A DNA stretch of 35,856 bases from Candidatus Pacearchaeota archaeon. Lineage in GTDB: Archaea; Nanobdellota; Nanobdellia; Pacearchaeales; GW2011-AR1. A program made the position numbers and the translations under genes. Shown in pieces: positions 1-35,856 of the stretch. The notes under the pieces are model-generated. The model saw only the letters and a list, made by a program, of their open reading frames with translations, did no database searches and was not told where the DNA came from. The number at the start of each line of letters is the position of its first letter. The first letter of the stretch is position 1. The stretch lies in the NCBI GenBank assembly GCA_018303885.1, contig JAGVXG010000001.1:75746-111601 (forward strand), given 5' to 3'.

Positions 1-2
1 TT

Positions 3-179
3 AGTTTACTGCTTTTTGTCATCTACCTTATAGCCAATATAATCGCGCTGATATACGCGTTTATGATAACACAGCCTCCTTTAATTTTTAAGTATGAAAT
101 AGCGATTATGACTACTGTTTTTTATATAGCAATATTTTATGTTTATTCAAGAAATGTGAAGGGCAAATCTAAGAAATAA
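3..179 (+). CDS. C-terminal fragment of a membrane protein (5' end outside window)
   Basis: An open frame enters from the window's left edge in the third frame and stops with TAA at 177-179, giving 58 residues. The translation has two strongly hydrophobic helices (SLLLFVIYLIANIIALIYAF and, after a QPPLIFKYE loop, IAIMTTVFYIAIFYVY) and a basic tail (SRNVKGKSKK). This is the usual end of a polytopic inner-membrane protein with a cytoplasmic C-terminus. No family can be named from this fragment. It lies only 4 nt upstream of tRNA-Ala, so the two may share a transcript. Confidence 0.6.
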   Translation, partial: SLLLFVIYLIANIIALIYAFMITQPPLIFKYEIAIMTTVFYIAIFYVYSRNVKGKSKK

Positions 180-183
180 TTTC

Positions 184-254
184 GGGCCTGTGGTTCAATG
201 GTAGAATACATGGCTGGCAGTCATGGGACTCGAGTTCGATTCTCGGCAGGTCCA
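184..254 (+). tRNA. tRNA-Ala (anticodon GGC)
   Basis: A full 71-nt cloverleaf can be drawn. The acceptor GGGCCTG pairs with CAGGTCC and includes G3:U70, the alanine identity pair. The D stem is GTTC/GAAT, the anticodon stem CATGG/TCATG with loop CTGGCAG (U33, anticodon GGC), and the T stem TCGAG/CTCGG with loop TTCGATT. The discriminator is A at 254 and no CCA is encoded, as is common in archaea. No intron is present. Confidence 0.95.
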
Positions 255-409
255 TTCATAAGGTCTAAATAACGGTTAAAAATTACTAAGATAAAAAATA
301 ATAAAGGGGGTAAAAAGGTAACCCCAACACTAAAGGAATTCTTCACAGATTATAATTATTTTAATAACAACAACTATATAAATTTTTTTCCTATCTGCCT
401 TAGATTTTG

Positions 410-910
410 CTACAGTTTGCAGAAATTTTCAATTATCTCCTTATTTCTGACTTCTGGATGGAAAAGCGTTGCATAAATATTGTCTTTTTTGAACAAATCT
501 GGAAGAACATGGAATTGATGAAGATGATAGGCTTGGATTTTTCCTTTAACGCCTAAAAATTCTTTCTTTATATTAATTTCTTTTAATCCTATTTGTTTAT
601 TCTTTTTTAGCTTGTATCCCAAAGAAAGTCCGATTATATGCGCGCCGCCGCAAATCGCTAAAATCGGCTTTTCATAATATTTGATCCAAGAGAATTTTTT
701 CATGTCTTTAAGAAAGTCGTTATCTGCCAAAGATGTTCCGCAGATGATTATTTTATCTGCTTTCTTAATATCAGCTTCAGTTATGTCTAAGTAATGTTTA
801 ACAAAACAGTCAAGTTTGTTGTTTTTCAAAATGTCTTCTATTGGTTTTACAAATTCAAAGTAATGCAATGGTTCTTTGCAGATGTTTATTACTAAAATCT
901 TATTTTTCAT
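410..910 (-). CDS. class I glutamine amidotransferase-like protein
   Basis: The 166-residue protein has the class I amidotransferase fold signature. The nucleophile elbow ILAICGGAHIIG has Cys87, and a late HPEV motif supplies His151 and Glu153 for the triad. The length and the HPEV motif recall the amidotransferase subunit of GMP synthase (GuaA subunit A, about 190 aa), but the protein is shorter. The neighbouring region has no ATP-pyrophosphatase partner, so I do not assign guaA. Such subunits release ammonia from glutamine for a partner synthetase in the cytosol. A stand-alone peptidase-like C26 function is the alternative. It is the last minus-strand gene before tRNA-Ala. Confidence 0.8.
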   Translation of the reverse strand: MKNKILVINICKEPLHYFEFVKPIEDILKNNKLDCFVKHYLDITEADIKKADKIIICGTSLADNDFLKDMKKFSWIKYYEKPILAICGGAHIIGLSLGYKLKKNKQIGLKEINIKKEFLGVKGKIQAYHLHQFHVLPDLFKKDNIYATLFHPEVRNKEIIENFCKL

Positions 911-955
911 TACCTTTTTATAAAAAGCATATTTTATAAATTATTCTTATTTTTA

Positions 956-1075
956 ATGTCAATGAGGAAAATTTCTAGAAAAAATAAATCTAAAATTGAT
1001 ATAGAATTACTAGAAAAAATTAGAAGAGGTTTAGAAGATATTAAGAATGGAAGAATTAAAGAATGGAAAAGTTAA
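956..1075 (+). CDS. 39-residue RelB-like antitoxin fragment or orphan
   Basis: ATG at 956 opens a 39-residue frame (MSMRKISRKNKSKID then ELLEKIRRGLEDIKNGRIKE, ending WKS). The helix LLEKIRRGLEDIKNGRI followed by a Trp-Lys tail resembles the C-terminal toxin-binding part of archaeal RelB/RelE-type antitoxins. TTTATAAA lies about 19 nt upstream (around 933-940), so the gene could be expressed. No RelE/ParE toxin is adjacent: the next gene is the convergent lytic transglycosylase, overlapping by 4 nt. It is either an orphan antitoxin, a remnant of a lost pair, or an antitoxin for a toxin elsewhere. The short length keeps confidence modest. Confidence 0.45.
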   Translation: MSMRKISRKNKSKIDIELLEKIRRGLEDIKNGRIKEWKS

Positions 1076-1920
1076 AATTGTTTTTGTTGCGGCCCGGCGA
1101 GCGCTTTTTCAGCTTCCTTTGCAAGATCCATTACAAATCTTACATAAAAATCTTTATGGTTGTATCCATAAACAGCTTGCTCGAGGCTCCCAGATCTTTT
1201 TTTGAAGTGCGAAAGATAATTTGCAACAGACATGATGTTATTATCCAGGTTATATAAGTCAGTCCCAACAAACCAGTTATTCAATGAAGAAGGAATAAAT
1301 TGTGCATAAGACATTGCGCCGGCGTAGCTTGATTTCAAATCAAAAACGTTAATGCTATTTTTTCTGCAAAATTTTAAAAGTTCTATAAGTTGAGGAATTG
1401 CTAAATCTGACCTAATTCCTTTTACATGCATTGAAACATAAGCATTAAATGGATTGAATCTTCCAGAACCTCTTGCAAAGTTTGATTCTATTCCAAATAT
1501 CGCGGCAATAGTTTCCTTTGGTATTCCATAAGTTTCTTCTGCTCTTCTTAACTGAGATAGGTTTTTTTCCATAAATTCTAAGATAGCGATTTTTTTCTTT
1601 TCATATTCATGGATTCTTTTGTATTCATCCAAATCCTTTGCTCTTTTTTCAGAAGAATTTTTGAACCTGATTACTATGCTATCATCTATCTTGAATCTTT
1701 CATCTGCAATTAGGCTGTCTATGTCAAATCCTTTTCCTTTCATGTAACTTACAAGCGAAGAAAGATTTTCTTGGTAAGATGGTTCAACTTGATTAGTATC
1801 TTGTCTAAATCTGGCTTCTAGGCTGGGCTTAGCTGGTTCTTGACCCACGGCTGACTGAAAAAACCCCTGGCCAACTAAAAGTAAAGATACTAATAACGAT
1901 TTTTTGAAAAGCCGTTTCAT
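1072..1920 (-). CDS. exported MltB-type lytic murein transglycosylase
   Basis: The 282-residue protein begins with a Sec signal peptide (MKRLFKKSLLVSLLLVGQGF, likely cut near SAVGQ, residues 22-27). Residues about 100-270 match the MltB/SLT_2 fold: EETYGIPKETIAAIFGIESN contains the putative catalytic Glu145, followed by GRFNPFNAYVSM and SSYAGAMSYAQFIPSSLNNW. MltB enzymes cut the MurNAc-GlcNAc glycosidic bond of peptidoglycan, forming 1,6-anhydro-MurNAc ends. Archaea have no murein, so the expected target is a bacterial wall outside the cell. With the amidase and M23 peptidase at 12-16 kb it gives this genome at least three murein-cutting activities. The family call is firm; the role is inferred. 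Bacterial origin by transfer is likely. Confidence 0.87.
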   Translation of the reverse strand: MKRLFKKSLLVSLLLVGQGFFQSAVGQEPAKPSLEARFRQDTNQVEPSYQENLSSLVSYMKGKGFDIDSLIADERFKIDDSIVIRFKNSSEKRAKDLDEYKRIHEYEKKKIAILEFMEKNLSQLRRAEETYGIPKETIAAIFGIESNFARGSGRFNPFNAYVSMHVKGIRSDLAIPQLIELLKFCRKNSINVFDLKSSYAGAMSYAQFIPSSLNNWFVGTDLYNLDNNIMSVANYLSHFKKRSGSLEQAVYGYNHKDFYVRFVMDLAKEAEKALAGPQQKQF

Positions 1921-1955
1921 TCCACTAATTTAAAAAAAGAAGTTTAAAATTCTTT

Positions 1956-2624
1956 TCATTTTAACTCAAGCTCCATTCTCCAGGAGTTTTCTTCGCCTGA
2001 GAAATTTGCTCCTGTAACCTTTAAAGGCTGCTTAAAAAGAGGGCATTCAAGAACAAAAGTCTCGAATTCTCCGCCTTCTCCTGCAGGGTTTATCTGGTAT
2101 TTTTCATTAAGCTTTTTTATATCAGAGATGAATTCTTTGTTAATCTCACGGCCAAGCCACGAGCCGTTCAAAGGATATGCAGAAACTCCTGTGACAATAA
2201 CTCGAAATCTTTCTTTTATTAAATCTTGAAGAAGTTCTATCTGATTTTTTTGCCAAAGAGGGTTGAAACATTCCAAGCCGAGCTTGTTGCAAATGTTCTG
2301 AATTCGTGACGCTTGGTAAACAGACTCTACTGCGCCTGTGACAATTCCTTTTATTCCATGGTTTTTAACAGCTATTCTAATTGCTTCTTCTAAATCAAGA
2401 AGCTCAGCCTCTTTTATTCCGGAAGTTTTCTTTACGACTAACGGCAAACCCATTGCTTCTGCTTGTTTTCTTGTTTTTGATATCGACGGCGTATGAAACA
2501 TATAACTTTCTGGATTTTCTGAAATAATGCTTATCAAACAAGAAATTTCATAGCCTTGTTTTTTTGCGAGCCATGCGGCAAAAGTAGAATCTTTTCCCCC
2601 AGAAAATAACACCCCTATTTTCAT
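1956..2624 (-). CDS. dph6: diphthine--ammonia ligase
   Basis: The 222-residue protein has the ATP-pyrophosphatase P-loop SGGKDS at residues 8-13 and the Dph6-specific motif EGGEFETFVLECPLF beginning near residue 183. It is close to the usual length of archaeal Dph6. The enzyme catalyses the last step of diphthamide formation on a histidine of elongation factor 2, amidating diphthine with ammonia and ATP in the cytosol. Diphthamide is restricted to archaea and eukaryotes, so this gene supports an archaeal source. The start is fixed by MKIGVLFSGGKDS, with no room for a longer N-terminus. No other diphthamide genes are in the window. Confidence 0.93.
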   Translation of the reverse strand: MKIGVLFSGGKDSTFAAWLAKKQGYEISCLISIISENPESYMFHTPSISKTRKQAEAMGLPLVVKKTSGIKEAELLDLEEAIRIAVKNHGIKGIVTGAVESVYQASRIQNICNKLGLECFNPLWQKNQIELLQDLIKERFRVIVTGVSAYPLNGSWLGREINKEFISDIKKLNEKYQINPAGEGGEFETFVLECPLFKQPLKVTGANFSGEENSWRMELELK

Positions 2625-2662
2625 ATTATAAATATGCTGTTGAGGTTTTTAAGGTGTTTTGT

Positions 2663-2700
2663 TATCTTATACATAAGTATGTAATGTATACAATAAGATA
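2663..2700. repeat. imperfect inverted repeat between dph6 and a hypothetical gene
   Basis: TATCTTAT followed by ACAT (2663-2674) is mirrored by ATGT (2684-2687) and ATAAGATA (2693-2700), with a five-base bulge on one side. It lies upstream of dph6 and downstream of the 2727-3116 gene, both on the minus strand. It could be an operator or a transcript-end hairpin. AT-rich sequence makes such repeats common, so weight is low. Confidence 0.35.
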
Positions 2701-2726
2701 TAGATAATGGTAAATCGCGGAAAATT

Positions 2727-3116
2727 TTAACGTCTTTTTTTCTTAAGCCTCGAATAAGTCATATTAAAACCAGCAACTTGGCGTTGGGAATCAGTTTTGA
2801 ACCATGCATTTATACTATCATTATCCATCCCAGAATTTCTAGCTCTTACATATGTATCATAATCTAGTTCTGGCCTTGGGTCTTCCCTTGGCATCCTAGA
2901 ACTTCTTGAAATTTTTCTCCTGATTTTTCTCTCAAGTTTCCCGCCGGCTATTTCTGAACTTAGCTCGCAAAGATTTCTTTCGTATTTCTCTATTGTTGGG
3001 ACATTTGCTCTTTTGTAAAGTGTATCCAAAGTTTTTTCAACTTGTGCTAGATAATGTCCTTTTCTTCTTTCTATAACTTCTGAAAGCGGTCTGCTAAAAT
3101 AATATTTTCTTGTCAT
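2727..3116 (-). CDS. basic hypothetical protein
   Basis: I do not recognise this 129-residue protein. It is rich in Arg and Lys (RKIRRKISRSSR in the middle, SRLKKKRR at the end), has no hydrophobic segment, and has one Cys, so no zinc motif is visible. The middle is predicted helical (EVIERRKGHYLAQVEKTLDT) and the second half holds a proline-rich turn (MPREDPRPELDY). The charge suggests nucleic-acid or ribosome binding, but that is inference only. AT-rich sequence with TATTTAAA-like boxes lies upstream at 3118-3160. It sits between scpA and dph6 on the same strand. Confidence 0.6.
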   Translation of the reverse strand: MTRKYYFSRPLSEVIERRKGHYLAQVEKTLDTLYKRANVPTIEKYERNLCELSSEIAGGKLERKIRRKISRSSRMPREDPRPELDYDTYVRARNSGMDNDSINAWFKTDSQRQVAGFNMTYSRLKKKRR

Positions 3117-3210
3117 TTTTATTTAAAATTTCAATATCTAAGGGTTATTTAAATATTTATATACTATAATCATTTTATAATTAAAAATTAAAGAAAGTTT
3201 CAAAAACCGC

Positions 3211-4143
3211 CTAAATTCCCTTCAGTGGGTTTTCAAAATCCACATTAATTTTTTCAAGACGTTCTCGCTGCTCTTTGCCAGAACTTTTCATGTCTTTTAC
3301 CTGTTCCTCAACTTCTGTCTTCAAATCGGCAAAGGGGTCTGGATTGTGTGCAAAATAAGTTTCTTTTAGCCATATATTGAAATCTTCAAAATGTTTTTCC
3401 TGCTCAAGCCAAACCTTTTTTTGATGGTCTAAATGTAAAAGCCCAGAGAAAGAAATTATCCGTTCTTCCTTGTTTTCTCCAACGAATTCTGTGAAAGAAA
3501 TTTTTTTACGTTTTTCTGTTCCGTCGTTTCCTAATTGTTTTACAAGACCATCATAAATCTCTTTAATCTTGTCTTTTATGCTAAATGTTTTTTTTGGAAG
3601 CGATAATGAGGATTCTATTATGGCATTTCTGTTTACTATCTCTTTTTTTATTCTCCTGTTTTCTGTTGCGATTGCCTTACCGAGTGATTCCATAATTTCT
3701 TGCAAGGAAACACGTTTGAATCTTGGCAAAGGGCTTTTAGATAACAATTCTGGAGGTGTTTCTTCAAATTCTATACTGAAGACCTGATTTGATTGCAAAC
3801 CCACTTTTTTTCCTTGGTTTTTGTCTCCAAACAAAATTTCATCTATGCTTTTGATATATTTTTTCAAAAGAATCTCTGATTTAATCCTGAGAAGAAGGGC
3901 TGCTGCCAAAAGTACCTTGCTTGAAATAAAAAAATCTGTCTCTTCAAACTTTTGAATTCGTTCAAGATATTTATCTGTTAAAATAACAATGTCAACGTCC
4001 CATGGATCGAGCTGTTCTGTATTAATAAGATCGTAAATAATCTCCTGCCATCCTATTTCCCTGTTGAATAAAATGCCTTGAATCTGGTCTTGTTTTACAG
4101 AGCCTATAGAATCTCGATTTTTCTCTTTGCTTTCCTCTTTCAT
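3211..4143 (-). CDS. scpA: ScpA-like kleisin (segregation and condensation protein A)
   Basis: The N-terminal third carries the ScpA signature: GWQEIIYDLINTEQLDPWDVDI, then LTDKYLERIQ and SSKVLLAAALLLRIKSEILL. ScpA is the kleisin that bridges SMC heads and recruits ScpB in the condensin that organises and segregates chromosomes. I start at 4143 (MKEESKEK), giving 310 residues. An in-frame ATG lies 18 nt further upstream, but TTTATAAAT at 4166-4174 is about 27 nt from 4143 and only 9 nt from the upstream ATG, so a leaderless transcript would begin near 4143. The linker (residues about 100-220) is charged and the C-terminus lacks an obvious winged-helix signature by eye. No smc or scpB is in the window. 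Confidence 0.85.
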   Translation of the reverse strand: MKEESKEKNRDSIGSVKQDQIQGILFNREIGWQEIIYDLINTEQLDPWDVDIVILTDKYLERIQKFEETDFFISSKVLLAAALLLRIKSEILLKKYIKSIDEILFGDKNQGKKVGLQSNQVFSIEFEETPPELLSKSPLPRFKRVSLQEIMESLGKAIATENRRIKKEIVNRNAIIESSLSLPKKTFSIKDKIKEIYDGLVKQLGNDGTEKRKKISFTEFVGENKEERIISFSGLLHLDHQKKVWLEQEKHFEDFNIWLKETYFAHNPDPFADLKTEVEEQVKDMKSSGKEQRERLEKINVDFENPLKGI

Positions 4144-4165
4144 TATGAGTTTGAATATCATAGAT

Positions 4166-4174
4166 TTTATAAAT
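4166..4174 (-). promoter_or_regulatory. TATA box of scpA
   Basis: TTTATAAAT (ATTTATAAA on the coding strand) is centred 27 nt before the ATG at 4143. This matches the spacing seen before many genes here and decides the scpA start in favour of MKEESK. Confidence 0.6.
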
Positions 4175-4337
4175 CTGTGTAATTGATATAAGAATTAGTA
4201 AAGAATGACTTAGGAACTACTGATATTATTGTTAGGTACTACAAACTATTTAACTACTATCTTAGAATTATGGACTGTCATTTTTTAAGAGTAACATAAA
4301 CGAAACATTTAAATACTTTAACGCTTTGGATTTATTA

Positions 4338-4560
4338 TCACCTCTTTTTCCCCAGGAGACGCTCCAAGCTATCTTTTTGACGGTTTGGAGAATCTCCCAG
4401 GGTTATGTTAAAACCCTATTCTTCATTCATAATCGAAAGATAAAAGTCGTGGGTTGTATTAACATTATTTAGTGTTTGTATCCACGCATCATATTCAATT
4501 TTCAAAAAAGAAGTCGCGGAATTAAGCATTTAGTTTTTATTATATGCTCCCGCGCAATTA
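4338..4560 (+). ncRNA. candidate structured non-coding RNA in a gene-free stretch
   Basis: The roughly 490 bases between scpA and hicB hold no credible protein frame but two strong hairpins. In the first, GGAGA (4355-4359) pairs with TCTCC (4393-4397), then a 2x2 internal loop, then CTCCAAGCT (4362-4370) pairs with GGTTTGGAG (4382-4390). GGGTT/AACCC (4400-4404/4412-4416) forms an adjoining hairpin. The second has CGCGG (4515-4519) with CCGCG (4550-4554) and AGCAT (4525-4529) with ATGCT (4544-4548). A TTTAAATAC box near 4308-4316 would start a transcript close to 4338. I see no clear SRP, RNase P, C/D or H/ACA motifs. Ends are approximate and strand is inferred from the TATA box. Confidence 0.35.
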
Positions 4561-4625
4561 TATTTTATAGGTAATTTGCCCGAATCAAATTCAATAATTT
4601 TAATATAAATTTCACAAGCAGAAAC

Positions 4626-4635
4626 TATTTAAATA
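4626..4635 (+). promoter_or_regulatory. TATA box of hicBA
   Basis: TATTTAAATA is centred about 25 nt before the hicB ATG at 4655, consistent with a leaderless transcript. No SD sequence precedes the gene. Confidence 0.6.
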
Positions 4636-4654
4636 AGAATAAATTATCTATTTT

Positions 4655-4930
4655 ATGGAAGAAAAAACACAAATTCCTTTTCCGATTGTTATTATGAAAG
4701 AGGATGATTTATTCGTGGCTTCATGCCCTCCTTTAGACATAGCAACACAAGGAAAAACAGAGCAAGAAGTAAAAGAGAATATGGCAGATTTGATAGAGGA
4801 TTATCTAAATGATGAAGATACTCTAAAACCAAACATAAATGCTGTCCAAACAATTTCACTTTCTTATATATCTGTTCCAGGGAGATATTCTAAATGGGAA
4901 AACTCAGGCCGCTTAATACGGCAGAAGTAA
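4655..4930 (+). CDS. hicB: HicB-family antitoxin
   Basis: The 91-residue protein is a HicB-type partial RNase H fold: FPIVIMKEDDLFVASCPPLD, then the conserved turn ATQGKTEQEVKENMADLIED. HicB binds and neutralises HicA and usually represses its own promoter. The toxin gene follows and overlaps by 37 bases in another frame, which couples their synthesis. The order antitoxin-toxin is the reverse of the commonest hicAB order and of the second pair at 21 kb. No separate DNA-binding domain is obvious at the C-terminus. Confidence 0.88.
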   Translation: MEEKTQIPFPIVIMKEDDLFVASCPPLDIATQGKTEQEVKENMADLIEDYLNDEDTLKPNINAVQTISLSYISVPGRYSKWENSGRLIRQK

Positions 4931-5115
4931 TAAGAATTCTTGAAAAACATGGGTTCAAAGAAGTTAGATCAAGGAAACATACAACCTTTAAGAAATTTCT
5001 TCCATCGGGAAAAGTCTTAACAACATGGGTTCCGCACGGCAATAAAGTATCTGTTTTTGTATTGCAATATATAATAAAACAAACAGAAATTCCTAGAGAA
5101 GAGTTTACAGAATGA
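4894..5115 (+). CDS. hicA: HicA-family mRNA interferase toxin
   Basis: The 73-residue protein matches HicA, a small double-stranded-RNA-binding fold that cleaves mRNA. PLNTAEVIRILEKHGFKEVR is the first helix and turn. RSRKHTTFKK holds the catalytic His in the usual GSH-like position, here RKH, and WVPHGNKVSVFVLQYIIKQT completes the fold. It overlaps the end of hicB by 37 bases. Together they form a standard type II toxin-antitoxin module. Confidence 0.88.
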   Translation: MGKLRPLNTAEVIRILEKHGFKEVRSRKHTTFKKFLPSGKVLTTWVPHGNKVSVFVLQYIIKQTEIPREEFTE

Positions 5116-5128
5116 GTGGAATATTTAA

Positions 5129-5269
5129 TTATCTAACTTTTTTTACCAAAAGCCATAGAATTATCAGGAGAATTATTACAATACCTATAACCACTGCAAA
5201 AAATGTGGTATTGTTTTTGGGCCAATAACACCAAATTCCACCTATTTTTGCACACAATGCTTCTATCAT
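5129..5269 (-). CDS. 46-residue single-helix membrane protein
   Basis: A minus-strand frame from ATG at 5267-5269 to TAA at 5129-5131 encodes a 46-residue protein. It has a short N-terminal head (MIEALCAKIGGIWCYWPKNN), a hydrophobic helix (FFAVVIGIVIILLIILWLL) and a basic end (VKKVR), so the C-terminus is probably cytoplasmic. On its strand a TTAAATAT box sits about 22 nt before the ATG. The two Cys in the head could form a disulfide or bind metal. I know no family. It is convergent with hicA, with 13 nt between them. Confidence 0.5.
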   Translation of the reverse strand: MIEALCAKIGGIWCYWPKNNTTFFAVVIGIVIILLIILWLLVKKVR

Positions 5270-5369
5270 GATTTGTTAAGCAAACTTATATTTAATAATT
5301 CTACTACTAATCTGGATTTATATATTTTAAAACATAAATAGTTAAATACAATATTAATCAAGAATATAA

Positions 5370-5603
5370 ATGATAGCTGAAATTAACCAACCAGAAAGAA
5401 TAGAGAAAATGCGTCTGCATTATGCGGATATGTTTAATCGAGACTATGAATTTGCCCAAAATTGTAATCATGAATCTCTTGAATCAGTGCAAAAAAGATA
5501 CCTTTCCAGAGGTTTAGAAGTTTTTGTTGGCACAACTGCTTTCGACAGTAAAGGTGATAAACTTGATGGTTTTTATGCAATTTTAACAAAAAAACTTAGT
5601 TAG
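5370..5603 (+). CDS. small acidic hypothetical protein
   Basis: I do not recognise this 77-residue protein. It starts with a predicted amphipathic helix (PERIEKMRLHYADMFNRDYE) and ends in what looks like beta strands (RGLEVFVGTTAFDS, GDKLDGFYAILTKK). It has no membrane segment or signal peptide. A GTTAAATAC box about 25 nt before the ATG supports expression and start choice. It is convergent with the ribosomal cluster. Confidence 0.6.
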   Translation: MIAEINQPERIEKMRLHYADMFNRDYEFAQNCNHESLESVQKRYLSRGLEVFVGTTAFDSKGDKLDGFYAILTKKLS

Positions 5604-5618
5604 AACTTGACCAAAAAT

Positions 5619-5828
5619 TTATTTTTTTTGTCCTGTTTGGAATTCGCTGTAGTGACATTTTCCACAGTAGAATCTTCCTTGAGAATTCATCAGGAAAACT
5701 CCAGGGCCGCATCTAGGGCAGAATCTTTCTTTAACTAATTTATCTCCTTGAATTTTATATTTTTTATATTTCTTGCTAGTTGGCTTGTTCTTATGCTTCT
5801 TTTTTCCTTTTTTTACGTCTTTGGGCAT
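5619..5828 (-). CDS. rps27ae: ribosomal protein eS27 type (S27Ae), small subunit
   Basis: The 69-residue protein has a Lys-rich N-terminus (VKKGKKKHKNKPTSKKYKKY) and a four-cysteine zinc ribbon, FCPRCGPGVFLMNSQGRFYC followed by GKC. This is typical of archaeal S27Ae, the unfused counterpart of the ribosomal half of eukaryotic ubiquitin-S27a. It is a component of the 30S subunit. It ends the minus-strand cluster that begins with the PIN protein and Rpo7, an order widely conserved in archaea. Confidence 0.93.
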   Translation of the reverse strand: MPKDVKKGKKKHKNKPTSKKYKKYKIQGDKLVKERFCPRCGPGVFLMNSQGRFYCGKCHYSEFQTGQKK

Positions 5829-5838
5829 TTTCTAAGAT

Positions 5839-6075
5839 TTAGAATAATTTTTCAGCAAGTTTAATTCCTATTTGTTGTTCCACATGTGATTTAGCGTCTA
5901 AAATTTGTCTTTTTGTTGGGGCTGTTATTGAAATAGGTATTCTTGGACTTATATTTACGCGAATCGTTGCATCTAAAACATTTCCCTCAGGGCACTGATA
6001 ATCCGACATCCTGCTTAAAAAAAGCGTTCTCGTATGCTCGTTCATTGGACTCGTGTAATAATATCTTGTTTCCAT
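5839..6075 (-). CDS. hypothetical protein between eS24 and eS27 genes
   Basis: I do not recognise this 78-residue protein (METRYYYTSPMNEHTRTLFL at the start, VEQQIGIKLAEKLF at the end). It mixes predicted strands (TIRVNISPRIPISITAPTKR) with a C-terminal helix and has a single Cys. It sits 10 nt from rps27ae and 2 nt from rps24e on the same strand, so it is cotranscribed with ribosomal genes. That suggests a ribosome-linked or translation role, but nothing in the sequence proves it. It may be lineage-specific. Confidence 0.7.
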   Translation of the reverse strand: METRYYYTSPMNEHTRTLFLSRMSDYQCPEGNVLDATIRVNISPRIPISITAPTKRQILDAKSHVEQQIGIKLAEKLF

Positions 6076-6077
6076 AT

Positions 6078-6377
6078 TTAAACTGCTGCCTCGACAGGCT
6101 TCTTTTCCGCTGCTGTTTCTTTTTTCTTTTTTAATTCTATAGAATCTTTATTTTCTTTTGAGGAATAAAGATTTGCTTCAATATTGAAAGTTTTAGAGCC
6201 AAAGTTTCCGCTAATTGCCTTTATTTTTACATTTGTTGAAGGGACAGAAAATTTTTTTGAGAGGATATTTGAGACTTCTTCACGGCTTGGAGATTTTTCT
6301 GAGTAAATAAGCACATGAACTTCTTTTCTTTTGAAAAGGGGGTTTTCTTTTTCTTCTAGAACTTTTATTTCTGCCAT
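6078..6377 (-). CDS. rps24e: ribosomal protein eS24
   Basis: The protein MAEIKVLEEKENPLFKRKEV begins with the classic eS24 N-terminus and continues SPSREEVSNILSKKF and VKIKAISGNFGSKTFNIEAN, the conserved core of this 30S protein. I start at 6377, giving 99 residues, because eS24 proteins begin at this Met. The 11 residues that could be read upstream (MQLKHDKQKIK) have no homologous counterpart. The C-terminal tail (KKKKETAAEKKPVEAAV) is low-complexity. It is cotranscribed with spt4 upstream. Confidence 0.93.
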   Translation of the reverse strand: MAEIKVLEEKENPLFKRKEVHVLIYSEKSPSREEVSNILSKKFSVPSTNVKIKAISGNFGSKTFNIEANLYSSKENKDSIELKKKKETAAEKKPVEAAV

Positions 6378-6390
6378 TTTTATTTTTTGT

Positions 6391-6579
6391 TTATCGTGTT
6401 TTAATTGCAAAGTTTCCCTTGTCTTTTATATTGATTTTTTTTGCTATCTCGGATTTTTCTGGATTAAGAACCACGATTCTGCCTTTAAAGTTTTCGCTAT
6501 GTTCTTTAGAACCGCATTTTGGACACTTATCTCCTTCATAAATCGTGTTGCATAGCTTGCAAGCTTTTTGTTTTGGCAT
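6391..6579 (-). CDS. spt4: transcription elongation factor Spt4 (RpoE2)
   Basis: The 62-residue protein has a zinc ribbon CKLCNTIYEGDKCPKCGSKE, which is two CxxC knuckles, followed by the Spt4 segment FKGRIVVLNPEKSEIAKKI. Spt4 pairs with Spt5 to clamp RNA polymerase and raise processivity. Its place just downstream of Rpo7 and just upstream of eS24 is the standard archaeal arrangement, here with one extra gene inserted. The stop is 13 nt from the rps24e start. Confidence 0.93.
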   Translation of the reverse strand: MPKQKACKLCNTIYEGDKCPKCGSKEHSENFKGRIVVLNPEKSEIAKKINIKDKGNFAIKTR

Positions 6580-6581
6580 TT

Positions 6582-6839
6582 TTATTGTAAAAATCTTGGT
6601 TCTGAATTTAATCTTAAAATTCTGCGCCCATCTAAATAATCTGCTTTTACACGCCCATTACTAATATCAATTTTCTTTCCATCATTTGTTAAATAAGTAT
6701 AACTATAATGAATATGGGCTCTTCCTAAATAAGGAGAAGTTCTATTAACAACTTTTCTTGAGATTCTTCCTTCGTATACTGTTCCATCTGGCGCTTGAAG
6801 GCGGGGGTTTCTATTTTTCCATCTTGTTAGTTTACACAT
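6582..6839 (-). CDS. hypothetical protein inserted between rpo7 and spt4
   Basis: I do not recognise this 85-residue protein. It begins MCKLTRWKNRNPRLQAPDGT and contains predicted strands (VYEGRISRKVVNRTSPYLGR, HIHYSYTYLTNDGKKIDI), so a small all-beta fold is likely. It has no zinc motif. Its start overlaps the rpo7 stop by 8 nt and its stop is 2 nt from the spt4 start, so it is translated as part of this operon. The conserved archaeal order normally has spt4 directly after rpo7, so this is an insertion in this lineage. Confidence 0.7.
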   Translation of the reverse strand: MCKLTRWKNRNPRLQAPDGTVYEGRISRKVVNRTSPYLGRAHIHYSYTYLTNDGKKIDISNGRVKADYLDGRRILRLNSEPRFLQ

Positions 6840-7443
6840 TTTTCTTCTTTTTTCCTCCCTTTACAACTTTTTCTTCTGCTCTTTCTGCTTTTTTAGCATC
6901 ACGCTCTTTTTTAGCTTGATCTTCTTTAATCCACTCTATCTTTCCAAGCCCAGGTTGACGCATTGTAAGGCCGATTTTTGGATCATTTCCTTTGTGGCTT
7001 AATGCAATAATTCTCGCAACGCACAAATCTCCTGGCTTCAAAGTTCTTTTTGTTGATTTTCCAAGCAGGGCATTTGTTTTGCTGAAACTTACATAGTCTT
7101 CCATTGTTTGGCTTATGTGAATCATTCCTCTCATTGGGCCCAAACTGATGAATGCTCCGAAGCTAGTTATCTCAGAAATTACACCATAGACTAATTCATG
7201 AACTTCTGGCTTCCAAATCAATAGTATGAATTTTGTTTTGTAATATGCTGCGCCGTCTCCAGGTATTAAAATTCCTTCTCCGACATTCAGAACGTCGATG
7301 ACTGATATGACTTTTCCCATTTCCTTGTCATAATGATCATGATATGTCTCACGGAGCTGTTTGTCGACAGCTTCCATAGTTGGCAGCCCAAATAACTTTG
7401 GCTCAACTCTTACATGATCATCGACTTCTGCAAAATAGAACAT
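6832..7443 (-). CDS. rpo7: DNA-directed RNA polymerase subunit Rpo7 (RpoE1)
   Basis: The 203-residue protein has the Rpo7 N-terminal domain (DDHVRVEPKLFGLPTMEAVD and GDGAAYYKTKFILLIWKPEV) and a C-terminal S1/OB domain (VYGVISEITSFGAFISLGPM, then RGMIHISQ). It ends in a long Lys/Glu tail (residues about 178-203). Rpo7 forms the polymerase stalk with Rpo4 and binds emerging RNA. The length is near the usual 185-200. It leads a run of overlapping genes toward spt4 and the ribosomal genes. Confidence 0.94.
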   Translation of the reverse strand: MFYFAEVDDHVRVEPKLFGLPTMEAVDKQLRETYHDHYDKEMGKVISVIDVLNVGEGILIPGDGAAYYKTKFILLIWKPEVHELVYGVISEITSFGAFISLGPMRGMIHISQTMEDYVSFSKTNALLGKSTKRTLKPGDLCVARIIALSHKGNDPKIGLTMRQPGLGKIEWIKEDQAKKERDAKKAERAEEKVVKGGKKKKNV

Positions 7444-7489
7444 TTTTATGTTTTACCCTAGAAAAATAGCAAAAATCGGTTTAAAAAGG

Positions 7490-7966
7490 TTACTTAGGTC
7501 TTTGTGAGAAGTAATCTCCTATAGCTTTTCGAGTTTCATCAATAAGTTTTAATTCATCTTTTCCTGAAGGACTAAATTGAAGTTCTTGCAGAGAATCATG
7601 TCCTATTGATTCAAACCTTATTCCTAAGAAAAATGGAAGCATAACTTCACGATGATCTCCACGCGGCATTTGGAACGGTATAGTTGCTATCACCCCAGAA
7701 CCTAAAGGTCTTCGGATATCTCCCCTTATCTCTCTAGTATATTTTTCATCTTCTCCACTTAAAGAACGAAGATTTACTCCTTGCTTTGTGACTTTTCTTG
7801 CTTGAATTAGCGGATAATAATGAATCTCGCAGTCGACATTACTTCTTAAATACTCAAATACTCCGTTCTCAACTTCATCATAAGTTATTGGAATCGGAAA
7901 TTCTATTGTTAGCCTTTTTCCTAGTTCGTCAAATTCCCCTTCCAATGTTTCTTCTAAGTCTGACAT
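7490..7966 (-). CDS. hypothetical protein upstream of rpo7
   Basis: I do not recognise this protein. Starting at 7966 (MSDLEETLEGEFDELGKRLT) it has 158 residues, acidic at the N-terminus with predicted beta strands (LTIEFPIPITYDEVENGVFE, GSGVIATIPFQMPRGDHREV). A longer frame begins at 8017, overlapping the PIN gene stop as ATGA. However, TTTATAAAA at 7989-7997 is centred 27 nt before 7966, pointing to a leaderless start there and an internal promoter for the rpo7 cluster. Both starts stay possible. There is no membrane segment in the shorter form. Confidence 0.65.
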   Translation of the reverse strand: MSDLEETLEGEFDELGKRLTIEFPIPITYDEVENGVFEYLRSNVDCEIHYYPLIQARKVTKQGVNLRSLSGEDEKYTREIRGDIRRPLGSGVIATIPFQMPRGDHREVMLPFFLGIRFESIGHDSLQELQFSPSGKDELKLIDETRKAIGDYFSQRPK

Positions 7967-8013
7967 AAAAGTCTTATCATTAATGTTGTTTATAAAAATT
8001 GTTGTTATAAAAA

Positions 8014-8352
8014 TCATACAATCTCAATTTTCTTCTTTCCGCGGATTACCATTTTCTGGCTTTTGATTTTCTTTTTTAAACCAGAATCAAGCGTGGCAAC
8101 GATGACTTTTGGATTTTCTTTTGCAAAGTTAATGATTGCAGCGTCGGCGTCTTTGCCCTTAATTTTAACCATTTGAAATTTATGTTTTTGGATTATATTC
8201 AACGCCAGCTGGGCTCCAAGTCCCATTAATTCATCAATTGTCTGTTCTGGGATAAGTATCTTGAAACCATCATGCTCAAGTTTTTCAAAAAAATCTATCT
8301 TTTGTTTAACACAGGTTAAAATAAAACTCGTGTCAAGAATTACTTGTTTCAT
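8014..8352 (-). CDS. PIN-domain protein of the Fcf1/Utp24-like type
   Basis: The 112-residue protein is a compact PIN nuclease domain: ILDTSFILTCVKQKIDF supplies the first Asp, PEQTIDELMGLG the Glu, KGKDADAAIINFAKENPKVI an Asp pair and VATLDSGLKKKI the last Asp. Archaeal proteins of this type lie next to rpo7 and resemble Fcf1, the 18S pre-rRNA endonuclease, so a role in rRNA processing is a reasonable guess. It is first in the minus-strand cluster. It is not next to a VapB-like gene, which argues against a toxin role. Confidence 0.82.
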   Translation of the reverse strand: MKQVILDTSFILTCVKQKIDFFEKLEHDGFKILIPEQTIDELMGLGAQLALNIIQKHKFQMVKIKGKDADAAIINFAKENPKVIVATLDSGLKKKIKSQKMVIRGKKKIEIV

Positions 8353-8432
8353 ACTTGAAAATAAGGAAAAGAGATATAAAAACTTAACATTTATTAATTC
8401 ATTTCCCTAATTGTTTAAATGTGGCTTAGACT

Positions 8433-8449
8433 GAAATTCTACGAATTTC
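8433..8449. repeat. perfect 7-bp inverted repeat in a 5' leader
   Basis: GAAATTC-TAC-GAATTTC is an exact palindrome with a 3-nt spacer. It lies 31 nt before the ATG at 8480 and downstream of a TTTAAAT box near 8414-8420, so it would fall in the 5' leader or at the initiation region. It may be a repressor operator or an RNA hairpin. Confidence 0.4.
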
Positions 8450-8479
8450 GTCAAATAACGCCCTAGCGAGGTCATTATT

Positions 8480-9040
8480 ATGCAAGAAAGAGAGAACATT
8501 CTAAGAATCTTTAGAGAAACAAAAGGGGCTGTTTTAAGAGATGATGTGGCAAAAATTAAAAATCTCAGCGATCAGACAACTAACACTGCTTCTCTGACTC
8601 ATGATCCGGATAACATTGCTGCCGCAGTTATTATTTATTCTTTAAGCAAGATTCTTCAAAGAGAAGATTATAAAACACTTCCTGGATGGGAAAATTTTTA
8701 CAAAGTTTATATGGGGGCAATAGACAAAAGTATTGATGCTTTAGAAAGAAGAAACGACGAAGGGTTTAGACAAAGCATAACGCAAATAAGAGAAGCAATA
8801 GGAAAGCTTTCTGGAAAACTCAAAAATTATATTCAAGATGTTTTCAGAAGCGCAGAAATAAACAAGGCTTCAAGAATCTATGAGCACGGAATTTCCATGG
8901 AAAAAACCGCACGGCTTTTAGGCGTTACGCTATTTGAACTTGCCAGATACGCTGGCGAAAAAGAAGACGATATTCCCGAATCAATTACTGTAAGTGTTAA
9001 AGATAGAGTTAAATTCGCCATGGAGATGTTTGAAAAATGA
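8480..9040 (+). CDS. helical hypothetical protein paired with a PIN protein
   Basis: The 186-residue protein is predicted almost entirely helical. A segment near residues 133-152 (INKASRIYEHGISMEKTARL) leads into LGVTLFELARYAGE, which has a helix-turn-helix look. I cannot name a family. GAGGT lies 6-7 nt before the ATG, an SD sequence fitting a gene with a leader. Its stop overlaps the start of the next gene (ATGATG at 9037-9042), so the two proteins are made together and may act together. DNA binding is a guess from the HTH-like segment and the palindrome upstream. Confidence 0.7.
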   Translation: MQERENILRIFRETKGAVLRDDVAKIKNLSDQTTNTASLTHDPDNIAAAVIIYSLSKILQREDYKTLPGWENFYKVYMGAIDKSIDALERRNDEGFRQSITQIREAIGKLSGKLKNYIQDVFRSAEINKASRIYEHGISMEKTARLLGVTLFELARYAGEKEDDIPESITVSVKDRVKFAMEMFEK

Positions 9041-9801
9041 TGCAACAAATAGCACAGATTCAAAGGCCAATGCAAATACAAAAACTTTCACAAGTTCAAT
9101 CTACTTCATCCAAGCTTGGCCAAAGTAAAGCAATCATTTTCGATTCTGGAACGTTGATAAGTTTTTCAATGAATGGTGTTACAGATTTGATAAGAGAGCT
9201 AAGGGGCATCTTCAAAGGGAAATTTTTAATAACATCTGAAGTAAAAAAAGAGATTATTGATACTCCTTTAAGAATAAAAAAATTTGAGCTTGAGGCATTA
9301 AAAATTAAGCAACTTCTAGATGATAAAATCCTTGAAATGCCTTCTTCCTTGGGAATAACAGATTCTGAAATAAGTAAAAAAGGAAATGAAATCCTAAGCA
9401 CAGCGAACTCTTTTTTTATAGGAAATGGAAGAGAAATACATCTTCTTGATTCGGGGGAAAGTTCATGCCTTGCGTTAAGCAGAATCCTAACAGAAAGAGG
9501 GATAAAAAACATTATTGCAATTGATGAGAGAACAACTAGAATGCTTGTGGAAAAACATGAAAATATGAGGGAATTTCTCGAGAAAAAACTTCATGTAAGA
9601 ATAAAAGTCAATCACGAAAGCTTAAGGTTTTTTAATGGCTTTAAAATCATAAGGTCTACAGAGCTTGCCTATGTTGCGTACAAAAAAGGACTTGTGAAAT
9701 TGAAAAACGCAGATGTTCTCGATGCCCTTCTTTATGCAATGAAATTCAAAGGCGCTTCTATTTCCAGCGAAGAAATTGAAGAGATGAAGAAACTCGTCTA
9801 A
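9037..9801 (+). CDS. PIN-like nuclease-domain protein
   Basis: The 254-residue protein has a PIN-like fold. A 30-residue Gln-rich lead (MMQQIAQIQRPMQIQKLSQV) precedes AIIFDSGTLISFSMNG (first acid), FLITSEVKKEIIDTPLRI (second), LDSGESSCLALSRIL and IAIDERTTRMLVEK (further acids). KLKNADVLDALLYAMKFKGA follows near the C-terminus. PIN domains are metal-dependent RNases. At 254 residues it is twice the size of a VapC toxin, and its partner is not a typical VapB, so it is more likely an RNA-processing enzyme than a toxin, though this is open. Confidence 0.75.
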   Translation: MMQQIAQIQRPMQIQKLSQVQSTSSKLGQSKAIIFDSGTLISFSMNGVTDLIRELRGIFKGKFLITSEVKKEIIDTPLRIKKFELEALKIKQLLDDKILEMPSSLGITDSEISKKGNEILSTANSFFIGNGREIHLLDSGESSCLALSRILTERGIKNIIAIDERTTRMLVEKHENMREFLEKKLHVRIKVNHESLRFFNGFKIIRSTELAYVAYKKGLVKLKNADVLDALLYAMKFKGASISSEEIEEMKKLV

Positions 9802-9973
9802 GCGTAGCCAAGTTAGAGGTTGAAGTAAGTTATAGCAAGGAGCTGAAATTTAATTTAATGGTGATTTAAAATATATCTACTTTTAACAATTCAATTAACT
9901 CTAATGCACAATTAAGTAAATTAAAATCTGAATAGAAAAGTCTTAAAAACCAATATCTTCTTTTAAAATACAA

Positions 9974-10045
9974 GGGTCTGTAGTTCACCGTTTAGAATAC
10001 CTGGCTCCAGCCCAGGAGAAGGGGGTTAAATTCCCTCCAGGCCCA
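9974..10045 (+). tRNA. tRNA-Trp (anticodon CCA)
   Basis: A 72-nt cloverleaf: acceptor GGGTCTG with CAGGCCC, D stem GTTC/GAAT, anticodon stem CCTGG/CCAGG with loop CTCCAGC (anticodon CCA), T stem GGGGG/CCCTC with loop TTAAATT, and discriminator A at 10045. No CCA is encoded. Many archaeal tRNA-Trp genes carry an intron, often with a C/D guide; this one has none. A short T run follows at 10046-10050. Confidence 0.95.
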
Positions 10046-10070
10046 TTTTTATTAAATCAAGAGGTTATAA

Positions 10071-10172
10071 GGCTCACATCTTATTTGCAAAAAACATTCA
10101 GAAGAAACTAGCTATTGCTCTATAGAACAAAAATGGATTTGCATAACGTGTGAGTTGGAAAAAGAAGATTAG
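10071..10172 (+). pseudogene. zinc-finger-like frame without a normal start codon
   Basis: From 10071 to TAG at 10170-10172 one frame reads ICKKHSEETSYCSIEQKWIC followed by ITCELEKED. The CxxH, single C and CxxC spacing resembles a treble-clef or B-box zinc site. The frame is closed upstream by TAA at 10068-10070 with no ATG, GTG or TTG between, so it is either decayed, starts at ATT or CTT, or is chance. A TATTAAAT box at 10049-10057 would start RNA near 10078-10083. Confidence 0.3.
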
Positions 10173-10218
10173 ATAAAAACTTCAAAAACTTTATAAATAC
10201 AATAAGCGACGTTAAATC

Positions 10219-10773
10219 ATGGTATTGTGGTTAATTATCATCATTGTGTTGCTGGTTCTTATTGCGCTTATGTTTTTGTTTTATTACAATCGCTTTGTAA
10301 CACTTGAGAACAGAATAGATAATTCTCTTAGCCAGATAGATGTCCAGTTGAAAAAGAGGGCTGATTTAGTGCCAAATCTTATTGCGTCTGTCAAAGGATA
10401 TGCAAAACATGAGAAAGAAATAATGACTGATGTTACAAGGGCAAGGCAGGCGTTAATCAAGGCTCCAACACTTGAAAAAAGAATGAAAGCCGGAGCAGAA
10501 CTTGAAAAATTCATAGGAAGATTGTTTGCCATTGCAGAAAACTATCCACAGTTAAGAGCCAATGAAAACTTTTTACAATTACAAAATGAATTGGCAAACA
10601 TAGAAGACAGAATCGCATACGCAAGACAGCATTACAACGATTCCATATTAAGCTATAATAATTTAACAAAGAGAGTTCCTGGAATGTGGTTTGCTTCAAT
10701 GTACGGAAGAACAGCGAAGAAATATCTCGAGATTCCCGCAGAAGAAAGGGCTGTTCCTAAAGTTGGTTTTTAA
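10219..10773 (+). CDS. lemA: LemA family membrane protein
   Basis: The 184-residue protein has an N-terminal membrane helix (LWLIIIIVLLVLIALMFLFY), then the LemA signature RFVTLENRIDNSLSQIDVQL followed by KKRADLVPNLIASVKGYAKH. The later segment FIGRLFAIAENYPQLRANEN, NELANIEDRIAYARQHYND and YNNLTKRVPG are also diagnostic. The bulk is helical, with the topology N-out/C-in or the reverse not settled. LemA genes often lie beside htpX, as here. The pair is thought to serve membrane-protein quality control. TTTATAAATA is centred about 24 nt before the ATG. Confidence 0.93.
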   Translation: MVLWLIIIIVLLVLIALMFLFYYNRFVTLENRIDNSLSQIDVQLKKRADLVPNLIASVKGYAKHEKEIMTDVTRARQALIKAPTLEKRMKAGAELEKFIGRLFAIAENYPQLRANENFLQLQNELANIEDRIAYARQHYNDSILSYNNLTKRVPGMWFASMYGRTAKKYLEIPAEERAVPKVGF

Positions 10774-10936
10774 GGTTTTTATTTTTTAAGAATGTTCTAA
10801 TATAATTTTAAAATTAAGTAAGCAATGTTAAAACCACCTTTAGCAATAAAACCGGCTAGTTTATGGTTAAAACTAGTGCTTGAATAAATTACTGATTATC
10901 AAATATATTTTTATACACTAAAATTATAGTAAAATC

Positions 10937-11845
10937 ATGGAAAGAATCTCGTTTGAAGACCAAATACAGAAAAACAAGGTAAAGTCATTTATCTTAATTG
11001 TTGTAATATTCACTTTTTTTATTGTTCTTGGCTATATAATTTCGATGGTTCTGGATCCAAGTTATTTTTTTGTTGTGATGGTTTTTTCAATAATTTTTTC
11101 TTTACTTTATGTACTGATTAGCTATTACAATTCTGACAAAATAGCTCTTGCGTCTGTAAGGGCCAAACCAGCTTCGCAAACAGAACACAGGATGTTTTAT
11201 GCTGCTGCAGAAAATATGGCAATAGCTTCTGGACTGCCAATGCCTAGGCTTTATGTCATGGAATCAGAGGAAATTAACGCCTTTGCTTCTGGAAGAAATC
11301 CAAAAACTGCTGTTATTTGCTTTACTACTGGGGCATTGAAGAAACTCAATAAGCAGGAACTTGAAGGAGTTATAGCGCATGAAATGTCACACATATCTAA
11401 TTATGATATAAGATTCATGACTTTAACAGCTGTTTTAATCGGAATGGTTTCTATTATTGCACAAATGTTTCTTAGAAGTCTATGGTTTTCTAATGTTGGC
11501 GGCGGAAATCGTGATGGAAGAGTTCAGGTATTCTTGATTTTACTTGGGATTTTATTTGCTATCTTGGCACCAATAGCTGCTCAGCTTGTTTCTTTGGCTA
11601 TTTCAAGAAAAAGAGAATATCTAGCAGATGTAACAGGCGTGAAACTTACAAGATATCCTCCTGGCCTCGCGAGCGCGCTTAAAAAAATAAAGAGCGAACA
11701 TGTTTCTGAACGTGAAAGAAAACATCGCGTAGCAAAGGCAATGGCCCCTTTGTTCATCTCAGATCCTTTTAAGAGAAAAGTAAGCGGCTTGTTTCAAACG
11801 CATCCGCCCCTTGATGAACGCATCAAACGTCTTGAATCAATGTAA
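10937..11845 (+). CDS. htpX: HtpX-type membrane zinc metalloprotease
   Basis: The 302-residue protein has two N-terminal membrane helices (residues about 17-40 and 43-63), a zinc-binding HEMSH motif at 148-152 within GVIAHEMSHISNYD, and two further hydrophobic segments (about 160-178 and 196-220). SRKREYLADV supplies the third zinc ligand Glu. HtpX is an M48 peptidase that cuts damaged membrane proteins on the cytoplasmic side. Length and motif order match the family. A TTTTTATAC box lies about 25 nt before the ATG, so it has its own promoter although lemA precedes it by 163 nt. Confidence 0.93.
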   Translation: MERISFEDQIQKNKVKSFILIVVIFTFFIVLGYIISMVLDPSYFFVVMVFSIIFSLLYVLISYYNSDKIALASVRAKPASQTEHRMFYAAAENMAIASGLPMPRLYVMESEEINAFASGRNPKTAVICFTTGALKKLNKQELEGVIAHEMSHISNYDIRFMTLTAVLIGMVSIIAQMFLRSLWFSNVGGGNRDGRVQVFLILLGILFAILAPIAAQLVSLAISRKREYLADVTGVKLTRYPPGLASALKKIKSEHVSERERKHRVAKAMAPLFISDPFKRKVSGLFQTHPPLDERIKRLESM

Positions 11846-11882
11846 TCTAAATGTTATTATGTAGTGGTGACAAATAGGAAGA

Positions 11883-11890
11883 TTTATAAA
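11883..11890 (+). promoter_or_regulatory. TATA box of the murein-hydrolase operon
   Basis: TTTATAAA is centred about 26 nt before the ATG at 11912 rather than the ATG at 11940. A leaderless transcript would therefore begin at the 8-codon frame described next. Confidence 0.55.
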
Positions 11891-11911
11891 GATAAAGAGT
11901 ATCTGAAAAAT

Positions 11912-11938
11912 ATGAAAAAGGCATTAGAAAAAAATTAG
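11912..11938 (+). CDS. 8-codon upstream open reading frame
   Basis: ATG at 11912 starts MKKALEKN and stops with TAG at 11936-11938, one base before the ATG of the next gene at 11940. Its spacing to the TATA box makes it the first codon of a leaderless mRNA. Translation of the following gene would then rely on reinitiation. It may be a leader peptide or only a chance frame. Confidence 0.35.
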   Translation: MKKALEKN

Positions 11939-11939
11939 A

Positions 11940-12173
11940 ATGACAAAACTAGTAATAATGGATAAAAGAACAGACGGAACAATTTCAGGAATGTATGGAA
12001 TAGAAGGCCATTACAGAGTAGGAGAAAATGAACCATCAGAGAGACAAATTAATGTTTATGATGTTAGATGCGACGATGAAGCGTTAAAAAGAGCAAAAAG
12101 AGACGGGCTGATTCAGGCAGTGATGGTTGAAGTTTATCCAGGGGGAAATCGCTGTATGTTAAGAGAAATTTAG
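11940..12173 (+). CDS. small hypothetical protein heading the amidase operon
   Basis: I do not recognise this 77-residue protein. It has no signal or membrane helix and looks like a small alpha-beta domain: MTKLVIMDKRTDGTISGMYG, then IEGHYRVGENEP, a helix (CDDEALKRAKRDGLIQ) and a last strand (AVMVEVYPGGNRCM). It is separated by 12 nt from the amidase gene, so it is cotranscribed. Its position suggests a cytoplasmic accessory or regulatory part for the exported enzymes, but no function can be read from the sequence. No SD sequence precedes it, in keeping with coupling to the 8-codon frame. Confidence 0.6.
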   Translation: MTKLVIMDKRTDGTISGMYGIEGHYRVGENEPSERQINVYDVRCDDEALKRAKRDGLIQAVMVEVYPGGNRCMLREI

Positions 12174-12185
12174 GATTAATAAAAA

Positions 12186-13376
12186 ATGACAAACCTTGAC
12201 AGACGAGATTTTTTAAGAGCAAGTACTGCGGCTGCAGTAGGACTAGCAGGGCTTTTGGTTCCTGATTATCTAAATGCGAATGTACGGAATATTGTTTTAT
12301 CGGGTAATGATGGAAATCTAAATGTAAGAAATGATCAAGTTATTGCAAATGGAGAAATATCTTTCAATAATGATTTTTCTTTGGAAGCATCACCTGGTCT
12401 TGAGATAATTGATCATCCAAGCCCAAAACGAAGAACGAGGGCTAATAGACTAAGCACAGATTTCATTCTTCTTCATACAACTGAAGCTCCTGGCTCAAAT
12501 TCTTTAAATAGTCTCACGAGATTTGGACAGGCTAATTATGTGGTCGACACAAATGGGGATGTTTATAGAATTATGAATCCCAAGCAAATTTCTATAGGTG
12601 CTGGCAGAAGCATGTGGAACGGCAGAACAAACTTAGATAATCATGCAATAAACATAGAATTTGTTGGATATCATAACGAAAGACCAACCAAGAAACAACT
12701 TGGAAATGGAAGAGAATTAATTGCGGAATTAGTAAAGGCTAATCCTAGAATTAATGGCGAAGATATAATGCCCCATTCAATGGTGGCTTATGGAAGGCCA
12801 AATAGATGGCATGATGATTCTCATAGAGGAAGAAAACGTTGCGGAATGCTTTTTGCTAAAGAAGATATAAGAAAAGCTCTTGGTATAGGTAAAGCTCCAA
12901 AATATGATCCAGATGTAGATGAAGGAAGACTAGTTGTTGCAGATAGATATTTAGATGAGGTTTTGTATGAAGGAAGGCAACCGGTTCCAACTTCTGTAGA
13001 AATTGCAGACATATCTGATAGTCCGGAAAACGCAATTGCTACTATTAAAGCGGGAGAATCAGTTTGGGCATATGCTGGTAGAGAGTATGCAGATTCTACT
13101 ACTACTTACTTCCTTCCAGATGGACGTGTAAGACGTGGTGATGAATTAGAACGAGAAGATTTTAACTTTGATGTGATTAAGCCTGAAACAAGGGTTGCTA
13201 CTGGCTATGTATTCGGCGGACACATCTCAAGAAATAGAAGCGCTTATCAAGTAGTTGGAAAACGTTGGAATTTACCTTCAACACTTTATAGACTTCCAGA
13301 TGGTAAAATAATTACTGGTGAAGACGTTACGGAAAGGGCAATACCAAACGGAACCACAATTCTTTTTAGGAAATAA
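12186..13376 (+). CDS. Tat-exported N-acetylmuramoyl-L-alanine amidase (Amidase_2 type)
   Basis: The 396-residue protein starts with a twin-arginine signal (LDRRDFLRASTAAAVGLAGL). Residues about 90-235 form an Amidase_2/PGRP-like zinc domain. STDFILLHTTEAPG gives His97, AINIEFVGYH contains Glu158, PHSMVAYGRPNRWHDD gives His197, and the RGRKRCGMLF motif gives Cys219 where the family has CPG or DPG. The enzyme would cut the MurNAc-L-Ala amide bond of peptidoglycan outside the cell. Residues 270-396 hold two similar units (YFLPDGRVRRGDEL and YRLPDGKIITGEDV), possibly wall-binding SH3-like repeats. It is the second gene of a four-gene operon with a membrane protein and an M23 peptidase. The fold call is good; the substrate in an archaeal setting is inferred. 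Confidence 0.83.
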   Translation: MTNLDRRDFLRASTAAAVGLAGLLVPDYLNANVRNIVLSGNDGNLNVRNDQVIANGEISFNNDFSLEASPGLEIIDHPSPKRRTRANRLSTDFILLHTTEAPGSNSLNSLTRFGQANYVVDTNGDVYRIMNPKQISIGAGRSMWNGRTNLDNHAINIEFVGYHNERPTKKQLGNGRELIAELVKANPRINGEDIMPHSMVAYGRPNRWHDDSHRGRKRCGMLFAKEDIRKALGIGKAPKYDPDVDEGRLVVADRYLDEVLYEGRQPVPTSVEIADISDSPENAIATIKAGESVWAYAGREYADSTTTYFLPDGRVRRGDELEREDFNFDVIKPETRVATGYVFGGHISRNRSAYQVVGKRWNLPSTLYRLPDGKIITGEDVTERAIPNGTTILFRK

Positions 13377-13392
13377 TTTAACTTAATTTAAA

Positions 13393-14763
13393 ATGCTACA
13401 AAAAATTCGTGAAGTTTATGAAAAATCCAGGGATTATGTAAAAGAACTTGCTTTTCATACAAAAGCTGAGATAGCTGTGGGAGCTGTAGCTGGAGCAATT
13501 GCTCTAGGCGCTTTTGGGCACGCGAAAGAAACGTATAGGGCAGCATTTCAACCAATTTCTTTTAGCGAATATGAACAAGTAGAAGACAATGCACGAAACA
13601 CAGGAAGAGAAATTAATGATTTAACTTGGTTTTATGTTGGAGTTAATGATTTTACATCTAAAATTGCTGAAGCATATAACTGGAATAGTGTATGGAGTTC
13701 GCTTCCAAATTTACATCGCAGACATTTTGCTTTTAAGTTAGATGAAGCCATGGATACTACCGGGCGTTTATATAGACGTAACATAAGAGATTTTGCAAAG
13801 ATAATTCCAAAACACGGAAGAGGCGCATTGAAAGAACTTAGTGATTTAGTTTCTGCCAGTCAAGAAAGTAATAATTTACGTGAAAATGTTAGACAAACGT
13901 GGAATTATGACTATGATGAGCAAGGACATTGGTATACAACTGAGTCTTGCACAACCGATTCACAAGGGAATACTTCATGTACTACAACTTGGCATTATCA
14001 ATGCGATTACTATCATCATACATGGACACACCACCCTAAAGAAGGCGCTAAAACGTCACAAGAATTAACCAAAGCAAAAGAAAAAGTTCCAGGAATAAAA
14101 AGATTAAAAATTGAGACGCCGGGCCGTACAGAAGCCTGGAACGAACAAGTTATTAGAGAGAGTTTTAAAAAATTGCATAAAAGAGAGCCAACTGAACAGG
14201 AAATGTTGCAGGCCGCGCAATTTTATAAAACAGGCTCCCAATATGAACTAAACATAGATGAAGCTAGGAGTTTATGGACACAGATTACAAATCAAGATTC
14301 TCAACAATGGCAAAGATATTTATCAACTGCAAAAACTACAAGAAAAACAACCGGATGCCATTCTACTTCTGGACCAGCTGAATATGAATTTGCTCAAGAA
14401 GTTCAAGGAAGGCTGGGCGATTTTATAGAGCATGAGCAAAACATAACTAACGGCATGAAAGACGCAATTTACAATATTCCTAAAATTGAAAATAAAATAA
14501 AAATTTTCTTTTTGCGCCAAAACCCAACTATGACGGCCCATTACCCAGAAATAAAAGAAGATGAGATTAAAGGCTCTAAAAGTAAACTTGCACGTCAAGT
14601 AATTTCAGATTCAAGAAAACTTTATCAAGAAAATATTCCAAATGGAAATCCTGATACAAGTTACAGATTATGGCTTCCTTTCCTTTTTAGTTTATTGGGC
14701 GGAACTTTGGGTGGATTAGCTGGCTGGGGCGCAGACGCTTTAATTGACAGAGTTAGGAGATAA
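13393..14763 (+). CDS. large membrane-anchored protein of the hydrolase operon
   Basis: I do not recognise this 456-residue protein. It has a helix near residues 27-45 (AEIAVGAVAGAIALGAFG) and a second at 430-450 (LPFLFSLLGGTLGGLAGWGA), with a Gly-rich C-terminal end and basic cytoplasmic tips at both ends. The roughly 385 residues between are therefore probably outside the cell. That domain is helical at its edges and has a Cys/His/Trp/Tyr-rich patch near residues 175-215 (ESCTTDSQGNTSCTTTWHYQ, then CDYYHHTWTHH), which could bind metal or form disulfides. It lies 16 nt after the amidase and 2 nt before the M23 gene. A scaffold or anchor for those enzymes is a plausible guess. Confidence 0.7.
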   Translation: MLQKIREVYEKSRDYVKELAFHTKAEIAVGAVAGAIALGAFGHAKETYRAAFQPISFSEYEQVEDNARNTGREINDLTWFYVGVNDFTSKIAEAYNWNSVWSSLPNLHRRHFAFKLDEAMDTTGRLYRRNIRDFAKIIPKHGRGALKELSDLVSASQESNNLRENVRQTWNYDYDEQGHWYTTESCTTDSQGNTSCTTTWHYQCDYYHHTWTHHPKEGAKTSQELTKAKEKVPGIKRLKIETPGRTEAWNEQVIRESFKKLHKREPTEQEMLQAAQFYKTGSQYELNIDEARSLWTQITNQDSQQWQRYLSTAKTTRKTTGCHSTSGPAEYEFAQEVQGRLGDFIEHEQNITNGMKDAIYNIPKIENKIKIFFLRQNPTMTAHYPEIKEDEIKGSKSKLARQVISDSRKLYQENIPNGNPDTSYRLWLPFLFSLLGGTLGGLAGWGADALIDRVRR

Positions 14764-14765
14764 AA

Positions 14766-15752
14766 ATGAACAGAAGACAATTCTTATTTAGTGGAGCTTT
14801 AGCGGGACTATCAGTGAGAACTGGAAATTTTAATGATTTGGTTCATTTATTAAACTCTTCACAAGATCCAAGAGTTAGAGTTTTGGCTGATAATGATAGA
14901 TTTACCCTTAAAGCATATAGCGATGGTTTTAGAAGAGGAGACTTTGTTGTAATTGAAGCTGAACCTAAAGAACCTTTAGAAAGTTCAACATTTAATTATA
15001 ATGCAATCACCAATAGAAATACCACTAGACAATTTACCTTACCAAAATTAGAAAAAGATGGAAAAATCTATACTCTAGCTGGAATTGATGCTGAATATCC
15101 TAAACAGGTTACAAAGCTTGAGGTTATTCTTATTGCTAAAGGAAGAAATATAGGAAATAAAGATTCTTTTAACATTCCTATTTTAGACAGAGAGTTTAAA
15201 TCAGAATATTTAGAATCTGCAAATGTAGAAAATGTTTCTCCTAGTAGTCCAGAAGATGTTGAATCCCAGAAAAGAGAAACAAGAATTCTTTATCCTTCTT
15301 GGGATGGAATAACTATCGCGAATTATATTCAAGATGGTTTCATATCTCCGCGACCTAGATGTAACCCTGAAAGTTTTGGTTCTAGGAGATTCTATGATGG
15401 AGTCGAAAAAAGTTTTCACAAAGGAACAGATTGTAGGGGGAATGTTGGCGATTTAATTGTTGCTCCTATGTCTGGTGTTGTTAAACTAACAGAACAAGAT
15501 TTCTTCTACATGGGAGATACAGTTGTTCTTGATCATGGTCTTGGTTTGTATACTTTACATGCCCATATGGGTGAACAGTTAGTTAAGCTAGGCCAATACG
15601 TGAAAATTGGGACTTCTATAGGAAGAATTGGGAAAACAGGCAGAACAAACGGCGCTCATTTGCATTGGCAGGCAAAGTTATATGGTGGAATAAGAGAAGC
15701 AATGAATATGAATCCAATGTCTTTAGAGGTACTCAATCAAGTTTTTCGTTGA
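14766..15752 (+). CDS. Tat-exported M23 (LytM-like) endopeptidase
   Basis: The 328-residue protein begins with a twin-arginine signal (MNRRQFLFSGALAGLSV). Residues about 40-140 look like a beta-rich Ig-type domain. The M23 zinc peptidase domain covers about 200-320. SFHKGTDCRGNVGD gives ligands His218 and Asp222, VVLDHGLGLYTLHAHMGE holds His265/His267, and GAHLHWQAKLYG holds His298 and His300. All conserved M23 residues are present, so it should be active. Such enzymes cut peptide crosslinks of bacterial murein. It follows the membrane protein by 2 nt and ends the operon. Together with the amidase it could release whole wall fragments. Confidence 0.88.
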   Translation: MNRRQFLFSGALAGLSVRTGNFNDLVHLLNSSQDPRVRVLADNDRFTLKAYSDGFRRGDFVVIEAEPKEPLESSTFNYNAITNRNTTRQFTLPKLEKDGKIYTLAGIDAEYPKQVTKLEVILIAKGRNIGNKDSFNIPILDREFKSEYLESANVENVSPSSPEDVESQKRETRILYPSWDGITIANYIQDGFISPRPRCNPESFGSRRFYDGVEKSFHKGTDCRGNVGDLIVAPMSGVVKLTEQDFFYMGDTVVLDHGLGLYTLHAHMGEQLVKLGQYVKIGTSIGRIGKTGRTNGAHLHWQAKLYGGIREAMNMNPMSLEVLNQVFR

Positions 15753-15866
15753 TTTTTAATCAGCTTAGTATAATTTCTTACAAATCCTTCATTTTGTTGA
15801 AATTCTTGTAACTTTAAAATTATTACAAAACAAAAAATTTATATACCTTATTCTTAATGAATTGTC

Positions 15867-16861
15867 ATGCCAAAAACATTTGACCAAGAAATGGTTTATG
15901 AGTTTAAGAGAAGGTTTAATCGCGACCCCACTTCTGAAGACATAGATGGAACAAGCAGGAGGGTGATTACACAACTTGAACAAAAAAGGCTAAGGGGTGA
16001 AGATGAAAGAGACCAAAGACTTTCATTTGATGCGATGGCAGAGGGAATAAAAGGAATAGGCTTTCCCGTAGTTGCTAATGATGTTTATGCAGCAATGGAT
16101 GATTTATTGAGAGAAGAAAGAAAAACTCTGGTCGAAAAGAAACAAAGGAATGAAAAAAGAAAAAAAAGACAAGCTGTATACATTAAGGGGCTAATTGCTG
16201 CTAGTTTATTGGGTGCTGTTGGGGGTACAGGTTTTGGGGCTTATTATGCACGTCATGATCCCGAAGTAAAACAAAAAATTTTAGAATATGAATCAAGAAA
16301 AGCAGAACTTGAAGAGAGGTTTTTCGGGACTTTGCCCTCTTTAGAAGAAATAACACAAACAACATTAACTCCAAAAGAAAGAGATCTTACACTTAAATTA
16401 TACCTAGGGCTACAGATAAGTTCCCAACTTCTTAATCAAACAAATATTTTTTATCAAACAAACTTAGGAAGCATTAGTTTGGAGGCAAGGCGTGTTTTTA
16501 CTAAAGATAGTCGAGGATATGAAGAAGATAAATTGCTTTTAATAAAAAGAGGGGCAGATGATAGAAGTATATTCTCTAGCCATTTATACGACGAAGAATG
16601 CACGGGGGTTTGTGATAATATTTCTGATCTTGTAGAAAATAATTCCCCCTTATAACACTTATTTTTGAAGGTAGTGAAACTAGAATAATATATCACAAAG
16701 ATAAAAAAATTATTCAGGTGATAGATGATAAAACACAAACCGTTGAAGGAGAAGATATTACTAATACTTACACAGAATCAGCAAAAAAACTTGCTAAAGA
16801 GTTTATGTATCTTTATAATAGAGGGCTCGCCAAAATAAAAGTAGATGATTCTTCAAAATAA
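15867..16861 (+). pseudogene. membrane protein interrupted by a one-base frame change
   Basis: The first frame (262 residues, to TAA at 16653-16655) has a charged cytoplasmic N-terminus, a helix near residues 108-127 (IKGLIAASLLGAVGGTGFGA) and an outside domain. At the CCCCC run 16645-16649 the frame one base back (CTT ATA ACA) continues for about 70 codons to TAA at 16859-16861. Its residues fit the protein: LIFEGSETRIIYHKDKKIIQ, then a helix ESAKKLAKEFMYLYNRG. A missing C (five instead of six) or a -1 slip would restore a 331-residue protein. I recognise no family. A TTTATATAC box lies about 26 nt before the ATG. It may belong with the murein-hydrolase genes just upstream. Confidence 0.6.
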
Positions 16862-16864
16862 CTT

Positions 16865-17608
16865 CTACAAATCCCTCACCTTCCCAAAATCATAAATTCC
16901 ATCGTCGCCGATTACATGAATCGTAGCATTGAGCATTTCCTTTCTTGGGATTATTGAAAAAGATTCGATGTAATCCTCTTTGTAATCGTTGACGGCTGTT
17001 CCTTCTATGAAACCAAAAAAGCTTGGGAGAATTATAAAAATTTTGTTCTTATATTTTCCTTCTAGAAAACATTTGTAAGCTTCACGTTTCACACCGGGAG
17101 TTTCTGTAAGTATTATTGATGGATGCAGGTGTCCTGAAACAATAACTTTTATTTTTTTATCGAAGATTTCTGGAAAAGATTTATGCCCGTGAAGAAATGC
17201 TATATCATTTTCAATATAGTAGTCTTTCATGTTTCCGCGGCTGAAATCCATTGTATCGTGGTTTCCTTTTATCAGGATTATGTTTTCTTCTGGAACTTGT
17301 GTTTTAATAAAGTCCATGATTTCAAGAAACTCGTTCCTTTCCTGGAATTCAAATCCAAAGGCATGAGTTATATCGCCAAGGAAAACAACTTTTTTCACGA
17401 TTTGTTTTTTGGTTTTAATAATTTTGAAGATTTCCTTTAAATCAGAAATAATGTCTTTTAACTGGCGTTCTGGTATAAGAACCCCTGACTGCCGTAGCAT
17501 ATAATCGTAACCTAGGTGCAAATCTCCAAATACCAAGATCCCCTTTTCAGGAAAAAACAAGGTTTTGTCTATGAATTCGTAGGTTTTTTCTTGTGCCTTT
17601 TCTGTCAT
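16865..17608 (-). CDS. metallophosphoesterase of the Lhr-associated type
   Basis: The 247-residue protein has every metallophosphoesterase motif in order: FGDLHLGY (DxH), GDITHAFG (GDxxH-like), KGNHDTMD (GNHD), FLHGH and SGHLHPS (GHxH). These bind two metal ions and hydrolyse phosphoesters. Archaeal and bacterial proteins of this kind are encoded beside Lhr helicases and are thought to work with them in DNA or RNA repair. An Lhr gene lies 740 bp upstream on the same strand with a VapBC pair between. The last residues have no special feature. Family call firm, substrate unknown. Confidence 0.9.
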   Translation of the reverse strand: MTEKAQEKTYEFIDKTLFFPEKGILVFGDLHLGYDYMLRQSGVLIPERQLKDIISDLKEIFKIIKTKKQIVKKVVFLGDITHAFGFEFQERNEFLEIMDFIKTQVPEENIILIKGNHDTMDFSRGNMKDYYIENDIAFLHGHKSFPEIFDKKIKVIVSGHLHPSIILTETPGVKREAYKCFLEGKYKNKIFIILPSFFGFIEGTAVNDYKEDYIESFSIIPRKEMLNATIHVIGDDGIYDFGKVRDL

Positions 17609-17651
17609 GAGGTTAGAATTCTAAAGGAGTTTAAAGAATTTTTCTTCACAT

Positions 17652-18053
17652 TCAATAACTAATAATTTTCAGCCCGGAGATTTTTTCAAAGTGTTTTTCA
17701 TTTCGTGTTACTAGAGTCTCGTTGTTTAACAAACAAATAGCTCCAGTTAATATATCCTCAAAATCAATTATTTTCCCTTCGTTAGAAAGTCTTGCATCTA
17801 TCTCTCCAGCCAAGATAGCTTCTTCTTTTCCAAGCTCAAGCACTGGAAAAAGAGAAATTATTCTTTCTGTCTCTTCTTTTTCTCTAGGTTTTATATTTTT
17901 AATATTTTGTTTTAAATTAAGTCCCCTAATAAGTTCGACAATCGTTGGAGAGGTTATGAAAATTTCTTCTTTACTAAAATTTTCTCCTAAATAATCCATA
18001 CTAACTCTTCCATTTATCAAGTCGATAATAAAAGTAGTGTCTAAACAAACCAT
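17652..18053 (-). CDS. vapC: VapC-type PIN ribonuclease toxin
   Basis: The protein has the PIN acids of VapC: MVCLDTTFIIDLINGR (Asp), SPTIVELIRGL (Glu), IIDFEDILTGAICLLNNETL (acidic pair) and VTRNEKHFEKISGLKI. VapC toxins cleave tRNA or rRNA. I start at ATG 18053, which overlaps the antitoxin stop as TAATG and has GAGAGGT just upstream. A GTG start at 18065 would add four residues. It is held in check by the VapB product encoded immediately before it. Confidence 0.88.
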   Translation of the reverse strand: MVCLDTTFIIDLINGRVSMDYLGENFSKEEIFITSPTIVELIRGLNLKQNIKNIKPREKEETERIISLFPVLELGKEEAILAGEIDARLSNEGKIIDFEDILTGAICLLNNETLVTRNEKHFEKISGLKIISY

Positions 18054-18310
18054 TAACCTCTCCACTGAACTAATTGTTCTTTAATTCTTTTATCGCGTAA
18101 CCTCTCTCTTGATTTTCTCGCATCAAGGATACTCTTTTCAAATTCTTTTCCAGCTTTTCCCTTTAAGATCCCATACAGTTTTTTAAGATTTTCAAAATCA
18201 CTTTTTTTAGTAACTCTTTCAATTACCATAGAAAAACTTTCATTCTCATTTTTTAGATTTGCAAGCCTTTTGTACGCGTTTTCTGTTATAGATATTGTTT
18301 TAGTTGCCAT
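18053..18310 (-). CDS. vapB: VapB-type antitoxin
   Basis: The 85-residue protein begins MATKTISITENAYKRLANLK, the ribbon-helix-helix-like N-terminus of archaeal VapB (DUF217-type) antitoxins, and has a charged C-terminal half (FEKSILDARKSRERLRDKR) that would wrap VapC. I start at ATG 18310 because GTTTAAATAT at 18331-18340 is centred 26 nt upstream; a GTG 18 nt earlier is less likely. Two direct repeats between TATA box and start suggest autoregulation. Confidence 0.85.
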   Translation of the reverse strand: MATKTISITENAYKRLANLKNENESFSMVIERVTKKSDFENLKKLYGILKGKAGKEFEKSILDARKSRERLRDKRIKEQLVQWRG

Positions 18311-18340
18311 ACATACACGTACATACACAGGTTTAAATAT
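18311..18340 (-). promoter_or_regulatory. vapBC promoter with tandem operator half-sites
   Basis: The plus strand has ACATACAC at 18311-18318 and again at 18321-18328, spaced by exactly 10 bp, one helical turn, next to the TATA box GTTTAAATAT (18331-18340). Repeats of this kind between TATA box and start suit repression by a VapB dimer pair. Binding itself is inferred. Confidence 0.5.
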
Positions 18341-18348
18341 TTTTCTGT

Positions 18349-20952
18349 TTACTCCAGCATGCCTTGTGTTTGTGTTATTATGTTCTTCATGTGAAGTTCG
18401 TGCATTCTTCGGAGAAAGGCTTGTTTGTCTTCGATTCTTATTAAATCAGAATGTCCTTGAAGAATTAAGTGCAGTGCGAATGGTGATGGAAGCTGTGTTT
18501 CAATGATTTTTACGTTTACCTGCTTTTGTTCAATCCATCTTAGAACAAGCTTTGCATTCTCAATATCCATTAAATCCTCAAGAACTTCTCTACGGGCTTC
18601 TCTGAGAATCGGGAATTCTGAAGTTATTTTCTTTACTGCTGCCAGGAGAAAATGGCTTTTCATATGCTGTTTTCCGACTGTTTTTCTAAGTCCTTTATAA
18701 CTTCGCAAAATCATCAGGGAGCGCGCTGCACAATGTCTAAAGCGGCGAGCTAACACATCTGTGTTGTTTATTGCCTCTTTAAGAATTGGTTCTAGGTTTT
18801 TTTCTTTTATTTCTGAAAGAGCGCGTGTTAACATCATATTTTCCCCTGCCAGATAAAAACCATTGTCTGTAATTCCTACTTCAACATCCCTGCCGCCAAG
18901 ACTTCCTATGACATACCCGAATGCTCGCGACAAAGCGTCATTTACCCTGCGTCCATAAAGAGTGTGAAACAAAAGATATTTTTTACCCATGTCTGTGAAT
19001 TTCTCGATAATTATTGAGTCCTCGCTTGGAATTTCCAAGAAAGAATGTTGCTCGAGAAAATAATTGTAAATGGCTTCTGCTGTTTCTTTTGGAACATAAA
19101 GATGCGTGATTATGGAGTCAATGGCTTTTTGTTTTGATTTATTGGAAGCCATTCCTTTTTTCATCAAAGAACGGAATTTGTTTATTTCAATGGCTGAATC
19201 AAAACTCAATGGAAGCATTTCTGAAAACCAGGAAGGAATATTTGGGTTTCTTCTTACTTCAGGAGCAACATACAAGTTCATTCCTTTAGTGTACCTGTAA
19301 AGATACTTTTTTCCTCCGAGAACAAATACATCTCCTTTTTTCATTCTTCCTAAAAAACCCTCGTCGATGAATCCTATGTTTTCGTCGCCCGCCGCAGTTT
19401 TTACAGTGATGAAAGACTCTTCCGGAATCGTGCCGATGTTTGTCATGTAAAGAACGCGCGCAAGTTTTCCTCTTTTTCCTATTTCTTTGCTTTGTGGGTC
19501 GTACCATATCTTTCCATATATGTTGTTTTTTTCAAGAGCATACTCTCCAGACAAGTAGCTGATTATGTCAAGGAAATCACTTCTTGTTAAATCAGAATAA
19601 CAATAGCTTTTGCGAATCAGATTAAAAAGTTCGTTTTCATTCCATATTTTGTAGATTGCCATTCCATAAATTTGCTGTGCCAGAACATCGAGGCAGTTTC
19701 TTGGGAATCTTATCTTGTTTATTTTTCTTTCAATCATCTCTTTTTGTATTACACAGCATTCAACCAAATCGTCGCGATCAAGTATGATAAACCTGCCCTT
19801 TGCAATTTCATGCAGGCTGTGCCCTGCACGCCCTAACCTCTGCAATGCTCTTGAAGAAGACTTTGGGCTTCCGAGCATAAGAACCAAATCAATAAAACCA
19901 ATGTCAATTCCAAGTTCAAGACTGGTTGAACAAACAACGACTTTTAACTTGCCGTCTCTGAGCCTTTCTTCGATGTCAAATCTATGCGCTTTGCTTAATG
20001 AAGAATGGTGTGCTGCGATATTATCGTCTCCGTATTCTACAGGAAATTTTTCCTTCAGGTAGTTCACAACTCGCTCTGTTGCAGATCTTGTGTTTGTGAA
20101 AACCAAAGTTGTCTTGTGCTGCTGAATCAGCGTCGACATGAGTTCATACATTTTCCTGTGGATTTCTTCGTCCTTTATTATGTTTTTTACAGGGCTTAAA
20201 ACCTGAATGTCAATTTTTTTGTTCAGAAAAACTTTTGCAACCTCTACTTTTCTGTCATCGGAAATTCCAACTAAGAAACGGGCTACTTCGTCCATTGGTT
20301 CTATAGTGGCACTTAATCCTATTTTTACTGGAAAGGTTTTGCTGACTTCATTCAGTCTTTCCAGAGTCAGGCTAAGATAGACGCCGCGTTTGTTGTCCAA
20401 TGAGTGAATTTCATCCACTACGCAGAACTCGACATCTCTCATGTGTTCCACGAAATTCTTGCTTGTCAGTATAATTGCAAGAGACTCTGGCGTTGTGATT
20501 AAGATATGCGGAGGATTTTTAGACATTTTCGCCCTTTCAGCTGTTGTTGTGTCGCCTGTTCTGAGTCCTATGCGAATTTTTTGTAGTTTGGTGCCTTCTT
20601 TTTCAGCAATCTGTTCAATTTCCTGCAATGGTTCTATGAGGTTTTTATGAATGTCGTTCGATAATGCTTTCAAAGGGGAATTATAAACAGCATAGACTTT
20701 GTTCTCGAGTTCTTGTTTTTCTGCTAAAACAATAAGATAATTAAGAATAGACAAAAAAGAAGTCAATGTTTTTGTTCCGCCTGTTTCTGCAGAAATCAAG
20801 ATGTTTTTTCTTTCCCAAATGCTTAAAACTCCATACCTCTGCGGCAAAGAAAACTCTTCAAATTTTGAAAAAAACCATTTTCTAACCAATGGGTGTAAAA
20901 CCTGTTCAATTTCTTCTGGATTTCGCAGTTTGGCTTCTGTTATTTTTGTCAT
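18349..20952 (-). CDS. lhr: Lhr-type superfamily 2 helicase
   Basis: The 867-residue protein has the Lhr-core layout. Helicase domains contain motif II VDEIHSLDNKRG, motif III GLSATIEP, motif IV/V TLVFTNTRSATERVVNYL and STSLELGIDIG, and motif VI RALQRLGRAGHSLHE. A winged-helix and C-terminal domain follow (residues about 420-867). Length matches Lhr-core proteins (about 850-900), which unwind DNA:RNA hybrids and DNA 3'-5' and act in repair. The Walker A region reads ISAETGGTKTL (residues 53-63) where the family usually has PTGSGKT. Lys and Thr are kept but the preceding Gly is Thr. The neighbouring metallophosphoesterase fits the known gene association. Confidence 0.92.
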   Translation of the reverse strand: MTKITEAKLRNPEEIEQVLHPLVRKWFFSKFEEFSLPQRYGVLSIWERKNILISAETGGTKTLTSFLSILNYLIVLAEKQELENKVYAVYNSPLKALSNDIHKNLIEPLQEIEQIAEKEGTKLQKIRIGLRTGDTTTAERAKMSKNPPHILITTPESLAIILTSKNFVEHMRDVEFCVVDEIHSLDNKRGVYLSLTLERLNEVSKTFPVKIGLSATIEPMDEVARFLVGISDDRKVEVAKVFLNKKIDIQVLSPVKNIIKDEEIHRKMYELMSTLIQQHKTTLVFTNTRSATERVVNYLKEKFPVEYGDDNIAAHHSSLSKAHRFDIEERLRDGKLKVVVCSTSLELGIDIGFIDLVLMLGSPKSSSRALQRLGRAGHSLHEIAKGRFIILDRDDLVECCVIQKEMIERKINKIRFPRNCLDVLAQQIYGMAIYKIWNENELFNLIRKSYCYSDLTRSDFLDIISYLSGEYALEKNNIYGKIWYDPQSKEIGKRGKLARVLYMTNIGTIPEESFITVKTAAGDENIGFIDEGFLGRMKKGDVFVLGGKKYLYRYTKGMNLYVAPEVRRNPNIPSWFSEMLPLSFDSAIEINKFRSLMKKGMASNKSKQKAIDSIITHLYVPKETAEAIYNYFLEQHSFLEIPSEDSIIIEKFTDMGKKYLLFHTLYGRRVNDALSRAFGYVIGSLGGRDVEVGITDNGFYLAGENMMLTRALSEIKEKNLEPILKEAINNTDVLARRFRHCAARSLMILRSYKGLRKTVGKQHMKSHFLLAAVKKITSEFPILREARREVLEDLMDIENAKLVLRWIEQKQVNVKIIETQLPSPFALHLILQGHSDLIRIEDKQAFLRRMHELHMKNIITQTQGMLE

Positions 20953-21034
20953 GTTTTGAGGAGTAAAATAGTAGTATTTAAGGTTTTTTAAGACGTGTTT
21001 GATTGCAAAGGCGTGACTGAGAAAAATAATAAAT

Positions 21035-21280
21035 TCACAAAAACATTCTGGAAATTAAAGGCATGGTTTCATCACTTTTGATAGTAAATAGTATCTTTTT
21101 TTCCTCTGGGGCTTCTTCGAAATAAAGATCTAAAGCTTCTTTTAATCTAGATTTAGCCTGTTCAATAGTGTTTCCTTGTGTTACTACATTAGGAAATTGT
21201 ATAGAACTTATGCTGTAAATCTTATTTTCTCCTTCGCCTTCAGGTGTAATTACAATGTCAATTTCAAGTTTGTGGTCCAT
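21035..21280 (-). CDS. hicB: HicB-family antitoxin (second locus)
   Basis: The 81-residue protein has the HicB fold: IDIVITPEGEGENKIYSISS, then the signature FPNVVTQGNTIEQAKSRLKE followed by ALDLYFEE. No DNA-binding domain follows, so self-regulation may depend on the fold itself or on the HicA complex. It follows its toxin by 34 nt on the minus strand, the commoner hicA-hicB order. It is clearly divergent from the HicB at 4.7 kb, so cross-protection is unlikely. Confidence 0.85.
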   Translation of the reverse strand: MDHKLEIDIVITPEGEGENKIYSISSIQFPNVVTQGNTIEQAKSRLKEALDLYFEEAPEEKKILFTIKSDETMPLISRMFL

Positions 21281-21314
21281 GTTAACTTATATTAGTTCAT
21301 CTATTTAAACTTTA

Positions 21315-21557
21315 TTAAAATACCCCATCAAATTCTTCTTTGCTTATTCCGATTTCTTCACACTCTTTAAGCAAATTCAGTCTTACAGCATTGCTAGGTC
21401 TTTTCTCGTTTACTAAAACAATAGGTCTCTTCAATTTAGGCAAACTCTCTTTTCTATTGATTATTATATGATCTCCACGCATCCTTTTAATCTCCAAGTC
21501 ATGCTTATTCAAAATAGACATTATATCTTTTATTATTGGAGTTAGCCTATAACCCAT
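21315..21557 (-). CDS. hicA: HicA-family toxin (second locus)
   Basis: The 80-residue protein looks like HicA: MGYRLTPIIKDIMSILNKHD, then LEIKRMRGDHIIINRK with the catalytic His in RGDH, followed by PIVLVNEKRPSNAVRLNLLK. HicA toxins cut mRNA. The insert KESLPKLKRPIVLV is longer than in the first HicA. It is transcribed just before its hicB partner and is divergent from the plus-strand gene at 21708. Confidence 0.83.
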   Translation of the reverse strand: MGYRLTPIIKDIMSILNKHDLEIKRMRGDHIIINRKESLPKLKRPIVLVNEKRPSNAVRLNLLKECEEIGISKEEFDGVF

Positions 21558-21707
21558 AAATGAAATAAGGTGATTTAGTTTTTATTCTTTTCTCATTAAA
21601 GCAACATTTACATAATTTTGATGTTTTTGTGACGTAAAAGTGACCTCTCGATAAAAACCATAACAAGATAATGTTTATAAATTTGAATTACTAAATAAAA
21701 GAATAAA

Positions 21708-22010
21708 ATGTTAATCGTTCGTGAAATCTTTGTTGCAAAGCCGGGACAGGCTGGAAAGCTTGCCAAATTATTCAAAAGAGTATTTGGACACGATCCAAAT
21801 GTAAGAATAATGACTGATTCAGTTGGAGATTATAACACCGTTGTAATGGAGATGCAAGTAGGTAGTTTGGCAGAATTTGAAAAATCCATGGAAGAGTATA
21901 AATCTGGAAAACCACATCCAAGCATGAACCCAGAAGTTGCAGAAGAAATGTCAAAATACACAGAAATGTATCTCTATGGAAGAAGAGAAATCTTTAGAAT
22001 TGAGGAATAA
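21708..22010 (+). CDS. dimeric alpha-beta barrel (NIPSNAP/ABM-like) protein
   Basis: The 100-residue protein has the pattern of a ferredoxin-like dimeric barrel. MLIVREIFVAKPGQAGKLAK is a strand and helix start, FGHDPNVRIMTDSVGDYNTV and VMEMQVGSLAEFEKSMEEYK are strands with a helix between, and YTEMYLYGRREIFRIEE is the final strand. This resembles NIPSNAP or antibiotic-biosynthesis-monooxygenase domains. No catalytic residue pattern is clear, so function is unknown. It is cytosolic with no signal and is followed 117 nt later by the cupredoxin gene. Confidence 0.65.
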   Translation: MLIVREIFVAKPGQAGKLAKLFKRVFGHDPNVRIMTDSVGDYNTVVMEMQVGSLAEFEKSMEEYKSGKPHPSMNPEVAEEMSKYTEMYLYGRREIFRIEE

Positions 22011-22127
22011 CAACATAAGGTTTTTAAAGGAAATCCTGGTTTTTGGCTATTTTTACCTTTTCAAATAAAGGGGAAAATCAGCGTTTTCGCAAGCTTTAAA
22101 AGCCAGTTTAGCTTACTCTTTTTTACA

Positions 22128-22652
22128 ATGAAAACCGGAGCAATTATAGCTGTTTTGGCTGTTGTTTTAGTGGTTTTAGTAGTAGCCTTTTGGATAATTT
22201 TCGGCGGCTTTAGTACTACTCAAAGTGATACAGAAGTAAATACTGAAACCGGAAGCAATTCAGAAAATACCCAAACTGGTGAAGTTAGCGAGGAAACTGG
22301 AAACCAGGAAACTTCTGGTGTGGGCTCATCAAATACCCAAGAATTTACAGTTGAGATAAATAACTCTGGTTTTTTTCCAAAGGACTTAGAGATTAATCAG
22401 GGAGATGCAGTTGCCTGGATTAATATGGGCTCTTCTAGCAGCTGGCCTGCTTCAGCAATGCATCCTACACACACTGTTTATCCTGGTTCTAATATAAACA
22501 AATGCGGAACTGCTGAAGAAGGTTCAATTTTCGATGCTTGTAAGGGTTTGAAAAATGGAGAATCCTATGTCTTCACGTTTAATGAAGTTGGAAGCTGGGG
22601 TTATCACGACCATCTAAATCCCACCCACTTTGGAAAAATAACTGTTAAATAA
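22128..22652 (+). CDS. membrane-anchored cupredoxin
   Basis: The 174-residue protein has an N-terminal membrane anchor (residues 4-28, VLAVVLVVLVVAFWIIFG), a Ser/Thr/Glu-rich linker (30-70) and a cupredoxin domain (about 72-174). FTVEINNSGFFPKDLEINQG and DAVAWINMG start the beta sandwich. MHPTHTVYPG, FDACKGL and GSWGYHDHLNPTHFGKI hold the His, Cys and His residues expected for a type 1 copper site. It would carry electrons or bind copper outside the cell. The next two genes are a DoxX-like and a VKOR-like protein, so the run may serve extracytoplasmic redox chemistry. Confidence 0.83.
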   Translation: MKTGAIIAVLAVVLVVLVVAFWIIFGGFSTTQSDTEVNTETGSNSENTQTGEVSEETGNQETSGVGSSNTQEFTVEINNSGFFPKDLEINQGDAVAWINMGSSSSWPASAMHPTHTVYPGSNINKCGTAEEGSIFDACKGLKNGESYVFTFNEVGSWGYHDHLNPTHFGKITVK

Positions 22653-22802
22653 ATTTAAATTTTATAAAATGATATTAACAAAAACTCAAATCATAACGTT
22701 TTTTCTTATTTTTGGAGTATTATATCCAACTACTTTTTGGGTATTTTTAGATGGAATGAATTTGATAAGAAGACTTATCTAAAAAATTTTAAAACAACTA
22801 AA

Positions 22803-23156
22803 ATGGCAAGAGAGTATAACAAGGAAACACTGGTTTCTTTTCTTTTAAGACTTGGTTTGACAGTAGTGCTCTTCTATGCTGCTATTGCTTCATTGCTTTT
22901 GCCCCAGAATTGGATAGGTTTTCTTCCTTCTTTTATAAGAACGCCATTTATGCTAACCCTGTTCTCAATTTATGAGATTATTTTAGGATTGTGGCTTTTG
23001 TCCAACAAAAAAACGTTTTACGCTTCAGTGGTCGCTGCTTTAACGATGTTCTCTATCGTAGTAATTAATATAACAATGCTTGACTTAGTTTTCAGGGATA
23101 TTGCAATCTTTTTCATGGCTGTCGCCTTGGCTGTTTTATCTCACAAAAAGAGATGA
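22803..23156 (+). CDS. DoxX-like polytopic membrane protein
   Basis: From ATG 22803 (MAREYNKETLVSFLLRLGLT) the protein has 117 residues and four membrane helices (about 12-32, 43-60, 68-88 and 92-110). LLRLGLTVVLFYAAIASLLL and YEIILGLWLLSNKKTFYA resemble the DoxX/DoxD family. I reject the TTG start at 22737 because its extra 22 residues are unlike a membrane protein lead and an AT-rich TATA-like stretch (TTTTAAAAC near 22787-22795) lies just before the ATG. DoxX-like proteins take part in membrane redox reactions, which fits the neighbouring cupredoxin and VKOR genes. Confidence 0.65.
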   Translation: MAREYNKETLVSFLLRLGLTVVLFYAAIASLLLPQNWIGFLPSFIRTPFMLTLFSIYEIILGLWLLSNKKTFYASVVAALTMFSIVVINITMLDLVFRDIAIFFMAVALAVLSHKKR

Positions 23157-23216
23157 AAATAATTGCTTAGCCTCAGAAATCAGTAAAATATTACAAATAA
23201 ATTTACATTAAATAAA

Positions 23217-23620
23217 ATGGCGGAGTTTTTAGCAACCTTGATTGTCCTTGGAATTTTAGGGATGATAGACACTGGCTATTTGATTTGGAAACAAAAGAAA
23301 AAACAACTATTAGTGTGCCCAATAGGGCAGAATTGCAATGTTGTTCTTGAAAGCAGGTGGAATAAGGTATTTTTTATCAAAAACGAGATTATTGGATTTT
23401 TGTTTTATGTTTTTATTGTTGGTGTGGGAATTTTTCTTTTTTTAAATGGGGGTTTTTGCAAGGAACTAAAACTGCTTTAATGGCTATTTCAGGCTTATCC
23501 TTCGTATTCTCGGTTTTTTTGGTTTATATCCAGATTAAAAAAATAAAGAACTTCTGCATTTACTGCCTGGCTTCTGCTTTGATAACGATTTTTATCTTCG
23601 TGAATGTTTTGCTGTTGTGA
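23217..23620 (+). pseudogene. VKOR-like disulfide-forming protein with a frame change
   Basis: The first frame (87 residues) has a membrane helix, the loop cysteines CPIGQNC at 34-40, and a third region LFYVFIVGVGIFLFLNGG. It then leaves frame near GGGGGTTTTT (23448-23457) and stops at 23478-23480. The frame one base back continues FLQGTKTALMAISGLSFVFS and then NFCIYCLASALITIFIF, the CxxC active site and last helix of vitamin K epoxide reductase-like proteins, to TGA at 23618-23620. Adding one G (or T) restores a protein of about 134 residues. VKOR proteins oxidise a thioredoxin-like partner to make disulfides outside the cell. It may be a sequencing error, a real loss or a -1 slip. Confidence 0.75.
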
Positions 23621-23691
23621 AAATATTGAATGATTTTTCTTGGTTTTTATGCGAAGAATAAGCTTAAAAGGTATTTTTAATTTAAATTATA

Positions 23692-25047
23692 ATGGAAAAG
23701 TTTAAGCAGATTGGGCTGAATTCCGGGCTGTTAAATGTTGTCAAAGAGCTTGGATTCAAAGAACCAACTGAAATTCAAGAAAAAGTGATTCCACTGGCTT
23801 TAGCAGGACATGATGTTATAGGAGAAAGCGCAACTGGCTCTGGAAAAACACTTGCTTTCGGTGTTCCAATCATCGAGAAATTAAAAGTTGCTCATGGTTT
23901 GCAGGCTTTGGTTTTAGTTCCAACAAGAGAACTGGCAGAACAGGTCTCAAAATCAATAAAATCATTTTCTAAATACAATCCTCTAAAAATCATTACAGTT
24001 TATGGTGGCGTCGCAATAGGCCCGCAAATAGATGGCTTAGAAAGAGCAGAAGTTGTTGTCGGCACACCCGGAAGAATCTTGGATCACATCTCTAGAAAAA
24101 CAATCAACCTCTCAAAGATAAAGATACTTGTTTTAGACGAAGTTGACAGGATGCTTGACATGGGTTTTATTCACGATGTTACAGATATCATACATCATTG
24201 TCCGAAAAACAGGCAGAGCTTGTTGTTTTCTGCAACTATCTCAGAAGAAATTGCAAAAATTTCAAAAAGGTATATGAATGAGCCTAGAGAAGTTTCTGCT
24301 GAGGCTGAGGTTGATCCTTTAAAGTTAGAACAGGTTTTTTATGATGTGGAATCCAACAAAAAATTTTCTCTTTTAGTTCATTTGCTTAAACAAGAAAATT
24401 CAAAACTTGTGATGATTTTTTGCAATACAAAAAGAAATGCGGATTTAATTTCTAACAATTTAAGAAAGCAGGGGTTTGATGCTATGGCACTTCACGGAGA
24501 TTTGAATCAAGCAAAAAGAAATCGTGTTCTTGAGAACTTTCATAGGAGCGAAAAATTTATCTTGGTTTGCACAGATGTCGCGGCGCGTGGGCTTGACATA
24601 AAGGGCGTTTCTCATGTTTACAATTATGATTTTCCAAAAACAAAAGACGAGTACACGCATAGAATCGGAAGAACAGCTCGCGCAGGAAAAGACGGGAAGG
24701 CGATAATAGTTTTATCAGAAAGGGATTATGAAAATTTCCGTCGTGTTACAAAGTATGATTCTTTAAACATAAAAAATATTCCATTGCCAAGGTTTGAAAC
24801 TGTTTTTGTCCAGATGCATGACAGAAGCGAAAGACAAGGACGCGGTAGCGGTGCAGGGAGATTTAGTTCTGGCGGAAGAAGTAGCTTTGGTAGTAGATTT
24901 TCAACTCCAAGAAATTTTAGAGGAAGAAGTAGTCAAGGTCAAAGTTCTGGAAGAAGATTTGGAAGCAGAAGCTCTGGAAGCAGAGATAACAGAGACGGCG
25001 GAAGAAGAAATTCATTCGGAGCAAACAGGCAAAGAAGAAGATATTGA
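23692..25047 (+). CDS. DEAD-box RNA helicase with Arg/Gly/Ser-rich tail
   Basis: The 451-residue protein has all DEAD-box motifs: the Q motif (FKEPTEIQEKVIP), Walker A ATGSGKT (47-53), PTREL, GTPGR, DEVD (DEAD variant), SAT, TDVAARGLDI and HRIGRTAR. The tail (residues about 385-451) is a low-complexity run of Arg, Gly, Ser and Phe (RSSFGSRFS, RRFGSRSSGSRD) like RGG RNA-binding tails. Such proteins unwind short RNA duplexes in ribosome assembly and cold adaptation. It is larger than the minimal archaeal DEAD protein only by the tail. It stands alone between the VKOR gene and nrdR. Confidence 0.93.
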   Translation: MEKFKQIGLNSGLLNVVKELGFKEPTEIQEKVIPLALAGHDVIGESATGSGKTLAFGVPIIEKLKVAHGLQALVLVPTRELAEQVSKSIKSFSKYNPLKIITVYGGVAIGPQIDGLERAEVVVGTPGRILDHISRKTINLSKIKILVLDEVDRMLDMGFIHDVTDIIHHCPKNRQSLLFSATISEEIAKISKRYMNEPREVSAEAEVDPLKLEQVFYDVESNKKFSLLVHLLKQENSKLVMIFCNTKRNADLISNNLRKQGFDAMALHGDLNQAKRNRVLENFHRSEKFILVCTDVAARGLDIKGVSHVYNYDFPKTKDEYTHRIGRTARAGKDGKAIIVLSERDYENFRRVTKYDSLNIKNIPLPRFETVFVQMHDRSERQGRGSGAGRFSSGGRSSFGSRFSTPRNFRGRSSQGQSSGRRFGSRSSGSRDNRDGGRRNSFGANRQRRRY

Positions 25048-25145
25048 TTTTTTGGTTTTTATTTTCGTGCAACACCAAATTTTGTAACCATACAAAAGTA
25101 ATTAGAATTCTTTAAATAGTCTTATTATATAACTTCTTATCTTAT

Positions 25146-25189
25146 ACAATCTGTAGTAACCGAAAGATATTTAACATACAACATATTGT
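25146..25189 (+). promoter_or_regulatory. tandem NrdR boxes before nrdR-nrdJ
   Basis: ACAATCTGTAGT (25146-25157) and ACAACATATTGT (25178-25189) each match the known NrdR box core ACTATATATAGT at 9 of 12 positions. Their centres are 32 bp apart, three helical turns, the spacing that NrdR dimers need. The second ends 8 nt before the nrdR ATG. TTTAAATAG (about 25111-25119) and ATTATATAAC (about 25125-25134) are possible TATA boxes upstream. The sites suggest that NrdR represses its own operon. Binding is inferred. Confidence 0.55.
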
Positions 25190-25196
25190 ATATGGT

Positions 25197-25631
25197 ATGG
25201 ATTGCCCATTTTGCTCTGGGAAAACAAGAGTAACAAACAAAAGAGAGTCGCCTGAAGGCGTGAGGCGTCGAAGAGAATGTCTCAAGTGCAAAAAACGCTT
25301 TACGACATATGAAAAAATAAGTCGTGGAGATTTGTATGTCGTAAAAAAAGACGGGCGCAGAGAAAGATTTTCAAGGGAAAAGCTTGAAATGGGAGTTGGC
25401 AGGGCATTTGAAAAGCGTCCTGTTAAAAAAGAGGATATAGAAAAAATGATAAACGAAATCGAGGAACATCTAATGCGCAGGGGAAAGAAAGAAGTCAAGA
25501 GTTCTGCTATAGGCGAGATGGCAATGAAGAAAATAAAAAAACTCGACAACGTTGCCTACATAAGATTCGCTTCTGTTTACAGGGATTTTCAAGACATCAA
25601 AGATTTCAAAAAGGAGTTGAGAGGGTTGTAA
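25197..25631 (+). CDS. nrdR: NrdR transcriptional repressor
   Basis: The 144-residue protein has the NrdR zinc ribbon (MDCPFCSGKTRVTNKRESPE, then RRRECLKCKKRFTTYEK) and the ATP-cone domain beginning YVVKKDGRRERFSREKLEMG. Length matches the family (about 150). NrdR senses the ATP/dATP ratio and represses ribonucleotide reductase genes. The next gene, one base away, is a class II ribonucleotide reductase. NrdR is mainly bacterial and scattered in archaea. The start ATG at 25197 follows another ATG 5 nt earlier in a different frame. Confidence 0.95.
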   Translation: MDCPFCSGKTRVTNKRESPEGVRRRRECLKCKKRFTTYEKISRGDLYVVKKDGRRERFSREKLEMGVGRAFEKRPVKKEDIEKMINEIEEHLMRRGKKEVKSSAIGEMAMKKIKKLDNVAYIRFASVYRDFQDIKDFKKELRGL

Positions 25632-25632
25632 G

Positions 25633-28600
25633 ATGCCACAGGAATTATTGGATTATGGAACTTTTTCTAGCATGAGAACTCAACTAGCAAGAGAATATGA
25701 AGGCAAAATTAATATGAGTCCTAATGCAGAATTAGTTTACAAAGATGTTTATGGAAAAAAATTAGAAACTGGTGTTCCTGAAACAATAGCTGAAAGGATG
25801 TCTGCTGTTTCTTTAGATGTAGCGAGTAATGATTTAAGGTATCTTCCTGAAGGAATGTCGCTTGAGCAAAAATTAGGCTATGTGACAGAAAGAGCCAGAA
25901 GATACATGGAAATGCAAGTGGACAATATTTTCAGAGCAAATACACCAACTAACATTAATTTTGGCCGATGGAATGCAACGTATGATGAAAGTGGACAATT
26001 AACTGGCTATGAAATGGTTAGTCAATTAGGTTCTGCTTGCTTTGTTATTCCTATAGAAGATACTTTTGGAGATCATGCTCAAACAGTATATGAATCTGAT
26101 GGAATCCTTGCTGCATGGGTTGAACAACAATTATTGCAAAAAGGTGGTGGAGGCACTGGTTTATCTGGATGTGCTTTAAGACCAAAAGGCTCTATACTTA
26201 GATATAATCCTGCAGTAGATGGAATGAAGTCAATGGACTGGGCGCATTCACGAAACGTTTCTTCCGGATTTGAATCTTTCTTAGAACACTATTTTAATCC
26301 TTCCACAGATGCTGTAAAACAAGGAAATTCTAGAAGAGGAGCAAATATGGGGATACAAAGAATTGACCATATGGATTTTTTAGATCATATTTATGCTAAA
26401 TTCGGAAGAAATAAAGATAGATTAGAATGGAGATTAAAGAATTTTAATTTAAGCATGTCTGTAACAGATGAATTTATGGAGGCTGCAGCTAATGGGGGGA
26501 TGTATACTCTTTACAACCCACACAGAGCTAATCCAAAAATAAAGAGTGTTTTAGAAAAGAAATTTGGAGTACAAAACCCAGAAGTAGTAAGAAAGGGGGA
26601 CCTTGCAACGAAGGAGCAGTTTGAGAGAATTATGACGGCAAACGCCGCAAATCTTTTTTCTCCAGTTACTACACCGAATATGTATTTAGCAGAAAATGAA
26701 ACAGATGTTATCAATGCTTATACGGGAGAAAAAATTGGAACAATTATGAATGATATTGTATACATAAACGCTTCTTCTGTTTTAGATATTATATCAAAAT
26801 TATCACATTCTAATGGAGAACCTGGAATGGTCTTTATTGATAGAATTAATGAGAATAACCCTATATTAAACGTAGTAGAATATGATGCAACTAATCCTTG
26901 TGGAGAGCAGCCATTACCTCCGCATACCGCATGTAATCTTGGATCTATTAATGTAGGAAAATTTGCAAGATATAATGTTTTTGAGGATGAGGGGAAGGCT
27001 CGAGAAGTTTTAGGAAGAGAATTATTCCTTGATCCATTCACAAAAATTGAAAGAACAAGGGATGGTAAGGTTTCAGTGAATTATTTTGATTGGCAAGGAC
27101 TTGATCATGCTATAGAAGATGGAATTCGTTTCTTAGATAATGTTATTGATAGGGGTGATTTTCCTACAGATAAAGTAACTGAAGCTGTAGCCAGAACAAG
27201 AAAGGTTGGCTTAGGGTATATGGGTGTCTATGATGCGATGGTTCTAATGAAAAAAAGATATGGCTCTGAAGAGTCTTTTGAATTTGGAGAGGCATTAGCT
27301 AAAAGACTTCATGATAAATCAAGAGAGACTTCTATGAAACTTGCAGAAGAAAGAGGTGTTTTCCCACTCTGGGAAGAAAGTTTCTTCAATCCAGAATCAG
27401 AACACTTTAAATGGTTCACTTCTAATCCAACAACTATTAGAGATAGATTTAGGGGATCAAGAAGACTAAGTGACAAAGTTCAAAGAGAGAAATATATGAC
27501 TTATGGTATACCTGTTAGAAATTCTTATCAGACCACACAAGCTCCTACAGGAACTATCAGAAGAACTGTTGGAGAGAGTAATCTTGAACTAGGCTTAGAA
27601 AACCTTGCAATATCTTCTGGAATAGAACCTTTCTTTTCGTTATTGGAGGAATCAAAAATAATAAACACAAGGATTGAAGATTTTTCTTTAGCTGCTGCAG
27701 AACTATTAAGAAGAGAGGGATTATATTCTACAGAGATGTTTGGGGCTATAAGAAAAAATAGAGGAAGCGTCCATGTTTATTCTTATACAACACCCGAAGT
27801 TGCTAAAGTCCTTGAACAGATACCTAAAGAAGTTAGAGATGTTTTAGTAACTGCTGCTGGCGGAGAAAAAGATTTTTATGAAATAAAACCAGAGGAGCAT
27901 GCAAGAATGTCTTCAATATTCCAAAAATGGACAGATAGCGCTATAAGCAAAACAATAAATCTTCCCGTCTCTGCTACTCCCAAGGACATAAGAGATACAT
28001 GGAAGTTTTTATGGCAATCTGGCTCAAAGGGGGGAACAGTCTATTTGGATGGAAGCAGAGATTTCCAGATATTAAATGTTGTAACATCGGGATTAGAAGA
28101 TAAATTAAGTAAAAATGGGAAAAAAACTAGAAGGCCGTTACTTCAATGGTCAGTAACGCTAGAACTGCCATACATGACATCATCTCCAAAAGAAGGTGTT
28201 GGTGATGTTGATTGGAATCCTGAAAGCTGTTTTACAACATTAACTTTCAATGCAATTAATGGGCATTTAACAGGAGTATTTCAAAATACGCCTGAAACAA
28301 ACCCTGAAATAACAAGCTTACTAACCAGGGCAAATAGAGAATTATCTGCGAGATTAAAAGAAGGTAGAAAACTTGAAAAAGTTATTTCTGATTTAGAAAA
28401 AACAAAGCTTTCTGGAACAAGGGGTGTCTTAGTTGATGAAGCAGTCATGAACGGATCTAAAGAAAGTTTAAGATATCAAGTTGAAAGTTCGACGACAAGT
28501 GAAGATTTGTTAAATGCCCTCTATATAGCACGGTTCCTTACAGATGATGGGAAGGATTTTGATGTTGAAAAAATTAATGAAAGAATGAGGGTTTATCAAA

Positions 28601-28752
28601 TTGGAGAAATTTCACTTAGATCAGTTATTAATACAAAAGGAAAAATAAAAATAGAAGATGGTAATGGTCCAATGCCTTCTATTCTTGGTGGAAAAAAAAT
28701 AATAAAAGTCCCAGAAGGAATTTCAGAAAAGCTTTGCCCTGAATGTGGTTAA
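25633..28752 (+). CDS. nrdJ: class II (adenosylcobalamin) ribonucleotide reductase
   Basis: The 1039-residue protein makes deoxynucleotides from ribonucleotides. RANTPTNINFGRWNAT, LGSACFVIPIED and GGGGTGLSGCALRPKGS are N-terminal signatures. The active-site triad is in ATNPCGEQPLPPHTACNLGS (Asn421, Cys423, Glu425). QTTQAPTGTIRRTVGE and LEDKLSKNGKK follow, and the chain ends KLCPECG with the C-terminal CxxC that thioredoxin reduces. These fit the B12-dependent NrdJ, which needs no radical subunit or oxygen. It is full length and unbroken. Start ATG is one base after the nrdR stop. A thioredoxin gene lies 1.8 kb downstream. I see no intein. Confidence 0.95.
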   Translation: MPQELLDYGTFSSMRTQLAREYEGKINMSPNAELVYKDVYGKKLETGVPETIAERMSAVSLDVASNDLRYLPEGMSLEQKLGYVTERARRYMEMQVDNIFRANTPTNINFGRWNATYDESGQLTGYEMVSQLGSACFVIPIEDTFGDHAQTVYESDGILAAWVEQQLLQKGGGGTGLSGCALRPKGSILRYNPAVDGMKSMDWAHSRNVSSGFESFLEHYFNPSTDAVKQGNSRRGANMGIQRIDHMDFLDHIYAKFGRNKDRLEWRLKNFNLSMSVTDEFMEAAANGGMYTLYNPHRANPKIKSVLEKKFGVQNPEVVRKGDLATKEQFERIMTANAANLFSPVTTPNMYLAENETDVINAYTGEKIGTIMNDIVYINASSVLDIISKLSHSNGEPGMVFIDRINENNPILNVVEYDATNPCGEQPLPPHTACNLGSINVGKFARYNVFEDEGKAREVLGRELFLDPFTKIERTRDGKVSVNYFDWQGLDHAIEDGIRFLDNVIDRGDFPTDKVTEAVARTRKVGLGYMGVYDAMVLMKKRYGSEESFEFGEALAKRLHDKSRETSMKLAEERGVFPLWEESFFNPESEHFKWFTSNPTTIRDRFRGSRRLSDKVQREKYMTYGIPVRNSYQTTQAPTGTIRRTVGESNLELGLENLAISSGIEPFFSLLEESKIINTRIEDFSLAAAELLRREGLYSTEMFGAIRKNRGSVHVYSYTTPEVAKVLEQIPKEVRDVLVTAAGGEKDFYEIKPEEHARMSSIFQKWTDSAISKTINLPVSATPKDIRDTWKFLWQSGSKGGTVYLDGSRDFQILNVVTSGLEDKLSKNGKKTRRPLLQWSVTLELPYMTSSPKEGVGDVDWNPESCFTTLTFNAINGHLTGVFQNTPETNPEITSLLTRANRELSARLKEGRKLEKVISDLEKTKLSGTRGVLVDEAVMNGSKESLRYQVESSTTSEDLLNALYIARFLTDDGKDFDVEKINERMRVYQIGEISLRSVINTKGKIKIEDGNGPMPSILGGKKIIKVPEGISEKLCPECG

Positions 28753-28810
28753 GAAAAATAGTTTGTTGTAACATATAAATCTTTTAAAGATGGATTAACT
28801 TTTATAAAAC

Positions 28811-29845
28811 ATGATTATTGGGTTAACGGGCACGTTATCTTCTGGAAAGGGTGTGGTTGCTGAATTTTTAGGAGAAAGAGGATTTGTCTATCTCTCATTA
28901 TCCAACGAATTGAGAGAACTTGCCAAAAGAGAGAAGATTGAGATTACCAGAAAAAATCTTCAGGATCTTGGCAATGCATATCGCGAAAAATATGGCGCAG
29001 GATTTTTGGCAGAGCAGATCGATAACAGAATAAAGACAGAGCAACTAAAAAATGTGGTGGTGGATGGGATTCGAAATCCGGGAGAAGTTGCTGTATTAAA
29101 AAGACACAAGGATTTTTTTCTCGTTTCTGTTGACGCTCCTCAAGAATTAAGGTTTAAAAGAATGGTTGAGAGGGACAGGGAAAGCGATCCAAAGGCATGG
29201 GAAGCCTTCATCAGTGTTGATAACAGAGACATCGGCATCGGGGAAGAAGAATCGGGACAGGCTGTCGGGAAATGTATAGAACTTGCTGATTATACTGTTA
29301 CTAATGAAGGAAATCTTGAGGATATAAAAGCCAAGATAGAGAAACTATATGAAGAAGTAGAAAGGCGTGTTCCCAGACCCAACTGGGATGAGTATTTTAT
29401 CGAAATTTCAAGAACTGTTGCAAGAAGAGCAACATGTAATAGGGGAAGGAGCGGATGTGTTATTGCAAGAGACAAACAAATTTTGGTAACGGGCTATGTC
29501 GGAAGTCCAAAAGGATTGCCGCATTGCGATGAAGTGGGACACCAAATGAAGACAACAATCCATGAAGATGGGAGCCAAACACAGCATTGCGTCAGAACAA
29601 CACATGCAGAACAAAATGCCATATGCCAGGCTGCAAAGTTGGGTATATCAATAGAGGGGGCCGCACTTTATTGTAAAATGACTCCCTGTTCTGTTTGTGC
29701 AAAAATTATAATAAACTCAGGGATAAACAGGGTTGTATGTGAAGGAAGGTATCACGCGGGAAAAGAATCTGAGAGTCTGTTTAAGATGGCTGGCGTGCAA
29801 CTAGATATTCTCGAAGAAGGGGTTGTTCAATACAAAAATCAATAA
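28811..29845 (+). CDS. P-loop nucleotide kinase fused to dCMP deaminase
   Basis: The 344-residue protein has two halves. Residues 1-185 are an adenylate-kinase-like P-loop domain with GTLSSGKG (7-14), VVDGIRNPGEVAVL and RMVERDRES. This is similar to dephospho-CoA and deoxynucleoside monophosphate kinases. Residues 190-340 are a zinc cytidine/deoxycytidylate deaminase with RTTHAEQNAIC (His265, Glu267) and TPCSVCAKI (Cys293, Cys296). The deaminase makes dUMP from dCMP for thymidylate synthesis; the kinase half may phosphorylate a deoxynucleotide. A kinase-deaminase fusion occurs in some eukaryotic dCMP deaminases. It follows nrdR-nrdJ and fits a deoxynucleotide supply cluster. The kinase substrate is unknown. 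Confidence 0.85.
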   Translation: MIIGLTGTLSSGKGVVAEFLGERGFVYLSLSNELRELAKREKIEITRKNLQDLGNAYREKYGAGFLAEQIDNRIKTEQLKNVVVDGIRNPGEVAVLKRHKDFFLVSVDAPQELRFKRMVERDRESDPKAWEAFISVDNRDIGIGEEESGQAVGKCIELADYTVTNEGNLEDIKAKIEKLYEEVERRVPRPNWDEYFIEISRTVARRATCNRGRSGCVIARDKQILVTGYVGSPKGLPHCDEVGHQMKTTIHEDGSQTQHCVRTTHAEQNAICQAAKLGISIEGAALYCKMTPCSVCAKIIINSGINRVVCEGRYHAGKESESLFKMAGVQLDILEEGVVQYKNQ

Positions 29846-29907
29846 GAAAACTTTTATAAAAACAAATCCCAAGAATATTTATAAACTTTAGATTAGCTGT
29901 TCCTCTA

Positions 29908-30207
29908 ATGCCAAAAAAATATAAGATATACGCAACAGCAGTGATTGATTTTGAGAAAAGTGAAGAAGTTTGTTTATTTGCAAAACTAAAAGATAATGGC
30001 TTTAAGGTCACTGGTGGCTGGCCCATACAAGAAATACATCATAAATCAATGCCAGCAGACATAGCGATGGGACAGATTGATTTATTTTATGGACGCTGCC
30101 GTCTTTATGTTTTAAATGTTGAAGGCAATCCACTGGAAAAGTTTGTTGAGCAATATGATTCATTAAGTTTGGGTCCTCTGCCTCGTCGTCATTCTCGAGC
30201 TAAGTAA
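29908..30207 (+). CDS. hypothetical protein, first of a tandem paralogue pair
   Basis: This 99-residue protein shares a core with the next gene: VIDFEKSEEVCLFAKLKDNG then FKVTGGWPIQEIH. Cores end with RLYVLNVEGNPLEKFVEQYD against FHLYVREIEDNPLKRIAVEY in the next gene. No family is known to me. It looks like a small alpha-beta domain, without membrane segment. The C-terminus adds an Arg-rich tail (LPRRHSRAK) absent in the paralogue. A TTTATAAAC box about 26 nt before the ATG supports the start. Confidence 0.6.
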   Translation: MPKKYKIYATAVIDFEKSEEVCLFAKLKDNGFKVTGGWPIQEIHHKSMPADIAMGQIDLFYGRCRLYVLNVEGNPLEKFVEQYDSLSLGPLPRRHSRAK

Positions 30208-30327
30208 TAATATCAAATTAAATATTTCAATACCAAAGGCTTTTATACTAAAAATCCAAAAATCTAGTGTGGCAAAGTAAATTAAAGAAGCAGAATATTT
30301 ATAAAGTTCTTAATTGGTTTTTTGAAA

Positions 30328-30573
30328 ATGGCTAAGACACATTCAACAAGAATTGATTTTGAAAAAGATGAAGTAGCAGGATTAATGCAAAAAATAAGAG
30401 ATAGTGGACTAAAAATAAAAAAAGGCTATCCATTTTATAAGATATGCGCTAATTCCTCTGAACCTGAAAAAGAATTAGGAGAAATAGACGCGTGTTCTGA
30501 AGATTTTCATTTGTATGTTAGAGAAATTGAAGATAATCCATTAAAGAGAATTGCTGTAGAATATTTAAAATAG
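30328..30573 (+). CDS. hypothetical protein, second of a tandem paralogue pair
   Basis: The 81-residue protein begins MAKTHSTRIDFEKDEVAGLM and continues QKIRDSGLKIKKGYPFYKIC, matching the preceding gene's IDFEK and DNGFKVTGGWPI segments. The pair therefore arose by duplication. I start at ATG 30328 because ATTTATAAAG at 30297-30306 is centred about 26 nt upstream; a TTG start 6 nt earlier is unlikely. No function is recognisable. Both genes have their own promoters. Confidence 0.6.
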   Translation: MAKTHSTRIDFEKDEVAGLMQKIRDSGLKIKKGYPFYKICANSSEPEKELGEIDACSEDFHLYVREIEDNPLKRIAVEYLK

Positions 30574-30595
30574 ATTAAATTCTAAATCAAAGAAA

Positions 30596-30916
30596 ATGGC
30601 ACAAAGCGTTTCTGAATTAACGGGAAAAGAATTTGATGGTTTTACAAAAAAGGGGCTTGTTCTCGTGGATTTTTCTGCAGACTGGTGCATGCCTTGCGTG
30701 ATGATGGCTCCTGTCATGGAAGAACTTAGCAAAAAGTTCAAAGGGAAAATAAAATTCGGAAAGATTGACGTTGACGAGAACATCGCAATAGCGCAGAAGT
30801 TCAAGATTTTCTCGATACCGAACTTCATTCTCTTTAAAGACGGCGAGATAAAAGACAGATTTGTTGGGGCGATGTCTGAAGAAGATTTTCAGGATAGATT
30901 AAGGGAACATCTTTAG
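30596..30916 (+). CDS. trx: thioredoxin
   Basis: The 106-residue protein is a compact thioredoxin: VLVDFSADWCMPCVMMAPVM holds the WCxPC active site (Cys-Met-Pro-Cys), and IFSIPNFILFKDGEIKDRFV the cis-Pro loop. It has no signal peptide, so it acts in the cytosol, for instance to re-reduce NrdJ encoded upstream. No thioredoxin reductase gene is in the window. Confidence 0.93.
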   Translation: MAQSVSELTGKEFDGFTKKGLVLVDFSADWCMPCVMMAPVMEELSKKFKGKIKFGKIDVDENIAIAQKFKIFSIPNFILFKDGEIKDRFVGAMSEEDFQDRLREHL

Positions 30917-30940
30917 AAAGATTTTTTAAACATAATTGGC

Positions 30941-31171
30941 TCAGCGTTTGTGAACTTCAACAAAAGCCACGTCACCAATTTCATAAAATTTGTCTATCAC
31001 TCTCAACACTTCACCTCTATTCAATTTATAATCAAAAACATCAATAGCATGACCTTCAATATTTCTAACATGAATAAAACTTTCTGAAAGGCCCAAGTCT
31101 TTTTCAAGGGCTCTAACCTTTTCTTGAGGATTAGATTCTGCTTTAAAAACTATTGTAACATCATATTTCAT
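30941..31171 (-). CDS. small hypothetical protein
   Basis: This 76-residue protein (MKYDVTIVFKAESNPQEKVR, later VLRVIDKFYEIGDVAFVEV) is predicted as a small alpha-beta domain with no membrane or metal motif. I recognise no family. It is convergent with thioredoxin, 24 nt away. On its strand CTTTATAAATT (31193-31202 region) is about 27 nt before the ATG, so it is likely expressed from its own promoter. Confidence 0.6.
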   Translation of the reverse strand: MKYDVTIVFKAESNPQEKVRALEKDLGLSESFIHVRNIEGHAIDVFDYKLNRGEVLRVIDKFYEIGDVAFVEVHKR

Positions 31172-31258
31172 TTTTCTTAAGGCTCACCCTAATTTATAAA
31201 GATTATTGTGTTTAATAAACAAAACATTTTTTAAATACAATTTAACTTACTGAGATAC

Positions 31259-31296
31259 GGCTCCGTAGCTCAGTCTGGTAGAGTGCTTCAATGCAC
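31259..31296 (+). other. 5' half of a tRNA, without a 3' half
   Basis: The sequence GGCTCCGTAGCTCAG then TCTGGTAGAGT copies the acceptor, D arm and start of the anticodon arm of the tRNA-Lys 74 bp downstream with two or three changes, then diverges. If folded as a tRNA, its anticodon stem would be CTTCA with loop ATGCACG (U33, anticodon GCA), but no matching TGAAG or 3' acceptor follows. TTTTTAAATAC near 31227-31237 is placed about 25 nt before its first base. It is a tRNA relic or possibly half of a split tRNA. Confidence 0.6.
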
Positions 31297-31332
31297 GACC
31301 ATCTGAGCATATGTTTGAGTAAGATAATATAT

Positions 31333-31406
31333 GGCTCCGTAGCTCAGCCTGGTAGAGCACTGGACTTTTAATCCAGGTGTCGTGGGTTCAAATCCCATCG
31401 GGGCCA
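31333..31406 (+). tRNA. tRNA-Lys (anticodon TTT)
   Basis: A 74-nt cloverleaf: acceptor GGCTCCG with CGGGGCC, D stem GCTC/GAGC, anticodon stem CTGGA/TCCAG with loop CTTTTAA (anticodon TTT), T stem GTGGG/CCCAT with loop TTCAAAT, and discriminator A at 31406. No CCA and no intron. It has no TATA box at the right place. It probably shares the promoter in front of the half tRNA at 31259, which would then be part of its precursor. A T run follows. Confidence 0.95.
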
Positions 31407-31447
31407 TTTTTAATTCTGTATTAACTTAATAGTTACTAAAATAGAAA

Positions 31448-31466
31448 TATTTAAATACTATATTTA
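31448..31466 (+). promoter_or_regulatory. promoter of the Pup operon
   Basis: TATTTAAATAC then TATATTTAT lies 21-39 nt before the ATPase ATG at 31487. The second half is centred near 25 nt upstream, so the transcript is leaderless or has a very short leader. The box type equals those of the neighbouring archaeal genes, which argues that the operon belongs to this genome. Confidence 0.55.
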
Positions 31467-31486
31467 TGCCATTTTCTTAGATTAAC

Positions 31487-32998
31487 ATGACAAGAGAAGA
31501 AGACAGAGAAAGGGAAATACAACAGCTGAAAGATATTGCTTTAAGAGCTAGAGAAAAATTATCGGAAGCAGAGGAATTTATAGTTCATGTAACTCGTCCG
31601 CCATTTATTTATGGAACAGTTATTAGTGTTAATGAGGATTCTGTAGATGTCGATGTTAATGGAAGAGTCATGGAAGTTGGTTATAATCCTGAAATTTTAG
31701 ATGAACTTATTCCTGGTGCTGGTGCGAGACTAAATCCAGAGACTTATGCAGTTATTGAAACAAGAGAAAGAAAAGGGGGAAACATTTTAACAAGTATAGA
31801 AGAAATTTTAGAAGATGGAAGCGTTGTGGTGAATGTTGGGGGAAGACGACAAGTTTTGAAAACCGAAGAAGAAGTTAGAGAGGGAGATAGAATTACTGTT
31901 GACCCAAATTTTCGTATAATCTTACAAAATTTTGGTAAGAAGTCTAATCAACATCATGTTGCGGAAATTCCTATTGTTCCTTGGAGTAAAATTGGTGGTT
32001 TGGAATCAGCAATACAATCTTTAAGAGACGCGATAGAAGAACCGTTTATTTATAAGGATATTTATGCTAGATACGGCAAAAGAGCGCCAAAAGGAGTTTT
32101 GTTACATGGACCTTCTGGATGCGGCAAAACATTATTGGGTAAAGCAGTTGCTTATAATCTATCAGAGAGATTAAAAAAACAGGGAGGCCAATCAAACGGG
32201 AATGGTTATTTCTTAAGTGTGAAAGGTCCAGATTTAAAAACTATGTGGTATGGGGAATCAGAAAGAGGAATAAGAGAACTTTTTTCAACAGGTAGAGAAA
32301 ATTCAAGGCAAACTGGGGATGTAACTGTAATGTTCCTGGATGAAGCAGAGTCTTTATTCGGAAGAAGGGGAAGCAAGATGGGAGGAGGACATATAGACGA
32401 CTCTTTAGTTAATCAGTTTTTGGCAGAGATGGATGGCATGGAAGCAAATCATAATATTGTTTTGATATTGGCAACAAATAGGGCAGATATGATTGATTCT
32501 GCAGTTTTAAGACCTGGCAGAATAGATAAAAGAATTAGGGTGGGAAGACCAAATAATCAAGATTCTGTTAGAGATATATTTGGAATTCATCTTGGTGGAA
32601 TGCCCGTTTATGGTAACGGAGCTACACGGGATGACCATAATACCCTTGCCCTTGCAAAATATGCAAGCGAACATTTATTTGGAAGCGAGTATCCTATTTT
32701 TGATGTAAGATTCAGAGAGGGAGACTTTGCTTATGTTGGAATGGAGCATTTAACAAGTGGTGCAATGATAGAATCAATTTCTCAAAGAGCAGCAGGAAAA
32801 GCAATTAAAAGAGAAATAGGCGGGAAAAAAGAAGGCTTGACAAAAGATGATTTAACTGATTCGATTAGAGACGAGTATTCTGAATTTAAAGATTTAGCAG
32901 TTTGTGATGCAGATGATTTAAGAGAAATATTCCCTAAAAGATATGATTCTATTGCTGAACTAAATAGATCATACAATAGAGGGAAACATGGCCATTAA
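31487..32998 (+). CDS. Mpa/ARC-type proteasomal AAA ATPase (Pup-dependent unfoldase)
   Basis: The 503-residue protein has the Mpa/ARC order: an N-terminal coiled coil (residues 3-34, REEDREREIQQLKDIALRA), two OB-type beta domains (about 36-95 and 98-150), and one AAA domain. The AAA domain holds Walker A GPSGCGKT (208-215), Walker B VMFLDEAESLF, sensor ATNRADM and Arg-finger LRPGRID. Mpa/ARC rings bind Pup through the coiled coil and thread pupylated proteins into the 20S proteasome. The coil is shorter than in actinobacterial Mpa (whole protein near 590-610 aa). The C-terminus (YNRGKHGH) lacks the usual HbYX docking motif. The gene overlaps the Dop homologue by 11 nt and lies in a Pup gene cluster, which supports Mpa/ARC over a Cdc48 or PAN assignment. 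Confidence 0.88.
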   Translation: MTREEDREREIQQLKDIALRAREKLSEAEEFIVHVTRPPFIYGTVISVNEDSVDVDVNGRVMEVGYNPEILDELIPGAGARLNPETYAVIETRERKGGNILTSIEEILEDGSVVVNVGGRRQVLKTEEEVREGDRITVDPNFRIILQNFGKKSNQHHVAEIPIVPWSKIGGLESAIQSLRDAIEEPFIYKDIYARYGKRAPKGVLLHGPSGCGKTLLGKAVAYNLSERLKKQGGQSNGNGYFLSVKGPDLKTMWYGESERGIRELFSTGRENSRQTGDVTVMFLDEAESLFGRRGSKMGGGHIDDSLVNQFLAEMDGMEANHNIVLILATNRADMIDSAVLRPGRIDKRIRVGRPNNQDSVRDIFGIHLGGMPVYGNGATRDDHNTLALAKYASEHLFGSEYPIFDVRFREGDFAYVGMEHLTSGAMIESISQRAAGKAIKREIGGKKEGLTKDDLTDSIRDEYSEFKDLAVCDADDLREIFPKRYDSIAELNRSYNRGKHGH

Positions 32999-34235
32999 AA
33001 GAGTTATGGGCACTGAGACTGAGTACGGTATAATTGGAGGCAGTGCTTCACGAGTTCTTGATAATTACAAAGGAAAAAGTAAGACTCATGAAAACAAATC
33101 TCCAACAAATCAATCTGCAATTCCTCAGATGAGTGACGAAGGTCATTTTGGAGGAGATTATCAAGGGCAAGAAATGGATGAAAACCTCTCTCTCAGTTTA
33201 GGATTTGGAGTAACCCCAACAAGGTCTCATGGGAAGGGTTTTTATGGGGGATTTTCGCAATATTTTTGTAGAGATGAAATGTTGGCTAATGGAGCAAGAT
33301 TTTATATTGACATGGGCCACCCAGAATATTCTACGCCAGAATGTTCAAATCCACTTTCTGCTGTGGTTGCTGACAAAGCAGGAGAAAGAATTTTGGAAGA
33401 TGCATCAAATAACGGAAAAATCGCCAGAATTTTTAAGAATAATACAGATGGAACTATTTCCTATGGAGCACATGAAAATTATTTTGTCGATAGAATAAAT
33501 TTACAAGCATTTCAAAATTTGGCTGATTTTATGACTCCTTTTTTTGTTTCGAGACCAATTTTTACAGGAAGCGGTAAGATAGGTTTTGTAGACGAAAGAA
33601 GCAGAGAATTACAACGAGTAATGGGTAATGTTCTAGAAGGCTATTCTTCTTTGGAAAGTTTGGCTGTTGGAGAGTTGGCAGAGATTTATTCAAGAGTTAG
33701 AAACGGCTTGGATGAAATTATTGGAAAAATGAGGAAAGATGAATTTGTATTTCATATATCTCAACGCGCTGATTTTTTCAGTCAATTAATGGGCTTACAG
33801 ACTACTTATGACAGACCAATAATAAATACAAGAGACGAACCATTATCAGATAGAAGCAAATACTTAAGATTTCACGTTATTAATGGCGATGCAAATATGT
33901 CAGAAGTTGCTACTTATCTAAAGCTGGGAACCGCAGCACTAGCATTAGACTTATTTGAAGACAAACAGATAGAGGTTTTTCAACTAGATTCTCCAATTAA
34001 AGCGTTTCATGCAATCTCAAGAGATCCAACTCTTCAGACGCGAGTTGATGTAAAAGACCAAGGAGAAATGACTGCAATTGAAATTCAAAGAGTTTATCAG
34101 GAAGCTGCAGAGGCTGCTTATAGAGGCCGAGATGAAATGACTGATGATATTCTCAATAGATGGAAGTTTGTTTTAGATTCTCTTCAGGGAAATCCAATGA
34201 GCTTGGATAGAATTAATAGACTCTTATATGGCTAG
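32988..34235 (+). CDS. dop: Dop-like Pup deamidase/depupylase, catalytic part (N-terminal)
   Basis: The 415-residue protein shows the Dop/PafA glutamine-synthetase-like fold: MAIKRVMGTETEYGI at the start, NGARFYIDMGHPEYSTPECS with the catalytic Asp108, KNNTDGTISYGAHENYF, INTRDEPLSDRSKYLRFHVI and GDANMSEVATYLKLGT. It is more like Dop than PafA: MGTETEYGI is followed by a long loop (about residues 18-95, the Dop-loop region), and HAISRDPTL and GDANMSEVATYLKLGT match Dop. It has an extra 45-residue stretch at 201-253 before FHISQR. Dop removes the amide from Pup's last Gln and cleaves Pup from proteins. Translation stops at 34233-34235, just before the usual C-terminal domain, which is in the next frame. 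Confidence 0.9.
   Translation: MAIKRVMGTETEYGIIGGSASRVLDNYKGKSKTHENKSPTNQSAIPQMSDEGHFGGDYQGQEMDENLSLSLGFGVTPTRSHGKGFYGGFSQYFCRDEMLANGARFYIDMGHPEYSTPECSNPLSAVVADKAGERILEDASNNGKIARIFKNNTDGTISYGAHENYFVDRINLQAFQNLADFMTPFFVSRPIFTGSGKIGFVDERSRELQRVMGNVLEGYSSLESLAVGELAEIYSRVRNGLDEIIGKMRKDEFVFHISQRADFFSQLMGLQTTYDRPIINTRDEPLSDRSKYLRFHVINGDANMSEVATYLKLGTAALALDLFEDKQIEVFQLDSPIKAFHAISRDPTLQTRVDVKDQGEMTAIEIQRVYQEAAEAAYRGRDEMTDDILNRWKFVLDSLQGNPMSLDRINRLLYG
34058..34211 (+). repeat. 154-bp direct repeat, copy 1 (inside dop)
   Basis: This stretch, beginning CCAAGGAGAAATGACTGCAA, is identical to 35703-35856 except at two positions: 34061 A against 35706 G, and 34112 G against 35757 A. Both differences are silent in the shared reading frame, so the encoded residues are the same. 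The rest of the two genes is far more divergent, so recent gene conversion or an assembly problem is likely. Confidence 0.95.
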
Positions 34236-34674
34236 AACTGGAAAAAACTTAAGTGATACTGCTGTAAGAAACATTGACTTACAGTATCATGAAGTTAACA
34301 GACAAACAGGATTATTTTATATGCTTCAGTCAAGAGGATTGGTTGATAGAATGTTAACTGATGAACAAATAGAACACGCTGTTGAACATCCTCCAGAAGA
34401 TACAAGGGCATATTTAAGGGGAGAGTTAATAAGAAGAAATAGAGTTTCAAATTCTGATTGGGATAGGTTATCATTAGATGGCCATATGGCAGATGTATTA
34501 CTACCAGAACCCTTTATGGGAACTAAAACCGAAGTGGGATATTTATTTGATGGAAAAAAATTTACAAATGATCAATTAGTTGCAGAATTAAAAGAAAAGG
34601 GATATGTAGAAGAAAGAAGGTATTTTAAATTTTCAAGTAAAGGATGGGGAGGTAAAAAACATGGAAAGAAATAG
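34228..34674 (+). CDS. C-terminal domain of the Dop-like protein in a separate frame
   Basis: The 148-residue protein matches the C-terminal domain of Dop/PafA, which in other organisms is joined to the catalytic part. RNIDLQYHEVNRQTGLFYML, HAVEHPPEDTRAYLRGELIR and DVLLPEPFMGTKTEVGYLFD parallel actinobacterial Dop. Its ATG lies inside ATGGCTAG and overlaps the end of the catalytic frame by 8 nt in the +1 frame. It therefore looks like either a split enzyme made of two coupled chains or a frame-disrupted Dop. No SD precedes it. The last residues (WGGKKHGKK) overlap the Pup gene by 14 nt. Confidence 0.85.
   Translation: MARTGKNLSDTAVRNIDLQYHEVNRQTGLFYMLQSRGLVDRMLTDEQIEHAVEHPPEDTRAYLRGELIRRNRVSNSDWDRLSLDGHMADVLLPEPFMGTKTEVGYLFDGKKFTNDQLVAELKEKGYVEERRYFKFSSKGWGGKKHGKK
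34646..34653 (+). promoter_or_regulatory. strong ribosome binding site of pup
   Basis: GGGGAGGT lies 7 nt before the pup ATG at 34661, a much fuller SD sequence than most in this window, and overlaps codons of the preceding gene. It would allow high synthesis of the small modifier within the operon. Confidence 0.6.
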
Positions 34675-34849
34675 GGAATATGAAAGACTTGATCAAGGAG
34701 CTTATGACCAAGGAAACGAAATCTGCGAAGAAGGGCCTAGAGGAGAAATCAAACCTCCTGCAGGAATTGAAGATCTTCTTGGAGAAATAGACAAAGTAGT
34801 CGGCAAAAGCAATCTTTCAAGAGAATATAAACAAACAGGGGGACAGTAA
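34661..34849 (+). CDS. pup: Prokaryotic ubiquitin-like protein Pup (Gln-ending form)
   Basis: The 62-residue protein ends QTGGQ, and the stretch IEDLLGEIDKVVGKSNLSRE then YKQTGGQ parallels the C-terminal half of actinobacterial Pup (DLLDEIDDVL ... YVQKGGQ). The first half is low-complexity and acidic/Arg-rich (MERNREYERLDQGAYDQGNE), fitting Pup's disordered N-terminus, which is threaded by Mpa. The Gln end means it must be deamidated by a Dop before ligation. Length is typical (60-70). It overlaps the preceding frame by 14 nt, has a strong SD, and its TAA overlaps the next ATG (TAATG). It sits between the depupylase and second Dop/PafA genes. Independent of neighbours the C-terminal match is short, but together the case is strong. 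Confidence 0.9.
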   Translation: MERNREYERLDQGAYDQGNEICEEGPRGEIKPPAGIEDLLGEIDKVVGKSNLSREYKQTGGQ

Positions 34850-35856
34850 TGTTGCCCTCAAAAAATAAAGCACATCTAGAAGCATCAGACCAAGCTATAA
34901 GTAGCATCGCATCAAATTCAAGCCCAAAATATTCCAGAAAAAGAATTATGGGAAGTGAACAAGAGTATGGTATTTTAGTAAAATGTAGATTCTATGAAAG
35001 AGCTCGAGAAGGAATGTGTTCTCATTATGGTAATGATGGTTGTTGGGGTTTGAAAGACGGGGATCGATCATTTCAAAGAAATGGGGGGTTTTTATATGTA
35101 GACTGCGGTCACCCTGAATACGCAAGTCCAGAAACAAGTAATCCACTAGATGCTGTTTTATACGATAAAGCCGGAGAATTACTTGTTCAAAGAAAAGTTA
35201 GAGGGAATGAAGTTAGGTTATTTAAAAATAACAGAGATTCGCAAGGAAATTCTTTTGCTTCACACGAAAGTTATAGCTTATCTAGGGCTAATCTTATTTT
35301 GGCTGATTTTGATTCAATTATTAATACTACTTTGCCGTTTTTTATTTCAAGAATTATTTTTGCTGGTAGTGGGTTTATTAACCAAAGGGGGAAGTATGAA
35401 ATATCTCAGAGAGCCGGAGTAACCAAAAATGAAATATCTGGAAGGGCCACCGATAGTAGGGGGATTTTTAATACAAAAGACGACCCATTAATGAACGGAA
35501 ATAAATATGCCCGCCTTCATGTTATCAATGGTGATGCAAATAGGTCTGAACCGGCATTGTTCTTAAAATTTGGAACAATGGGATTAGTCCTTGATCTTTT
35601 TGAAGACAAAAAATTAAAACCATTCGGGGTTATAGATGGATTAGATGCCTTCCATAGAATTTCATGTGATTTAAGTTTTTCTGAAAGGTATGGTGTTAGA
35701 TTCCAGGGAGAAATGACTGCAATTGAAATTCAAAGAGTTTATCAGGAAGCTGCAGAAGCTGCTTATAGAGGCCGAGATGAAATGACTGATGATATTCTCA
35801 ATAGATGGAAGTTTGTTTTAGATTCTCTTCAGGGAAATCCAATGAGCTTGGATAGA
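34849..35856 (+). CDS. pafA: second Dop/PafA homologue, probably the Pup ligase PafA (3' end outside window)
   Basis: From ATG 34849 the frame is open to the window end (336 codons). It has the PafA/Dop signature YSRKRIMGSEQEYGI, FLYVDCGHPEYASPETSNPL with the catalytic Asp85, VRLFKNNRDSQGNSFASHES and ARLHVINGDANRSEPALFLK. Only about 36 residues lie between EYGI and NGGFLYVD, so the Dop loop is missing, as in PafA, and the RRIMGIE-like start supports a ligase. Unusual changes are TKDDP for TRDEP and HESY for HENY, and a 30-residue Ser/Lys-rich extension precedes the domain. The last 51 residues (from QGEMTAIEIQRVYQE) are identical to those of the first homologue. The C-terminal domain is beyond the window. 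The PafA assignment is inferred from loop length and gene set. Confidence 0.8.
   Translation, partial: MLPSKNKAHLEASDQAISSIASNSSPKYSRKRIMGSEQEYGILVKCRFYERAREGMCSHYGNDGCWGLKDGDRSFQRNGGFLYVDCGHPEYASPETSNPLDAVLYDKAGELLVQRKVRGNEVRLFKNNRDSQGNSFASHESYSLSRANLILADFDSIINTTLPFFISRIIFAGSGFINQRGKYEISQRAGVTKNEISGRATDSRGIFNTKDDPLMNGNKYARLHVINGDANRSEPALFLKFGTMGLVLDLFEDKKLKPFGVIDGLDAFHRISCDLSFSERYGVRFQGEMTAIEIQRVYQEAAEAAYRGRDEMTDDILNRWKFVLDSLQGNPMSLDR
35703..35856 (+). repeat. 154-bp direct repeat, copy 2 (inside the second Dop/PafA gene)
   Basis: This is the second copy of the 34058-34211 repeat, offset by 1645 bp and ending exactly at the window edge. A contig break inside or at the end of a repeat is the classic mark of assembly ambiguity, so the join at the start of this copy should be treated with caution. 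Confidence 0.95.

Follow-up and report, generated by a model that had tools for sequence, protein, structure and literature searches.

A probable, highly divergent Pup conjugation operon on a DPANN-type archaeal chromosome

Pupylation has been described as a bacterial invention riding on a proteasome with a presumed relationship to that of archaea. In the established pathway, Dop deamidates Pup-Gln, PafA ligates Pup to lysines, and Mpa recognises Pup and unfolds the protein that carries it. The distribution given in reviews and in the original survey is Actinobacteria plus a small number of other bacterial phyla (PMC2588565, PMC3511204, PMC6466877). A search of open-access papers in PMC found no case of archaeal pupylation, which is not proof of absence but is in agreement with the original prediction, made with no established description of an archaeal Pup system in view. 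The locus analysed here lies in a window of 35,856 nt from a Candidatus Pacearchaeota archaeon (contig JAGVXG010000001.1, positions 75,746 to 111,601), and raises the question of whether a set of genes resembling those for pupylation truly belongs to an archaeon and could feed an archaeal 20S core. From sequence comparisons we consider it very probable that this operon constitutes a genuine Pup-type system of an archaeon, apparently the first.

The operon consists of five open reading frames on the forward strand, and an ORF check of the window found all of them at the coordinates originally predicted, with overlaps of 11, 8, 14 and 1 nt that are all exact. Its left landmark is a tRNA-Lys(TTT) gene (31332..31407, forward strand), and an A+T-rich, putative archaeal BRE/TATA-like stretch, GAAATATTTAAATACT, recognised by inspection (31444..31459, forward strand), lies about 30 nt 5' of the first start codon. 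Profile searches with the five proteins, proposed beforehand as a check, bore out the greater part of the prediction: three ORFs match PF03136, all exceeding its gathering score of 25 bits (321.6, 77.9 and 256.9 bits), and the ATPase matches TIGR03689, while the 62-aa ORF was unmatched by the Pup family PF05639. Both enzyme ORFs have only Dop and PafA as relatives in the PDB. By these scores the sequences of the operon are very divergent, with only the broad Pfam threshold of PF03136 being reached; against the equivalog cut-offs, the ATPase scores 355 bits where TIGR03689 requires 505, the Dop large domain 275 bits where TIGR03688 requires 492 (the split large domain being scored), and PafA 178 bits where TIGR03686 requires 551 (scored on the 336-aa part in the window).

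Such genes are rare in related archaea. Among sampled genomes, with the source genome included, the numbers with PF03136 genes are 5 of 371 (phylum), 5 of 181 (family) and 8 of 378 (class); lone PafA-family genes are present in about 2% of relatives, most relatives have none, and no PF03136 gene or operon was found in the same genus (0/10 genomes). Absence from every related archaeon had been named in advance as grounds for abandoning the claim, but a complete set is present in one further genome (G136) and a pup-pafA pair in another (G405). Among the sampled genomes the full set was seen only in the source genome and G136, where pafA, mpa, dop, pup and prcB lie together on a contig that also encodes archaeal Cbf5; the pup gene there sits between dop and the 20S beta gene, and its product ends YVLEKSGQ. 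In G405, pup lies 5' of pafA beside the genes for the RFC large and small subunits, on a contig that ends soon after pup, and encodes a protein ending YTQNSGE. Another genome (G180) holds a PafA-family remnant. The prediction of an archaeal Pup system is supported by homology, gene order, trees and these two further archaeal genomes.

The first gene of the operon (31487..32998, forward strand) encodes an AAA+ ATPase of 503 aa that matches NCBIfam TIGR03689 (pup_AAA) over residues 12-491 (5.1e-106), and in which an N-terminal coiled coil, tandem OB domains and an AAA module with Walker motifs are all present. An AlphaFold model built from an 18-row alignment (pLDDT 80) contains an N-terminal helix of 35 residues, two sets of OB-like strands and the AAA module, all 30 of the 30 best PDB fold matches are mycobacterial Mpa, and in the tree the protein groups with bacterial Mpa, apart from PAN and CDC48, with support of 100/100. 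Profile, fold matches and tree all agree with the predicted Mpa/ARC type. VCP-like chains top the phmmer ranking, and identity as PAN or CDC48 is rejected on the extent of the TIGR03689 match, the position in the tree and the fold matches. The coiled coil is short, far below its length in most bacteria. In bacteria, a C-terminal GxYx tail docks Mpa on the 20S core (PMC6466877). This tail (GQYL or similar) is kept in nearly all bacterial Mpa proteins compared, the Corynebacterium homologue being without it, and in the same comparison neither a GxYx nor an HbYX tail was present at the C-terminus of the archaeal ATPase, which ends RGKHGH.

From the gene identities, their order and motifs, the archaeal flanks and the 20S genes of the cell, we infer the catalytic steps, Pup recognition and hand-over to the 20S core as follows. 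Dop would turn the glutamine that ends the 62-aa Pup (GGQ) into glutamate, PafA would phosphorylate this glutamate with ATP and then join Pup to target lysines, and Dop could take Pup off again. A hexameric Mpa-like ring would bind Pup via its short N-terminal coiled coil, thread it through the AAA pore and unfold the target, which the ordinary archaeal 20S core of the cell would then degrade. It is likely that this is a genuine, divergent Pup conjugation operon on a DPANN-type archaeal chromosome with the proposed Dop-PafA-Mpa-20S mechanism, the DPANN type being judged from genome size, gene content and the genes originally listed. Hand-over to the 20S core is the least certain step because the docking tail of Mpa is missing, and that the full pathway operates, including degradation by the archaeal 20S core, we put at a little under an even chance.

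Single genes for 20S alpha and 20S beta, both of archaeal type, lie on another contig of the source genome, which also encodes CDC48; PAN was not detected in this genome, an absence that is not certain because the genome is 85% complete. Tagging may instead be real and independent of the 20S core, with Mpa simply pulling pupylated proteins apart, or with pupylation serving as a regulatory mark. ARC is thought to pull pupylated proteins apart in Corynebacterium, which has no proteasome, and the archaeal Mpa resembles the Corynebacterium homologue in its tail-less end. The location of the 20S genes elsewhere, and their plain archaeal type, point the same way, unlike the operon of G136 with its bacterial-type beta subunit (TIGR03690 best; tree support 100/100), which is encoded besides archaeal alpha and beta genes elsewhere in that genome. 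However, the cell has a 20S core and PAN was not detected, leaving CDC48 as the sole other proteasomal ATPase, although the same-genus genomes, in which neither PAN nor Mpa was found, manage without both. In addition, the Mpa of G136 is tail-less despite its neighbouring beta gene, so docking may use other contacts. We regard 20S-independent tagging as a real possibility that falls well short of an even chance. At least two Pup/20S arrangements exist in archaea, one with a beta gene in the operon (G136) and one, as here, with none.

The proposed pathway with an archaeal 20S core also depends on Dop, which is interrupted in the assembly. Its large (catalytic) domain of 415 aa (32988..34235, forward strand) matches PF03136 (1.2e-95), as does the following ORF of 148 aa (34228..34674, forward strand; 1.1e-21, profile positions 359-440). 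Dop and PafA are told apart by the Dop-loop, the alpha-loop and uniquely conserved positions (PMC8599861, PMC7947786). In the first enzyme the Dop-loop before strand 2 is long and diverged, the alpha-loop is of the GL.TT form (GLQTT), the catalytic motifs are ETEYG and IDMGHPEYSTPEC, and the C-terminus carries PEPFMGT; the enzyme falls inside the Dop clade of the tree, so the prediction of a Dop-like protein is well founded; in the alignment the ExE motif and catalytic Asp are retained in both this enzyme and PafA. The C-terminal domain had been predicted to be separate, and in this the ORF and its profile match stood up, but it is not a separate gene: it is the remainder of Dop, detached by a 26-nt deletion and frameshift. 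Relative to the PafA copy, 26 nt are missing just after GATAGA (break at 34211..34212, forward strand), a loss that takes out the conserved LDWVxKK stretch and puts the sequence 3' of it out of frame; Dop is thus not a single intact polypeptide in the assembly. The break lies at the edge of a 166-nt repeat that dop (34046..34211, forward strand) has in common with pafA (35691..35856, forward strand), 96% identical between the two and fully identical over the last 99 nt, and the contig ends at the exact point where the copies diverge. Judged by the identity of the copies, this is a recent, gene-conversion-like homogenisation.

The dop break may mean that the enzyme works in two pieces, that the lesion is recent or that the assembly is wrong. 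If the frameshift is real and the two halves of Dop do not reassemble, the cell would be unable to activate Pup-Gln, and the operon would be decaying. The loss of LDWVxKK is consistent with decay, as is the contig end at the point of copy divergence, which suggests that the reads carried both versions. However, the ORF for the Dop C-terminal domain is intact and starts at its own ATG, with an 8-nt overlap with the upstream stop, the other genes of the operon are open, and the break sits at a repeat edge, where assemblers err. The two copies also differ mainly at silent sites: over the 61 codons 3' of the break, dop and pafA differ at 11 of 183 nt and 2 of 61 residues (dN 0.02, dS 0.25, dN/dS about 0.08), and the C-terminal half of Dop therefore appears to have remained subject to purifying selection after the homogenisation. 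An operon in decay is accordingly rather unlikely.

The 62-aa protein predicted to end in GGQ is present between dop and pafA (34661..34849, forward strand). It ends IEDLLGEIDKVVGKSNLSREYKQTGGQ, with a C-terminus (...EYKQTGGQ) of the Pup-type Y.Q..GQ pattern, where the corresponding region of bacterial Pup reads DDLLDEIDxVLEENAEEFVRxYVQKGG[QE]. Standard searches did not recognise it: there was no match in Pfam or NCBIfam, with nothing for PF05639 (gathering score 27 bits) at E 10 when a bacterial control scored 68 bits, and nothing useful in PHROGs or the PDB. With a profile built from 52 bacterial Pups it is nevertheless the best frame of the window (E 0.12), and among 3504 reading frames searched with that profile the top two are this ORF and the G136 protein (E 0.035); when the two other archaeal Pups were added to the profile, and the 62-aa protein itself excluded, the match improved to E 0.0078. 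An alignment including the protein has invariant D, Y and G columns. Pup has been defined by a length of 50-90 aa, a C-terminal G[EQ] and a gene next to pafA or dop (PMC2588565), and the 62-aa ORF has all of these features. We assign it as Pup because of its position, its C-terminus and its equivalents in G405 and G136. The PafA-family enzymes might instead act on a substrate other than Pup, with the 62-aa ORF not being a tag, as could be suggested by the weak profile match and by several relatives with lone PF03136 genes and no detectable Pup (a profile including archaeal Pups, run on the genomes with lone PafA-like genes, gave signals only in the three genomes already in the profile). This is very unlikely given a small ORF at the bacterial pup position with a Pup-type end, equivalents ending SGE and SGQ in G405 and G136, and the finding that among sampled genomes Mpa occurs only where pup is also present.

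The last ORF, predicted as a second Dop/PafA homologue, is of PafA type and is completed on another contig. Its 336 aa in the window (34849..35856, forward strand), open at the contig end, match PF03136 (4.9e-76). The window ends where its contig (C6) ends, inside the dop/pafA repeat, and this end shares an exact 76-nt overlap with an end of contig C1, across which the pafA frame runs on to give 488 aa. Exact overlaps of this kind are, we infer, left at two contig ends when a k-mer graph cannot resolve a repeat, and contig overlap together with synteny argues for the joined protein. It has no Dop-loop, carries the ExE and catalytic Asp motifs, and ends with a C-terminal DPF on C1; its alpha-loop, ISGRATDS, retains the PafA pattern S S x T T x S only in part, and ISSMTTYS of G405 retains it more fully. 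The tree groups it with PafA of G405 and G456, both of the same family, outside both bacterial clades and on long branches.

The completed gene also bears on where the operon lies. On C1, 3' of pafA, there are two ORFs for which family searches gave no convincing family, then Rpo5 and Rpo2 (Rpb2 domains), and farther along Rpo1, uS12, uS7, EF-2 and EF-1alpha, recognised from their translations. Only one linear arrangement accommodates all the pieces: tRNA-Lys - mpa - dop - pup - pafA - two ORFs - Rpo5 - Rpo2. Two genomes of the same genus (G010 and G006) have tRNA-Lys - small ORF - Rpo5 - Rpo2 without the operon, and a thioredoxin gene lies 5' of tRNA-Lys in both G010 and the window. This empty site provides external confirmation that C6 and C1 join, and locates the operon in an archaeal chromosome. 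Integration via tRNA-Lys recombination is unsupported, as the far end has no exact tRNA repeat of at least 12 nt and no flanking direct repeat of at least 11 nt. We note that the sole trace of a phage origin is one unannotated 'Bacteriophage sp.' record. A chimera, in which a bacterial contig was misjoined to or binned with archaeal DNA, had been named beforehand as a reason to reject the claim and is scarcely credible, for although the contig break falls inside the operon, the Pup system is otherwise bacterial and none of ten same-genus genomes has the operon, it is rejected on the strength of the C6-C1 overlap and of archaeal flanks on both sides, the far end joining an rpo locus, that match the operon-free locus of relatives, and is further opposed by the lack of any bacterial sequence closer than about 41% among those found, the close PafA kin in archaea of the same family, an operon G+C of 0.34-0.37 that is that of the window, and a contamination estimate of 0.31% for the source genome (720 kb in 17 contigs).

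The bacterial Pup-proteasome system of Actinobacteria, found sporadically in Nitrospirota, Poribacteria, Myxococcota, Rokubacteria and NC10, has the same gene set and order (mpa-dop-pup-...-pafA), a Pup that ends GG[Q/E], the same motifs separating Dop from PafA, and an Mpa with a coiled coil, two OB folds and AAA module. It differs in its host, with roughly 33-44% identity to the archaeal proteins; the archaeal operon is without prcBA, its 20S core being encoded elsewhere, its Mpa has a shortened coiled coil and no GxYx tail, its Dop is split, and its Pup is two residues shorter before the last tyrosine and below detection by PF05639. The ARC/Dop/Pup/PafA locus of Corynebacterium is similar in having no prc genes and an ATPase without the GxYx tail, but the source genome has a 20S core and Corynebacterium has none. 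Other archaeal tags, SAMP/Urm1 and the ubiquitin-like tags of Caldiarchaeum, are also small proteins proposed to feed the archaeal 20S core (PMC4569737, PMC11354881). Those systems use E1-type activation and beta-grasp tags, in contrast to the glutamine-synthetase-like PafA family and short GGQ protein found here. Pupylation is thus a kind of system already known, and the apparent novelty lies in its occurrence in another domain of life, in its combination with an archaeal 20S core and in how far every part has diverged.

We tentatively suggest a hybrid pathway in which bacterial-type Pup and Mpa feed an archaeal 20S core via contacts other than the tail, in a lineage whose Pup genes are old and not recently borrowed from a sampled bacterium, such that pupylation may have been present early in these archaea or been donated by them. 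The Pup genes would be old because divergent PafA is common to the family and a second full set occurs in another family; the trees are too long-branched for a donor lineage to be named. The very divergent Dop, PafA and Pup sequences are of value for the mechanism and history of the pathway, and G136, with its bacterial-type beta gene, and the source genome, without one, offer natural experiments on the matching of Mpa to the 20S core. The operon also points to targeted degradation in ultra-small archaea that have no detected PAN. A Pup operon in an archaeal chromosome, alongside a native archaeal 20S core, breaks the boundary of pupylation as a bacterial invention.

The Dop encoded in the window (32988-34235) carries an extra ~45 residues at roughly 203-252 (DERSRELQRVMGN...KMRKDEF) that are absent from the other aligned Dop proteins and, separate from this insertion, a long Dop-loop without the WDxE motif. 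On contig C1 of the same genome, the interval between pafA and Rpo5 is tightly filled by two ORFs of no recognisable family on the same (minus) strand as pafA, one of ~137 aa just past pafA (sequence piece L006:19051-19515) and one of ~296 aa before Rpo5 (L006:18162-19049). Both are probably part of the insertion that contains the Pup operon, and perhaps of the operon itself. Upstream in the window, two neighbouring small ORFs (29908-30207 and 30322-30573) have no Pfam match and look like paralogues of each other.

The second archaeal genome with a full Pup set, G136, encodes a bacterial-type (PrcB-like) 20S beta subunit (L017:12679-13464) besides archaeal alpha and beta subunits, and no bacterial-type alpha subunit to match it was found. 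Dop/PafA matches also occur at two places in MT835496.1 (42207-43046), an unannotated 159 kb GenBank record from human faeces labelled 'Bacteriophage sp.' (best identity 37.7%), which reflects either a phage gene or a wrongly labelled bacterial contig.

Among relatives, G180 retains a remnant of the PF03136 (Pup ligase family) C-terminal domain with an internal stop (L020:5064-5294, minus strand), apparently a decayed PafA/Dop gene. Strongly divergent, lone PafA/Dop-family genes are scattered across seven genomes, in none of which Pup or Mpa was found with them: G038 (L008:9715-11007), G056 (L018:8626-9918), G199 (L019:8612-10207), G456 (L128:1996-3378), G565 (L131:6054-7535), and G488 (L129:4963-6321) and G489 (L130:5497-6849), where the gene lies at the identical position beside seryl-tRNA synthetase. 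These lone genes are an unexplained archaeal branch of PF03136, which may act on a substrate other than Pup.
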